From assembly GCA_007280515.1 (NCBI GenBank), contig QYPL01000018.1, positions 40,385 through 104,384 on the forward strand: a stretch of DNA of 64,000 bases, in the 5' to 3' direction. This stretch comes from Sediminibacterium sp. Its GTDB lineage: Bacteria; Bacteroidota; Bacteroidia; Chitinophagales; Chitinophagaceae. Positions 1-64,000 of this stretch are shown in pieces (the stretch's first letter is position 1; every line of letters begins with the position of its first letter). The translations under genes and the position numbers were made by a program. The notes beneath the pieces are model-generated. The model ran no database searches. It saw only the letters and a list, made by a program, of their open reading frames with translations, and was not told where the DNA came from.

Positions 1-1
1 G

Positions 2-361
2 ATTGTGATGTTTTTTTATTGGTGGATGTATTATTTAAGTAGAAATTTTACAGACCAGCCCTTGGCTTTAAAATATTTTTACTTTGGTATATTTATTGCA
101 AGCGCCATTGGGCTTACGGCAAATCATTTTATAAAAGTGAGTTTACATGCAATGGGGGTAAGTGGTTTATGGATGGCAGTGGCCTTGGTAAGTTTTTATT
201 ATCCTATTAATAATTTACCTTGGGTATTAGTTTCTCTATGTATTGCAGCCATTGTAATTAGTGCAAGAATGATAGTCAGTGACCATACCCGTAAAGAACT
301 TATAGTAGGTTTTGTAATTGGACTAGGCACGCAATTAGCAGCGTTTTTATGGGTCAACTAA
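2..361 (+). CDS. PAP2-like membrane phosphatase family protein, C-terminal part (5' end truncated by window edge)
   Basis: Open frame continues off the left edge; multiple TM segments and a KVSLHAMG motif resembling PAP2-type membrane proteins. Confidence 0.5.
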   Translation: MVMFFYWWMYYLSRNFTDQPLALKYFYFGIFIASAIGLTANHFIKVSLHAMGVSGLWMAVALVSFYYPINNLPWVLVSLCIAAIVISARMIVSDHTRKELIVGFVIGLGTQLAAFLWVN

Positions 362-368
362 TTTTAAA

Positions 369-2705
369 ATGTACACTATGACTTGGCTTCAATTAGGAAA
401 GAACATTGTAAAGTATAAAGTAGCAGCTTTAACTTTTTTAGCATTGAGTACAGTTGTCATGGGCTATTTTGCTATTCAAGTAAAGCTCAGCTATGAGTTT
501 ACAAAAGCCATTCCTGAGGACAATCCCAAATATGTTATCTATCAAGATTTTGTAAAAAAGTTTGGCGTCGATGGCACTACGATGGTAGTGGGGTTTCAGA
601 CCGATTCTTTTTTTACTACAAACATATTTAATCAAGTAGCCGATTTACAAAAAGATATCAAAACCATACCGGGTGTTATTGAGGTAGTAAGTGTACCTAG
701 CGCCTATACCATTGTTAAAGACAGTATAGCTAGTGAATTTATACCCCATAAAATTTTTAATGCGCCCTATACATCTGACAGTGCTTTAGTAGCGGATAAA
801 GCTATTTTAGAGAACCTTCCTTTTTATAAAAATTTAATGTATAACCCTAATAGCCATGCTTATATAATGGCTATTAGTTTCATACCTGATTCTATTAATA
901 GCGCAGCGCGTTCGGCTATTATTAAAAATTTACAAACAAAGTTAAAAGTATTTGCTGCCAATACAGCAATAGACTTGCACATTAGCGGACTTCCTTATAT
1001 ACGCACCATATTAGCAGATAGAATTAAAAAAGAAATGCTATGGTTTTTAATAGGGTCCTTGTTGTTATCGGCCGTTACATTATTTTTATTTTTTAGATCT
1101 ATTTCAGCCACCTTGCTTAGCTTGTCTGTGGTAATGATGGGGGTGATTTGGAGTTTTGGAACCATGGTTTTGTTAGGTCAAAAAATTACTTTACTTACTG
1201 CACTTATTCCACCATTGATTGTGGTAATAGGTATTCCTAATTGCATTTATTTTTTAAACAAATACCATACTTCCTATAAAGCAACCAATCATAAGCAAGA
1301 AGCCATTGAACAAATGGTAGGCAGAATGGGCATTGTTACCTTATTTTGTAATATTACAGCAGCCATTGGTTTTTTTGTTTTTGCCTTTACTAAAAGCCCT
1401 TTATTAAAAGAGTTTGGTTGGGTATCTGGATTAAATATCATGGCCTTGTTTTTAATTAGTTTATTATTTATACCCCCTGTACTCACTTATTTACCGCCGC
1501 CTACTGCAAAACATGTAAGATATTTAGAAAATAAATTTTTAGAAAGGGTATTGATTAAAATTGAAAGGTGGACATTTCAGCATACTAAATGGGTCTTTAC
1601 CATTACCAGCGTATTAGTTTTAGTATCTATCATGGGCTTGATGCGTATTAAGAAGGAAGCCTTTATTGTGGATGACCTTCCTAAAAAAGATACTTTATAT
1701 ACCGATTTAAAATGGTTTGAAAAGCAAGCAGGTGGTGTAATGCCTTTGGAAATTGTTATTGATACCAAGAAAAAAAATGGATTAGTGCGCTCTATTAAAC
1801 CACTAGAAGCTATAGATGAGTTGCATCAGTATTTAATGGCGCAACCCGAGCTCGGGAAACCATTGGGTTTATTAGAGGGTATGAAGTTTGCAAAACAAGC
1901 TTTTTATGATGGCGACTCGAACGCCTATTCAGTGCCCACTGGAACAGAAATGGCTTTTATGGCCCCTTATTTAAAAACAGATTCTCAAAGAGCGAACAAT
2001 ACTAAAGGTGCTAGTCCTACTCAACTCTTATCTAAATTTATTGATTCAGCTAAAAGAGAAACAAGGGTGAGTGTGAATATGAAAGATATTGGCAGCGCTC
2101 AGTTACCCTTGTTTTTACATAAACTTGATAGTGTTACCACCGCTATTTTTGATACAAGTAAGTACAAGGTAGAAATAACAGGTAGTAGTGTCACTTTTTT
2201 AGAAGGAAGTAATTTTATTGTAAGAGGATTAGGTGAATCTATATTTTGGGCTTTTTTATTAATTGCTATTTGTATGATTTTCTTATTCAGGTCCTTTCCA
2301 ATACTAATGTGTTCTTTACTACCTAATGTTGTGCCCTTACTTATAACAGCTGGCTTAATGGGCTGGGTGGGTATTTCTTTAAAGCCTTCCACTGTACTAG
2401 TATTTAGTGTAGCGCTTGGAATAGCCATTGATGTGACTATTCGTTTTTTAGTAAACTATAAACAGGAACTTCCACGTTTAAATAATAATGTACATGAAAC
2501 ACTGATACAAACCATTAAGCATACCGGTATTAGTATTATTTATACCTCTTTAGTACTGGTGGCAGGTTTTGTTATTTTTTGTTTTAGCGACTTTGGAGGT
2601 ACCAAGGCTTTAGGATGGCTTACTTCACTCACCCTAGTAGTAAGTACTTTTACGAATTTAATATTGTTACCTGCTTTGATAAAAACTTTTATAAAGCAGC
2701 GTTAA
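369..2705 (+). CDS. RND/MMPL family transporter (predicted exporter)
   Basis: 778 aa with two repeats of large extracytoplasmic loop plus TM cluster; motifs such as GIAIDVTIRFLVNY typical of the RND/MMPL superfamily. Confidence 0.85.
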   Translation: MYTMTWLQLGKNIVKYKVAALTFLALSTVVMGYFAIQVKLSYEFTKAIPEDNPKYVIYQDFVKKFGVDGTTMVVGFQTDSFFTTNIFNQVADLQKDIKTIPGVIEVVSVPSAYTIVKDSIASEFIPHKIFNAPYTSDSALVADKAILENLPFYKNLMYNPNSHAYIMAISFIPDSINSAARSAIIKNLQTKLKVFAANTAIDLHISGLPYIRTILADRIKKEMLWFLIGSLLLSAVTLFLFFRSISATLLSLSVVMMGVIWSFGTMVLLGQKITLLTALIPPLIVVIGIPNCIYFLNKYHTSYKATNHKQEAIEQMVGRMGIVTLFCNITAAIGFFVFAFTKSPLLKEFGWVSGLNIMALFLISLLFIPPVLTYLPPPTAKHVRYLENKFLERVLIKIERWTFQHTKWVFTITSVLVLVSIMGLMRIKKEAFIVDDLPKKDTLYTDLKWFEKQAGGVMPLEIVIDTKKKNGLVRSIKPLEAIDELHQYLMAQPELGKPLGLLEGMKFAKQAFYDGDSNAYSVPTGTEMAFMAPYLKTDSQRANNTKGASPTQLLSKFIDSAKRETRVSVNMKDIGSAQLPLFLHKLDSVTTAIFDTSKYKVEITGSSVTFLEGSNFIVRGLGESIFWAFLLIAICMIFLFRSFPILMCSLLPNVVPLLITAGLMGWVGISLKPSTVLVFSVALGIAIDVTIRFLVNYKQELPRLNNNVHETLIQTIKHTGISIIYTSLVLVAGFVIFCFSDFGGTKALGWLTSLTLVVSTFTNLILLPALIKTFIKQR

Positions 2706-2708
2706 TAT

Positions 2709-3845
2709 TTATTGTAAAATAGAGGCTAAGGTTTCTTGAAGGGCAGCGCCTCTTAGGTCTGTGGCTATTACCTTTCCAGTAGGATCTAATAAAACATTAA
2801 AAGGGATACCTTCTATTTGATAAGCGCTCACCACAATACTTTCCCATTTTTTGAGATCGCTAATATGTTGCCAACTTAATTTATCATCTTGAATGGCTTC
2901 TAGCCAGCTTGCTTTATCATCATCTAAAGAAACACCTAATACGGTGAAATTCTTTTTCTTATATTTTTCATAAGCCACTACAACATTGGGGTTCTCGCCT
3001 CTACAAGGGCCACACCAACTAGCCCAAAAATCAATAAGTACATATTTGCCTCTTAAACTAGTGAGTGAAATTATTTTTCCATTGGCATCAGGCAAGGCAA
3101 TTTCAGGGGCCATGCTTCCAACCGTAATAGCCGTAGTTTTTAAATTGGCTTGTACTTGTGTGCTTAATAAATTCGCAAATTGTGTAAGTGGTTCTGCTTT
3201 CAATTTTTCTGCAGCAGCCTTTGCCAAAGCCAATACCTGCGCCGATTCCATGGATCTTAGGCTAAGCCCTAGGGTATAGTAAACAAAAGCGGGGCTAGTA
3301 GAAGTACTAATAATATTTTCAACTAATTTATTAATATCGTTTATTTTACTGACGCGTTGTTTTTGTAAAAAGAAGATGATGCTATCTTTTCCATTTTGTT
3401 TTTGTAAAGCATCTAAATTATAAATGGTTGACATTAAAGAAGAATCCCTTTTGCGGTATTCTATTAAAAAATTAATTAAGGCTTGGCTGGTTGCAGAACC
3501 TTTAATGGTATAAGATTGGTAATTATTGGCATCTGCATTAATTTGAATATTCTCTTTATCATTAATAAATAGTATTTCCATTTCCTTTTCAGTCGCAATA
3601 CGATAAATGCCTTCTTGTTTTGCAATAAATTGAAATGAATATTTGCCTTCTTCATTTAAAGTAATAGAATCCATGGTAATAATAGGTAGTCCACCATAGG
3701 GTACTTCTTGCAATAATAATTTTTCTTTAGCAGCATGCTGTATAGTACCTGAGATAGTATAATTTTTTTCACCTGAACTGTTTTTACAGCCTGTGAAAAT
3801 GATCATCATTAAAGTTACAGCAGCTAATAGGTTTTTAATATTCAT
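2709..3845 (-). CDS. TlpA-like thioredoxin-fold lipoprotein with N-terminal DUF4369
   Basis: Lipobox IFTGC; DUF4369-like ISGTIQHAAKEKLLL; WASWCGPC thioredoxin active site. Confidence 0.9.
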   Translation of the reverse strand: MNIKNLLAAVTLMMIIFTGCKNSSGEKNYTISGTIQHAAKEKLLLQEVPYGGLPIITMDSITLNEEGKYSFQFIAKQEGIYRIATEKEMEILFINDKENIQINADANNYQSYTIKGSATSQALINFLIEYRKRDSSLMSTIYNLDALQKQNGKDSIIFFLQKQRVSKINDINKLVENIISTSTSPAFVYYTLGLSLRSMESAQVLALAKAAAEKLKAEPLTQFANLLSTQVQANLKTTAITVGSMAPEIALPDANGKIISLTSLRGKYVLIDFWASWCGPCRGENPNVVVAYEKYKKKNFTVLGVSLDDDKASWLEAIQDDKLSWQHISDLKKWESIVVSAYQIEGIPFNVLLDPTGKVIATDLRGAALQETLASILQ

Positions 3846-3854
3846 AGCACGAAA

Positions 3855-5297
3855 TTAAGCCAATTTTTGTTCTAATAAACTAGCGGTCATTTTAGGGTCG
3901 GCCTTACCCTTACTTATTTTCTTCACTTCTCCTACAAACACACCTAAAAGTCCTTTTTTTCCTTTTTTATAGGCTGCCACTTTTTCGGGATGCTTGACTA
4001 AAACTTCATCAATCCATTTTTCTATATCGTCCGTAGAGCCTGTTTGTAATAAATTATTGATGGTGGCATAGGCCATAGGAGAGCCCGGACGCGCCATCAT
4101 TTCTTTTAATACCCTAGTGCTTGCCACTGAAAAACTTAATTGATTCTTTTCCACTAATTCTACCAATTCTACTAAATAGGGTATAAAGCTACTGAGTTGT
4201 TGAAAACTAAGACTGCCTTCATTGACGACAGCTCTAATGGGGCCAATCATCCAATTAGCAATGGCTTTGTAATGTTTGCATGCAGCCGCCCATTGTATAT
4301 AAAAATCGGCCTCTTCTTTATCTTCTACTAATTGATTAATAGCATAGTCCGATAAATCATATTGTATTTTCCACTGTTTTTTTAAAGTAGCAGGAAGGGT
4401 AGGTAATTTATTTTTTATAGTTTCAATAAAAGCCTCTGTTAAATGGAAGGGTGCTAAATCTGGGTCGGGAAAATACCTATAATCATTAGCATCTTCTTTG
4501 TCTCGAATAGAAAAGGTTGTATCGTTACTTGCGTCAAAACTTCTTGTTTGTTGTATAATGGCACCGCCTGTTTCAGTTATTTGAATAAGTCGTTCAATTT
4601 CAAATTCAATAGCCTTTTTAATATTACGAATAGAATTTAAATTTTTAACTTCTACTCTAGTACCTAATCTAGTGGCACCTTTTAAGCGAATAGAAATATT
4701 GGCGTCACATCTTAAACTACCTTCTTCCATATTGCCATCGCAAATTCCTATCCAACGTACAAGTTTTCTTACTTCTGTTACAAATAAAAAGGCTTCTTCT
4801 GCAGAATGTATACAAGGCTCAGTGACCATTTCAATTAAAGGGGTGCCTGCGCGGTTTAAATCGATAAGGGTATCAGTTGCAGAAAGATCATGTATGCTTT
4901 TACCAGCATCTTCTTCTAAATGAATTCTATTGAGTTGTACTATTTTTTCTGCATCAGGTAATTGGATGGCAATGCTACCGCCCAGGCAAATAGGAGTGGT
5001 ATGTTGTGATACTTGATAACCTTTAGGTAAATCGGGGTAGAAATAATTTTTGCGTGCAAAATAATTATCCTGGGCAATCTTGGATCCGCAGATCAGTCCC
5101 ATACGAATGGCATATTCAATGGCCTTGGCATTGGTCTTGGGTAAGGTGCCGGGATGCCCCATGGTGATAGGGCTTATATGGGTATTAGGCTCCGCTCCAA
5201 AGGAAGTAGCATCTCCACAAAACAATTTGCTTTTAGTTGCTAATTGTGCATGAATTTCTAAACCAATAACTGCCTCGTATTTTTGCCCCTCTATCAT
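3855..5297 (-). CDS. gatB: Aspartyl/glutamyl-tRNA(Asn/Gln) amidotransferase subunit B
   Basis: YEAVIGLEIHAQL start, DANISIR, EVKNLNS, DYRYFPDPDL motifs; full length. Confidence 0.97.
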   Translation of the reverse strand: MIEGQKYEAVIGLEIHAQLATKSKLFCGDATSFGAEPNTHISPITMGHPGTLPKTNAKAIEYAIRMGLICGSKIAQDNYFARKNYFYPDLPKGYQVSQHTTPICLGGSIAIQLPDAEKIVQLNRIHLEEDAGKSIHDLSATDTLIDLNRAGTPLIEMVTEPCIHSAEEAFLFVTEVRKLVRWIGICDGNMEEGSLRCDANISIRLKGATRLGTRVEVKNLNSIRNIKKAIEFEIERLIQITETGGAIIQQTRSFDASNDTTFSIRDKEDANDYRYFPDPDLAPFHLTEAFIETIKNKLPTLPATLKKQWKIQYDLSDYAINQLVEDKEEADFYIQWAAACKHYKAIANWMIGPIRAVVNEGSLSFQQLSSFIPYLVELVELVEKNQLSFSVASTRVLKEMMARPGSPMAYATINNLLQTGSTDDIEKWIDEVLVKHPEKVAAYKKGKKGLLGVFVGEVKKISKGKADPKMTASLLEQKLA

Positions 5298-5322
5298 GGA
5301 GCAAAAGTACTAATTTAAAAGG

Positions 5323-6702
5323 CTATAAATCGGCTGTTTTTAGTTTTTTAGGCAGCTTTACCACAATGGTTTTAAGCTCTTTATTTCTTTTTACTTGAAA
5401 AGTAAAACTAGTCCCTTCTTTCGCTTCTTTAATGAGAGGCTTTAAGGCGTCTACTTCTTTAATCTTTTGATCATTCACTTGCACTATAATATCATTTTCT
5501 AATAATCCACTTTTAGCAGCGGGTGAATTTTCAGCTACGTTGGTAATTTTAACGCCATCAGCTGTTTCAGTGTCTTCAATACTAATACCCAACTTTGGTT
5601 TATTCTCAAAGCCAGGTATGGTCATACCTTCCATGCCTGGAAAATTAGGTATAGCAAAGCTAAAACCTCTTGGACTTGGTTGATATTTTCTTGTATTAGG
5701 ATCAAGATATAGTTTTGGATAGGCATCAAAACTAGGTCCACCTTTTTCATTGGGATTGCTAAAATTATAATACTGCATGGTGTTTTTATTCTTCGCTAAA
5801 CTTACCAATTGGGTACTTGTTTTTCCGTTTCTGATATAACTAATAGTTACTTTATCTTCTGGTTTAGATTTTCCAATGGCATCGTATAATGAAGCGGGGC
5901 CATCAATTTTGATATCATTTACCTTGGTGATAATATCTCCTTGTTTCAAGCCTGCTATAGCTGCTGGACTTTCATCACTTACTTGATTCACTTTAGCACC
6001 TTGTTCTGTTTCTTCGGTAACAACCCCTAAAAAAGCTTCATTTGTTTTTGCTTGATTAGGAACCACCCTATCAAAATTATCTTCTCCATCTTCATTAATT
6101 ATTATATCATCGCTTAATTCAAGACCCTTACTTAAGTCTTGACCGCCAAGGGGTTTGCCATCTACTAATATTCTAGGCTTCTTCGTTTCTAAATTTCCAA
6201 GACCATTTAAGTTCTTATCTAATTTTTTTAAAATAATTCGATTATTACCTTTTCCTTCCATACTTAAGCGAGGATCATTCTCGTCCACTTCTTTTCCGTT
6301 AATAGTTACTTTATTACCATCTACTATCACCGTCATATTTACATCCACCTCTTTTTTTAATTTAGTGGAATCTTTAGATGAATCTTTTGTCCCCTCTTTT
6401 TTTGCATTCTTTTTACTGATTATCTCTATCACACCATTAGCTGCCTTCTCACCATATTTTTTTGTAGCCATGGCGCCTTTTAATACACTTACGCTTTCTA
6501 TATCAGAAGGTGCGATGTCACTAATGCTTGTTACCATTTTTCCATCTAGTATGTATAAAGGAGTTTTACCCTCTTTGCCAATGACTAGTGCAGGCGCATT
6601 GTTTTTTGGATTTTTTTTCGTGATGATGACTTCACTTGTTTGTGCCCATGCAAAATGAAATGTAAAGCTTACTAATAATAAAGAGACTAGAATTTTTTTC
6701 AT
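5323..6702 (-). CDS. Secreted protein with TonB-receptor-plug-like segment and two PDZ domains
   Basis: Signal peptide; IESVSVLKGAMATKKYGEKAANGVIEIISKK plug-like motif; two PDZ segments (AFLGVVTEE...GLKQGDIITKVND and LGISIEDTE...GLLENDIIVQVND). Confidence 0.8.
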   Translation of the reverse strand: MKKILVSLLLVSFTFHFAWAQTSEVIITKKNPKNNAPALVIGKEGKTPLYILDGKMVTSISDIAPSDIESVSVLKGAMATKKYGEKAANGVIEIISKKNAKKEGTKDSSKDSTKLKKEVDVNMTVIVDGNKVTINGKEVDENDPRLSMEGKGNNRIILKKLDKNLNGLGNLETKKPRILVDGKPLGGQDLSKGLELSDDIIINEDGEDNFDRVVPNQAKTNEAFLGVVTEETEQGAKVNQVSDESPAAIAGLKQGDIITKVNDIKIDGPASLYDAIGKSKPEDKVTISYIRNGKTSTQLVSLAKNKNTMQYYNFSNPNEKGGPSFDAYPKLYLDPNTRKYQPSPRGFSFAIPNFPGMEGMTIPGFENKPKLGISIEDTETADGVKITNVAENSPAAKSGLLENDIIVQVNDQKIKEVDALKPLIKEAKEGTSFTFQVKRNKELKTIVVKLPKKLKTADL

Positions 6703-6874
6703 GACCGTTAATTGAATAATTCGTTAATTATAAAATTGAAGTACTATATATAGTTTACTTATATAATTAGCGTACTCAAAATTGAAATTCAAAAATAGGA
6801 AAAAATGTTTACTACGAAAATATTCGCAAGTTTAATTTTGTTAAAGTTGTAAATAATTGATTATCAAATATTTA

Positions 6875-9562
6875 CTAACCTAGAGATGTTTTCACTACCT
6901 CAATTACTTTATTAAGTTGACTAGCATCTTGACCACCTGCAGTAGCCAACGTTTTTTGGCCACCACCACCACCTTTAATAAGGGGAGCAATTTTTTCTTT
7001 AATAATTTGAGTGGCAGGCATAGTAGCGCTTAATGATTCACTAATAGAAACTGCAACAGCTGCTTTGCCATCGATGGCGGCTACTAGTATAATACAATGA
7101 TTATTTTGAGTAAGTCCCAAGGCTACTGCTAATTTTTTTAAATTATCGGTGCTTGATAATACTATTTGCTTACCTAAAAATGCAGTTCCATTAATGGTTT
7201 CAAATTGGCTAGCATATTGAGTGGTTAATTCATTGACAAGTAATGCTTCCTGACTTTCTAATTTTTTAGAGAGTTCTTTTTGAATTGATTGCAAAGAAGC
7301 AATCGTATCATTTAAAATAGATACTGATGAATTTTCATTCCACTCAGGTGCTTTAAATGGAGCAGTTATTTTTACCGCAAGTAATGCACAAGCCTCAGTT
7401 AGTTGTACTATTTGTTTATGCAATTTTTCATTTACTTCTGTAATATGTTTTGCAGCTGCATCTCCAACCACTGCCTCAATTCTTCTTACACCAGCAGCAA
7501 CAGAGGCTTCGGCTTTTAAGATAAAATGTCCTATTTCTCCTGTATGTCCCACATGGGTACCACCACATAATTCAATAGAATAAGCAGGGTCCATTATAAC
7601 CACGCGTACTTTGTCTCCATATTTTTCTCCAAACAAAGCCATCGCACCCAATCCAATGGCCTCTTGTTTATTCATCTCTTTTATAACTACCGGAATATTT
7701 TCTTTGATTTTAGCATTCACCATTGCTTCTACTTGGTTCATTTCTTCTGCAGTCATTTTAGCGAAATGAGAAAAGTCAAATCTTAGTTGTTCGGTATTAA
7801 CTAAACTTCCTTTCTGTGCCACATGCTTGCCTAGTATATTTCTTAAAGCAGCATGAAGTAAGTGTGTTGCAGAATGGTGTAATGTAGTTGCTTTTCTGGC
7901 CGGTGCATTAACAGTTGCTTTTACAGTATTAGAAATTACTGGTGGCAAGCTATCTGTGAAATGTATAAATAAATTATTTTCTTTTTTAGTATCTGTTACT
8001 TCAATAATAGTACCATCTTCAAATTGGAAGTTACCTATATCACCTATTTGTCCGCCACTTTCTGCATAAAAAGGCGTTTCAGCTAAAACCCATTGATAGG
8101 CTTCTTTTCCTTTGGCTTTTACATTTCTATATTTTATAATAGTAGCAGTAGTTTCTCTTTGTGTATAACCCACAAAATTAGTTTCCTTGTCAGGGTTTAC
8201 TTGTATCCAATCTCCTGTATCAATCGCAGTAGCCGCACGGCTTCTGTTTTTTTGTTGCTGCATTTCTTTTTCAAATCCAGGCTCATCTACTTGTAAATCA
8301 TTTTCTGATGCAATTAACCTAGTTAAATCAACAGGAAAACCGAAAGTGTCAAATAATTCAAAAACTAATTTTCCTTCAATGGTTGAATTTTTCGGATGCG
8401 TACTAATAATATCATCTATACGCTTTAATCCCTTTTCTAAAGTGCGTAAGAAACCTTCCTCTTCTTCTTTCACTACCTTAGTTACAAATTCAAGTTGTCC
8501 TGTTAATTCAGGAAATACATTTTCAAATTGTTTTGCCAAATGAGGCATTAACTGATGTAGTAAGGGATGCTTATAATCTAAATATGAATAATAATACCTT
8601 ACCGCTCTTCTTAAAATACGACGAATTACATAACCAGCACCAGTGTTGGCGGGTAGTTGACCATCGGCAATAGTGAAGGCAATGGCGCGAATATGATCTG
8701 CAATAACTCTAAAGGCAACGGCTTCTTTGGTATCGCTATAATCGTATTTTTTATGGGTGATTTTTTCAACTACTTCAATGGTGCCTGTGAATACATCTGT
8801 ATCGTAGTTACTTTTTTTATTTTGAATCACACGCACTAGTCTTTCAAAACCCATGCCGGTATCGACATGTTTATTAGGAAGCGGTTCTAAACTGCCATCT
8901 TTTTTTCTATTATATTGTATAAATACATTGTTCCAAATTTCAATGACTTGAGGATGGTCTTTATTAACTAAATCACGGCCTGGTATTTTAGCAATCTCTT
9001 CTTCTGATCGCATGTCTACATGTATTTCACTACATGGGCCACAAGGCCCAGTATCTCCCATCTCCCAGAAATTATCTTTTTTATTACCGTATATAATTTT
9101 ATCTTCTGCGACCCATTTTTTCCAATGCATTAATGCTACACTAGAAGGGGGTAAGTTTTCAGAGGCATCTCCTTCAAAAACACTCACATATAATTTAGCA
9201 GGATCAATCCCATATACCTTTGTTAATAATTCCCAACTCCATTCAATAGCTTCTCCTTTAAAATAATCGCCAAAGCTCCAGTTGCCCAACATTTCAAACA
9301 TAGTATGGTGATAGGTGTCAACACCCACTTCTTCTAAGTCGTTATGCTTACCACTTACGCGTAAACATTTTTGTGTATCGGCAATTCTTTTATGGCTAGG
9401 TACTTGGTTGCCTAAAAAAAAGTCTTTGAACTGGTTCATTCCTGCATTGGTGAAAAGTAAGCTAGGGTCGTTCTTTACGACAATAGGTGCGGATGGAACG
9501 ATGGCATGCCCTTTAGATGCGAAAAAATCTAAAAATTGTTGTCTTATTTCAGGGCTGGTCAT
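6875..9562 (-). CDS. alaS: Alanyl-tRNA synthetase
   Basis: 895 aa; RQQFLDFFASKGH start, HHTMFEMLGNWSFGDYFK, HSATHLLHAALR, CGGTHVGHTGEIG. Confidence 0.98.
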   Translation of the reverse strand: MTSPEIRQQFLDFFASKGHAIVPSAPIVVKNDPSLLFTNAGMNQFKDFFLGNQVPSHKRIADTQKCLRVSGKHNDLEEVGVDTYHHTMFEMLGNWSFGDYFKGEAIEWSWELLTKVYGIDPAKLYVSVFEGDASENLPPSSVALMHWKKWVAEDKIIYGNKKDNFWEMGDTGPCGPCSEIHVDMRSEEEIAKIPGRDLVNKDHPQVIEIWNNVFIQYNRKKDGSLEPLPNKHVDTGMGFERLVRVIQNKKSNYDTDVFTGTIEVVEKITHKKYDYSDTKEAVAFRVIADHIRAIAFTIADGQLPANTGAGYVIRRILRRAVRYYYSYLDYKHPLLHQLMPHLAKQFENVFPELTGQLEFVTKVVKEEEEGFLRTLEKGLKRIDDIISTHPKNSTIEGKLVFELFDTFGFPVDLTRLIASENDLQVDEPGFEKEMQQQKNRSRAATAIDTGDWIQVNPDKETNFVGYTQRETTATIIKYRNVKAKGKEAYQWVLAETPFYAESGGQIGDIGNFQFEDGTIIEVTDTKKENNLFIHFTDSLPPVISNTVKATVNAPARKATTLHHSATHLLHAALRNILGKHVAQKGSLVNTEQLRFDFSHFAKMTAEEMNQVEAMVNAKIKENIPVVIKEMNKQEAIGLGAMALFGEKYGDKVRVVIMDPAYSIELCGGTHVGHTGEIGHFILKAEASVAAGVRRIEAVVGDAAAKHITEVNEKLHKQIVQLTEACALLAVKITAPFKAPEWNENSSVSILNDTIASLQSIQKELSKKLESQEALLVNELTTQYASQFETINGTAFLGKQIVLSSTDNLKKLAVALGLTQNNHCIILVAAIDGKAAVAVSISESLSATMPATQIIKEKIAPLIKGGGGGQKTLATAGGQDASQLNKVIEVVKTSLG

Positions 9563-9599
9563 GATTCGCTTAATTTTAGGCTGTATTGGTCTTAAAAGC

Positions 9600-9607
9600 T
9601 ATATTTG
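9600..9607 (+). promoter_or_regulatory. Candidate Bacteroidota -7 element TATATTTG (TAnnTTTG) upstream of the M23 peptidase gene
   Basis: Exact match to the TAnnTTTG consensus about 82 bp before the ATG at 9689. Confidence 0.35.
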
Positions 9608-9688
9608 TTATGCTTTTTTATTGTCCTCAAAGGTAAGGAATTGAGGCTTTTTTATGGCCTAATTAGACAAAAAAATGGCTTATTTCAA

Positions 9689-10660
9689 ATGAAGAAAATA
9701 AAATACTTCTTTAATACCCATACCCTTCGATTTGAAAAAGTGGAAGTGCCCCTTCGAGTGCGCCTGCTCCAGCTTTTTGGCTTTGTAGCAGCCTCCATCG
9801 TAACAGGTGTTATTATTGTAATTGTGATGTTCCAATATATTGACTCTCCTAAAGAAAAGTTATTGCGTCAACAAAATGAAATGTATAAAGAGAATTACAG
9901 CGTTTTGTCGGCCGAGTTAAAACAATTACAATTACAAATGTCAGAACTAGAAAGTAGAGACAATGAAGTGTATCGATCCATTTTTGAATCTAGTCCTATT
10001 CCAGATAGTGCTAGGGTGAAAGAAATGGAGTCCAAAAAAGAAGTACGTTTATTACAAAGTTTTTCTAATAATGAATTACTAGAAAGTATGACCAGTCAGT
10101 TGAATAATTTAAGTTTAAGAATGGCTTATCAAACTACTTCGTTTGCTGAGATAGGTTCGATGGTCAAGAATAAAGAAAAATTATTAAAAGCCATTCCTTC
10201 TATTCAACCTGTAAGTAATAAAAACTTAAATAGAATCGCAGGAAGTTTTGGTTATAGAATAGACCCAATATATAAAGACTATCATTTTCATCAGGGTCTA
10301 GATTTTACAGCACCATCGGGTACGCCTATTTATGCAACCGCAGATGGAGTAGTGCAGGCAGCAGGTTTCAGTACCGATGGCTATGGTAATAAAGTAGTAA
10401 TTAATCATGGCTTTGGTTATCAAACATTGTATGGACATATGGTGCGTGTTAAAGCCAAGGTGGGACAGTCTGTGAAAAGAGGTGAAGTCATTGGCTATAT
10501 TGGTAGTACAGGAAAAAGTACGGGGCCGCACTGTCATTATGAAGTGATTAAAAGAAATATTAAAGTAGACCCTGTATATTATTTCTATAACGACTTAACA
10601 CCTGCGCAATTTGATCGATTATTGAAAACAGCAGCGAATAATAAACAAAGTCTAGACTAA
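9689..10660 (+). CDS. M23 family metallopeptidase (membrane-anchored peptidoglycan endopeptidase)
   Basis: TM segment, coiled coil, then HQGLDFTAPSGTPIYATADGVV...YGHM...GPHCHYEV M23 motifs; start set at ATG 9689 because upstream residues look non-coding. Confidence 0.92.
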   Translation: MKKIKYFFNTHTLRFEKVEVPLRVRLLQLFGFVAASIVTGVIIVIVMFQYIDSPKEKLLRQQNEMYKENYSVLSAELKQLQLQMSELESRDNEVYRSIFESSPIPDSARVKEMESKKEVRLLQSFSNNELLESMTSQLNNLSLRMAYQTTSFAEIGSMVKNKEKLLKAIPSIQPVSNKNLNRIAGSFGYRIDPIYKDYHFHQGLDFTAPSGTPIYATADGVVQAAGFSTDGYGNKVVINHGFGYQTLYGHMVRVKAKVGQSVKRGEVIGYIGSTGKSTGPHCHYEVIKRNIKVDPVYYFYNDLTPAQFDRLLKTAANNKQSLD

Positions 10661-10664
10661 TTAT

Positions 10665-10898
10665 ATGGAACCATTATTATTGCAATACTTAAATAGAATT
10701 ATGCGCACCATTGGCTTGGTGGTATTTTGGATGTCATTGACTGTAGCCTACGGAATTATGTGGGGCTATGCATTTATTGAAACAGAGTGGAAATTAGGTA
10801 ATGTATTATTTTATTTATACTTGCTCATAAGTTTTATAGGCTTCGCTTACACGCTTTATAGAATTTGGAAAAAGCCTATTGGTATTAAAATAAACTAG
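10665..10898 (+). CDS. Small membrane protein, function unknown
   Basis: 77 aa with two hydrophobic segments, 4 bp after the M23 gene, same strand. Confidence 0.7.
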   Translation: MEPLLLQYLNRIMRTIGLVVFWMSLTVAYGIMWGYAFIETEWKLGNVLFYLYLLISFIGFAYTLYRIWKKPIGIKIN

Positions 10899-10908
10899 GA
10901 CCATTTGT

Positions 10909-11331
10909 CTAGCTAGTATGATCTGCAATGATTTTCCAAACCCCATTTATTTTTCTAAATACAAGTGTAAAATTTCCATGGGCATCGCCAATACTTCTTT
11001 TTAAATGAAATTGACCAATGATAAAATAGTGATCGGTATTGAGTGCTTGCATTCTTGTTATGGTAAAGGCTAGTTGACCCATATGGGCAGTGTCTGGGTA
11101 ATTCTTTTTATAGTTTACCAAGGTCGTGTTGTAGCCATAAGTAGGCCCATTTTTACCCATAAATAGTAGACTATCATTTTCCCAATAACCTAACATGAAA
11201 GCGTCAATATTGCCTGTATTCCAGGCGGCAATTTGCTTGTCTAACAATTGCTGAATGGCTTGTCTGTCTTTGTTTTGCGCAAAACTAATTAGGCATAAAA
11301 AAAGCCCTGCAATGGTAAAATATATTTTCAT
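10909..11331 (-). CDS. Secreted SnoaL/DUF4440-like (NTF2-fold) protein
   Basis: Signal peptide then QAIQQLLDKQIAAWNTGNIDAFMLGYWENDSLLFMG...VWKIIADHTS, typical DUF4440/SnoaL pattern. Confidence 0.85.
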   Translation of the reverse strand: MKIYFTIAGLFLCLISFAQNKDRQAIQQLLDKQIAAWNTGNIDAFMLGYWENDSLLFMGKNGPTYGYNTTLVNYKKNYPDTAHMGQLAFTITRMQALNTDHYFIIGQFHLKRSIGDAHGNFTLVFRKINGVWKIIADHTS

Positions 11332-11393
11332 AGTCTATGATTTATTCATTGAAAAGTTAATTAAAATTATTGAAATCTACCTATTTTGTGGCT

Positions 11394-11996
11394 ATGAGCT
11401 ATCAAAGACATTTAAAAAAAGATAAAGGCTTGGTGGAACTAGTAAAGGGGGAGGCGTATACTTTACATAAAAGAAAGAATACCGCGATTCGTTTAATAGC
11501 CAGTATTGTCTCTCAGCATTTAAGCACTAAAGTAGCCGCCATTATTTTTAAAAGGTTTTTAGATATCTATAAGGGCAAAGAGCCTAGTGTACAAGCTATT
11601 ATAGATACCCCTTTTGATATTTTACGAGGTATTGGTTTGAGTAATTCAAAAGTGAACTATGTTCAAAATGTAGCTAGTTTTTTTCTAAGTCAAAAAATAA
11701 CAGATAAGCAATTATATGCAATGGAGCCCGAAGCAGTCATTGAACTACTCACACAAATTAAAGGAGTGGGCAGATGGACGGTGGAGATGCTACTAATGTT
11801 TAGTCTGGGTCACGAAGATGTATTTGCAGTGGATGATTTAGGTCTTCAGCAGGCCATGATTCGTTTGTATAAAATAAAATATACCACTAAAAAAGAATTG
11901 CAAACTAAAATGTTGACAAAATCCCTGGGCTGGTCACCCTATAGAACCTATGCCTGTTTGCATTTATGGAATTGGAAGGACACTGTAGCGGTTTAA
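11394..11996 (+). CDS. DNA-3-methyladenine glycosylase (AlkA-like HhH-GPD protein)
   Basis: ASIVSQHLSTKVA, LRGIGLSNSKV, IKGVGRWTVEMLLMFSLGHEDVFAVDDLGLQ; start taken at ATG 11394 rather than TTG 11370. Confidence 0.9.
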   Translation: MSYQRHLKKDKGLVELVKGEAYTLHKRKNTAIRLIASIVSQHLSTKVAAIIFKRFLDIYKGKEPSVQAIIDTPFDILRGIGLSNSKVNYVQNVASFFLSQKITDKQLYAMEPEAVIELLTQIKGVGRWTVEMLLMFSLGHEDVFAVDDLGLQQAMIRLYKIKYTTKKELQTKMLTKSLGWSPYRTYACLHLWNWKDTVAV

Positions 11997-12009
11997 TTCA
12001 TTAGGCTGA

Positions 12010-14601
12010 TTAGGCTGAATTACGTGCCGCATTAATAATACCAAACATGGTTCGAGTCAATAATTTTTCATAAGAAGCTAATACAGTTGGATTGGCTTTT
12101 ACTTCTTGTATTTTACCCAAGGCATATTGTTGAATAGTTAATAAGGGTAACACTATTCTATCTCTTAATAAAATAGAATGTTTACTTACTACATCATTTT
12201 CCATTAAACTTTTTGCATGGCTTAGCTCTAGATATAATTGAGTAGTGAGTTTAAATTCTTCTTTAATATTTTGCCAAATGCTATTAAATTCAGTATCAGA
12301 CGCTACATGTTTAGTAATGGCAAAATTAGATTTCACCATACTCATCATACTATTGTCTATCAGCGTTCTGAAAAAAGCGATATTATTAAATAAGGTTTGC
12401 ACTTCTTCCCATTTTCCTTTTTCTTTCAGTACTTGCAAGGCCGTGCCTACGCCGTAAAAGCCTGGTACGTTTTGTTTTAATTGACTCCAACTACCTACAA
12501 AGGGAATAGCTCGAAGGTCTGAGAAGCTTAAGCTACTGCCAGTTCCTCTTTTTGCAGGACGGCTAGCGATATTAGTTTTACTATAATAGTTTAAAGGACT
12601 AAACTTTTGTAAATAAGGTAAGAATAAAGCATTTTCTTTCAGTTGTTGATAGGCTTGATAACTTATATTACCTAGCTCCTCCAATAAGGCTCTGTCCTTA
12701 GATGAAATTTGTAATTTATTTTCAGCGAAAAGTTCATTACTGACACCTGCCGTTAATAATTGTTCTAAATTATATTGGGCAGACTGAATAGTTCCAAAAT
12801 TAGAAGTGATGGTTTGTCCTTGTACAGTCAATTGAATTTCTTCATTTTCAATTTGATTGCCCATAGAGGCATAGAACTGATTGGTCTTCCCACCGCCTCT
12901 TGAAGGCGGGCCTCCACGACCATCAAAAAACTTTACGACAATTTTATTTTTTCTTGAAACTGCTGTAAGGGTTTTTTTGGCTTTATAAATACTCCAGTTC
13001 GCTTGCAGGTAGCCACCATCCTTGGTACCATCACTAAAGCCTAACATAATAGGTTGCTCTTGATTTCTTGTTTTTAGATGGGCTGCATATAGTGGTTCTG
13101 AATATAATATCTGCATAATATTTTCAGAAGCGCTAAGGTCGTCAATGGTTTCAAATAAAGGAACAATATCAAGAGTGGCAAGGGCATTGTCCCAGCCACA
13201 TAGTCTGCATAAAGCATATAGTTCCATTACATTCACTTCAGACTGGCAATTACTAATCACATATCTATGACAACCTTTTACGCCATTTACTTTTTGTACT
13301 TCTTTAATGGCGTAAATACTTTCAATGGTATCTTTTGTAATGGATTCACTGAAATCACTTGCTTGAATATTTCCTTCAAGCTTACTTAATATCATAATTT
13401 GTTCTGCTGCAGTTAACAGCTCATAATTAGTAGGTAGTAAACCCTTGCCCTTTTTTTGAAATTCATTTTCATGAATATCGATTAAAACCTTACGGTGTAT
13501 TCTGCTATTTTGTCTTATATCTAAGGAAGCGAAGTGGGTTCCAAATAATTCTACTTTATGTAGTAAGCTTTCAAGGCTACTTAAATAAAGAGAATGATCC
13601 TCTTCAATTACTTTTTTTCTAATCGCTTCTAAGCTTTCAATAATTTCTTCTTTTACTATGGGGTTGCTTTCATCAAGTCTAAAAATATTCTCATATAAGC
13701 TAGATTCCAGCTTACTAACTAATACATCAATACCTGAAAAAGTAAGTTTACGTTTTAGTTTTCTAATATCTCTATAATAACATACAATAATACTAGATCT
13801 CAATGCCTTGGCCACTTTGATAGTAGTAGCCGCATTCACAAAGGGGTTACCATCTCTGTCTCCACCTGGCCAGAACCCTAATTCTATAAAAGGGTTTTGG
13901 TTATCGTAGTTATTATCAAAGACTTCATTAATAATTGTATTATAAATATTTCCCACTGCATAGTAAAAGATATTTTCTAAATACCACATTAAGTTCAAGG
14001 CTTCGTCAGTAGGGCTTGGCTGCTTTTTATTAAAAAAAGGTGTCAAGCCTAGTTGCTGAATATATTGGTTAATGGTATTGAATTCATTTTTACCAATGGC
14101 CACGCCCATATCATGAATAATACCCAAAACATTGGCAGGATAAAATTGAGTAGGATGTGCAGTTAGTACAATACGCACTTTAAAATCCTTCAATTTATCT
14201 TTTAAAGCTTTATTTTTTCCAGTGAAGTTGGCATCGCGTATTAATGTCTTTAAACTGCCTGGTCCTTCCATATCATTTACAGAAGTAAAAGCCGCGTCTT
14301 CAATAGCATCAAACAGCACTACCTGTCTTTCTATGTATTGAACATATTTAAATAAGTGGTCAATTTTTTCTGTCTCTGTTTCTACTTGTGTATGTCTTGT
14401 AAAAAAATAATCAATGATTTCACTCGGCGTTTTTTCTTTCGCATACCCTTCTTCACAGGTTTGTAATAAGATGGGTAATAAAGCACCAACATTCGCTACC
14501 CCTGAATAGGGAAGTGCTGCAAACAAACTATTGTAGATAATATATTTATCAGATACATTTTTTCTAAATTGTTGCGCGTAATTATTATTAGGACTTGTCA
14601 T
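12010..14601 (-). CDS. ppc: Phosphoenolpyruvate carboxylase
   Basis: 863 aa; VLTAHPTQFYPANV, FWPGGDRDGNPFV, MLGFSDGTKDGGYLQANW, FFDGRGGPPSRGGG. Confidence 0.95.
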   Translation of the reverse strand: MTSPNNNYAQQFRKNVSDKYIIYNSLFAALPYSGVANVGALLPILLQTCEEGYAKEKTPSEIIDYFFTRHTQVETETEKIDHLFKYVQYIERQVVLFDAIEDAAFTSVNDMEGPGSLKTLIRDANFTGKNKALKDKLKDFKVRIVLTAHPTQFYPANVLGIIHDMGVAIGKNEFNTINQYIQQLGLTPFFNKKQPSPTDEALNLMWYLENIFYYAVGNIYNTIINEVFDNNYDNQNPFIELGFWPGGDRDGNPFVNAATTIKVAKALRSSIIVCYYRDIRKLKRKLTFSGIDVLVSKLESSLYENIFRLDESNPIVKEEIIESLEAIRKKVIEEDHSLYLSSLESLLHKVELFGTHFASLDIRQNSRIHRKVLIDIHENEFQKKGKGLLPTNYELLTAAEQIMILSKLEGNIQASDFSESITKDTIESIYAIKEVQKVNGVKGCHRYVISNCQSEVNVMELYALCRLCGWDNALATLDIVPLFETIDDLSASENIMQILYSEPLYAAHLKTRNQEQPIMLGFSDGTKDGGYLQANWSIYKAKKTLTAVSRKNKIVVKFFDGRGGPPSRGGGKTNQFYASMGNQIENEEIQLTVQGQTITSNFGTIQSAQYNLEQLLTAGVSNELFAENKLQISSKDRALLEELGNISYQAYQQLKENALFLPYLQKFSPLNYYSKTNIASRPAKRGTGSSLSFSDLRAIPFVGSWSQLKQNVPGFYGVGTALQVLKEKGKWEEVQTLFNNIAFFRTLIDNSMMSMVKSNFAITKHVASDTEFNSIWQNIKEEFKLTTQLYLELSHAKSLMENDVVSKHSILLRDRIVLPLLTIQQYALGKIQEVKANPTVLASYEKLLTRTMFGIINAARNSA

Positions 14602-14681
14602 AAGAATACTACAAAGGTACTACAAATAAAACGGGCTTTCATGAAAGCCTTGCCAGTATTGATTCCTAATGAATGTTTGTT

Positions 14682-15440
14682 TTATATTTGACCAACTGTT
14701 TTATAAGTGGGCTGTCTTATATCATGATAAAAGGCGAAAGTCCAGCCCTCTTTGTTGCCTTCTTTCCACCAATGCTGTCTGTATTCTAATGCTTTCTTCC
14801 CCTCTAAATCGTATTTAGCCACAAACCTTGATTTCATTTGTTGTAATTGTGGCGCAACATCTGCTCCAAAAAAAATAATTTCCTCATTTTCTTTAATCCA
14901 CGCTGCTTGATGGTATTTACAATGACCGCCTGTTATTTCATAATGAATCAAATTATCAATACTGCCTTTGTCTTCAGTAAGCCATACCGTTCCGCTAAAA
15001 TTTTCCAAAATACCTACTTGTGCAAGTAGTGTAGGGTTCTTGCTATTTTGCATGACTTCCTCAAATTCTCTTTTTTGCACAAAGTATTTTGCATAAGGGA
15101 AACTTATAAATTGCTCCTGATGAATGGGATGTAAATAACTAATGCCACCTGCATGGTCCTTGTGTAAATGACTTAAAAATACCTTGGTGACCTTGGAGGG
15201 GTCAATGCCTAATGCCATTAAATTTTCATGAATTTGTAATACGCCTAATTTATTTAAATAGCCAAGCCCAGTGTCTAATAAAATAATATCATTATCGGTA
15301 ATGATTACAAAGGGTTGCACTTCTACTAGAATACTGCCCTTGGGTCTGTTGGGATAATCGGGGCTACTACTATTAAAAGGCTTAAAGACCTTTGATTCAT
15401 CAATGGAAAAACTTCCTTCAGATAAAGGGTAAATACGCAT
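14682..15440 (-). CDS. MBL-fold metallo-hydrolase
   Basis: FLSHLHKDHAGG metallo-beta-lactamase motif with ILLDTGLG upstream. Confidence 0.9.
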   Translation of the reverse strand: MRIYPLSEGSFSIDESKVFKPFNSSSPDYPNRPKGSILVEVQPFVIITDNDIILLDTGLGYLNKLGVLQIHENLMALGIDPSKVTKVFLSHLHKDHAGGISYLHPIHQEQFISFPYAKYFVQKREFEEVMQNSKNPTLLAQVGILENFSGTVWLTEDKGSIDNLIHYEITGGHCKYHQAAWIKENEEIIFFGADVAPQLQQMKSRFVAKYDLEGKKALEYRQHWWKEGNKEGWTFAFYHDIRQPTYKTVGQI

Positions 15441-15456
15441 GCTGCAAAAATAAGCA

Positions 15457-16803
15457 TTAACGCAGCACCATCTGTCTATCGGCGTCTAATCTTAATAAAA
15501 TAAATAATAGGGCTGTAAAGGTAAGTAGAGAGGATCCGCCATAACTAATTAATGGAAGTGGAATACCTACCACAGGAAATAAGCCAATAGTCATACAGAT
15601 ATTCACAGCAATATGAAAAAAGAAAATGCCCACCACACTATAGGCGTATACTCTTGAAAAAGTACTTCTTTGTCTTTCGGCAATTCTTATTAATCTAAAT
15701 AAGAAAAATAAATAAAGTGCTAAGAAAGTGAAAGTGCCTACAAAACCAAATGCTTCTCCTAGGGAGGTGAATATAAAGTCGGTATGCTGTTCTGGTACAT
15801 ATTTACCCCTAGTTTGTGTACCCTTTAAAAAACCTCTACCCCAAAAGCCTCCAGAGCCTATTGCAATTTTACTTTGCTTTACATTATAGTCATCTGGTTT
15901 TTTAGTTTTTCTTTCCATAGTAGAACTAGCCGATTTTTTATTCATAGAACAATCGTATTCTTTACCAATCATGGAGTAAATACGTGTACTTTGGTAACAC
16001 TCAAAAACATTATTAAAAATATAAGGTACTGCAAATCGAACCGTACCAAAGCTAACCATCCAAATAGCAAGTACTATTAAGATATTATTTTTATTACGCT
16101 TGAAACGTTTCAGCATACTAGCAATAAATAATCCTGCTATAGCCGTTAAAATAATGGCAAGGGTAATGGGCTCTAATAATAAAGTAGCAATTACTAGTAT
16201 GGCGAAGGAAAGCAGGATAACTAGTATTACAGGAGGTAGTCCTTCACGGTACATGGCAAATATAAAAGCGCTGTAGACCAAGGCTAGTCCCATTTCATGT
16301 TGCATAATGGATAAGACTGCCGGTAGAGCAATCATAATACCTGCAACAATATGCGACTTTAATTTGGTGAAATCGGTTTCGGGTTTAGAAATGAATTTTG
16401 CTAAAATGAGGGCCGTAAAAATTTTACATAACTCGGCAGGTTGCAAATTAAAACCCCCTGCAATGGGAATCCAACTTTTGGATCCATTTATATTTTTACC
16501 TAAAATGAAAGTGGCTAACATTAACAAGATACCTAACACATAAGAAATATTAGCAAGGGCTGTAAATAATTTACTATCTATAAGTAAAATAAAGATGGCC
16601 ACAAAGCCACAGAAAATGGCAAAATAAATTTGTTTGCTATAATTTGTTTTAGCTGTTAAAAAAGAGTTGCTCCAATCTAAATTAGGATTATACTCCACCA
16701 TAAAAATGCACATAATACCAATAGCCACCATTATTAAATAAAGTAGTATGACGGCTAAGTCGGTACCTTTTGAAAAATTATTATTGTTACTAGATGCTGA
16801 CAT
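15457..16803 (-). CDS. rodA: Rod-shape-determining SEDS protein RodA
   Basis: Polytopic SEDS protein; GKNINGSKSWI, QPAELCKI, EQHTDFIFTSLGEAFGF, GIPLPLISYGGSSLL; follows a PBP2 gene. Confidence 0.95.
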   Translation of the reverse strand: MSASSNNNNFSKGTDLAVILLYLIMVAIGIMCIFMVEYNPNLDWSNSFLTAKTNYSKQIYFAIFCGFVAIFILLIDSKLFTALANISYVLGILLMLATFILGKNINGSKSWIPIAGGFNLQPAELCKIFTALILAKFISKPETDFTKLKSHIVAGIMIALPAVLSIMQHEMGLALVYSAFIFAMYREGLPPVILVILLSFAILVIATLLLEPITLAIILTAIAGLFIASMLKRFKRNKNNILIVLAIWMVSFGTVRFAVPYIFNNVFECYQSTRIYSMIGKEYDCSMNKKSASSTMERKTKKPDDYNVKQSKIAIGSGGFWGRGFLKGTQTRGKYVPEQHTDFIFTSLGEAFGFVGTFTFLALYLFFLFRLIRIAERQRSTFSRVYAYSVVGIFFFHIAVNICMTIGLFPVVGIPLPLISYGGSSLLTFTALLFILLRLDADRQMVLR

Positions 16804-18919
16804 TATTTTTTTTACTAGTTACTTTCTTTTTTTTCAGTGTAGGGTTCAAGGCGTTTTCTTTTAATTTCTTATTTTTATTTGGAGGGACAATTGGTTGAAC
16901 AGGAGCTGCTGCTGTATCTAATTTTTTTATAGTGTCAATTTTTGCTGCAACAGGCGCCGTCTCTGAAAGCATTTCCATATCCCATATATCTGCTAATTCA
17001 TAATTGTTATATTCAATAGGAGTGAGCATTTCGGTTTTATTATTTCGAACATACCAGGCTTTAATGGCTGCAGGCATCAAATCGACATTGGATAAGTAGT
17101 CTACCTTGGTTTTACTTTCTTTGGTTAAGGTATCATTTAAATATTTTTCTATCACTAGTCCTGCTATAGGGCCTGCCCAAGTGGCACCGAAGCCTGCATT
17201 CTCCACAATCACTGCTACTGCAATTTTAGGATTGTCCTTAGGAGCAAAACAAACAAATAAGGAGTGATTTTTTCCGTGTGGGTTTTGTGCAGTTCCTGTT
17301 TTAGCACAAAATTCATGACCTGGTACTTTAATAAAGGCAGCCGTTCCATAAACAGTTACATCATGCATGCCTTCTTTAATAATGTCAAAGTATTCTGTAG
17401 GAATTTTGGTCACTTCTTGCTTCACACGAAAATTTTGTAATAATTTTTTATCTAATTCATCTTCTTCTTCTACACTATCTATAAAATGAGGTGTATAATA
17501 ATATCCTTTATTTGCAATAAAGGCCATCGCATTGGCTAATTGTAAAGGAGTTGCCGTCATTCTATCTTGTCCAATGCCCAAGGTTAACATATAACAACTA
17601 TTCCAATACTTCGCACCACCAAAGTCTTTATTGTATTGTGCGGTATCAGGTATGCTGGCTCTATTTTCACTTGGTAGATCAATACCTAATTTTCTACCTA
17701 GGCCAAAACTATTCATGTATTGCTTCCATTTTAAATAACCCTGTTTGGCATTATGGTATTTTGGATTATCAATGGCCATTCTAAATACTTGTAAAAAATA
17801 GGAGTTACAAGAATTGGCTAAAGCTAATTGTAAATTAGCAGCATGACCTGCATTGTGGTGCTCGCATTTTCTGGGATCGCCGCAGGAAGTATATAATCCA
17901 AAACAATTGTATCCAAAACTAGGCGTGATGAGTCCTTCATCTAGAGCAATCAAAGCACCCATAGGTTTAAAGGTAGAACCTGGAGGATATTGACCTTTAA
18001 TGGCACGATTGTAAATAGGGCGCGCTGTATCGGTTAACAACCTGCCAATTGTTTTCCTTCTTTGATTACCCGTTAATAAATTTGGATTGTATCCAGGACT
18101 AGAAGCCATAGCAATTACACTACCTGTTTTGGGATTCAATGCCACCACACTTCCTATTTTGTGTTGTAATAATTTTTCTGCTAATTGTTGTACTTCTACA
18201 TCCATACTGGTAAATAAATTTCTACCTGCAATGGCCACTGTATCAAACTGTCCTTTTTCAAAAGGGCCTTGTATTTTTCCTTTATTATCTCTCAAGTATC
18301 TATTGACACCTCTTTGCCCCATCAAAATAGACTCGTATTGTTTTTCTAGTCCGGTCATGCCCGCATAGTCACCCATTTCGTAGCCTTCATCACCATGCTT
18401 TTGTAAAAAATTGACATCTACTTCTGCTACATAGCCAAGTACATGTGCTGCTGTATTATAAGGATAAGACCGAATAGAACGCTCCGATAAAGAGAAGCCC
18501 GGAAAGCGGTATAAGTTTTCCGTTAATTGCGCATATAATTCTGCAGAAAGAAAAGCCTCGAATATACCAGATTTTACGCGCGAGTTTTTAATAATGACAT
18601 CGATTATTCTTTTGCTATACGCTGCTTTATCTATTTTTAAAATATCGCATAGCGTTGCTGTATCCACTCCTTTGGCTTCATTCGGTATGACGACTAAATC
18701 GTAGCTAATGGTATTTTCTAATAGGGCTCTTTTTTTACGATCGTATATAATGCCTCTATCGGGATAAATTATTTTTCTAAAAATGGCGTTGTTATTGGCA
18801 GCTAGTACATACTTGCTAGAAAATATTTGTAAACTTATTAGTTGAGCGGTGATTAAGATAAAGATAACACCAACGATAATTTGAATGATACCCCCTCGAT
18901 TCGAATTGTACATTGACAT
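16790..18919 (-). CDS. mrdA: Penicillin-binding protein 2
   Basis: YPPGSTFKP (SxxK), SCNSYF (SxN), CAKTGTAQNP (KTG); single N-terminal TM; in mre operon. Confidence 0.95.
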   Translation of the reverse strand: MSMYNSNRGGIIQIIVGVIFILITAQLISLQIFSSKYVLAANNNAIFRKIIYPDRGIIYDRKKRALLENTISYDLVVIPNEAKGVDTATLCDILKIDKAAYSKRIIDVIIKNSRVKSGIFEAFLSAELYAQLTENLYRFPGFSLSERSIRSYPYNTAAHVLGYVAEVDVNFLQKHGDEGYEMGDYAGMTGLEKQYESILMGQRGVNRYLRDNKGKIQGPFEKGQFDTVAIAGRNLFTSMDVEVQQLAEKLLQHKIGSVVALNPKTGSVIAMASSPGYNPNLLTGNQRRKTIGRLLTDTARPIYNRAIKGQYPPGSTFKPMGALIALDEGLITPSFGYNCFGLYTSCGDPRKCEHHNAGHAANLQLALANSCNSYFLQVFRMAIDNPKYHNAKQGYLKWKQYMNSFGLGRKLGIDLPSENRASIPDTAQYNKDFGGAKYWNSCYMLTLGIGQDRMTATPLQLANAMAFIANKGYYYTPHFIDSVEEEDELDKKLLQNFRVKQEVTKIPTEYFDIIKEGMHDVTVYGTAAFIKVPGHEFCAKTGTAQNPHGKNHSLFVCFAPKDNPKIAVAVIVENAGFGATWAGPIAGLVIEKYLNDTLTKESKTKVDYLSNVDLMPAAIKAWYVRNNKTEMLTPIEYNNYELADIWDMEMLSETAPVAAKIDTIKKLDTAAAPVQPIVPPNKNKKLKENALNPTLKKKKVTSKKNNVSI

Positions 18920-18922
18920 GAA

Positions 18923-19444
18923 TTATCTTTTTAGCTTTCTTCTGTTCATTATAAGCTCCACACTAAAAATTAATAATAAACTAATGATACTAGTGAAGAA
19001 CACTTTTCCAATGAAGTAACCAAAGTTACCAAACTGCAACCATTCTAATAAGACTAAATAGAAATGGTGAATAAAAGTGAGCGCAAATGCATAAAAAGCG
19101 AAAGGGCCCCAGCCCATCGTGGCAATACTAGGCTCTTTGTTCACCTCTTCGGAAGCTTCCTGAGATAAGAGTAAATTTAAAATAGTGGGTCTAAGGTATC
19201 CCATTAGTCCGCAGGCAGCTGCATGCAGTCCAGGGGTTTTTGTAAATAAATCGAGGCTATAGCCAAATATAAATCCAAGAAAGGTGGTGCTAATACGACT
19301 TGTTCCAAAAGGCAACCATAATAAAAATAAAAAATAGATATAGGGTGTGATAAATTGATGAACAGGAGGCACTTCATTTAAAATGATAATTTGAACTAGT
19401 AAGAACAAAATAAATCGAGCCGTATTTTTTAGTAAATTATTCAT
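18923..19444 (-). CDS. mreD: Rod shape-determining protein MreD
   Basis: Small polytopic protein between mreC and mrdA; operon position and length. Confidence 0.85.
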   Translation of the reverse strand: MNNLLKNTARFILFLLVQIIILNEVPPVHQFITPYIYFLFLLWLPFGTSRISTTFLGFIFGYSLDLFTKTPGLHAAACGLMGYLRPTILNLLLSQEASEEVNKEPSIATMGWGPFAFYAFALTFIHHFYLVLLEWLQFGNFGYFIGKVFFTSIISLLLIFSVELIMNRRKLKR

Positions 19445-20291
19445 TGCCTGCCTCCTTTATAGTTACCTTTTTTTGATCTTCCATTCTTCTATTCTCTACT
19501 AAATAAACATATTCTAAATTAAAAAAGTTAGTACTGGCCTTTACATTCAATGTTAAGAAATTACTAGAAGGGTCTTGAATGACGGTGATTACGCGTCCTA
19601 CCATTAATTGAGCGGGGAAGTTAGAAGAGTAGGGGCTTGTGATAACCGTGTCACCTACTTTGGGAGCGGCACTTTTAGAAATATTTTTTAGTACTAAAAT
19701 ATTGGGGTCGGCTCCATCCCATTCTACACTTCCTGCAATTTTATCTCTTTTCAACATCGCACTTACTTTGCTATTACGATGCAGTAAACTCATAATAGTA
19801 CTATAGTTCTCATTCACTTCTACCACCATACCCACAATACTTCCGTCAGGACTAATCGCAGCCATATCTTTTTTGATGCCCTGCTTGCTTCCTCTTTCAA
19901 TGATGATATAATTTTTTTGCAATGTAAAAGTATTGCCCACTACTTTCGCAGGGTAGTAATAGAATTTTCTAATTTTTTCTAAACTATCTCTTCTTGAAAT
20001 TAGGGTACCTAATTTTTTTGTGGTGTCAAAGCCCACAAAATTTTGGGCCAATTGATTTCTTAAAGCCACATTTTCTGCAGTTAATTTTTCGTTAGTTGCT
20101 TTTAAACTAAAGAAATAAGTCCAACTTGAATAGTACTGATTAATATTGCCGGTGACTTGATTGCTCCAGCCACCAAAAAAAGTTTCATGTGTTTTACTAT
20201 TGGAAGACAACATGACTAGTGATACTATTTGAAGTATCAGAAAACTAAAGAAAGTAAAATTTTGTCGTATGAACCCAATGATATTCTTCAT
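19437..20291 (-). CDS. mreC: Rod shape-determining protein MreC
   Basis: N-terminal TM, coiled coil, PAKVVGNTFTLQKNYIIIERGSKQGIKKDMAAISPDG...VGMVVEV motif. Confidence 0.93.
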   Translation of the reverse strand: MKNIIGFIRQNFTFFSFLILQIVSLVMLSSNSKTHETFFGGWSNQVTGNINQYYSSWTYFFSLKATNEKLTAENVALRNQLAQNFVGFDTTKKLGTLISRRDSLEKIRKFYYYPAKVVGNTFTLQKNYIIIERGSKQGIKKDMAAISPDGSIVGMVVEVNENYSTIMSLLHRNSKVSAMLKRDKIAGSVEWDGADPNILVLKNISKSAAPKVGDTVITSPYSSNFPAQLMVGRVITVIQDPSSNFLTLNVKASTNFFNLEYVYLVENRRMEDQKKVTIKEAGNE

Positions 20292-20297
20292 TTGGTA

Positions 20298-21323
20298 TTA
20301 TCTCATAATAAATGGAAAGCGTTGATAATTCTTAAGTGCAATACCAGTTCCACGCACCACACTTTTCAGTGGATCCTCGGCTACATGAACGGGTAATTTA
20401 ATTTTTTGACTTAATCTTTTATCTAAACCACGAAGTAATGCCCCACCTCCAGTTAAGTACAAACCTCTACGGTATATATCTGACGCAAGCTCTGGTGGCG
20501 TTGTTTCTAAGGCTTTTAAGATGGCCTCTTCAATTTTTAAAATGCTCTTATCTAAAGCTTCGGCTACTTCTTGATAAGTGACCATAATTTGTTTAGGAAT
20601 ACCTGTTACTAAGTCACGACCATTCACTGGCATATCATCTGGAGGATTATCTAAATCCTTTAAGGCAGCACCTACATGTATTTTAATTTGTTCTGCAGTT
20701 CGCTCTCCAATTAATAAACTATGATAACGTCTTAATGCTTCCATGATATCTGCAGTAAATTCATCTCCTGCAATACGAATACTTTGATCACAAACTATTC
20801 CTGCAAGGGCAATAACTGTAATACCAGTCGTACCGCCTCCAATATCAATAATCATATTTCCAACGGGCTCTTCTACATCAATACCAATTCCTAATGCAGC
20901 TGCCATTGGTTCATGAATCATATAAACTTCTTTGGCACCTGCTTGCTCTGCACTATCACGCACCGCTCTTTTTTCAACTTCAGTAATAGAGGAAGGAATA
21001 CAAATAACCATTCTCCAACTTGGAGGAAATAATGGCTTCTTTGGATAAATCATTTTCATCAATTCGCGAATCATTAATTCAGCAGCATTGAAGTCGGCTA
21101 TTACACCGTCTTTTAAGGGACGAATTGTTTTAATACTTTCATGTGTTTTCTCATGCATCAACAAGGCTTTCTTACCCACGCCTAAAACTTCTTTCATATT
21201 ATTCCTATTCAAAGCAATAATAGAAGGTTCATTCACGACTACTTCATCGTTGTGAATAATAAGCGTGTTGGCTGTACCTAAGTCCATCGCTATTTCCTGT
21301 GTAAAAAAATTAAATAATCCCAT
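20298..21323 (-). CDS. mreB: Actin-like rod shape-determining protein MreB
   Basis: AMDLGTANTLI, VCIPSSITEVEKRAVRDSA, MIIDIGGGTTGITVIAL, LTGGGALLRGLD. Confidence 0.98.
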   Translation of the reverse strand: MGLFNFFTQEIAMDLGTANTLIIHNDEVVVNEPSIIALNRNNMKEVLGVGKKALLMHEKTHESIKTIRPLKDGVIADFNAAELMIRELMKMIYPKKPLFPPSWRMVICIPSSITEVEKRAVRDSAEQAGAKEVYMIHEPMAAALGIGIDVEEPVGNMIIDIGGGTTGITVIALAGIVCDQSIRIAGDEFTADIMEALRRYHSLLIGERTAEQIKIHVGAALKDLDNPPDDMPVNGRDLVTGIPKQIMVTYQEVAEALDKSILKIEEAILKALETTPPELASDIYRRGLYLTGGGALLRGLDKRLSQKIKLPVHVAEDPLKSVVRGTGIALKNYQRFPFIMR

Positions 21324-21433
21324 TGTAGATCTTTATTTGAATAGTTGAAGTTGAATGAAGCAAAATTCATCTAAAATCCTTACAATACAAAGCTTTTTAC
21401 AAATGATTCGCAAAGTTTTTTTAACCCAAAATT

Positions 21434-22717
21434 TTATGCAAACTCGTAGCCAATATCTTTTCTAAAATACATGCCTTCAAACTGAATATTGGATAGTGCT
21501 TTTTGCGCTTTTTCTACTGCCTCTTGAAGGTCTTTGCCTTGGCTAGTCACAGTAAGCACACGACCTCCTTTGGTAACGATTGCGTTATCTTGAAACCCAG
21601 TACCAGCTTGAAATACAAGGCTGTCCGGTAATTTTTGAGCAAGCTCTATTCCTTGAATAGGAAAGTTTTTTTCATAAGACCCAGGATAGCCACCACTTAC
21701 AGCCATCACTGTTGCAAATGCTTCTTCATGATATTGAATATTTACGTCTTCTAAAGTACCATTATCGGCAGCCGCTAGTAGACTTACTAAGTCGGTTTGC
21801 AAACGTGGTAGAATTACTTCAGTTTCTGGGTCGCCCAAGCGACAATTATATTCAATTACATAGGGTTCTCCCTTGCAATTCATAAGTCCAAAGAATACAA
21901 ATCCTTTATACACAAGGCCTTCCTGCTTTATTCCTTGAATAGTGGGCTCCACAATTTGAGTATTTACTTTTGCCATAAAAGCGTCGTCCATAAAGGGCAC
22001 TGGGCTTACGCAACCCATACCACCCGTGTTTAAACCGGTATCTCCTTCGCCAATTCTTTTATAATCCTTGGCATGTCCTATAATTTGATAATGATGGCCA
22101 TCGGTTAAAGCAAATACGCTTACTTCAATACCTTCTAAAAACTGTTCTATTACTACTTTATCGCTAGCTGCTCCAAACTGTTTGTCCTGTAACATTTCTT
22201 TAAAACTCGTCAATGCTTCTTGGTGTGTAGTGGCTATAATAACGCCCTTGCCTGCGGCTAGTCCATCTGCTTTTAATACAATGGGAAGGGCATGAGCGCT
22301 AATATAGGCAAGGCCTTGCTCATAATTTTCAAGCGTAAATTCGGCATAACTAGCAGTAGGTATTTGATGCCTTTGCATAAAATGTTTACTGAAAGCCTTG
22401 CTACCTTCTAACTGAGCTGCTTTGGCAGAAGGGCCAATGATATTAATGTGTTCGGTTAAAGGGTCACCCGTGAAAAAATCATAAATCCCTTTTACAAGTG
22501 GTTCCTCTGGCCCAACTACAATCATTTCTATTTGGTGCTCAATGGCCGCTTTTTTAAGGGCATCAAAATCATTAATTTCAATGGGTAAATTCGTTCCAAA
22601 TTCAGCCGTACCAGGGTTTCCAGGGGCTATAAAAATTTCATCACACTGATGACTTTCTGCCATTTTCCATGCCAAAGCATTTTCTCTTCCACCACTACCA
22701 ATGAGTAAAATATTCAT
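21434..22717 (-). CDS. purD: Phosphoribosylamine--glycine ligase
   Basis: MNILLIGSGGRENALAWK, VVGPEEPLV, VLKADGLAAGKGV, RLGDPETEVILPRL. Confidence 0.97.
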   Translation of the reverse strand: MNILLIGSGGRENALAWKMAESHQCDEIFIAPGNPGTAEFGTNLPIEINDFDALKKAAIEHQIEMIVVGPEEPLVKGIYDFFTGDPLTEHINIIGPSAKAAQLEGSKAFSKHFMQRHQIPTASYAEFTLENYEQGLAYISAHALPIVLKADGLAAGKGVIIATTHQEALTSFKEMLQDKQFGAASDKVVIEQFLEGIEVSVFALTDGHHYQIIGHAKDYKRIGEGDTGLNTGGMGCVSPVPFMDDAFMAKVNTQIVEPTIQGIKQEGLVYKGFVFFGLMNCKGEPYVIEYNCRLGDPETEVILPRLQTDLVSLLAAADNGTLEDVNIQYHEEAFATVMAVSGGYPGSYEKNFPIQGIELAQKLPDSLVFQAGTGFQDNAIVTKGGRVLTVTSQGKDLQEAVEKAQKALSNIQFEGMYFRKDIGYEFA

Positions 22718-22798
22718 ATTTAAACGGATTGCTGCACGAAAGTAAAATTTATTGAATGGATTTTATTAAATTGAGTCAAATAAATAAAACAAATTGTC

Positions 22799-24301
22799 AT
22801 GACCTCTACCACTCAGAAACACCCCAAGGGATTATATGTTTTATTTGCAACAGAAATGTGGGAGCGTTTTAACTACTATGGTATGCGCGCTATCTTGGTT
22901 TTATTTTTAACCAAGGCCTTATTATTTGACAAAGTTTTCGCCTCCCAAGTATATGGTAGTTATACGGGCTTGGTTTATTTAACACCCCTTTTAGGAGGCT
23001 ATATAGCCGATAGGTATTGGGGTAATAACCGCTCCATCATTGCAGGAGGTCTAGTCATGGCCATTGGTGAATTTGTACTATTTTTTTGTGGGCATTTCTA
23101 TGAAAATGCTGCCTTAGCCATGCCTTTATTTTATATTGGTCTGGGATGTATGATTGCAGGTAATGGTTTTTTCAAGCCTAATATTTCAAGTATGGTAGGG
23201 CAGCTCTATGCCAAGGGCGATTCTAGAATTGACGCTTCTTACACTATTTTTTATATGGGTATTAATACAGGCGGAGCCATTGGCCCCTTCGTCTGTGGTT
23301 TTTTTGGAGACACGGGTAAGTCGGGCGATTTTAAATGGGCTTTTTTCGCAGGCGGCGTTGCTATGTTATTAAGTGTCATTACACAAATAGTTTTTCAGAA
23401 AAAATATTTAGTGAATGCAGATGGGCAGTCCATTGGAGAGGCCCCTAAAGACGCACCGGCTTGGTTTCAAAAAATTCCAGTGATGGTGGGCTTTTTATTT
23501 TTAATTTCTTTAGTCACCATTGCATTAGTATACATTGATATTAAAGTAGTGAGTTATTTATTTTGGTTGTTACTAGCTTGTATTATTTTGATTGCTGTCA
23601 TTATTTTTTCAGATAAATCATTGGATATTATTCAGAAGAAAAAAGTAGCCGTATTATTTACGGTATCTTTCTTTGTTATATTTTTTTGGAGTGCCTTTGA
23701 ACAAGCAGGTGCCTCACTCACTTATTTCGCTTCAGAGAATACACAAAGAGACCTTGGTTTTTTTGTAGTGCCTGCAAGTTTTTTTCAATCGCTGAATTCT
23801 TTATTTGTTGTAACACTTGCTCCCTTAGTGGCATGGGTATGGATTAAACTTGGGAAAGCAAAAAGAGAACCCTCTTCTCCCTTTAAAATGGCCATGGGTT
23901 TAATGCTATTAGCCCTTGGTTATTTATGGATAGCTACTGGAGTGAACGGAGTGGGAACGGGTGTTAAAGTAAGTATGATTTGGTTAATAGGAATGTACAT
24001 GATGCATACATTTGGTGAACTTTGTTTATCACCCATTGGTCTTGCTATATTCAATAAATTAGCACCTATTAAATTTGCTTCATTATTAATGGCAGTATGG
24101 TTTACAGCGAATGCCTTTGCGAATAAATTAGCAGGTGTATTTAGTGCGCTGTATCCAGAAAATGGTAAGGTTACTTCTTTTGCGGGCTATCAAATTAGCA
24201 ATTTGCATGAGTTTTTTATGTTCTTCGTATTCATGGCTGGAATTGCTTCTATTATTTTGTTTTTGATTTCGAATAAATTGAAAAACTTAATGACCCATTA
24301 G
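22799..24301 (+). CDS. POT family proton-dependent peptide MFS transporter
   Basis: GLYVLFATEMWERFNYYGMRAILVLFL, FKPNISSMVGQLY, FYMGINTGGAIGPFVCG typical of PTR2/POT. Confidence 0.95.
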   Translation: MTSTTQKHPKGLYVLFATEMWERFNYYGMRAILVLFLTKALLFDKVFASQVYGSYTGLVYLTPLLGGYIADRYWGNNRSIIAGGLVMAIGEFVLFFCGHFYENAALAMPLFYIGLGCMIAGNGFFKPNISSMVGQLYAKGDSRIDASYTIFYMGINTGGAIGPFVCGFFGDTGKSGDFKWAFFAGGVAMLLSVITQIVFQKKYLVNADGQSIGEAPKDAPAWFQKIPVMVGFLFLISLVTIALVYIDIKVVSYLFWLLLACIILIAVIIFSDKSLDIIQKKKVAVLFTVSFFVIFFWSAFEQAGASLTYFASENTQRDLGFFVVPASFFQSLNSLFVVTLAPLVAWVWIKLGKAKREPSSPFKMAMGLMLLALGYLWIATGVNGVGTGVKVSMIWLIGMYMMHTFGELCLSPIGLAIFNKLAPIKFASLLMAVWFTANAFANKLAGVFSALYPENGKVTSFAGYQISNLHEFFMFFVFMAGIASIILFLISNKLKNLMTH

Positions 24302-24327
24302 AAGTTTATAAAGCAATAAAAAAATAC

Positions 24328-24482
24328 CAATCCTTCGCTCCCTCTCGCTCTGCTCAAAAGTGCGCTTAGGATTATATTTTATTTATTTACTTTATAAATA
24401 GAGTATTAATCCATAGCCCCTCATTCAACAGACGCTCGCTCGCGTCTTCTTGCTCAGGATTGTATTTATATATTTTACTTTA
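24328..24482. repeat. Two degenerate direct-repeat units in the intergenic region
   Basis: Unit 1 ends TGCTCAaaagtgcgctTAGGATTaTATTTtATTTATTTACTTTAT and unit 2 ends TGCTCAGGATTgTATTTATATATTTTACTTTAT; unit 2 contains the perfect hairpin AGACGC-TCGCTC-GCGTCT (24430-24447). Confidence 0.6.
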
Positions 24483-24496
24483 TTTCTTTGACCCAC

Positions 24497-24693
24497 TGCT
24501 AATTTAAAGCGTTTGAAAAACAATCTACTTGCGAATTTATGTGAATAGCGTTAAGAAAATATTTCTATACATTGTAAAAAATTGTGTGTTTGAGCGAACC
24601 GAGTTCGCAATTTTTAGATGAATAAAAATGTTTTTAGCGTCATTCACATCGAAGAGCAATAGATTTTTTCAAACGCATTCAATAGCATTAGCA
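24497..24693. repeat. Long imperfect palindrome, possible structured RNA or palindromic repeat element
   Basis: Left arm TGCTAAT..GCGTTTGAAAAA(c)AATCTA..ATGTGAAT..AGCGTT..TAAAAAATTG is complementary in order to right arm CAATTTTTA..AGCGTC..ATTCACAT..TAGATTTTTTCAAACGC..ATTAGCA; apex GCGAAC-CGA-GTTCGC at 24594-24608. Confidence 0.75.
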
Positions 24694-24701
24694 ATAAAAT
24701 G

Positions 24702-26645
24702 TTAAAGCACTCCTTTAACAATCTCCTCCACCACTGCAGGATCAAGAAGTGTTGAAGTGTCTCCTAAACTTTTCAATTCACCCTCGGCTACTTTGCGAAG
24801 TATACGACGCATAATTTTACCAGAACGTGTTTTAGGAAGCCCCGATACAAATTGTATTTTATCTGGTTTGGCAATAGGGCCAATGATTCTAGTAACTGTT
24901 TGTAAGATATCTTTTCTAATCATATCGGCACTGCCATGGGTGTCTTGACTATGTGATCCTGTATAAATTACATAAGCATAAATGCCTTGTCCTTTCAGAT
25001 CATGCGGATAACCTACTACTGCACTTTCTACCACACCCGCATGCATGTTAATCGCGTTTTCTACTTCAGCGGTACCAATTCTATGGCCACTTACATTTAA
25101 GACATCATCCACGCGGCCCGTAATTCTAATTTGGCCCAATTCATTTTTTAAAGCACCATCTCCTGTAAAATATAAATTAGGATAAGTGGCGAAATAATTG
25201 GTTCTGCATCTTTCATGGTCGCCATAAGTAGTTCTTATGGTGGCAGGCCAAGGTTGAGTGATACATAAATTTCCTCTGTATAAATTATCTTCCCCAGTAG
25301 TGACTTCTTCTCCTTTATCATCTACTAAAATAGTTTTCACACCAGGCATCGGATAAGTGGCCCAACCTGGTTTGCTCGGCGTAATACCCGCCATATTAGA
25401 AATCATAATGCCTCCTGTTTCTGTTTGCCACCAAGTATCTACAATGGGACATTTTTTCTTACCAATATTTTCATCGTACCAATGCCATGCTTCTTCATTA
25501 ATGGGTTCTCCTACGGTGCCTAATACTTTTAAACTACTTAAATCATGCCCATTCACTGGGCCTAATCCATAACTCATTAAAGACCTAATGGCTGTGGGTG
25601 CCGTATATAAAATATTGACTTTGAATTTATCAATGATATCCCAAAACCTTCCTGCATCGGGGAAAGTAGGAATGCCTTCAAACATTAAGGAAGTACCGCC
25701 TGCACTTAAAGGCGCATACACGACATAACTATGTCCTGTAATCCAACCAATATCTGCGGTGCAAAAAAATAAATCATTGGGTTGATATTGAAAAACATTC
25801 ACAAAAGTATAATTGGTATACACCATATAACCTGCGGTGCTATGCACTACACCCTTGGGTTTACCTGTAGAGCCTGAAGTATATAAAATAAATAAAGGAT
25901 CTTCTGCATCCATCTCTACTGCCTCTATTGAACTGATGCCTTGCGCTTCTACTTTTTTAATTTCATCTTCCCACCAAAGGTCACGGCCTTTTAACATGGA
26001 AACAGCGGTGCTAGTTCTTGTACAAACAATCACATTTTTAATAGTGGTAATACCCACTAGTGCATCATCAATAATAGATTTCAGTGGGATGTCTTTGGCG
26101 CCTCTGTAGGCTCCATCGCAGGTAATAATATAACTGGCTTTCAAATCGTTTAATCTATCTGCTATACTTTGCGCAGAAAAGCCACCAAAAATTACACTAT
26201 GAATAGCGCCAATTCTTGCGCAAGCTAATACAGCAATGGCAAGCTCTGGAATCATGCCCATATAAATACATACTCGATCTCCTTTTTGCACGCCATTATT
26301 AATAAGTACTTGTGCGAATTGACAAACATGCAAATGCAATTGTTTGTAGGTGATAATTCGGTGATTTTCTTTAGCATCATTAGGCTCCCAAATAATGGCA
26401 GGCTTGTCGCCATTATTTGCTAAATGTCTATCGATACAATTTTCAGTAATATTTAATCTACCTCCCTTAAACCATTCTACTTTAGGTTCTGTAAAATTCC
26501 ATTCTAATACCTTATCCCATTTTTTACGCCAAGTAAAATTTTCAGCAATTTTCCCCCAAAATTTTTCTGGATGGTCAATGCTATTTTTATAAGCTTCGTG
26601 GTAAGCTTCTAAGGTTTTAATTTGATAGGGGTAACTCATATGCAC
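24702..26645 (-). CDS. acs: Acetyl-CoA synthetase (acetate--CoA ligase)
   Basis: LYTSGSTGKPKGVVHSTAGYMVYT, VDTWWQTETGGIM, GRVDDVLNVSGHRIGTAEVE, PKTRSGKIMRRILRK. Confidence 0.97.
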   Translation of the reverse strand: MHMSYPYQIKTLEAYHEAYKNSIDHPEKFWGKIAENFTWRKKWDKVLEWNFTEPKVEWFKGGRLNITENCIDRHLANNGDKPAIIWEPNDAKENHRIITYKQLHLHVCQFAQVLINNGVQKGDRVCIYMGMIPELAIAVLACARIGAIHSVIFGGFSAQSIADRLNDLKASYIITCDGAYRGAKDIPLKSIIDDALVGITTIKNVIVCTRTSTAVSMLKGRDLWWEDEIKKVEAQGISSIEAVEMDAEDPLFILYTSGSTGKPKGVVHSTAGYMVYTNYTFVNVFQYQPNDLFFCTADIGWITGHSYVVYAPLSAGGTSLMFEGIPTFPDAGRFWDIIDKFKVNILYTAPTAIRSLMSYGLGPVNGHDLSSLKVLGTVGEPINEEAWHWYDENIGKKKCPIVDTWWQTETGGIMISNMAGITPSKPGWATYPMPGVKTILVDDKGEEVTTGEDNLYRGNLCITQPWPATIRTTYGDHERCRTNYFATYPNLYFTGDGALKNELGQIRITGRVDDVLNVSGHRIGTAEVENAINMHAGVVESAVVGYPHDLKGQGIYAYVIYTGSHSQDTHGSADMIRKDILQTVTRIIGPIAKPDKIQFVSGLPKTRSGKIMRRILRKVAEGELKSLGDTSTLLDPAVVEEIVKGVL

Positions 26646-26729
26646 AGATTGAATAAATAATGATAACCAAATTTACATTTTTCAGTTTAAATATTTAACT
26701 TGAATACTCACTTGCAAACAAATAAAAAT

Positions 26730-28334
26730 ATGGGCCAAGAATCAAAACAAACTAATATCGCTTTTGTGATAGGGGCTTCTTCTATGGGCACCTTAATTGA
26801 GTGGTATGATTTTTACATTTTTGGAATGTTAGCCACCATCATTTCAAAGCAGTTTTTTCCCGCAGATGCAGGTACAGCAGCACTTTTAAGTACTTTGGCT
26901 ATTTTTGCTGCGGGCTTTATTGTAAGACCTTTTGGGGCCTTGGTTTTTGGACGTTTAGGTGATTTGATTGGGCGCAAGCATACTTTTTTACTCACCTTAA
27001 TTATAATGGGGGGGTCCACTTTTGCCATTGGTCTGGTACCTGGTTATGCTACAATTGGATGGGCAGCACCTATCTTGGTATTAATACTTCGTTTATTACA
27101 AGGTTTGGCCTTGGGAGGTGAGTATGGAGGGGCTGCTACTTATGTGGCAGAACATGCCCCCGCTGGACAGAGAGGTTTTTGGACAAGTTGGATTCAAACT
27201 ACTGCAACACTAGGTTTATTTTTAGCATTAGGTATTATTATATTAATAAGAACCAATCAAGGGGTGGAGAAATTTAGTGCAGAGTGGGGTGGTTGGAGAT
27301 ATCCTTTTTGGATTTCCATTTTACTGGTGGGTGTTTCTGTATTGATAAGAATGCGCATGAGTGAATCACCTATGTTTACCAAATTAAAAGCAGAAGGAAA
27401 AACTTCTACGAATCCATTGAAAGAAAGTTTTGGGCAAAAGGCCAATTTTAAAATGGTTTTATTGGCTTTATTTGGAGCGGTGATGGGACAAGGTGTTGTT
27501 TGGTATACAGGACAGTTTTATGCACAAAGTTTTATTGAAACAGTTTGTAAGATTGAGTTTGTGCAATCGCGAAATATTATGCTCATTGCCATTTTAATGG
27601 CTACCCCCTGTTTTGTTTTATTTGGCTGGTTGAGTGATAAAGTAGGCAGAAAATGGATTATGCTTTTGGGCATGTTGCTGGCCATATTCACTTACCGACC
27701 CATCTACCAAACTTTTTTAAATATTTCTAATACCCAAAGCAGAATTGATAAAATTGATTTAGCTAAAACGGTAGCTTCTGCTGTAAAAGCAAAAACGGAT
27801 AGCAAAGACCCTACTAAAATTTATATTACTCAAAGTTTTGACACAGCTTATACAGATGGCGCAGTTTTTAAATATATTAAAACAGATACTTTGAAATTGG
27901 GAGCTACCTATAATGCTTTAATTCCTATTGATTCTTTGAATCCAAGTCTCATTGTATCTAAATCAGCCAAACCAAATGTGGTGGTGGAGAAAACATTGGG
28001 GCATGCTGCTTATTGGGATATGATTTGGTTGGTCTTTATTCAAATTGTTTATGTAACCATGGTATATGGCCCTATCGCCGCTTTCTTAGTGGAAATGTTT
28101 CCTACTAAAATTAGATATACATCCATGTCACTTCCTTATCATATAGGTAATGGCGTGTTTGGGGGATTGGTTCCCTTTTTAGGTACTTTAATAGTGGAGT
28201 TTACTAAAACTACAGCAAGTCCCATGGGAGATTCTCTAGCAGGATTATGGTATCCTATTGGAGTAGCTTCCATATGTTTTATTATTGGACTTTTTTATTT
28301 AACAAATAAAATTGATAAAAATGTAATGGACTAA
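26730..28334 (+). CDS. MFS transporter, MHS (ProP-like) subfamily, with an internal hydrophilic insertion
   Basis: GTLIEWYDFYIFGMLA, RPFGALVFGRLGDLIGRKHTFL, EYGGAATYVAEHAP; start set at ATG 26730 rather than TTG 26700. Confidence 0.92.
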   Translation: MGQESKQTNIAFVIGASSMGTLIEWYDFYIFGMLATIISKQFFPADAGTAALLSTLAIFAAGFIVRPFGALVFGRLGDLIGRKHTFLLTLIIMGGSTFAIGLVPGYATIGWAAPILVLILRLLQGLALGGEYGGAATYVAEHAPAGQRGFWTSWIQTTATLGLFLALGIIILIRTNQGVEKFSAEWGGWRYPFWISILLVGVSVLIRMRMSESPMFTKLKAEGKTSTNPLKESFGQKANFKMVLLALFGAVMGQGVVWYTGQFYAQSFIETVCKIEFVQSRNIMLIAILMATPCFVLFGWLSDKVGRKWIMLLGMLLAIFTYRPIYQTFLNISNTQSRIDKIDLAKTVASAVKAKTDSKDPTKIYITQSFDTAYTDGAVFKYIKTDTLKLGATYNALIPIDSLNPSLIVSKSAKPNVVVEKTLGHAAYWDMIWLVFIQIVYVTMVYGPIAAFLVEMFPTKIRYTSMSLPYHIGNGVFGGLVPFLGTLIVEFTKTTASPMGDSLAGLWYPIGVASICFIIGLFYLTNKIDKNVMD

Positions 28335-28379
28335 TGGCCTAAGGCATTATGTTCATTTATTAAAATAAAAAATATTTAT

Positions 28380-28631
28380 ATGAATACAATTAAAAAATTA
28401 TTAGGATATCTATGGATGCTGATAGCACCTAGCATTATTTTGTTTTTACTATATGAGGCTTACGATAAAATTTCTAAAGCCCCTGCTGCATTAGAATCGA
28501 ATGTTATTTTACAGTGGACTATTATATTATTAGTTTTTACACCTATCTGTGTAGGCTTTTTTATATTCGGAGCCTATGCTAGCAAAGGAGAGTATGATCA
28601 ATTGCCGGCCGTTTCTACCGAAATCGATTAA
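28380..28631 (+). CDS. Small membrane protein following the MFS transporter gene
   Basis: 83 aa, two hydrophobic segments, 45 bp after the MFS gene, same strand. Confidence 0.75.
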   Translation: MNTIKKLLGYLWMLIAPSIILFLLYEAYDKISKAPAALESNVILQWTIILLVFTPICVGFFIFGAYASKGEYDQLPAVSTEID

Positions 28632-28665
28632 TGGTAAAATCATTTTATATAAGTAGTTTTGAGCT

Positions 28666-29370
28666 ATGTCATTAGTAGTAAATACCCTTTGCAAAAATTA
28701 CGGCCATCAAATTGCGGTAAATGAAGTTTCTTTTCAATTGAAGCCTGGAGAAATTGTTGGTTTTTTAGGTCCTAATGGCGCTGGGAAATCGACTACTTTA
28801 AAAATGATTGCTGGTTTTTTAGAAGCGGACAAAGGTTCTATTGTTTTAAATAATAAGATACTTAATCAAAATGCAAGTGCTGTAAAAAAACAAATTGGTT
28901 ATTTGCCAGAATCAAATGCACTCTATCAAGATTTATATGTGAAAGAATATTTACAGTTTTTAACTTCTGTTCATTCTATAACCAATGTTGCAGAAGTGAT
29001 TCAATCTGTAATAGAAAAAACAGGGCTTAGTCAAATGCAAAATAAAAAAATTGCAGCCCTCTCCAAAGGATATAAACAAAGACTTGGCATTGCAGCTGCT
29101 ATAATACATAAGCCCAAACTTATTTTATTAGATGAACCTACGGCTGGTTTAGATCCGAATCAATTAATTGAAATAAGGGCCTTGATTCAATCGCTAAGTA
29201 AGGACACCATGATTTTATTTTCAACACATATCTTACAAGAGGTCACTGCTATATGTGATCGAGTGTTAGTATTACACCAAGGAAAGCTAGTGGCAGACGA
29301 GCCTATAGGCCAGTTATTAGAGAAACACGGTGCCAGTTTAGAAGAAATATTCAAAATGCTTACCCATTAA
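28666..29370 (+). CDS. ABC transporter ATP-binding protein (GldA/drug-export type)
   Basis: Walker A GPNGAGKST, signature ALSKGYKQRLGIAAAI, Walker B LILLDEPTAGLD. Confidence 0.93.
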   Translation: MSLVVNTLCKNYGHQIAVNEVSFQLKPGEIVGFLGPNGAGKSTTLKMIAGFLEADKGSIVLNNKILNQNASAVKKQIGYLPESNALYQDLYVKEYLQFLTSVHSITNVAEVIQSVIEKTGLSQMQNKKIAALSKGYKQRLGIAAAIIHKPKLILLDEPTAGLDPNQLIEIRALIQSLSKDTMILFSTHILQEVTAICDRVLVLHQGKLVADEPIGQLLEKHGASLEEIFKMLTH

Positions 29371-29435
29371 AAAAAAGGGTGTAAATTGCAGTCTCCTTTT
29401 TGAAATAAATCAATTGATCGTAAAAAAATAATTAT

Positions 29436-30731
29436 ATGAGTTACATTATTGAAGTTCGTGCAAGACAAATTTTAGACAGTCGTGGAAATCCTACTGTAGA
29501 AGTAGATGTATTAACTGATGAAGGTGCCCTGGGCCGCGCAGCAGTACCAAGTGGTGCAAGTACTGGTATTCACGAAGCAGTTGAGTTAAGAGACAACGAT
29601 AAGAAAAAATATCTAGGCAAGGGTGTACTAAAGGCTGTAAAAAATGTAAACGATTTAATTGCAAAATCTATTAAAGGATTTGATATTACTGCGCAAGCTG
29701 AAATTGATCAAATTATGATTGATTTAGACGGCACGCCGAATAAAAGTAAACTAGGGGCGAACGCAATACTAGCTGTAAGTATGGCGGTTGCAAAAGCAGC
29801 TGCAGAAGAAGCTAACCTTCCTTTATACAGATATATTGGTGGCACGAATGCAAGAACGCTTCCTATGCCCATGATGAATATTTTAAATGGTGGGGCACAC
29901 GCCGATAATAAAATTGACTTTCAAGAGTTTATGATTATGCCAGTAGGGGCACCTAGCTTTAGCGAAGGACTTCGTTGGGGTGTAGAAATCTTCCATCAAT
30001 TAAAAAGCACTTTAAAGAAAAAAGGGTACAGTACCAACGTAGGTGATGAAGGCGGATTTGCACCAAATATTCAAAGCAATGAAGAAGCCATTGAAACAGT
30101 ACTTGAGTCTATTCAGGCAGCTGGTTATAAAACAGGAAGCCAAATTGCTATTGCGATGGATGCAGCAAATAGTGAACTTTGGAATGCGAAAAAGAAAAAA
30201 TATGTTTTCCATAAGAGTTCTGGTAAAGAAATGAGCAGCGATCAATTAGTAAAGTATTGGGAAAGCTGGGTGAAGAAATATCCTATCGTATCTATTGAAG
30301 ATGGAATGGCAGAAGACGATTGGGCAGGTTGGAAAAATTTAACTGAAACCATTGGCGATAAATGTCAATTAGTAGGAGACGATTTATTTGTAACCAATGT
30401 AACAAGAATTCAAACAGGTATTGATAAGAAAATTGCGAATGGCTTACTTGTGAAAGTAAATCAAATTGGAACTTTAACTGAAACCATCAATGCGGTAAAC
30501 TTAGCACAGCACAATGGCTACAATACTATTATGTCACATAGAAGTGGTGAAACAGAAGACACCACCATCGCCGATTTAGCCGTCGCTTTAAATTGCGGTC
30601 AAATTAAGACTGGTTCTGCTTCTCGTACCGACCGTATGGCCAAGTACAACCAATTAATTCGTATCGAAGAGCAATTGGGTGAAATAGGTGTTTTCCCTAC
30701 TAAAGGCAGGTTAAAGTTTGGTAACAAGTAA
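29436..30731 (+). CDS. eno: Enolase (phosphopyruvate hydratase)
   Basis: [64 protein letters not shown]. Confidence 0.99.
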
Positions 30732-30756
30732 GCCTACCGGCTTTTGAAAATAAGTT

Positions 30757-30786
30757 GAGGAGCTCCTAGGGGCTCCTCTTTTTTTT
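30757..30786 (+). terminator. Rho-independent terminator downstream of eno
   Basis: GAGGAGC...GCTCCTC hairpin followed by a run of eight T. Confidence 0.8.
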
Positions 30787-30830
30787 GCCATATCATCAGA
30801 ACTATGTTAATTTTACGGCAAGTCCTTACT

Positions 30831-31145
30831 ATGAAATTCATAAAAAAAATAATACCCTTTGTTGCTAATCGTTACTTTATCGTAAGTATAGGATTTGTGG
30901 TATGGATGTTATTTTTTGACCAAAGAGATTTTTTTCAACAAAGAGAAAGATCAGCTGAACTTAAAAAAGTAGAAGACGCTAAAAAATATTATCAAAAAGA
31001 AATACAAAGCACACAAAGGCAATTAGATAATATTCAAAATAATAAAACGGCTATTGAAAAATATGCGCGCGAAAGATATTTATTACGCAGAGAAGGAGAG
31101 GAACTGTATTTATTTGAAGATACCTTGCATACTAGCACCAAATAA
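30831..31145 (+). CDS. Septum formation initiator family protein (FtsB/DivIC-like)
   Basis: Single TM then coiled coil, KTAIEKYARERYLLRREGEELYLFE; start taken at ATG 30831. Confidence 0.88.
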   Translation: MKFIKKIIPFVANRYFIVSIGFVVWMLFFDQRDFFQQRERSAELKKVEDAKKYYQKEIQSTQRQLDNIQNNKTAIEKYARERYLLRREGEELYLFEDTLHTSTK

Positions 31146-31813
31146 TGACAAAGAAAGAACGCTATGAATTAGTGCTTGCTTATTTTCAAGAGCAAGTGCC
31201 CATTGCTGAAACTGAACTATTGTATGAAAACCCCTTTCAATTATTGGTAGCTGTTATTTTATCGGCACAGTGTACCGACAAGCGTGTTAACTTAACCACA
31301 CCTGCTATTTTTAAACAATTTCCTAGCCCTCAAAAAATGGCCAAGGCTAGTTTTGAGCAAATGTTTACACTTATTAAAAGTATTTCTTATCCTAATAACA
31401 AGGCCAAGCATTTGATTGGCATGAGCCAATTATTAGTAGACAATTTTAATGCAGAAGTGCCTTTGACGGTGGAAGCGCTAATCACACTTCCAGGTGTAGG
31501 ACGCAAGACAGCTAATGTAATTACCTCTGTGGTAGACAAACAACCCAATATGGCGGTAGATACCCATGTGTTTAGAGTAAGCAGAAGATTGGGATTGGTG
31601 CCCATGACGGCTACTACACCCTTGGCAGTAGAGAAAAATTTGATTAAACATATTCCCACAGCTCTTGTACATACCGCACATCATTGGTTAATACTACATG
31701 GTAGGTATACCTGTTTGGCAAGAAGTCCTAAATGTGATGCCTGTGGCTTAGTTTCTTTTTGTAAGGAAGGGGTAAAAAAAAGCGCCTCTTCAATTAGAGA
31801 CGCTTTATTATAA
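31145..31813 (+). CDS. nth: Endonuclease III
   Basis: AVILSAQCTDKRVN, LPGVGRKTANVITSV, VDTHVFRVSRRLGLV, C-terminal cysteine cluster; start overlaps preceding stop codon. Confidence 0.96.
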   Translation: MTKKERYELVLAYFQEQVPIAETELLYENPFQLLVAVILSAQCTDKRVNLTTPAIFKQFPSPQKMAKASFEQMFTLIKSISYPNNKAKHLIGMSQLLVDNFNAEVPLTVEALITLPGVGRKTANVITSVVDKQPNMAVDTHVFRVSRRLGLVPMTATTPLAVEKNLIKHIPTALVHTAHHWLILHGRYTCLARSPKCDACGLVSFCKEGVKKSASSIRDALL

Positions 31814-31828
31814 GTTCAGATAAGTTAA

Positions 31829-31849
31829 GGCTGAATAATTTATTCAGCC
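31829..31849. terminator. Hairpin between convergent nth and 2-oxoacid oxidoreductase genes
   Basis: Perfect 9-bp stem GGCTGAATA-ATT-TATTCAGCC. Confidence 0.5.
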
Positions 31850-31858
31850 ATTATTATA

Positions 31859-33703
31859 CTACAAATATTGTTCTACCGCTGTTACTAATTCTTGTTTAGT
31901 AATAGGGATACCCATTATTTTATTATAACCTTTAGCGTCAACAAAATATTTATCGCGAATAATTTTAATTAATTGCCCGCTGTTAATTTCTGGAATGACA
32001 ACTGTTTCAAAATTCTTTAAGATATCGCCTAAGTTTTTAGGGAAAGGACGCATGTACTTAATATGTGCATGGCTTACTTGCTTGCCTTGGCTTTGTAAAT
32101 GTAATGCGGCACTCTTAATGGTTCCATAAGTAGAACCCCATCCAAGTATTAATACTTTTCCTTTTTCAGCACCAGTGTCAATGGTTTGTAAAGGAATATA
32201 ATCGGCAATTTTTTCTACTTTAGCTTCTCTTGATTTTACCATGAATTCGTGGTTCTCAGAATCATAGCTTACGTTTCCAGTCTCAGCTTGTTTTTCTAAT
32301 CCACCAATTCTATGTTCTAAACCTGGTGTGCCAGGAATAGCCCAAGGTCTTGCACCTTTTTCATTACGCTTATAAGGAAGGAATTTTTCTTCGCCTTCGT
32401 CTAATGATTTTTTAAATTTCACTTCAATGGTAGGCAAGTCAGCAGCAGAAGGGAATTTCCAAGGTTCAGCACCATTGGCGATATAGCCATCACTTAATAA
32501 AATAACAGGTGTCATATGTTGAAGCGCAATTCTAACTGCCTCAAATGCCATATCAAAACAATCGCTAGGTGTTGAAGCTGCAATAATTGGAATAGGTGCT
32601 TCACCATTTCTTCCATAATAAGCTTGCATTAAATCGCTTTGCTCTGTTTTAGTAGGTAAACCTGTTGATGGGCCACCTCTTTGAATATTCACAATGACTA
32701 AAGGAATTTCTAACATCATAGCAAGTCCCATGGCCTCTGTTTTCAAAGCCATACCTGGTCCTGAAGTAGTCGTTAAACCAATAGAACCACCATAGCTTGC
32801 ACCAATCGCTGCACTAATACCAGCAATTTCATCTTCTGCTTGGAATGTTTTTATATTAAAATTCTTGTACTTACTTAATTCATGTAAGATATCGGTAGCA
32901 GGTGTAATAGGATAACTTCCTAAGAATAATTGTAGTCCACTTTTTTGAGCAGCTGCAATTAATCCCATAGATAAAGCTTGGTTACCCATGATACTTCTGT
33001 AAGTACCCGGGTCCATTTTCGACTTTTCTACTTTGTATCTAGCAGAAAAAAGTTCTGCTGTTTCGCCATAGTAATAACCTGCTTTTAATACATCGATATT
33101 ACTATTTATAATAGTTTCTTTCTTTTTGAATTTATCTTTTAAATATTCAATAGTGGTATCTAAATCTCTATTGTATAACCAGTAAATCATACCTAGTACA
33201 AACATATTCTTCGCACGGTCTCTTTCTTTATTTCCTAAGTCTGTATAGGCTTTTAGGGCTTCACGTGTTAATTTAGTTACGTCTACTTTTGTTAAATCAT
33301 ATCCATCTAAACTACCATCTTCTAATGGATTAATTCCATCAGGGTAAGCAGCTAAGCGTAAATTCTTTGTATCAAATCCTTCAATATTAGCAATAATTTT
33401 TCCGCCTTTTTTCAAGCCTTTTAAATTCACTTTTAAAGCAGCAGCATTCATGGCCACCAATACATCACAAATATCACCTGGCGTGTATACTCTATTAGAA
33501 CTAAAATGAATTTGGAATCCACTCACTCCAGGTAAGGTTCCTAATGGAGCTCTGATTTCCGCAGGGAAATCGGGAAAAGTAGCTAAATCAATACCTAATA
33601 AGGCAGTGTTATTGGTAAATTGCTGACCCGTTAATTGCATACCATCACCACTATCACCAGCAAATTTTATAACTACATCTTGTAAAACAACTTCTTTTTG
33701 CAT
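31859..33703 (-). CDS. 2-oxoacid:acceptor (2-oxoglutarate:ferredoxin) oxidoreductase subunit alpha, fused gamma-alpha type
   Basis: FAGDSGDGMQLTGQQF, FLGSYPITPATDILHELSKY, FQAEDEIAGISAAIGASYGGSIGLTTTSGPGMALKTEAMGLA; start taken at internal ATG (MQKEVVLQD). Confidence 0.93.
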   Translation of the reverse strand: MQKEVVLQDVVIKFAGDSGDGMQLTGQQFTNNTALLGIDLATFPDFPAEIRAPLGTLPGVSGFQIHFSSNRVYTPGDICDVLVAMNAAALKVNLKGLKKGGKIIANIEGFDTKNLRLAAYPDGINPLEDGSLDGYDLTKVDVTKLTREALKAYTDLGNKERDRAKNMFVLGMIYWLYNRDLDTTIEYLKDKFKKKETIINSNIDVLKAGYYYGETAELFSARYKVEKSKMDPGTYRSIMGNQALSMGLIAAAQKSGLQLFLGSYPITPATDILHELSKYKNFNIKTFQAEDEIAGISAAIGASYGGSIGLTTTSGPGMALKTEAMGLAMMLEIPLVIVNIQRGGPSTGLPTKTEQSDLMQAYYGRNGEAPIPIIAASTPSDCFDMAFEAVRIALQHMTPVILLSDGYIANGAEPWKFPSAADLPTIEVKFKKSLDEGEEKFLPYKRNEKGARPWAIPGTPGLEHRIGGLEKQAETGNVSYDSENHEFMVKSREAKVEKIADYIPLQTIDTGAEKGKVLILGWGSTYGTIKSAALHLQSQGKQVSHAHIKYMRPFPKNLGDILKNFETVVIPEINSGQLIKIIRDKYFVDAKGYNKIMGIPITKQELVTAVEQYL

Positions 33704-33815
33704 ATTCGATTTTATTGGAGCACGAAGGTACAAATCCGAGGGCCTAAAACCTTAACTTTTTATCATTTTTTTATAGTTTTCTTGTCTAACTTTACGGCCA
33801 CAAAGCTTTGATTTT

Positions 33816-34622
33816 ATGCTTAATGGGCCTATTTTATACATATTGAGTTTGTTTTTAACACCCTTTCTGCCTTCTAATCCAATGGCAGCAACTGTTAATG
33901 CAGTCAAAAAGCCTTCTGTATTGGCTCAATACCAGCCCTCAGATAGTCTTACAAAACATATTTACTTAACCTTTGATGATGGCCCTTTAAATGGCACAGC
34001 CAACTGTATAACCATCTGTGAACGTGAAAAAGTGGCCGCCTCTTTTTTTGAAATTGGCCTGCATCAATCAAGGAGTAAGCAGGGTAGGATGCTATATGAA
34101 CAAATTAAGGCTAATGAAAGTTTATTCACCCTATCCAATCATAGCTACTCTCATGCTTATGGCAAATACCTTTGGTTTTACCAGCACCCAGATGCTGCCA
34201 CCTTAGATTTTTTAAAGGGCAAGGCTGTTTTAGGCCCTAGCAACAATTTGGTCAGATTTCCCGGAAACAATGCCTGGGACACCAAGGATGCCAAAAAAGC
34301 CAGTTGGTTGGTAAAGCCTTTAGCACATAGAATGGACAGCCTAGGTTGGGATGTGATTGGCTGGGATATGGAATGGCGTTTTAATAAACATGGCAAGCCC
34401 GTGCAAAGCCCAGAAGCTATAGCGCTATTGGTGGACAGCTTGTTTGCGCATAATCAAACTAAAACAAAAAATCACCTGGTTATATTAATGCACGACCATA
34501 TGTTTGCGGCCACTGCAGATTCTCTTAAGTTAGCAAAAATGGTTGGCTTACTGAAGCAATACCCACACTATGAGTTCGAAAAGATCACCCATTATCCAGG
34601 GCTTAAAAATGCATTGAATTAA
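33816..34622 (+). CDS. Polysaccharide deacetylase family protein
   Basis: YLTFDDGPLNGT NodB motif, SNHSYSHAYG, RFPGNNAW; signal-like N-terminus. Confidence 0.9.
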   Translation: MLNGPILYILSLFLTPFLPSNPMAATVNAVKKPSVLAQYQPSDSLTKHIYLTFDDGPLNGTANCITICEREKVAASFFEIGLHQSRSKQGRMLYEQIKANESLFTLSNHSYSHAYGKYLWFYQHPDAATLDFLKGKAVLGPSNNLVRFPGNNAWDTKDAKKASWLVKPLAHRMDSLGWDVIGWDMEWRFNKHGKPVQSPEAIALLVDSLFAHNQTKTKNHLVILMHDHMFAATADSLKLAKMVGLLKQYPHYEFEKITHYPGLKNALN

Positions 34623-34682
34623 CCTTTTTTAGACAATCATTCAAAGTATTTAGTATTTTTATAATAGAAAAAACATAAAATT

Positions 34683-35450
34683 ATGGCCATTTTTAAATCA
34701 GGCAATCCAACCCTTACTGAAAAAATATTTGATAAAAGTTTGCATGATACTGCTTCCTCATTTGGTGTAATGAGTATTCGTGGTACCATTCAAAAATTTG
34801 GTTTTTTATTAATCATGGTCACGGCTGCCGCCATGTACGTTTGGAATGTATATGCCGAAGGCAATACAAGTTCTGCTACTACTTATATGTTAGTAGGTGC
34901 TATTGGTGGTTTTGTGGTAGCCTTAGTAATAATGTTTAAGCCTCAGTGGGCTGGCTACATTGCACCTGCTTATGGAATTCTAGAGGGATTATTTATTGGG
35001 GGTATTAGTGCTTTTTTCAATGCTATGTTTCAAAAGAGCTATCCCAATATTGTATTACATGCAGTGGGTTTAACTTTAGGAGTTGCACTTTCTATGTTCT
35101 TGTTATATAACTTTAGAATTATAAATGTAACCAATCGCTTGCGTTCTATTATTATGTCAGCCACCATGGGTATTGGTTTATTTTATTTAATTGTTTATAT
35201 CTTGGGTTTGTTTGGAGTGAATATGGGATTTGCATTTGATAGCTCTCCACTAAGTATTGGCATAAGTTTATTTATAGTAGGTATTGCTGCAATGAATTTA
35301 TTATTAGATTTTGATGCGATTGAAAAAGCAGCTGAAATGGGTGCCCCTAAATACATGGAATGGTACGGTGCTTTTGGTTTACTAGTTACTTTAGTATGGC
35401 TGTACATGGAAATTTTACGTTTGTTGAGCAAATTAAATTCAAGAAATTAA
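34683..35450 (+). CDS. Bax inhibitor-1/YccA family membrane protein
   Basis: Seven hydrophobic segments; LLDFDAIEKAAEMGAPKYMEWYGAFGLLVTLVWLYMEILRLL, BI-1/YccA C-terminus. Confidence 0.9.
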   Translation: MAIFKSGNPTLTEKIFDKSLHDTASSFGVMSIRGTIQKFGFLLIMVTAAAMYVWNVYAEGNTSSATTYMLVGAIGGFVVALVIMFKPQWAGYIAPAYGILEGLFIGGISAFFNAMFQKSYPNIVLHAVGLTLGVALSMFLLYNFRIINVTNRLRSIIMSATMGIGLFYLIVYILGLFGVNMGFAFDSSPLSIGISLFIVGIAAMNLLLDFDAIEKAAEMGAPKYMEWYGAFGLLVTLVWLYMEILRLLSKLNSRN

Positions 35451-35483
35451 GGCGACCCTTTATCCCTTTAAATAAAAATTAAA

Positions 35484-37475
35484 ATGGAGTTTAAGCGGGG
35501 TAAATTATCTAATGAGCAACTTGTACATCTTTATAAATCTTTGCTTTTGCCAAGGATGATAGAAGATAAAATGTTGCTTTTGCTTCGCCAAGGAAAAATT
35601 AGCAAATGGTTTAGTGGTATGGGTCAAGAGGCCATCGCAGTAGGGGCTAGCCTGGCTATGGAGCCTACTGAATGGATCATGCCCTTGCATAGAAATTTAG
35701 GTGTATTTACTGCACGAGGTATGCCCTTGACCGATTTATTTAAACAATGGCAAGGATATAAATCGGGTTATAGCAAAGCGCGTGAAAGAAGTTTTCATTT
35801 TGGTAGTAAGGAATATCATGTATGCGGTATGATATCCCATTTAGGTCCTCAATTAGCCATCGCAGATGGTGTTGCACTAGCGTATCAACAAAGAGGACAA
35901 TTAAAAGCCACCTTAGCATTTACGGGAGAAGGAGGAACAAGTGAAGGTGATTTTCATGAAGCCTTGAATGTAGCTGCGGTATGGGGACTGCCCGTTATTT
36001 TTATTATTGAAAATAATGGATACGGATTAAGTACACCTACCAATGAGCAATACAAATGCGATTATTTAGTAGACCGTGCCAAAGGCTATGGCATGGAGGG
36101 AATTCGAATTGATGGCAATAATATTTTAGAAGTATATGATACTGTTAAAGGGGTGAGAGATTATTGTATTAATAATCAGCGTCCATATTTAATTGAGTGT
36201 ACCACTTTTAGAATGCGAGGGCATGAAGAAGCTAGTGGTGTGAAATATGTTCCAAAAGAACTCATGGAAACTTGGTCCAGAAAAGACCCTATTAAAAATT
36301 ACGAGCAATATTTAGTGAAAGAAAAACTAATCACTGAGATGGAAGTGGCTACTATTAGAAATGATATAAAGCAAAGTATTGAAGCCGATTTAAAAATAGC
36401 CATGGAACCTGAAACATGGGATCCATCTATACAAGAAGAGCTTGCCGATTTATTTGTACCAACTTTACCAAATACCATTTTAGATTTTAATGCACTCAAT
36501 AATCCTATATTAACGAAGAAGCGTTTTATAGAAGCCATTAGCGAAGCCCTAAGACAGTCCATGGTTTTGTATCCGGAATTAATTATCATGGGGCAAGACA
36601 TTGCAGAATATGGAGGGGCTTTTAAAGTAACAGAAGGTTTTGTGCAACAATTTGGAAAGCAAAGAGTGCGCAATACACCTATTTGTGAAAGTGCTATTGT
36701 GGGTGCTGCACTGGGGTTAAGTTTAGAAGGTATAAAGTCGGTAATGGAAATGCAGTTTGCCGATTTTGTAACGGTGGGCTTTAATCAAATTGTAAATAAT
36801 TTAGCTAAAATAAATTACAGATGGGGACAGAATGCAGATGTCGTTATTCGTATGCCAACGGGTGCGGGTGTGGGAGCAGGTCCTTTTCATTCCCAATCGA
36901 ATGAAGCTTGGTTTACGCATGTACCCGGATTAAAAGTAGTCTACCCTTCTAACCCCATTGATGCAAAAGGTTTATTAATTGCTGCCTTAGCCGATCCTAA
37001 TCCCATACTTTATTTTGAACACAAAGTAATGTATAGAAGTATGGAGGCAGAAGTGCCTGATGAATATTATCAAGTTCCTATTGGAAAGGCTGCATTAATA
37101 AGTGAAGGAGAAGAGACTTGTATTATTACTTATGGTATGGGCGTGCATTGGGCCTTGCAATATCAAGCAGCGCATAGTGAAGCGTCTATTTCCATATTAG
37201 ATTTAAGAACCTTGGCTCCCTTAGATTACGAAGCCATTGAAAAAGTAGTGAAGGCCACTGGAAAAGTAATGGTACTGCATGAGGACAATTTAACTGGCGG
37301 TATTGGTGGAGAAATTAGCGCCTGGATTGCAGAGCACTGCTTTGAATATTTAGATGCACCCGTAATGCGTTGTGCATCGTTGGATACACCTATTCCTTTT
37401 AATACTGTTTTAGAAAAACAATATTTAGCGAATGCAAGGTTGGAAGAAATGATGCAACGTTTATTAAATTATTGA
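35484..37475 (+). CDS. 2-oxoacid dehydrogenase E1 component, fused alpha and beta subunits
   Basis: N-terminal E1-alpha (TGEGGTSEGDFHEALNVAAVWGLPVIFIIENNGYG) and C-terminal E1-beta (GQDIAEYGGAFKVTEGF, TPICESAIVGAALGLSLEG, MPTGAGVGAGPFHSQS). Confidence 0.95.
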   Translation: MEFKRGKLSNEQLVHLYKSLLLPRMIEDKMLLLLRQGKISKWFSGMGQEAIAVGASLAMEPTEWIMPLHRNLGVFTARGMPLTDLFKQWQGYKSGYSKARERSFHFGSKEYHVCGMISHLGPQLAIADGVALAYQQRGQLKATLAFTGEGGTSEGDFHEALNVAAVWGLPVIFIIENNGYGLSTPTNEQYKCDYLVDRAKGYGMEGIRIDGNNILEVYDTVKGVRDYCINNQRPYLIECTTFRMRGHEEASGVKYVPKELMETWSRKDPIKNYEQYLVKEKLITEMEVATIRNDIKQSIEADLKIAMEPETWDPSIQEELADLFVPTLPNTILDFNALNNPILTKKRFIEAISEALRQSMVLYPELIIMGQDIAEYGGAFKVTEGFVQQFGKQRVRNTPICESAIVGAALGLSLEGIKSVMEMQFADFVTVGFNQIVNNLAKINYRWGQNADVVIRMPTGAGVGAGPFHSQSNEAWFTHVPGLKVVYPSNPIDAKGLLIAALADPNPILYFEHKVMYRSMEAEVPDEYYQVPIGKAALISEGEETCIITYGMGVHWALQYQAAHSEASISILDLRTLAPLDYEAIEKVVKATGKVMVLHEDNLTGGIGGEISAWIAEHCFEYLDAPVMRCASLDTPIPFNTVLEKQYLANARLEEMMQRLLNY

Positions 37476-37508
37476 GTCCTTAAATTTTATTTCTTAGTTC
37501 AAGTAAAC

Positions 37509-37535
37509 AAGCCTACCCGTTTATGGGCTAGGCTT
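37509..37535 (+). terminator. Terminator hairpin after the fused E1 gene
   Basis: AAGCCTA-CCC-GTTTAT-GGG-C-TAGGCTT hairpin downstream of the stop codon. Confidence 0.55.
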
Positions 37536-37553
37536 GAAAAATCATTAGCTAAA

Positions 37554-37593
37554 CAATAACAAGGTCCTTAATGAAATGTAAGGGCGTTGTTAT
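37554..37593. terminator. Hairpin next to the end of the minus-strand YHYH gene
   Basis: AATAACAAggtCCTTA..TAAGGgcgTTGTTATT inverted repeat. Confidence 0.45.
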
Positions 37594-37596
37594 TTA

Positions 37597-38994
37597 CTAT
37601 CTTTGATAGGTATTGGTCACTGAATTACCGGATGTATCGGTTAAAATAAAAGTATATTTATTATTTGCGTCCCAACTATATTTTACATATCCATTCTTAG
37701 TACCTCTTTTATAAGTTAGCAAATAACTATTTGTACCTACAGTAACAAAATCTGTAATAGCTGCCCCAGTTAAAGGACTAGTGGCAGGGCGAACTGGTTT
37801 GGTAATGGCTTGTGATATTACTTGATTTTCTGGAGCAGTCGTATTGGGATCAAGTGTAACCTTGCCTTTTAATGCACCAATTACATAAGGGTAATCGTTG
37901 GTTCCATGATAATGATATAAACTATTTGCTCCATTATGTCCGTGACAAGTATCTAGGGCAATCATATTTGTTCCATCAGGTTCTTTTGATCCATACACTG
38001 GGAAACCATCTACTGCAAATGCAATAGGCTTGATTCCATTAATGGCAGACAAATGTAAAGGTGCGGCGTGATAATGATAATCATCTCCCTTTCCACAATG
38101 CCCACCCCAATCATCCAACTCTCCAATTTTATAAGAATCCTCCCCTCTATTATTTAATGCATTAAAAATGGGTATTCCATTCACTGCCACCGCAACTGCT
38201 CCTTTCATTAAGTTTGTTTTAGTACTCAAGGGGGTAGTTGCATAAACCGGTTGTAATGGAATAGACCAACTATTTGTTCCATTGTATGGTTGAGTAATGG
38301 GAACTTGTTGTTGCCAATTCGTTATTCCAATCATCATATTGTGACTAGGAATTCCAGTAGAAGCAATATAAAAATAGGTATCATCCCAGCTAGTGCCAAT
38401 ACTAGGCTTAAATGCCGCAAATGCAGAATCCATAAATGCAGAACTAGTTTTAGGAATGGTCACTGAGATGGGGGTTACTATTGGGGTTACTATTGAGTTA
38501 TTTGAATTGGTTACATCTGATTTACTACAGGCCATTAAAATAGAAAAAATAAATAAAATACTTAGGGTACTTAGTCCTAATGAAGATTGGAATATATAAA
38601 ACTTAATAAAATTTCTATTGATTGAATAAATCATAATTACCAATAGTAATACTATAGTTAAAGGCAAATACTTATAATAGTTATCATTTTCTTTTTCAAC
38701 TATGTTTGAAAAATTTAAATCAGAAAATTTATTTATTTTAAATTTAGCCAATAGCTGATCTTGGGGAATTAAATCATCAATAATAATAGGTTTAATGATA
38801 CCTTCCTCTTGTTCTAAAAATATTTGATTATCCTTTGCAAAAGAAAAATTTCCTTTTATAGCTTCTCCAGATTTTAATCTCCATGTATTTAAAATAATTC
38901 CGTCGCCTTTATGATAGTGTCCTCCTGAGTGTGCAAGCAAGTTGGTGCTTCCTAAGAAACAAATGGTAATAAATAAATAAATTATACTTTTCAT
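37597..38994 (-). CDS. YHYH-domain protein with N-terminal signal peptide, central TM region and internal lipobox-like motif
   Basis: GKGDDYHYHAAPLH and NSLYHYHGTNDYPY; signal peptide MKSIIYLFITICFLGSTNLLA; internal LSILFIFSILMACSKSD. Confidence 0.85.
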   Translation of the reverse strand: MKSIIYLFITICFLGSTNLLAHSGGHYHKGDGIILNTWRLKSGEAIKGNFSFAKDNQIFLEQEEGIIKPIIIDDLIPQDQLLAKFKINKFSDLNFSNIVEKENDNYYKYLPLTIVLLLVIMIYSINRNFIKFYIFQSSLGLSTLSILFIFSILMACSKSDVTNSNNSIVTPIVTPISVTIPKTSSAFMDSAFAAFKPSIGTSWDDTYFYIASTGIPSHNMMIGITNWQQQVPITQPYNGTNSWSIPLQPVYATTPLSTKTNLMKGAVAVAVNGIPIFNALNNRGEDSYKIGELDDWGGHCGKGDDYHYHAAPLHLSAINGIKPIAFAVDGFPVYGSKEPDGTNMIALDTCHGHNGANSLYHYHGTNDYPYVIGALKGKVTLDPNTTAPENQVISQAITKPVRPATSPLTGAAITDFVTVGTNSYLLTYKRGTKNGYVKYSWDANNKYTFILTDTSGNSVTNTYQR

Positions 38995-38996
38995 AA

Positions 38997-39572
38997 TTAA
39001 GGTCTTGTATAGGTGACACTCATCACAGCACTGTCCACAATCTTATTTTTCATGCCTGCCAACAGAATGTCCATAGTCACTTGTGTATTGGGTACTGTAA
39101 TAGTAGGTGGTGCATTTAAAGCATATATTGTTAAAACATAAATTTTTGCACCTGGTCCTTGAGAGCAAGGAGGGGTGTAAGTTGTTTTTCCATCCACTGT
39201 ATTAATGCCAAATACACCAATTGATTTAGAATTATTGGGTATGGACGTAGTAGAAGCTGGAATATTATAAAGTACTATGTATACATGCTTATCTCCCGGG
39301 CCAGGTATCGTATACATGGTAATGGCATAACTATTGGTATTACTGGGCGCATTTGACCATTGCAGACCTGGGGAAATACCTAAACTATCGCAAGTGTATA
39401 ATTTAGGGTATAGCCCATTATGAACAAACCCATTACCACTGAATTTTATTTGATTAGCTATAGTGGGGCTATTCACAAGATTTGAAACACTTGTGCTGTT
39501 TGTTGCATTATTTGTTTTTTGACAGCTAATAAAAAACATAAAGGCAGATAATATAATAATAATTTTTTTCAA
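38997..39572 (-). CDS. YbhB/YbcL (PEBP/Raf kinase inhibitor-like) lipoprotein
   Basis: Lipobox FFISCQK; LYTCDSLGISPGLQWSNAPSNTNSYAITMYTIPG, PEBP-like. Confidence 0.85.
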   Translation of the reverse strand: MKKIIIILSAFMFFISCQKTNNATNSTSVSNLVNSPTIANQIKFSGNGFVHNGLYPKLYTCDSLGISPGLQWSNAPSNTNSYAITMYTIPGPGDKHVYIVLYNIPASTTSIPNNSKSIGVFGINTVDGKTTYTPPCSQGPGAKIYVLTIYALNAPPTITVPNTQVTMDILLAGMKNKIVDSAVMSVTYTRP

Positions 39573-39734
39573 ATTTGTCTTTTTTTATTTGACAAAGTTT
39601 TAATGAATAAGTTTAAATAACAGTGTGTAGGGATTTTTAAAAACATCAATTCAGCACTAAAAACTCAATTTTTAACAAAAATTTTAGTTTTAGTGAGTAC
39701 AAAATTTGAATTAAATAAATTACTAGAGGAGTAA

Positions 39735-39772
39735 TAAACAATCCTCAAATTTCCTATTGAGGATTATTTATT
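39735..39772 (-). terminator. Hairpin overlapping the dipeptidase stop region
   Basis: AATAAacAATCCTCAA..TTGAGGATTatTTATT inverted repeat. Confidence 0.45.
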
Positions 39773-40911
39773 CTATACACACGTAAAAAATTTCCTCCCA
39801 ATACTTTCGCAACATCTTTATCAGAGTAGCCTCTTGCTATTAATGCTTGTGTAAATTTAGGATAATCAAGTACTGTTTTTAATTCTTTCGGTGCAGAGTT
39901 AATACCATCGAAATCAGACCCTATTCCCACGTGGTCAATACCAATTAATTTTACGATATGGTCAAAGTGTTGCATAAGTTGTTCTAAGTCTGGCTTAATG
40001 GCCTCGCTTTCTAAAGGATATTTTTCAGAGACCATCGTGAAAGCATATTCACGTTGTAAACCGGTGGCTAGTAAAGAATCAATTTCTGCTTTATGATTTT
40101 TTCTAAAAGCAGCATCTTTCTTACTAAAATTACTATCTACAAAACCAGAGAAGAAATTCAAGTGTATTACGCCACCGTTTTTTCCTACTGCAATAATTTG
40201 ATCATCTTTTAAATTTCTTGTAACTGGACAAATAGCATACGCATTACTATGAGATGCAATCACAGGTTTAGTAGTTGTTTTTATAGCATCCCAAAATGTA
40301 GCTTCACCCACATGAGAGATATCTACAATAATGCCTAATTTATTCATGCGTGCAATAATTTCTTTACCAAAACTTGTAAGTCCTTTAGGGCCTGTATATT
40401 TTGGATCTTTTTCATCGACATGAGAACTTGCCCAAGAAGGGGAGTTATTCCAAGTAAGTGTCATATAACGAACTCCTCTATTATAAAAAGTATCTAAGCG
40501 GTCGATATTATCTTCAATCATATGGCCACCTTCTACACCATATTGTGCCACAATTTTATTTTCTTTCAAAGTTTTTTGAATTTGCTTCCAAGTTTTAGCA
40601 ATCATAATTTTATCAGGGTTTCTATTCGCAACAGCTTCTAATGTGTCCATGGACCTCATTGCCCATGCATAAGGGTTGGCTTTTTCTCCATCGCACCAAA
40701 CTGAAAATAATTGGTAGTCTAGTCCACCTTGTTTGAATCTTTTTAAATCGGAGTGGTTGATGCCAGTGAGGTCTTGGTCAAGGCTTACCTTTTTTTCGAT
40801 ACATGCAGTGATGCAATCATTGTGGGTATCTACTAATACCGACTTATAGTGTATGGCTTGGGCATTGGCACCAGCTGTTGTAAGCAAAAAAAGGGCTACT
40901 AAGTATTTCAT
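39754..40911 (-). CDS. Membrane dipeptidase (peptidase M19)
   Basis: VDTHNDCITACIE, GVRYMTLTWNNSPSWASS, DISHVGEATFWD, SHSNAYAICPVTRNL, VGIGSDFDGI; start reset to ATG 40911 before a signal peptide. Confidence 0.93.
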   Translation of the reverse strand: MKYLVALFLLTTAGANAQAIHYKSVLVDTHNDCITACIEKKVSLDQDLTGINHSDLKRFKQGGLDYQLFSVWCDGEKANPYAWAMRSMDTLEAVANRNPDKIMIAKTWKQIQKTLKENKIVAQYGVEGGHMIEDNIDRLDTFYNRGVRYMTLTWNNSPSWASSHVDEKDPKYTGPKGLTSFGKEIIARMNKLGIIVDISHVGEATFWDAIKTTTKPVIASHSNAYAICPVTRNLKDDQIIAVGKNGGVIHLNFFSGFVDSNFSKKDAAFRKNHKAEIDSLLATGLQREYAFTMVSEKYPLESEAIKPDLEQLMQHFDHIVKLIGIDHVGIGSDFDGINSAPKELKTVLDYPKFTQALIARGYSDKDVAKVLGGNFLRVYRINNPQ

Positions 40912-40946
40912 AGTGTAGGATTGTTTTGATTGACAACTAAAATAGC

Positions 40947-40954
40947 TATTTTTG
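40947..40954 (+). promoter_or_regulatory. Candidate -7 element TATTTTTG (TAnnTTTG) with upstream TTTG near 40925
   Basis: Consensus match with ~18 bp spacing to TTTG, 18 bp before prfA ATG at 40972. Confidence 0.5.
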
Positions 40955-40971
40955 CGCACAGAAAACCGACT

Positions 40972-42036
40972 ATGTTAGACAAATTAGATGCCATTAAAGC
41001 AAGATTCCAGCAAGTGGGGGTGGCTTTGACCAATCCAGAGATCATTAATAACCAAGCTGAATTTGGTAAAATGAGTAAGGAATACCGCTTCTTAGAAAAA
41101 ATCATTATACCCTATGAGCGTTATAGGAAGGTTTTGGAAGAGCATAAATTTGCCAAAGAAACCTTGAATGGGGATGATGCAGAAATGCGTGAGTTGGCAA
41201 AAATGGAGATGCCTGGTTTAGAAACAGAGAAAGACAGCCTTGAAAAAGAGTTAACTAAATTATTAATACCCAAGGACCCGCAGGATGACAAGAATGCCAT
41301 TATTGAATTAAGAGCAGGTACTGGTGGTGATGAAGCCAGTTTATTTGTAGGTGATTTACTTACGATGTACACAAGGTATTGTCAGAAAAAAGGATGGAAA
41401 GTAGCACTAGTAAGTGAGAGTGAAGGTTCAGTAGGAGGGTATAAAGAAGTAATATTAGAAGTAGTAGGTGAAGATGTATATGGTACCATGAAATTTGAAA
41501 GTGGCGTGCACCGCGTACAACGTGTCCCTTCTACAGAAACCCAAGGCAGGGTGCATACTTCAGCAGCTACGGTGGCCGTAATGCCAGAAGCAGAAGAAGT
41601 AGATTTTGTGTTGAACCCTGCCGATGTGAAAATGGAAACTTCTCGAAGTGGTGGTGCGGGTGGACAAAACGTAAACAAGGTAGAGACGAAAGTAATGTTA
41701 ACGCATATACCCACAGGTACGGTTATTATTTGTCAAACAGAGCGTTCACAGTTAGGTAACCGTGAAAAAGCGATGGGCATGATGCGAACAAAATTATTTG
41801 AAGAGCAAGTGCGTAAGCAAGAAGATGAAATATCAAGACACCGTAAAACATTAGTAAGTACTGGAGATAGAAGTGCTAAAATTAGAACCTATAATTGGCC
41901 GCAAGGTAGAGTAACCGATCATAGAGTAGGGGTTACTTCTTATAACTTAGATGCCGTCATTAATGGAGAGATAGAAGAATTTATTGAAGCCTTACAAGTA
42001 GCAGAGAATGCAGAGAAGATGTTAGTGAAACAATAA
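40972..42036 (+). CDS. prfA: Peptide chain release factor 1
   Basis: [54 protein letters not shown]; start reset to ATG 40972. Confidence 0.97.
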
Positions 42037-42057
42037 TTCAGAATAATAATTTAATAA

Positions 42058-43077
42058 TTATTTCCCAGCAATTGTTTTTTCCCATTCCCAAGCGGTGCGC
42101 ATCATTTCATTCAAATCAAATTTGCAATGCCAGCCTAGTTTTTTAACGGCATAGTCATTGTTGGCATATATAGCTACTATATCGCCCGCCCTTCTTGGCC
42201 CTATTTCATAATTTAATTTTACACCCGATACTTTTTCAAAAGCTTCAATAGCTTCAAGCACGCTAATCCCATTGCCTGTACCTAAATTAAAAATTTCGGT
42301 ATTATTTACTTTATTTTCTTTAATAGAAAGTTGTAAGGCTAAAGTATGTGCATGTGCAATGTCACAGACATGAATATAATCGCGAATGCAACTACCATCG
42401 CGGGTATCATAATCATTGCCATGTACTTGCATCTTGGGTAATTTACCAATAGCTGTTTGTGTAATGGCAGGCACTAAATTTTGAGGGCGACCAATAGGTA
42501 ATTCTCCAATGGCAATAGAAGGATGCGCGCCTACCGGATTAAAATAACGAAGTAAAATTGTAGAAAGTGGATGCGCTACTGCTGCATCGTGTACAATGGT
42601 TTCTCCCATTTGCTTAGTAGCCCCGTAAGGAGAGGCTGCTGTTTTTAATGGAGTTTGTTCTGTTACTGGAATTGTATCTGGATTACCATAGACTGTGCAA
42701 GAAGAAGAAAAAATAAAATGCTTGGCTTGGTATTGAACCGATAATTGTAAAAGATTAATTAAAGAACTAATATTATTTTGATAATAGTCAAGAGGCATTT
42801 CAACCGATTCGCCCACTGCTTTATAAGCAGCAAAATGAATAATACCTGTGATGTTTTTATGCGCTAGAAAAATTTCTTCTGTTGCCTTTTTATCGGTTAA
42901 ATCAATTTCGTAATTTTTTATTTTTTTACCTGTAATTTTTTCAATGCCTTTTAAGGAATCAACAATAGACCTCGATAAGTTATCGGCAGAGATAACCTCA
43001 AACCCATTTTCGATTAAATCGACAATGGTATGAGCGCCAATATAGCCAGTGCCGCCTGTAACAAGAATAGTTTGCAT
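42058..43077 (-). CDS. galE: UDP-glucose 4-epimerase
   Basis: ILVTGGTGYIGAHT, FSSSCTVYG, SPYGATKQMGE, RDYIHVCDIAHAH; start reset to ATG at 43077. Confidence 0.95.
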   Translation of the reverse strand: MQTILVTGGTGYIGAHTIVDLIENGFEVISADNLSRSIVDSLKGIEKITGKKIKNYEIDLTDKKATEEIFLAHKNITGIIHFAAYKAVGESVEMPLDYYQNNISSLINLLQLSVQYQAKHFIFSSSCTVYGNPDTIPVTEQTPLKTAASPYGATKQMGETIVHDAAVAHPLSTILLRYFNPVGAHPSIAIGELPIGRPQNLVPAITQTAIGKLPKMQVHGNDYDTRDGSCIRDYIHVCDIAHAHTLALQLSIKENKVNNTEIFNLGTGNGISVLEAIEAFEKVSGVKLNYEIGPRRAGDIVAIYANNDYAVKKLGWHCKFDLNEMMRTAWEWEKTIAGK

Positions 43078-43108
43078 TCGAAAATATTTGCAACAAAAGT
43101 AACGAAAA

Positions 43109-44155
43109 TTATGCTTTGCTTGCCAGGGTAAATCCAAAGGTAGTGCCCACATTTACCTTGCTTCTAACATGAATAGTATCTCCATGGGCTTCAACAATAT
43201 GCTTGCATATAGCCAGTCCTAAGCCTGTACCTCCAATTTCACGGGCTCTTGCATCATCGGTGCGGTAAAATCTTTCAAATAAACGAGGAAGATGTTCTTC
43301 GTCAATGCCAATACCGTCATCACCTATTTCAATCAGTATTTTTTCATCTTCCATTTTATAAATACTGGCTGTAATTTGCCCATCAATTTTACCATATTTA
43401 GCAGCATTGGATAAAATATTTACCACCACTTGATAAATTTTATTTTTATCTGCAAAAACATAGGTAGGTGTTTCAGATCCTTTTTTAAATTGAAATTGAA
43501 TATTTTTTTTAAGCCACTTCACACTTAAATTATTTACCGCCTCGCTTATAATATCTTGAATAATAAAAGATTGCTTTAAGACAGGGTCTTTATTAATTTC
43601 TAAATTGGTAATAGAGTCTACATCACTTAAAAGTTGAACCAGCCTTTGCACATTGGACTGCGCCTGTTGTACAAATTTTTTACCCGTTATAGAATCCTCC
43701 ATTGCGCCATCCGCTAATAATTCTAAATAACCTTGTATAGCGAAAATGGGTGTTTTAATTTCGTGCGATAAGTTTTGTAAAAATTCTTTTCTAAAGGCTT
43801 CATTCGACTGAAGTACTTGAATTTCTTTTGTTTTTTGAGCAGCCCATTGTTCTACATCTTCTCTTACATCGTCAATACCTTTTTGAGGGAGTAGATATTT
43901 TTGATAAGCTTCTACTCTTTTAGTAGCCTTGGTTTGAGAAATAAGTTTGTAAATTAATTTGATTTTTCGATAAATAAAATATTCCAAAATTTGATCCATT
44001 AAAAAATAGATACCAACAAAACTTACTATAAAATAGGTAATGCATAATTTTGCATTTGAAAATAGTATAAAGATGCTTAGGGCTATCAGTGAAGCCAGTA
44101 GCAGTGCTGTTAAAGCTGCCAGCTGTTTGGGCGTTAAGTTCTTTTGTTTAAACAT
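43109..44155 (-). CDS. Sensor histidine kinase
   Basis: Two TM segments, H-box LQNLSHEIKTPIFAIQGY, N/G boxes NAAKYG, EIGDDGIGIDEEHLPRLFERFYRTD, GGTGLGLAICKHI. Confidence 0.96.
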   Translation of the reverse strand: MFKQKNLTPKQLAALTALLLASLIALSIFILFSNAKLCITYFIVSFVGIYFLMDQILEYFIYRKIKLIYKLISQTKATKRVEAYQKYLLPQKGIDDVREDVEQWAAQKTKEIQVLQSNEAFRKEFLQNLSHEIKTPIFAIQGYLELLADGAMEDSITGKKFVQQAQSNVQRLVQLLSDVDSITNLEINKDPVLKQSFIIQDIISEAVNNLSVKWLKKNIQFQFKKGSETPTYVFADKNKIYQVVVNILSNAAKYGKIDGQITASIYKMEDEKILIEIGDDGIGIDEEHLPRLFERFYRTDDARAREIGGTGLGLAICKHIVEAHGDTIHVRSKVNVGTTFGFTLASKA

Positions 44156-44204
44156 GTAATGAAAGCCTCCTTCAAAGAGGCAGTATGAAGGTATTCAATT
44201 ATTG

Positions 44205-44885
44205 CTAATAATCGAATTTGTAACCTACCCCTTTTACGGTGGTGATACAGTCGATACCTAATTTTGCTCTAATTTTTCTAATATGCACATCAATGGTACG
44301 ATCTCCTACAATGACATCATTGCCCCAAACTTGAGATAAAATCTCACCTCTTAAAAAAACACGACCTGGTTGAGCGGCTAACAAGTATAATAATTCAAAT
44401 TCTTTTTTGGCAAGTACATGTGTTACGCCTTTTAAGACTGTTTTATATTGTGTGATATCAATTAATAAATCATTGATGGTAATTACTTTTTTATTAGATT
44501 CAATAGGTTGTAACCTTCTAAATAGAGCCGTAATTCTACTTACTAATACCTTGGGGCTAATAGGTTTGCTAATAAAATCATCTCCCCCTAATTCTAATCC
44601 TTTAATATGTGAATCTTCATCGTTTAAGGCAGTAAGTAATACAATAAGTGTTTTGTCAAATTGTTTTTGTGTTCTTAAATATTCACAAACCTCAAAGCCC
44701 GTTCTTTTAGGCATCATCACATCTAAGATAATACAGTCTGGTGCAAATAAATTTGCTTTTTCAATGGCCTCGCTGCCGTCTTTAGCAGTCGCTACTTCGT
44801 AGCCTAATTTATTTAAATGATAGCTAATGATTTCAATAATATCAGGCTCATCGTCTGCAATCAATATTTTTATAGGTGCTTCCAT
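44205..44885 (-). CDS. OmpR/PhoB family response regulator
   Basis: ILIADDEPDI, CIILDVMMPKRTG, winged-helix GDRTIDVHIRKIRAKLG; adjacent to histidine kinase. Confidence 0.96.
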   Translation of the reverse strand: MEAPIKILIADDEPDIIEIISYHLNKLGYEVATAKDGSEAIEKANLFAPDCIILDVMMPKRTGFEVCEYLRTQKQFDKTLIVLLTALNDEDSHIKGLELGGDDFISKPISPKVLVSRITALFRRLQPIESNKKVITINDLLIDITQYKTVLKGVTHVLAKKEFELLYLLAAQPGRVFLRGEILSQVWGNDVIVGDRTIDVHIRKIRAKLGIDCITTVKGVGYKFDY

Positions 44886-44972
44886 ATTTATTAGTGCAAA
44901 ATTACCCTTTAAATAGCAGATCTATGAAGGGTGTTCACATTATCAAATTGTTAACTAAGCGCTATTTATAGG

Positions 44973-45629
44973 TTAAGATTGACTACGAATATGCTTAATA
45001 TAAGGGTTATGCTCTTTCTCTCTGCCCCAAGTAGTGGCTGGTCCATGGCCTGAGTAAATGGTAAGACTGTCTGGTAAAGGAAAAATTTGTTCACGAATGC
45101 TTTTGATTAAGTCGTTTGGGTTGGCACCTGGTAAATCGGTACGGCCAACACCGTCTTTAAAAATAAGGTCTCCTCCAATTAAAAAATCTTGCTGGCTATT
45201 GTAAAAACAAACACTTCCTGGAGAATGCCCTGGAGTAAGTAATACTTTAAAACTGTCTTTACCAAACGAGATAAGTTCGCCTTCTTGAATATATTGAATC
45301 GGCCCTTTGTAGGCATCAGTAGGAGCCCCCCATTTAGCGGCAGCCTCAGGCAAGCGGTCTAAAACAATTTGTTCATTGGGATGAATATGTGCAGTTAACC
45401 CATAGGTTTCACTCACATAATTATTACCAAAGACATGGTCTAAATGACAATGTGTATTTAATAATAAGGTGGGCTTTAAATTTTCTTTGCGAATAAAATC
45501 AGTCAATATTTTTTCTTCGATACGCGTATAACAACCCGGATCAATAATAATGGCTTCTTTGAACTCATTGTATAAAACATAAGTATTCTCTTGAAAAGGG
45601 CTGAAGCAAAAATCTTGAATGGTAATCAT
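44973..45629 (-). CDS. MBL-fold hydrolase (glyoxalase II-like)
   Basis: LLNTHCHLDHVFG, LLTPGHSPGSVCFY, GGDLIFKDGVGRTDLPG; start reset to ATG 45629 so that it begins just after pyrD. Confidence 0.92.
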   Translation of the reverse strand: MITIQDFCFSPFQENTYVLYNEFKEAIIIDPGCYTRIEEKILTDFIRKENLKPTLLLNTHCHLDHVFGNNYVSETYGLTAHIHPNEQIVLDRLPEAAAKWGAPTDAYKGPIQYIQEGELISFGKDSFKVLLTPGHSPGSVCFYNSQQDFLIGGDLIFKDGVGRTDLPGANPNDLIKSIREQIFPLPDSLTIYSGHGPATTWGREKEHNPYIKHIRSQS

Positions 45630-45631
45630 AT

Positions 45632-46672
45632 TTATTTGTGGGCGCTTAAGCTTTGACAAATATTTTTTACAATCATGGGCCCTTCGTAAATAAATCCTGT
45701 CCATATTTGAAGCAAGGAAGCGCCTGCATTTATTTTTGACTTGGCATCGGCTCCTGTGAATATACCCCCACTGGCAATAATGGGAATACGACCTTCAATG
45801 CCTTTGTGTAAGTATTTTAATACTTCAGTGGACTTGTCTAATAATGGCTGACCACTTAATCCACCTGCTCCCATTTTTTTTGCTTTCTCTTGATTCATTG
45901 TATTAAGTAAGCTGCGATCAATGGTGGTATTGGTGGCCACTAGCCCGTCAATTTTTATTTCATGGGTTAATGCAATGATATCGTCTAATACCGAATTTTC
46001 TAAATCGGGTGCCATTTTTAATAAAATAGGTTTATTATTTTTATTTAAATTTTGTAATGCTGAAAATATTTTTCTTAAGGATTCTTTTTCTTGTAGTTCG
46101 CGCAGGCCGGGCGTGTTGGGAGAACTTACATTCACCACAAAATAATCCACTACTTCTTCAAGGCCTTTAAAGTTGGTGCAGTAGTCTATCCATGCATCCC
46201 TATTTTCAGTCACTTTATTTTTTCCAATATTTCCACCCACCACTAAACTTGAATTATTTTTTGCTTTTCTTTCTTTTAATCTATTGGCAACCGCTTCTAG
46301 TCCTTCGTTGTTAAAACCCATTCTATTAATCAATGCTTTTTGATCAGGTATTCTAAATAAACGAGGGGCAGCATTACCTGCTTGCGGTTTAGGTGTTACA
46401 GTTCCAATTTCAACAAATCCAAAACCCAGCATTTCTAATTCATCTAAGTAGGCTGCGTTTTTGTCGAAGCCAGCGCCTAGTCCAACAGGGTTGGGAAATT
46501 GTATACCAAAGCAATTTTTGGTAAGGTTTTTTTCTTGGTATTGAAATTGAGCGGCTAGTTGTTTTTTCAAAAAAGGAATACTAGCTGCTTTTTGCAAACC
46601 ATACATAGATATAGTATGGGCCATTTCTGGCGGAAGCATAAATAAGAGATTGCGTGCTATGGGATACAACAT
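45632..46672 (-). CDS. pyrD: Quinone-dependent dihydroorotate dehydrogenase
   Basis: PNPVGLGAGFDKNA, RLFRIPDQKALINRMGFNN, NVSSPNTPGLRELQ, GASLLQIWTGFIYEGP. Confidence 0.96.
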   Translation of the reverse strand: MLYPIARNLLFMLPPEMAHTISMYGLQKAASIPFLKKQLAAQFQYQEKNLTKNCFGIQFPNPVGLGAGFDKNAAYLDELEMLGFGFVEIGTVTPKPQAGNAAPRLFRIPDQKALINRMGFNNEGLEAVANRLKERKAKNNSSLVVGGNIGKNKVTENRDAWIDYCTNFKGLEEVVDYFVVNVSSPNTPGLRELQEKESLRKIFSALQNLNKNNKPILLKMAPDLENSVLDDIIALTHEIKIDGLVATNTTIDRSLLNTMNQEKAKKMGAGGLSGQPLLDKSTEVLKYLHKGIEGRIPIIASGGIFTGADAKSKINAGASLLQIWTGFIYEGPMIVKNICQSLSAHK

Positions 46673-46757
46673 AACACAAATTTACGATGAAATATTTAGT
46701 TGCATAAACAACTTTTTACAAAAATGACTACATTTAGGGTGTAAAAATTCTTATTTT

Positions 46758-47933
46758 ATGCAAGAAGCGTATATCGTTGCAGGTTTTAGGACAGCTGTTA
46801 CAAAAAGTAAAAAAGGTGGTTTTAGGTTCATGCGTTCCGATGAATTAGCCATTGAAGTCATCAAGGGTTTAATGAAAACTTTACCTCCTGTTGATCCAAA
46901 ATTAATAGATGATGTTATTGTGGGCAATGCAGTTCCTGAAGCAGAACAAGGATTACAGTTTGGAAGAATAATTGCAGCGAAAGCTTTAGGCATTGAAGTG
47001 CCTGGCATTACCATTAATAGATATTGTGCAAGTGGTTTAGAAAGTATTGCGATGGCCACCGCCAAAATAAGAACAGGCATGGCGGATTGTATTATTGCAG
47101 GTGGAACAGAATCGATGTCGATGGTCCCCACCGCAGGCTGGAAAACAGTTCCAGCGTATTCTATTACAGTAGATGAACCAGATTATTATTTATCGATGGG
47201 CTTAACTGCCGAAGCGGTTGCCAATGAATATAAAATTTCAAGAGAAGATCAAGACGCGTTTGCACTAGCATCGCATCAAAAAGCAAAACAAGCCATTGAT
47301 AATGGTTTTTTCAAAAAAGGAATTTTACCTATTGAAATAAATGAAACCTATGTCAACGAAAAAAATAAAAGAGCCACGCGAACTTATATAGTAGATACGG
47401 ATGAAGGAGTAAGGGCAGATACCACCATAGAAGCCTTGGCTAAATTAAAACCAGCCTTTGCCCTAAAAGGTTCTGTGACTGCAGGTAACTCCTCTCAGAC
47501 AAGTGATGGTTCTAGTTTTGTAATGGTGATGAGTGAAAAGATGATGAACTCCTTGGGATTGAAACCTATTGGTCGATTAGTGAACTGCGCCTCTGCTGGA
47601 GTGCACCCTAGAATTATGGGTATTGGCCCCATTGAGGCAGTTCCAAAAGTGCTTAAACAAGCAGGCATGACAGTGGACCAGATAGATTTATTTGAATTAA
47701 ATGAAGCCTTTGCCTCTCAATCTTTAGCGGTTATTAGAACCCTTAACTTAGATATAAATAAAGTAAACATTAATGGCGGTGCCATTGCCTTGGGCCATCC
47801 TTTGGGCTGCACGGGTAGCAAATTAACGGTTCAAATTTTGAACGATTTAGAGCGTCTCAATAAGAAATATGGCATTGTGACTGCCTGCGTGGGCGGGGGT
47901 CAGGGTATTGCCGGAATAATCGAACGCCTTTAG
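46758..47933 (+). CDS. Acetyl-CoA C-acyltransferase (thiolase)
   Basis: NRYCASGLESIAMA catalytic Cys, NGGAIALGHPLGCTGSKL, CVGGGQGIAGIIE. Confidence 0.95.
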   Translation: MQEAYIVAGFRTAVTKSKKGGFRFMRSDELAIEVIKGLMKTLPPVDPKLIDDVIVGNAVPEAEQGLQFGRIIAAKALGIEVPGITINRYCASGLESIAMATAKIRTGMADCIIAGGTESMSMVPTAGWKTVPAYSITVDEPDYYLSMGLTAEAVANEYKISREDQDAFALASHQKAKQAIDNGFFKKGILPIEINETYVNEKNKRATRTYIVDTDEGVRADTTIEALAKLKPAFALKGSVTAGNSSQTSDGSSFVMVMSEKMMNSLGLKPIGRLVNCASAGVHPRIMGIGPIEAVPKVLKQAGMTVDQIDLFELNEAFASQSLAVIRTLNLDINKVNINGGAIALGHPLGCTGSKLTVQILNDLERLNKKYGIVTACVGGGQGIAGIIERL

Positions 47934-48024
47934 TTCATCCTTTTCTTGGCTTTTTTTCCATTTTTTGCCTAAAATATTATAGCTTAGGTACTTCGTTTAT
48001 TTCAAAATAAGCAAACTTATAACT

Positions 48025-51000
48025 ATGCGTATATCTATTCTTGGGTCTATTGTATTGGCATCTATTTTGTCAATGACAAGTTTATCAGCTCAGAAGGCAA
48101 AAAAAACAGCGCCTGTAGTAGCCGCCACTGAAACAAAAGTGGACATTAATAAAGTATTTAAAAATTGGAAACCACGTAATGTGGGTCCAGCTTCAATGAG
48201 TGGCCGTGTGACTACTATTGATGTAGAAGTAGCGAATCCAAACAATATTTGGATAGGAGCCGCTTCTGGTGGAGTTTGGAAAACTAATAATAGTGGTGTG
48301 AGTTGGACACCTGTATTTGACGAGCAACCTATTTTAAATATTGGAGCCGTTGCTATTCAACAATCTAATCCAAGTGTGGTTTGGGCTGGAACAGGAGAAG
48401 GTAATCCAAGAAATTCTGTAAGTATTGGAGAAGGAATTTATAAAACCTTGGATGCAGGTAAGACATGGAAAAGAATGGGCTTGGAGCAAACAAGAAATAT
48501 TCATAGAGTCATTATTGACCCAACGAATCCGAATACAGTGTATGCAGGAGCCATTGGAAACCCTTATGGTCAAAGCAAAAATAGAGGAGTCTATAAAACA
48601 ACGGATGGCGGAGATACTTGGAATCAAATTTTATTTACCAATGATACTTCTGGTCCTGGTGATATGATTATGGATCCAAAAAATCCAAATAAATTATTTG
48701 TAGCCATGTGGCACCATTACCGTAATTCTTATCATTTAGAAAGTGGTGGAAAAGGTAGTGGTATTTATATGACTATCGATGGTGGAAAAAATTTCACCAA
48801 ATTGGGAAAAGAGAATGGACTACCTGAAGGTAATTTAGGTCGCGTAGGTATTACGATTAGTAAGTCAAATCCAAATAGAGTGTATGCCTTAGTGGAGTCT
48901 ACTAAGAGTGGTTTATATAGAAGTGATGATGGTGGTTATAATTTTACTTTAGTGAATGCACAAAAATCAATTGTGGATAATCGTCCTTTTTATTTCCAAG
49001 ATATTATTTGTGATCCTTTAAATGAAAATACACTTTGGTATATAAGTCAAACAGTGGTAAAAAGTATTGATGGCGGAAAAAATTTCGAAACTATTATTCC
49101 GTATAGTGGTATACATCCAGACCACCACGCCTTTTGGATTCACCCTACCGATAATAAATTTATGGTAGATGGAAATGACGGCGGTATTGGTATTACAAGA
49201 GACGGTGGTAAGACTTGGATGTTTGATGAAAAAATTCCAGTAGGTCAATTTTATCATGTGAATGTAGACAATGAAACACCTTATCATATTATGGGAGGTA
49301 TGCAGGACAATGGTTCTTGGAGAGGCCTAGCTTATGCTTATACTAAAGGAGGGCTTAAGAATTTCTATTGGGATAATTTATGGGGTGGAGATGGATTTGA
49401 TGTAGTGCCAGATCCAGAAGATGCGAATTGGGTGTATGCAATGAGTCAAGGAGGTTCTGTGGGAAGATACAATACAGCCACTGGTGAAAGTTCTTATATC
49501 CAACCACCAGCGCCAGATGCAAAAACACTGTTACGTTTTAACTGGAATGCGGCCATTGCACAAGATCCTTTCGATAAAAAAACTATTTATTTTGGTTCTC
49601 AATTTTTACATAAGAGTAGTAATAAAGGAGCAGCTTGGAAACTTATTTCTCCCGATTTAACGACCAATGATAGCGCTATGATAGATCAAACTACTAATGG
49701 GGGTTTAAGTGTTGATATCACTGGTGCAGAAAATCATTGCACCATTATTACCATTGCACCTTCCTCTGTTCAAAAAGATTTAATCTGGGTAGGTACCGAT
49801 GATGGTAATATTCAAATGACTACTGACGGAGGTGCTAGTTGGACCAATATGACTGCGAATATTACAGGCCTTCCTAAAGGCGCCTGGGTTGCTCAAATAA
49901 GAACTTCTACTTATAATGCCAACGAAGTTTTTGTAGTAGCCAATAATTATAGACAAGGAGATTTTGCTCCTTATATTTTCAGAACCACAGATTTTGGAAA
50001 AACATGGACCAATATGGTAAGTGCAGCTAAAGTAACAGGCTACGCTTTAACAGTGATTCAAGATATTGCTGAACCGAATTTATTTTTTGTGGGTACAGAG
50101 CAAGGTATGTATGTTAGTTTAGACAACGGGGAAACTTTCCAACAATGGAAAAATGGTTATCCTTCTGTATCTACTTATGATTTCGCTATTCAAGAAAGAG
50201 AAGCCGATTTAGCTATTGCCACTTTTGGCCGTGCCATGTGGGTATTAGATGATATCAAACCACTGCGTAAGTTGGCCCATAATAAAGGAATGGCTAACAA
50301 CTTTTTTGTATCAGCACCTGATGCAGTCATTAATGCATCTTATAAAAATGCAACCTATGAGTGGAGTACTTGGGGAATGTATGATGCCGAGAATCGTCCT
50401 ACAGGATATCCTTTCACTATTTATTTAATAGACAGTGTTAAAAAAGCGAAAGTACAAATTAAGGACGCACAAGATTCTGTGATTAGAAATCTAAGCTTTA
50501 AAGTGGATTCTGGATTTAATAGACAATACTGGGGCTTTGAGCAAAAAGGAAAACGTGCAGCCGGTATGTCGAAAGTGGGTGGAGGCGGAAGAGGTAGAAG
50601 AATGGTGGAAGAAGCTCCTTTGGATCCAGAAGAAGAAAGAGAATATAGAGGAAGAGCTGTACTTGCTGGAAAGTATAAAGTAGTCGTAACTGCTAATAAG
50701 CAAAAGGATTCTATGTGGATTGAGGTAAAGGATGATGCTCGATTGGTAGATAGAAACCCGGTAGTGAAAAAGCAAGATGAATTAATGGAAAAATATCAAC
50801 CAAGTGCGGATAAGTTTAATAGTGTAATGGATCAATTGGATGAGGTAGACGCTTTATTACTTGATTTAAAGGCAGAATGGAAAGATAAAAAAGACAAGGG
50901 TCTTGATACTTTGAATAAAGCGCATAAAAAAATTACTGAAAAGGCTAAAAATTTACGTGAATTTATTATGGGTAAAAAACAAGACAAGCAGGGTTATGGA

Positions 51001-51234
51001 ACTGTTGCAGTGATTACACCTATTGGCATTATAAGAGATGCAAGTATGCTGCTTGCTGGTAAGAACACTATGCCAGGGGAGCAAGAAGAAAGAAAATTAC
51101 AAGAAGCTGAAGTAATGATTCAAAGTGTAGTTACGAAAGCCAATGAATTTTTCACAAAGGATTGGGCTGAGTTTAGAAAATTAGTAGAAGCCACTCCTAT
51201 TAAAAAATTCAAGGATTACGAATCTATAAAATAA
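48025..51234 (+). CDS. Secreted sortilin/BNR-repeat beta-propeller protein (paralog 1)
   Basis: Signal peptide; repeated GVWKTNNSGVSW, GIYKTLDAGKTWK, GVYKTTDGGDTWN (Asp-box/BNR) motifs. Confidence 0.9.
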   Translation: MRISILGSIVLASILSMTSLSAQKAKKTAPVVAATETKVDINKVFKNWKPRNVGPASMSGRVTTIDVEVANPNNIWIGAASGGVWKTNNSGVSWTPVFDEQPILNIGAVAIQQSNPSVVWAGTGEGNPRNSVSIGEGIYKTLDAGKTWKRMGLEQTRNIHRVIIDPTNPNTVYAGAIGNPYGQSKNRGVYKTTDGGDTWNQILFTNDTSGPGDMIMDPKNPNKLFVAMWHHYRNSYHLESGGKGSGIYMTIDGGKNFTKLGKENGLPEGNLGRVGITISKSNPNRVYALVESTKSGLYRSDDGGYNFTLVNAQKSIVDNRPFYFQDIICDPLNENTLWYISQTVVKSIDGGKNFETIIPYSGIHPDHHAFWIHPTDNKFMVDGNDGGIGITRDGGKTWMFDEKIPVGQFYHVNVDNETPYHIMGGMQDNGSWRGLAYAYTKGGLKNFYWDNLWGGDGFDVVPDPEDANWVYAMSQGGSVGRYNTATGESSYIQPPAPDAKTLLRFNWNAAIAQDPFDKKTIYFGSQFLHKSSNKGAAWKLISPDLTTNDSAMIDQTTNGGLSVDITGAENHCTIITIAPSSVQKDLIWVGTDDGNIQMTTDGGASWTNMTANITGLPKGAWVAQIRTSTYNANEVFVVANNYRQGDFAPYIFRTTDFGKTWTNMVSAAKVTGYALTVIQDIAEPNLFFVGTEQGMYVSLDNGETFQQWKNGYPSVSTYDFAIQEREADLAIATFGRAMWVLDDIKPLRKLAHNKGMANNFFVSAPDAVINASYKNATYEWSTWGMYDAENRPTGYPFTIYLIDSVKKAKVQIKDAQDSVIRNLSFKVDSGFNRQYWGFEQKGKRAAGMSKVGGGGRGRRMVEEAPLDPEEEREYRGRAVLAGKYKVVVTANKQKDSMWIEVKDDARLVDRNPVVKKQDELMEKYQPSADKFNSVMDQLDEVDALLLDLKAEWKDKKDKGLDTLNKAHKKITEKAKNLREFIMGKKQDKQGYGTVAVITPIGIIRDASMLLAGKNTMPGEQEERKLQEAEVMIQSVVTKANEFFTKDWAEFRKLVEATPIKKFKDYESIK

Positions 51235-51245
51235 ATATTAAGAAT

Positions 51246-51281
51246 TTGAATCCTAATAGAAATTTAGGATTCAATTTTTTT
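51246..51281 (+). terminator. Rho-independent terminator between the two BNR genes
   Basis: TTGAATCCTAA-TAGAAAT-TTAGGATTCAA 11-bp stem followed by T-rich run. Confidence 0.75.
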
Positions 51282-51322
51282 CTCTCTAATGATTTTAAAA
51301 ATGCCCTCTAATAATTTAAAAA

Positions 51323-54300
51323 ATGAATAGTATGAAAAAGTTTTTATTAATGATCTTGTCACTATGTTCTTTGATGGTGTCTAATAACTTAGTAGCACAA
51401 AAGAAAAAAACAGTAGCGCCTCTTGCCAATAATAGTTTGTCAGAGGACGCAATTATCAAGGCCCAAAATTTTAGACTCATTGGCCCTTTCAGAGGTGGAA
51501 GAGCAGCATCAGGTGTTGGGTCTTATACCGATGTAAATACTTTTTATATGGGTGCCACTGGTGGAGGTGTTTGGAAAACTACCGATGCAGGCAGTAATTG
51601 GAAAAATATCTCTGATGGATTTTTTGGAGGTACGATTGGCGCTATTGCCATTGCACCTACAAATGAATCAATTGTATATGTAGGAGAAGGGGAGAATAGT
51701 ATGAGAGGTAATGTGAGTGAGGGTTTGGGAGGTATGTGGAAGTCTACCGACGACGGAAAGACTTGGAAAAATATGGGCTTAAAAGAAGCAAGACATATAG
51801 TAAGAATTGTGGTGCATCCAAAAAATCCAGATATTATTTGGGCGGCGGTGATGGGGCATTTATTTGGACCTAATGAAACTAGAGGTGTATTTAAAAGTAC
51901 CGATGGTGGACAAAGCTGGAAAAAAGTATTGTATGTGAATGAGCAAACAGGTGCAAGTGAGTTAGTGATTGATCCTAGTAATCCAGAAATTTTATATGCA
52001 GGTACTTGGCAGTTAATTCGTACGCCTTATAGTTTAGAAAGTGGAGGAGAAGGATCTGGTTTATATAAAAGTACGGATGGTGGAGATACTTGGACTTCTA
52101 TTAAAACCAATAAAGGTTTCCCTAAAGGTGTTTGGGGTATTACAGGTATTGCTGTCGCTAAATCCAATTCCGATAAATTATATGCTTTAATTGAAAATAA
52201 AGACGGCGGTTTGTATGTTTCAGAGAATGCAGGTAAGACTTGGGAATTAGTAAATAGCGATAATAATATTCGTCAAAGAGCATGGTATTATACAAAAGTA
52301 TTTGTGGATCCTGTGGATGAAAATAAAATATACTGTCCCAATGTAAACTTTATGATGTCAAGTGATGGAGGTAAATCTTTTGTTGCAGGAAGAACCCCGC
52401 ATGGCGATCATCATGATTTATGGATTGATCCTAAAAATGGTAAGCGCATGATTGTGGCAGATGATGGTGGTGCGCAAGTAAGTTTAGATGGTGCAAAAAA
52501 TTGGAGCACAGTGATGAACCAACCTACGGTGCAAGTTTACCGCTTAAGCACAGACAATCATTTTCCTTATAGAATTTTAGGTGCACAACAAGATAATTCT
52601 GCATTTAGAATTTTATCAAGTTCTTATGGCGCCTATATTGGCGAAAGCGATTTTGAAGTAACCGCCGGTGGTGAGAGTGGTTATATTGTAGCAGACCCAT
52701 TGAATAATGAGGTAGTATATGGAGGTTCTTATGGAGGCTTAATTTCTAGATTCGATCATAAAACAGGAGAGAATAGAGTGGTGAATGTATGGCCTGATAA
52801 TCCAATGGGAGCGGGCGCGGATGTACAGAAATATCGTTTTCAATGGAATCATCCGATTTTCTTTTCTCCACACAATCCTAAAAAATTATATACAGCAGGT
52901 AATCATTTATTTTCTTCAGAAAATGATGGTGCTAGTTGGACAGAACTCTCTCCCGACTTAACTACCAATGACAAGAGTAGACAAAAAAGTTCTGGAGGTC
53001 CCATTACACAAGACAATACCAGTGTAGAATATTATTGTACCATATTTACGGCCGCAGAATCTCCATTAGAGAAAGACTTGTTATGGACAGGTAGTGATGA
53101 TGGTTTAATTAATGTAAGTAAAGATGGTGGGGCGCATTGGAAAAATGTTACGCCTAAGGATATCCCGCAATGGATGATGTGGAATAGAGTAGAAATAGAT
53201 CCAATTAGAAAAGGAACTGCTTATTTTGCAGGAACTAGGTATAAGCTAGATGATTTTGCTCCTTACTTATATCTAACACATGATTATGGTGAAACTTGGG
53301 AAAAAATTACTACTGGTATTAACCCACTACATTTCACAAGAGCTATTGTGGCAAGTCCAAGAAAAGCAGGCGTTTTATTCGCAGGTACTGAATATGGTTT
53401 GTACGTTTCTATGAATGATGGAAAATCTTGGGAGCAACTACAATTAAATTTACCCGTTACACCTGTTACCGATTTATTAATTAGAGATAATAATTTAATT
53501 GTAGGTACACAAGGACGTAGTATTTATGTTTTAGATGATTTATCTTTTATTGAAAATTATCAAGCAACTAATGTGAATGCTTCAAAAGTATTTCCTGTAG
53601 CGAATGCTTATCGTGTACCTTCTCAAATGGGTGGTCGTCGTGGTCGTGGAGCTAAAGCCAGTATACCAGCCAATGTAGGCGTTAACCCTCCAAAAGGAGC
53701 AGTCATTAACTATTGGTTGAAAGACGCGAACGATAGCACCACGGTTCAAATTGATATCTTAGACGAGAATAATAAATTAGTAAGACATTTTAGTTCAAAA
53801 GAAACGGGCAAAGACAAATCGGGTATTGTAGTGGAGAATGGATTACAACAATTTACTTGGAACTTGTACCATAAAGAAATAGAGAAGCCTTCAGAAGATT
53901 TAATATTATGGAATGGTTCAACAAGTCCAGTATTAGCAGCACCTGGTAAGTACTTTGCTAAAGTAAGTATTGATAAGGATTCAGTGACTTATCCTTTTGA
54001 ATTAATGGCCGATCCTAATTATAAAGTTTCTACTGCCGATTTAAAAGCACAAGAGCAATTCTTATTAGAAGTATCTGGTAGTTTTAATACTATTATGAAA
54101 GCTTTAAAAGGAATCAAAGACATTCGTGCGCAAGTGCAAGTCTTACAAAAGAAAACCAAGGATACAAGTTTCCAAAAACAAAGTGAACTGGTATTGGCTA
54201 GCTTAAAAACTATAGAAGAAGCTTTACATCAAACTAAGGCGAAAAGCGGACAAGATGTATTAAACTTCCCTATTCGTTTAGATGATAAATTAGCTGGTGT

Positions 54301-54478
54301 ATTTGAGTCTGCAGCTGCAGGTTATGTGGCTCCTACTAAACAAGTAAGAGAAGCCTATACAATATTAAAAGCCCAAGCCGATGAGCAATTGAAAAAATAT
54401 GAAGCGATTAAAAAAGAAGGTGTGAAAGCACTAAATGAAGCGGTACATAAATTAATGATACCTATTATAGGTAATTAA
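51323..54478 (+). CDS. Secreted sortilin/BNR-repeat beta-propeller protein (paralog 2)
   Basis: Signal peptide; GVWKTTDAGSNWK, GMWKSTDDGKTWK, GVFKSTDGGQSWK motifs; collinear with the preceding gene product. Confidence 0.9.
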   Translation: MNSMKKFLLMILSLCSLMVSNNLVAQKKKTVAPLANNSLSEDAIIKAQNFRLIGPFRGGRAASGVGSYTDVNTFYMGATGGGVWKTTDAGSNWKNISDGFFGGTIGAIAIAPTNESIVYVGEGENSMRGNVSEGLGGMWKSTDDGKTWKNMGLKEARHIVRIVVHPKNPDIIWAAVMGHLFGPNETRGVFKSTDGGQSWKKVLYVNEQTGASELVIDPSNPEILYAGTWQLIRTPYSLESGGEGSGLYKSTDGGDTWTSIKTNKGFPKGVWGITGIAVAKSNSDKLYALIENKDGGLYVSENAGKTWELVNSDNNIRQRAWYYTKVFVDPVDENKIYCPNVNFMMSSDGGKSFVAGRTPHGDHHDLWIDPKNGKRMIVADDGGAQVSLDGAKNWSTVMNQPTVQVYRLSTDNHFPYRILGAQQDNSAFRILSSSYGAYIGESDFEVTAGGESGYIVADPLNNEVVYGGSYGGLISRFDHKTGENRVVNVWPDNPMGAGADVQKYRFQWNHPIFFSPHNPKKLYTAGNHLFSSENDGASWTELSPDLTTNDKSRQKSSGGPITQDNTSVEYYCTIFTAAESPLEKDLLWTGSDDGLINVSKDGGAHWKNVTPKDIPQWMMWNRVEIDPIRKGTAYFAGTRYKLDDFAPYLYLTHDYGETWEKITTGINPLHFTRAIVASPRKAGVLFAGTEYGLYVSMNDGKSWEQLQLNLPVTPVTDLLIRDNNLIVGTQGRSIYVLDDLSFIENYQATNVNASKVFPVANAYRVPSQMGGRRGRGAKASIPANVGVNPPKGAVINYWLKDANDSTTVQIDILDENNKLVRHFSSKETGKDKSGIVVENGLQQFTWNLYHKEIEKPSEDLILWNGSTSPVLAAPGKYFAKVSIDKDSVTYPFELMADPNYKVSTADLKAQEQFLLEVSGSFNTIMKALKGIKDIRAQVQVLQKKTKDTSFQKQSELVLASLKTIEEALHQTKAKSGQDVLNFPIRLDDKLAGVFESAAAGYVAPTKQVREAYTILKAQADEQLKKYEAIKKEGVKALNEAVHKLMIPIIGN

Positions 54479-54526
54479 TAGTTTCTTTTTGCAGAGATGA
54501 TTAAATCGGTCTTTGCGCTATATTTT

Positions 54527-54563
54527 AAAAAAGGTCCTCCCGAAATGGGTAGGACCTTTTTTT
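54527..54563. terminator. Bidirectional terminator between convergent BNR and DUF1343 genes
   Basis: AAAAAAGGTCCTCCC-GAAAT-GGGtAGGACCTTTTTTT. Confidence 0.85.
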
Positions 54564-55773
54564 ATTCAAAATCTTTATACAATAAATATTTCTTTCTTAT
54601 CATTTTAAAATGAGTAAGGTCTTTTTGCCAACTAGCTCTTATGGCTGCAGGGCTAAGACCCGATTGTATTTGTTCCATCAATATATTATTACCTGCTAAT
54701 TTATTAAAGTAATAATCGCGCGGTGTATTGCCCGTAGTATGAATAAAAAAAGAATCTTTTTGTGGATAGGCCTTGTACATTTCTATAAATAATTCAATAT
54801 CTATACTAGTAGCTGGTGGCTTTATTTTCGTTAAATCCCATCCAAAACATAGTTGATCTTTTAATTTTGGTTGAGTAGCACCCAATCTTGAAACGGGGGT
54901 AAAAGAGAAGTTTTTAAGGGTAGTAAGCGGATGTCCAATATAGGCAAATGCATGTTCAGTGCCCCTGCCTTCACTTAGTATGGTACCTTCTACTAAGCAA
55001 GTGGTAGGATACCAATAAATAGATTGCATATCTGGAAGGTTAGGAGAGGGCGCTATATTTATTGTATACATAGAGCGGTGGTCGTAATTTTTACATGGTA
55101 TAATAGTAAGTGACCAATTTTTATTGGTATTAATTTTTAACCAGTCTTCTGCATTGAGCATAGTGGCGTACTCGCCAATAGTCATGCCGTATACAATGGG
55201 TACTGTATTTTTCCCTACAAAGCTTGAGAAGGCTTTATCTAAAACGGGTCCGTCTACATTATGACCATTGGGGTTGGGTCTATCTAAAATAATAAGGGGT
55301 TTGTTATTTTCTTTAGCCGCTTCCATAAAATATTGTAAGGAAGATATATAAGTATAGAAACGAGTGCCTACATCTTGTATATCAAAAACTAGAATATCAA
55401 TATCTGCTAAGTCCGTAGAATCAGGGCCGTATTTTTTACCGTATAAAGACACAATTTTAATACCTGTTTTGGGATCATTACCATCCTTGGTTTCCTCACC
55501 TGCATCGGCTGTGCCTCTTAGACCATGTTCTGGTGTAAATATTTTTTGAATATGTATACCTTGCGCTAATAAGGTATCAATTAAATGTTTTTTATTGACG
55601 ATGGCTGTATGGTTGGTAAATACGCCTACTCTTTTATTTAATAATAGGGGAATGTACTTTTCGCTTTGATAAGCACCCGGTAAAATTTCTTTTTTGGATT
55701 GCGCCACTAGTGATAAGGGCAGAGAGGTAATAAGACAAGCTAGTAGTAGAATAAATATCTTTTTCATAAGCAA
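54562..55773 (-). CDS. DUF1343 family protein (NamZ-like exo-beta-N-acetylmuramidase)
   Basis: GVFTNHTAIVNKKHLIDTLL, IFTPEHGLRGTADAGE, LVFDIQDVGTRFYTYISSLQYFMEAA, LDRPNPNGHNVDGPVLD. Confidence 0.9.
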   Translation of the reverse strand: MLMKKIFILLLACLITSLPLSLVAQSKKEILPGAYQSEKYIPLLLNKRVGVFTNHTAIVNKKHLIDTLLAQGIHIQKIFTPEHGLRGTADAGEETKDGNDPKTGIKIVSLYGKKYGPDSTDLADIDILVFDIQDVGTRFYTYISSLQYFMEAAKENNKPLIILDRPNPNGHNVDGPVLDKAFSSFVGKNTVPIVYGMTIGEYATMLNAEDWLKINTNKNWSLTIIPCKNYDHRSMYTINIAPSPNLPDMQSIYWYPTTCLVEGTILSEGRGTEHAFAYIGHPLTTLKNFSFTPVSRLGATQPKLKDQLCFGWDLTKIKPPATSIDIELFIEMYKAYPQKDSFFIHTTGNTPRDYYFNKLAGNNILMEQIQSGLSPAAIRASWQKDLTHFKMIRKKYLLYKDFE

Positions 55774-55808
55774 AAAATGAATTAAAGTTTATAAATACAC
55801 CCCCCCCG

Positions 55809-57491
55809 CTAATTTAAATACTTAGCCACAATGGGCATCCTTCTTCCAACACCAAATGCTTTAGGAGAAATACGAATAATAGGACAGAATTGATTTCTTT
55901 TATATTCGTTAGTATTTACCATTTTTAAAGTTATATCTACTAGTGCATTATCAAAGCCTAGCGCCTTGATGCTAGCAGGATCGGCTCTTTTTTCAATGTA
56001 TTGAAAAAGTATTTGATCTAGTATTTCATAGGCAGGTAAACTATCGCTGTCTTTTTGGTCGGGTCTTAGTTCAGCACTAGGGGCCTTGGTCATAATATGA
56101 GCAGGAATAATTTCTTTACTACGATTTATATATTTAGCGAGTTCATAGACCTGCATTTTATAGCAATCACCCAGTACGCCTAAGCCGCCCGCCATATCAC
56201 CATATAAAGTACCATAACCTGTGGCTATTTCACTTTTATTAGAGGTATTTAATAAAACATAACCAAATTTATTAGCAATGGCCATTAAAATATTACCCCT
56301 AGACCTGCTTTGTATATTTTCTTCAGCTAAAGAAAAAGGTAAGTCTTTGAATAATGGTTTTAAGGTATCTAAGAAACTTTCATACACTTCTTTAATAGCA
56401 ATGGTATCGTAAGGGTTTTGTAAATTTTTGCTCAATGCTACAGCATCGTCTACAGAATGGTCGGAAGAATAAGGAGAAGGCATTAAAATAGCTCTTACAT
56501 TTTCGGCGCCTAAGGCCTCAGAAGCAATCACTAAAGTAACAGCTGAATCAATCCCACCAGAAGAACCTATGATAGCTTTTGTAAAACCCATTTTAGTAAA
56601 ATAATCTCTCACACCTAATACTAGTGCTTTGTATACTTGATCAATATTTAAGGCAGGCTCTAAGGTTATGGGATTTAATTCTTTATTGGGTACTCTTGCA
56701 GCAGGTTCAATAATAGGCGCATTGATCATACCATCCTCTGTGCATTCAAAAATTTCCATCGCAGATTCGAACATAGGAAGTGCGCCGCAAAGGTTCGCCT
56801 GTTTATCAAAAGCATAAGAACCTCCGTCAAATACAATCTCTGTTTGACTACCTACTGCATTGCAATAGAATAAAGGAATTTTATATTTTAATACATTAGC
56901 TTTAATAGTGGCTTTTCTATCGTCATCATGTGTGTAATCAAAAGGGGAAGCACTAAGGTTTAATAAAATATCTGGAGACTGCTCCATCATTTTATCCATT
57001 GGACAAATTCGGTAAAGTGGATTGTCACCCAAGTTCCAAATATCTTCACAAATAGTAATGGCTAATTTTTTTCCTTTAAAGGGAACTACTTTCCAATCAT
57101 CTGCTGCTTCGAAATATCTATTCTCATCAAAAACATCATAAGTAGGTAATAATGTTTTATGAATCTCCGCTATAATTTTTTTATCGTGTAATAAAAAAGC
57201 AGCGTTGAATAAATCTTTTCCTTTTTTATTTGGATTACGGGCAGGGCTACCAATTAAAACTCCAATGGTATCGGCCGCTTCTTTAATAATTTCTACTTGA
57301 GCATAACATTTAGTAATGAAATCATTGAACTCTACAAAATCTCTGGCAGGGTAGCCACAAACACTCATCTCACTAAATAAAATTAAATCAGCCCCTTGCT
57401 TTTTGGCTTCTTCAATAGCAGTAAGCATTTGTTGGGTGTTCTGTTCAAAATTGCCAATCTGATAATTCTGTTGGGCGATACAAATTTTCAT
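55809..57491 (-). CDS. nadE: Glutamine-dependent NAD+ synthetase
   Basis: N-terminal nitrilase-like domain (LILFSEMSVCGYPARD) plus synthetase domain (GSSGGIDSAVTLVIASEALG). Confidence 0.96.
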   Translation of the reverse strand: MKICIAQQNYQIGNFEQNTQQMLTAIEEAKKQGADLILFSEMSVCGYPARDFVEFNDFITKCYAQVEIIKEAADTIGVLIGSPARNPNKKGKDLFNAAFLLHDKKIIAEIHKTLLPTYDVFDENRYFEAADDWKVVPFKGKKLAITICEDIWNLGDNPLYRICPMDKMMEQSPDILLNLSASPFDYTHDDDRKATIKANVLKYKIPLFYCNAVGSQTEIVFDGGSYAFDKQANLCGALPMFESAMEIFECTEDGMINAPIIEPAARVPNKELNPITLEPALNIDQVYKALVLGVRDYFTKMGFTKAIIGSSGGIDSAVTLVIASEALGAENVRAILMPSPYSSDHSVDDAVALSKNLQNPYDTIAIKEVYESFLDTLKPLFKDLPFSLAEENIQSRSRGNILMAIANKFGYVLLNTSNKSEIATGYGTLYGDMAGGLGVLGDCYKMQVYELAKYINRSKEIIPAHIMTKAPSAELRPDQKDSDSLPAYEILDQILFQYIEKRADPASIKALGFDNALVDITLKMVNTNEYKRNQFCPIIRISPKAFGVGRRMPIVAKYLN

Positions 57492-57506
57492 GGGCCAAAG
57501 GTAGGC

Positions 57507-57908
57507 TTAGTTTAATTTAACAGGCGCGGCCATTTTAAAGGCTGGAATATTGACATTGATTAAGTCCTTGGTTTCAATATTCTCCATAGTATAATAACCT
57601 TGCATTTTACCTAATTCACTTTTTAAGTGACAGCCACTTACATACTGATAATGTTTACCTGGCATAATTAAGGGTTGCACACCTACTACACCTTCGCCTT
57701 CTACAATTCGGTGTTCACTATTGCTATCAAATACTTCCCAATAACGTTTTAATAATTTAACGGGGAAAGAGTTGTGGTTTTCAATGGTAATTCTGTAAGC
57801 AAACATGTATTCATTTTGCAAAGGATTACTGTAGTCTTTTTGGTAAAAAGTCTCAATACTTACTTCTACTCCTTCTGAAATTTTAGAGACCATAAGAATT
57901 AACGTCAA
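57507..57908 (-). CDS. apaG: Co2+/Mg2+ efflux protein ApaG
   Basis: YMFAYRITIENHNSFPVKLLKRYWEVFDSN...EGVVGVQPLIMPGKHYQYVSGC. Confidence 0.95.
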   Translation of the reverse strand: MTLILMVSKISEGVEVSIETFYQKDYSNPLQNEYMFAYRITIENHNSFPVKLLKRYWEVFDSNSEHRIVEGEGVVGVQPLIMPGKHYQYVSGCHLKSELGKMQGYYTMENIETKDLINVNIPAFKMAAPVKLN

Positions 57909-58009
57909 TAAGTGCTTATACAGAGAATACTGCGGGATAAAAGTACCAAAAATTTACGCCGATTATATAAAAAACCTCTCTATTTTTTTATTAGACCCCC
58001 TAAGTCGCG

Positions 58010-58017
58010 TAACTTTG
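58010..58017 (+). promoter_or_regulatory. Candidate -7 element TAACTTTG (TAnnTTTG) upstream of icd
   Basis: Consensus match about 60 bp before icd ATG; followed by inverted repeat CATTAC-GTATTAG-GTAATG (58030-58048). Confidence 0.5.
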
Positions 58018-58076
58018 CGAAAACTAATGCATTACGTATTAGGTAATGTGGTTAAAATCTAATAAAATCAGTCATA

Positions 58077-59528
58077 ATGAAGATTGCAGTAGCTAAAGGA
58101 GACGGAATCGGACCAGAAATTATGGACTCCGTAATTGAAGTTTTTAATGCGGCCAAAGTGCCTTTGGAATATGATTTTGTAGACATGGGAAAATGGGTTT
58201 TTGACAAAGGGTTTAATAATGGTATGACAGCCCAGGCGAAGGATACCATTGAAGAATTAGGTATACTTTTTAAAGGTCCGATGGAGACCCCAAAAGGCAA
58301 GGGAGTGAAAAGTGTAAACGTAACGGCTCGTAAAACTTGGAACACCTACGCGAACAAAAGAACTTTTCAAACACTAAGTGGCGTAGATACTGTTTTTAGT
58401 AAAGCAGGCATTCCTATTGACATTACCATTGTTAGAGAAAATATAGAAGATACCTATGGAGGTATTGAACATATGTTAACCCAGGATGTGGCCTTGGGTC
58501 GTCGTTTTATTACGCGTCCAGGTAGCATGCAAGTTATTAGGTATGCATTTGAAATGGCCAAGAAAAAAGGTGCCAAGCGTATTACTTGCGGCCATAAAGC
58601 AAACATCATGAAATTAACAGATGGTTTGTTTTTAGAAGTATTTAAAGAAGTAGCTAAAGAATATCCTGAGTTAAAAGCAGACGATGTAATTGTGGATGAT
58701 CTTTGTATGAAATTAGTAAGTCGTCCAGATTTATTTGATGTAGTGGTATTAACGAATTTACAAGGAGATATTGTAAGTGACCTATGTGCTGGATTAGTGG
58801 GTGGGCTTGGTTTTGCGCCTTCTGCTAATATTGGTGACCATATATCTATATTTGAAGCAGTGCATGGAACGGCTCCAGATATTGCAGGAAAAAATATTGC
58901 CAATCCTACTGCTTTATTATTAAGTGGCTTGGGTATGTTGCATCATTTAGGTTTAATGGAACAAGCGGTCACTATTGAAAATGCTTTATTATATACTTTG
59001 GAATCGGGTGTGCATACAGGTGATTTTGGAGACCGTGCTATACCTTCCTTAACGACCACTGAATTCGCTCAAGCAGTCATTCAAAACTTTGGAAAATTAC
59101 CAAGTCATCATCCTAAACCTGCTTTAGCTAATTTTTATGTAACGCCTACTAATTTTAAATTAGAAAGTAATCCAATGTTACAAAGTGATTTAAATGACCA
59201 ACATAAAATTGTAGGGGTCGATTTCTTTATTGAAAGTGCAGCACAACCACAAGCTATCGCAGATAAATGTTTATTACATACAACAGCCACCTTAAAGCTA
59301 GTCACCATTACCAATAGAGGAACACAGGTTTGGCCATCGGGTTCGGTATTTACCAATTTAATTAATCAGTATTATTGTCGTTTTGAAACAGTGAATGAAT
59401 CGCCACTTTCTCAAAATGATGTCATTGATTTATATCGTGCCTTAGCAGTGAACTTTAAGATATGTTCCTTAGAAATATTGAATATGTGGGCCGACAAAAA
59501 AGCCTATAGTTTGGCGCAGGGTCAATAG
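58077..59528 (+). CDS. icd: NADP-dependent isocitrate dehydrogenase with C-terminal extension
   Basis: AVAKGDGIGPEIMDSV, VRENIEDTYGGIEHM, NLQGDIVSDLCAGLVGGLGFAPSANIG; ~140 aa beyond the core domain. Confidence 0.93.
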   Translation: MKIAVAKGDGIGPEIMDSVIEVFNAAKVPLEYDFVDMGKWVFDKGFNNGMTAQAKDTIEELGILFKGPMETPKGKGVKSVNVTARKTWNTYANKRTFQTLSGVDTVFSKAGIPIDITIVRENIEDTYGGIEHMLTQDVALGRRFITRPGSMQVIRYAFEMAKKKGAKRITCGHKANIMKLTDGLFLEVFKEVAKEYPELKADDVIVDDLCMKLVSRPDLFDVVVLTNLQGDIVSDLCAGLVGGLGFAPSANIGDHISIFEAVHGTAPDIAGKNIANPTALLLSGLGMLHHLGLMEQAVTIENALLYTLESGVHTGDFGDRAIPSLTTTEFAQAVIQNFGKLPSHHPKPALANFYVTPTNFKLESNPMLQSDLNDQHKIVGVDFFIESAAQPQAIADKCLLHTTATLKLVTITNRGTQVWPSGSVFTNLINQYYCRFETVNESPLSQNDVIDLYRALAVNFKICSLEILNMWADKKAYSLAQGQ

Positions 59529-59654
59529 AACCTGGGCTTTTACTTAAATAGCCCTGTTTTTACCCTCATTTTGATAGAAAACTGCTTTTTCTGGTGGGAA
59601 AAAAAACATTTTTGACGTAATTTTACGCCTAATTACAAAACATCCCTTTTACCT

Positions 59655-61340
59655 ATGGCTGAAGCAATATTAATGCCCCGTTTAAGCGATACCATGACAG
59701 AAGGTGTGGTGGCTGCTTGGCATAAAAAAGTGGGTGACACCGTTAAAAAAGGAGACCTATTAGCCGAAATAGAAACGGATAAAGCTACCATGGAATTGGA
59801 AAGCTATCAGGATGGTATTTTATTGCATATTGGTACGCCTCGTGGAGGCAAATTAGAAGTGAATGATTTATTAGCCATATTCGGCAAACAAGGAGAAGAT
59901 ATTACTGCACTTATTAAAGCGAACACCCGTGGCGCTTCCTCTGCTACAATAAGTTCTACAGTTGATACAGAAAAAGCACCGGCTACTTCTTCATCGCCTG
60001 CTGCTAATTCAACCACTAGCGCAACCACTAACACCACTAACACCACTAATAATATTGATGCAAGTACTATGGAAGAAGTAGTATTAATGCCCCGCTTAAG
60101 TGATACCATGACAGAAGGTGTGATTGCAGGCTGGCATAAAAAAGTAGGAGACAAGGTTACCAAAGGAGAAGTGTTGGCGGATATCGAAACCGATAAAGCC
60201 ACCATGGAATTAGAATCTTATAAAGATGGCATTTTATTATACCAAGGTGCACAGGCAGGTGAGAAAATTTTAGTGAATCAACTACTATGTATTATTGGAC
60301 AACCTGGTTTAGATATTGATAGTATTGTAAAATCTATCAAAGCGCCTTCAAGTGCAACAACAGCAGAGGCCCCAAAACCAGCGGCTGCTGCTCCTTCAAA
60401 AGTTTCTGCTACGCCAGCTGCGCCAGTTTCAGCACCTGCTGCCACAGCATCTGCATCGGTGGTGAATGAAGGAAGAATATTTGCATCACCCTTAGCTAAG
60501 AAAATTGCGAAAGACAAAGGAATAGATTTAAAATATGTTCAAGGCACAGGCGAACATGGAAGAATTACAAGAACAGATTTAGAAAATTATACACCTGCTA
60601 TCAATACTTCAAGTGTTGCAAGAGCAGTGGCTCCAAGAAATACAAATTTTGTCGGTCAAGTAAGTTTTGTAGATACCCCAGTTTCGCAAATGCGTAAAAC
60701 CATTGCAAAACGCTTAGGTGAAAGTTTATTTACAGCGCCACATTTTTACTTAACCATGAAAATTAACATGGATGCCACTATTACTGCTAGAACAGTAGTG
60801 AATGAAACAGCCCCTGTTAAAATTAGCTTCAACGATTTTATTGTTAAAGCAGTAGCCCTATCTTTAAAGCAACATCCTAAAGTCAATAGCAGTTGGTTAG
60901 GCGATGTTATTCGCGAAAATCATCATGTGAATATTGGTATTGCCGTGGCTGTTGACGAAGGGCTATTAGTTCCTGTACTTCGTTTTGCTGACGGACTTTC
61001 CTTGGATGAAATAAGTGTATCCGTAAAAGAGTTTGCTAAAAAAGCAAAAGATAAAAAATTACAACCTTCTGATTGGGAAGGAAGCACTTTCACTATTTCT
61101 AATTTAGGTATGTTTGGCATAGATCAATTCACTGCCATTATTAATCCGCCAGATGCTTGTATACTAGCAGTGGGTGGTATTGCACAAGAGCCTGTGGTAA
61201 AAAATGGTCAAGTAGTTGTAGGCAATGTGATGAATGTAACCTTAAGTTGCGACCATAGAGTAGTGGATGGCGCAACAGGATCGGCTTTCTTACAAACTTT
61301 AAAAAGCTATTTAGAAGAACCTATAAGAATGTTTGTGTAA
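59655..61340 (+). CDS. 2-oxoacid dehydrogenase E2 (dihydrolipoamide acetyltransferase) with two lipoyl domains
   Basis: Two ETDKATMELESY lipoyl motifs, peripheral-subunit-binding domain (FASPLAKKIAKDKGIDLKYVQGTGEHGRITRTDLE), catalytic core ending SCDHRVVDGATGSAFLQTLK. Confidence 0.96.
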   Translation: MAEAILMPRLSDTMTEGVVAAWHKKVGDTVKKGDLLAEIETDKATMELESYQDGILLHIGTPRGGKLEVNDLLAIFGKQGEDITALIKANTRGASSATISSTVDTEKAPATSSSPAANSTTSATTNTTNTTNNIDASTMEEVVLMPRLSDTMTEGVIAGWHKKVGDKVTKGEVLADIETDKATMELESYKDGILLYQGAQAGEKILVNQLLCIIGQPGLDIDSIVKSIKAPSSATTAEAPKPAAAAPSKVSATPAAPVSAPAATASASVVNEGRIFASPLAKKIAKDKGIDLKYVQGTGEHGRITRTDLENYTPAINTSSVARAVAPRNTNFVGQVSFVDTPVSQMRKTIAKRLGESLFTAPHFYLTMKINMDATITARTVVNETAPVKISFNDFIVKAVALSLKQHPKVNSSWLGDVIRENHHVNIGIAVAVDEGLLVPVLRFADGLSLDEISVSVKEFAKKAKDKKLQPSDWEGSTFTISNLGMFGIDQFTAIINPPDACILAVGGIAQEPVVKNGQVVVGNVMNVTLSCDHRVVDGATGSAFLQTLKSYLEEPIRMFV

Positions 61341-61378
61341 TTTATTGGAGCTTTATGAAATATAAGCTCCAATAAATT
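61339..61378 (+). terminator. Hairpin starting inside the E2 stop codon
   Basis: Perfect 15-bp stem AATTTATTGGAGCTT / AAGCTCCAATAAATT. Confidence 0.65.
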
Positions 61379-61394
61379 CTTCTCTAATGATTTT

Positions 61395-61427
61395 AAAAAA
61401 GCCCCGCGATCTTCGCGGGGCTTTTTT
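61395..61427. terminator. Bidirectional rho-independent terminator
   Basis: AAAAAAGCCCCGCGA-TCT-TCGCGGGGCTTTTTT. Confidence 0.9.
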
Positions 61428-61430
61428 GTT

Positions 61431-61472
61431 AATTAATAAGGGCCTTTAAAGAATTTAAGGCCCTTATTAATT
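61431..61472. terminator. Long-stem hairpin
   Basis: Perfect 16-bp stem AATTAATAAGGGCCTT / AAGGCCCTTATTAATT. Confidence 0.65.
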
Positions 61473-61506
61473 ATACTCTAATTTATTTTTACTCTTATGA
61501 TTTTTT

Positions 61507-61540
61507 CGAGGGACCCCATAAACGGGCCCCTCGATTTTTT
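61507..61540 (+). terminator. Rho-independent terminator hairpin
   Basis: CGAGGGaCCC-CATAAAC-GGGcCCCTCG-type stem followed by ATTTTTT. Confidence 0.65.
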
Positions 61541-61541
61541 G

Positions 61542-63944
61542 TTAATCTATATCACATCCAATTGGAGCACCTGGTGCCATGGAAGTGGGCTTAGGTAGCG
61601 TAATATCTTTTGGATTATTAATTCTTTCAAGGGCATATGCATAATGCGCTTTATGAGCAGCATCTGTTTTTGCTAGAGTAGTTAATTTCGCTTTTAATTC
61701 CTTCATTCGGTCATTGCAAATAGTTCTTACTTCATAATTGGCTTCTGTACTTTGACCTACACCCATTAACCAAGTAAGTACTAACTGTTGTGTTTGCTGA
61801 TGAATGCTACCTTCCAAGCCATTAGGTATACTTGCATACCAGGTATTTTTTAATACAGCATCTACTACATTGTCAAAGCCAATGGTTTTGGCTCTCGCTT
61901 TATTTTGCACTAATCTATTCGCTCTTTCTACATTGAATAAAAAACTTAGTTCAAAATCGCTAAGGGCTTCTGCCGCAGCTAATGCATCAAAACTCATACC
62001 TGTTCTTTTATCAAATAATTCACCTACACCATAATACATTGGAGGGCGTGGAGGTATTAATTGTAAAATACGCTCTGGTATGACAAGGGTAGGAGCCGAC
62101 AAACAATTAATAGCAGCATCTAATGCTTTTTGTTGAATAGCATTAGGTAAAATGGTGGGCTTAATTTGATTTACATCGCCTCTTACACTATAATTATAAT
62201 TGATACCCCCAATTAATTTGGTTACTGCTTCATATTGGTAACGGTGGTAATTATATAATGGCACCAATACATCTTCTAATTTAGCTAGAGGGGTGAAATT
62301 AGTGATAGCTTCTTCTCCAAACTGTTCGATGGCTTTTTTTCTGACAGCCATTGCTTGGTCAAGTCCTGCAACTGCGTCAGATTGGTTATCCCATAAATGT
62401 GCATAGGGGTGAAAGCCACTGGCAGCCCTAGCATCGGCATCTGCAATAAATAACAAACCATTCTTTGAATTCTCTGCTAACATATTTTGAAGGGCAGGTG
62501 TTTCATTAACGCCTTTTCCAAAATCTTGATAGCCATACATAATAGCACGCTTATCCCAAGGGCCAATTTCATTGGTGTACACTTTAGAAAAATCTATCTC
62601 TCCATTCTCATTGACAAAAATATTAGGATGAGGATAGTCCATTACAGAGGCGCGATCATTGTAACTAGATGCATAATTATGTTGTAAGCCTAAAGTATGT
62701 CCTACTTCATGCGCAGCTAATTGTCTTAACCTGTGAATAGCGGCTATTCTCATTTTATCTGTAACTGGTTTGCCATTGATATAAGGAGATAATAGGGCTG
62801 TAAAAATTAAATAGTCTTGACGAACTCTTAAAGAACCTAAAGTAACTTGACCTTTAATGATTTCACCTGTTCTAGGATCTGCAATGGTGGCGCCATAGCT
62901 CCAACCGCGTGTAGAACGGTGAACCCAATTAATCATATTGTATCTGATATCCATGGGGTCGGCAGAATCGGGTAGTACTTGCACTTGAAAAGCATTCTTA
63001 TAGCCGGCAGCTTCATAAGCTTGGTTCCACCATCTTGCACCTTCTAATAATGCAGAGCGTATTGGTTCAGGAGTTCCATTGTCTAAATAATAAATAATTG
63101 GTTTTACAGGTTCGCTCATAGCGGCGGTAGGATCTTTTTTAAATAGACGATGTCTATTAATAACCATTCTTTCAATGGGTTCACTTATGTCACTTCCGTA
63201 ATCGAAATAAGTGGTTCCAAAATAACCACTTCTGATATCGTATTTTCTTGGTTGGTAATTGTTATCAGGAAGCTCTACAAAGCTATGGTGCATTCGAAGT
63301 GTAAGTGCTTCTACCGACGGAGCTACCGTTTGCACAAATCTTCCTGCATCGGAACCGCCTACAAAAGTAAGCGTGGCTTCAAACTCTGAATTTTTAGGAA
63401 AGTTTTTAGTGTTAGTAATATAGATGGCCGACCGCCCTTCGTTTAATGTGTAAGTACCTTGCTTCATTTTTCTAATTCTATCTGCTGCTCCATGCGCATC
63501 TCTTAATAAAAATGGAGTAGCATCTACTAAAAGGGTATTGGCTTCTTCGGCTTCAACATTAAAACTAAATAAGATAGATTGCGCGAAAGACTCATTCACT
63601 GCTTTTTGTTCTCTGGGGTCACTCGTAACAGCACGGAAGTCGGTGTTGGGTTGGGTCAACAATAGTTTTTTACCCACGCGTTGGAAAAACACAATGCGTG
63701 AATCGCCAATCTGTCCTCTATCAAGCCCGATATCATTGGATCCTAGGCCAGCTGGCAAAGAATTGACATATAAAAAAGGAGTTTCTAATTTGTCTACTGC
63801 AATGAAAATTTTTCCTTGTGCAGCATCCCAATAGTAATTAAAATAACCCTTATGCAATTCCATTGATTTTGTTTTTTCTGCAATCGAATTAGTTTGCGCT
63901 TGCAGTAAAAAAGGAAAACATAATAACATTAAAATAATACGCAT
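61542..63944 (-). CDS. Secreted zinc-dependent metalloprotease (DUF5117/DUF4953 type)
   Basis: Signal peptide; HEVGHTLGLQHN zincin motif; ARWWNQAYEAAGYKNAFQVQVLP. Confidence 0.93.
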   Translation of the reverse strand: MRIILMLLCFPFLLQAQTNSIAEKTKSMELHKGYFNYYWDAAQGKIFIAVDKLETPFLYVNSLPAGLGSNDIGLDRGQIGDSRIVFFQRVGKKLLLTQPNTDFRAVTSDPREQKAVNESFAQSILFSFNVEAEEANTLLVDATPFLLRDAHGAADRIRKMKQGTYTLNEGRSAIYITNTKNFPKNSEFEATLTFVGGSDAGRFVQTVAPSVEALTLRMHHSFVELPDNNYQPRKYDIRSGYFGTTYFDYGSDISEPIERMVINRHRLFKKDPTAAMSEPVKPIIYYLDNGTPEPIRSALLEGARWWNQAYEAAGYKNAFQVQVLPDSADPMDIRYNMINWVHRSTRGWSYGATIADPRTGEIIKGQVTLGSLRVRQDYLIFTALLSPYINGKPVTDKMRIAAIHRLRQLAAHEVGHTLGLQHNYASSYNDRASVMDYPHPNIFVNENGEIDFSKVYTNEIGPWDKRAIMYGYQDFGKGVNETPALQNMLAENSKNGLLFIADADARAASGFHPYAHLWDNQSDAVAGLDQAMAVRKKAIEQFGEEAITNFTPLAKLEDVLVPLYNYHRYQYEAVTKLIGGINYNYSVRGDVNQIKPTILPNAIQQKALDAAINCLSAPTLVIPERILQLIPPRPPMYYGVGELFDKRTGMSFDALAAAEALSDFELSFLFNVERANRLVQNKARAKTIGFDNVVDAVLKNTWYASIPNGLEGSIHQQTQQLVLTWLMGVGQSTEANYEVRTICNDRMKELKAKLTTLAKTDAAHKAHYAYALERINNPKDITLPKPTSMAPGAPIGCDID

Positions 63945-64000
63945 AAAAATGAATTTATATTAAAAATAAAAAATCCCGCCTCACCCGAAAAATCGGAAAC

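Follow-up and report, generated by a model that had tools for sequence, protein, structure and literature searches.

The 64,000-nucleotide stretch of Sediminibacterium sp. DNA that we analysed (hereafter, the window) holds, between a POT transporter gene and acs, a gap of 400 bases (24301 to 24702) in which, as originally predicted, lies an imperfect palindrome of ~197 bases (Table 1). The transporter gene is on the plus strand and acs on the minus strand, so that the pair is convergent. A 231-nt stretch around the palindrome folds on the plus strand with -64.8 kcal/mol vs -38.9 ± 3.9 for 200 dinucleotide shuffles, none of which equals it (z -6.7), and the minus strand also folds better than its shuffles (z -5.8). 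Against R2, our covariance model for the phylum, the window copy scores 110 bits on the plus strand (E 4e-27) and 28 bits on the minus strand. The perfect GCGAAC-CGA-GTTCGC tip (24594-24608) reported earlier is present but not typical of the family, since it depends on a base that is unique to the window copy; in the closest relatives, this place reads GAGCGAAGCGAG, and the conserved family tip stem is AAAAATTGTG/CGCAATTTTT, enclosing a TGAGC..GCGAG loop. The window tip is also listed as terminator-like, such listings being no more frequent than in shuffles. The second repeat of the gap, with AGGATT units, gives a weak minus-strand match to R2 (24290-24416, 25 bits), has a further copy in the same genome (G000:C14:48089-48149) and adjoins acs in the relatives G030, G056 and G012 as well. 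It is possibly a diverged relative of the palindrome, located where other species hold a partner element.

Table 1. Coordinates of the element, its modules and its neighbours in the window, and of repeat-derived reading frames at another locus (L342, own numbering)
Feature	Position	Strand	Basis or remark
POT transporter gene	22799..24301	+	Convergent neighbour; the element would be in sense orientation in its transcript
Second palindromic repeat, AGGATT units/ends, GAGCAGAGCGAG motif	24300..24490		Fills the remainder of the POT/acs gap
Whole imperfect palindrome (core and outer arms)	24497..24693	+	Folding; G030 and G056 copies 94% identical over nearly the whole length
Family core	24521..24664	+ (structured strand)	Covariance-model match, R2
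Module 1, 5' side, AGCGTTAAGAAAA	24547..24559	+	Near-invariant alignment columns
Module 2, 5' side, CATTGTAAAAAA; family form CATCGTTAAAAAA	24570..24581	+	Alignment columns, module spacing
Apical motif TGTTTGAGCGAACCGAGTTC; family form TGTYTGAGCGAAGCGAGTTC	24587..24606	+	Alignment, pattern scan
Module 2, 3' side, TTTTTAGATG	24611..24620	+	Alignment columns
Module 1, 3' side, TTTTTAGCGTCAT	24631..24643	+	Near-invariant alignment columns
acs gene	24702..26645	-	Convergent neighbour
L342 repeat-derived ORFs	around 4713-4898, 6428-6637, 7416-7757		Translated repeat

The palindrome has relatives. BLAST found two more intergenic copies in the same genome, in which a covariance model derived from the genus copies (R1) detected five copies and one weak match; among 101 genomes (own and relatives), every genome with a BLAST match belonged to one genus. 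The view of a genus-restricted family, which an initial BLAST scan with matches in 1 of 33 genera had suggested, was overturned by the structure models and a sequence-pattern scan. R1 matches occur in 63 of 147 Sediminibacterium genomes, with 1-11 per genome, and weaker ones in 24 of the 104 genera sampled from the family. R2 detected the element in 41 of 398 genomes of the phylum (24 of 172 genera), a survey in which at most seven candidates were scored per genome and copy counts are thus lower bounds; carriers searched with more candidates contain 2-39 copies each. Most of the matches listed in the pattern scan of the species collection fall in Bacteroidota (Chryseobacterium, Kaistella, Capnocytophaga, Massilibacteroides, Bacteroidaceae, Saprospiraceae, metagenome-assembled Marinilabiliaceae and Microscilla). 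R2 found nothing in pattern matches titled Saccharibacteria, Ignavibacteriales, Selenomonadales, Rhodoferax, Bathyarchaeota, Psittacicella, Bacillota or Clostridia, which are therefore chance matches. Two metagenome-assembled contigs, titled Lachnospiraceae (L190, JAFTVQ010000140.1) and Comamonas (L220, CALPWK020000004.1), carry Bacteroidota-type copies and are probably mis-binned or mis-titled. Within Sediminibacterium, strong matches are nearly confined to species with small assemblies (~1.2-2.5 Mb), matches being absent or weak in species of 3-4.5 Mb. Searches of plasmid and phage collections found nothing useful. These figures come with rough model E-values and many metagenome-assembled genomes, and the counts are not independent because the copies are related.

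The window palindrome is almost certainly one member of a family of hairpin repeats, with a common structure, distributed across the Bacteroidota, in line with the earlier suggestion of a palindromic repeat family. Each copy, about 145-220 bp long, forms one long rod-like hairpin with the conserved modules AGCGTTAAGAAA/TTTTTAGCG and CGTTAAAAA/TTTTAG and the apical loop; between the modules, the helices vary in sequence and retain their pairing. The spacing of the two CGTTAA modules is 26-27 nt in 156 of the 160 copies measured. On a first alignment of 32 copies, made with MAFFT and without structure information, a 42-pair rod pairs in 88% of the cells and shows both-side changes in 224 cells vs 82 in shuffles, with a covariation of 0.421 against 0.143 ± 0.011 when shuffled and at most 0.113 when slid. 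The R2 alignment (110 matches, 102 of them distinct) reaches 0.597 vs 0.149 in its control, and the model built from these sequences recovers the family across the phylum. Template-switch correction of the arms was judged, by argument, an unlikely cause of this covariation: the unequal internal loops, which are conserved, would be lost in the process as well.

The covariation has a polarity. G-U far exceeds A-C among the variable pairs of the genus alignment (165:31) and, since the genus alignment had been produced by fitting to the model, the count was redone on the unfitted MAFFT alignment, where the excess persists (53:12, p 1e-7). One strand is therefore the structured strand; the plus strand folds better than the minus strand in 111 of 112 genus copies. 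Structure is thus kept on a single strand, whether RNA or single-stranded DNA; folding of either would be expected to yield the same asymmetry. The option of a structured non-coding RNA raised in the original prediction gains support from these data to that extent.

In Sediminibacterium, a freshwater genus, the element has a very particular location. With ORFs called by a simple rule, all 102 copies lie clear of ORFs, and convergent gaps harbour 87 of 94, compared with 9 convergent pairs among the 46 neighbouring gene pairs of the window. The 113 model matches of the genus resolve into 13 syntenic loci, nearly all of housekeeping genes (named by reading their translations): acs/POT, lysC, trhO/purC, iscA-like/secDF, ligA/asd, fumC/amidohydrolase, M1 peptidase/rsmG, guaA/LexA-like, pheT/dnaB, glyS/reductase, topA/desaturase, and others. 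At most loci with enough copies, compensatory changes within the single locus exceed those in shuffles, as for acs (397 vs 77 ± 19) and fumC (250 vs 58 ± 14). In the rest of the phylum, the gap is codirectional in 64 cases, convergent in 21 and divergent in 9, the baseline share of intergenic length being ~71%, ~11% and ~17%, respectively. In the codirectional gaps, 67 copies run along the gene direction and 20 opposite to it, a bias due mainly to Chryseobacterium.

The element also has a relationship with terminators. The acs gap of several element-free species measures 46-75 bases and holds a canonical two-way terminator. No other canonical terminator was found in the 22 gaps with fewer than 90 free bases beside the element; roomier element gaps have one in 33 of 54 cases, and the element is therefore not always the needed one, element-free convergent gaps having one in 15 of 30. 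The original prediction that an adjacent T-run is lacking was only partly right, as short T-tracts (~4-6) follow the family tip stem on both strands, although that stem is weak (mean -6.9 on the plus and -5.7 on the minus strand, vs ~-11 to -13 for canonical terminators). These data fit an element able to take over the 3'-end role, without amounting to proof.

We tentatively favour, with a confidence just short of even, the reading of the element as a mobile structured repeat that in Sediminibacterium would have settled into the role of a 3'-end element for convergent genes. The family is, or was, mobile and has become established in the Sediminibacterium lineage at 13 pairs of convergent housekeeping genes; there, under this reading, it would most likely act at the RNA level. 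Transcripts running into the gap would fold the hairpin, with a T-tract after the tip stem on either strand, and the folded hairpin could stop transcription, set and protect the end of the message, or both. We infer both this function in termination or 3'-end protection and that the folded molecule is RNA, not single-stranded DNA. Covariation, strand asymmetry, convergent location clear of ORFs, compensation within loci, the compact gaps without another terminator, the canonical two-way terminators in the acs gap of element-free species and the T-tracts all argue for this reading. The weak tip stem and the terminators in roomier gaps argue against it, as do the strand preference, which would be superfluous in a symmetrical two-way terminator, and the presence outside the genus of some copies inside codirectional gene runs (e.g., argC-argD).

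The element might instead be purely selfish, a non-autonomous mobile element moving as a folded single DNA strand, its modules being recombinase or transposase contacts, its covarying helices kept for mobility and its survival in 3'-3' gaps reflecting the harm of insertions elsewhere. Massilibacteroides vaginae has 98% identical copies at unrelated sites with flanks that are not alike, and Microscilla identical copies at three loci with unlike flanks. Such copies (98-100% identical) indicate mobility and support the earlier option of a mobile-element remnant in these other lineages. The presence or absence of the element in the acs gap differs between species, and Chryseobacterium carries tandem arrays, with copies before purB or between argC and argD. 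Three copies (2360-2500, 3691-3833 and 7682-7895) lie on a contig of a viral collection (L348, IMGVR_UViG_3300033143_006082) with ORFs that, judged by eye, are terminase- and portal-like, so that phages or prophages may ferry the element between hosts. G-T wobble in single-stranded DNA would produce an equal strand asymmetry. Yet the Sediminibacterium copies stay at their 13 syntenic loci and undergo compensatory changes in place, which a dead insertion would not; no transposase is consistently associated with the element, PF01797 being missing in 9 of 15 carriers; and neither clean ends nor target duplications were found, the filled and empty acs gaps of different species being too diverged to define them. 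We consider a purely selfish nature doubtful, albeit a serious possibility.

Other observations concern the surroundings of the copies. In Massilibacteroides, the conserved block reaches ~300 bases, with REP-like repeats at its borders, and several copies of M. vaginae (L119, L134, L137, L138 and others) are flanked by other dispersed repeats, TGTCATGCTGAGCCTGTCGAAGCATCTC and CTCCACTTCGGTCGAGATGACA, in a genome that yielded no PF01797 transposase. At L003, L065, L245 and L236, the 5' arm is partly replaced by another AT-rich palindrome with the motif GCAAATCAAAGATTTGC or a hairpin of TTAAATTTAAAA type, which suggests a further small repeat inserting into the element. The arms are complementary, but no autonomous partner was found. 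An autonomous element with its gene between paired hairpins was rejected, the widest pairs (L106 and L317) holding, by eye, an ordinary enzyme-like ORF or short ORFs and no recognisable transposase.

Among neighbouring elements of opposed orientation, 27 pairs are head to head, against 2 that are tail to tail. Almost all Sediminibacterium pairs consist of one copy of a short-loop subtype and one of a long-loop subtype, and in Bacteroidales, too, several pairs combine two subtypes. This arrangement, together with the strand preference and with 5' flanks of single copies that are longer than their 3' flanks (medians 87 and 30), could be explained by a small non-coding RNA gene, often present as a divergent pair, in which the head-to-head spacer would hold outward promoters and each hairpin would be a separate stable RNA. 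However, inspection by eye of the 5' flanks and spacers revealed no conserved promoter, spacers can be as short as 22 nt and many compact gaps leave less than 40 nt upstream; we consider this explanation improbable. A REP/BIME-type repeat moved by a RAYT (Y1) transposase would also be palindromic, intergenic and found in inverted pairs, but PF01797 was not detected in the genome of the window (G000), nor in carriers with 20, 34 and 27 copies. Its absence from G000 and 8 others of 15 carriers means that RAYT is not the general mover, and the element far exceeds the 20-40 bp of a REP palindromic unit (PMC3733652). We thus reject a RAYT-driven REP as highly unlikely, and the BIME/MITE-like label of the original prediction, understood as membership, is not supported for an element several times the length of a REP, whose carriers often lack the transposase and for which no terminal inverted repeat with a target-site duplication was established. 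A chance palindrome or decayed, functionless DNA, for which AT-rich intergenic sequence and some truncated copies (L045, L063 and L284) could be invoked, has a negligible probability given the fold z of -6.7 and the comparison with shuffles, the phylum-wide homologues and the covariation.

Integron attC sites conserve structure above sequence, with two spaced boxes, asymmetric loops and one folded strand. The element resembles them only in how they work (conserved structure, spaced modules, one folded strand); by contrast, no cassette arrays were seen, the tandem copies of Chryseobacterium being devoid of cassette-like genes, and copies occur between chromosomal housekeeping genes. The palindromic, intergenic and interspersed ERIC repeats, for which we know of no settled mechanism of movement, are similar in these three respects; the Bacteroidota element differs in its modules set between covarying helices, its two subtypes and its head-to-head pairing. 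A blastn search of the window copy against 5,426 Escherichia coli genomes, standing in for the ERIC consensus (~127 bp; PMC3049150), gave no match. REP/BIME and REPIN sequences are palindromic and extragenic and form inverted doublets (PMC3116915), as found here, but each of our elements is by itself a ~150-nt rod, many carriers lack RAYT and the partners are two different subtypes. Pneumococcal BOX, RUP and SPRITE are also structured interspersed repeats, in another phylum and with another anatomy; SPRITE, which resembles a Rho-independent terminator (PMC3049150), has a long T-tract, in contrast to the short T-tracts, at more than one level, of the Bacteroidota element. Rfam 15 has no match in the window (none in the gap at E up to 1), nor at the element in 10 other loci, so that no known Rfam family matches it. 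The descriptions of HMP2_4078, HMP2_4205, HMP2_1065 and HMP2_1032 available to us present palindromic Bacteroidetes candidate RNAs of 80-132 bp, some HMP2 palindromic candidates being predicted terminators (PMC8040213); at the level of these descriptions, they may represent a prior detection of relatives of the element. Searches of the open literature, including with sequence strings, found no description of the element, which is apparently uncatalogued, the HMP2 candidates being compared by description only. We conclude that it represents a new family of structured interspersed repeats, spread across the phylum and working in the manner of ERIC, BOX or SPRITE. Its unusual traits are the covariation, the strand preference, the paired subtypes and the near-exclusive occurrence in convergent housekeeping gaps in Sediminibacterium.

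A more ambitious picture would be that of phylum-wide, still mobile paired hairpins, read by their one-strand structure, spread by an enzyme yet to be identified and repeatedly fixed in one lineage, where they would be the standard 3'-end device of convergent housekeeping gene pairs; taken as a whole, it seems to us rather unlikely. Bacterial interspersed repeats are usually defined by their sequence; here, a hairpin and its internal modules outlast sequence across a phylum. With one genus in which the element is nearly confined to convergent gaps, the old question of whether such repeats are parasites or working 3'-end signals becomes testable. At L342, ORFs that end in ..ILFERSEFNRL or start with LNSLRSNRIACLTLRAL.. 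are the repeat read as protein, and some short hypothetical Bacteroidota proteins are therefore probably annotation artefacts. The element would thus account for one kind of spurious small protein annotated in Bacteroidota, and its systematic annotation would become possible with a covariance model.
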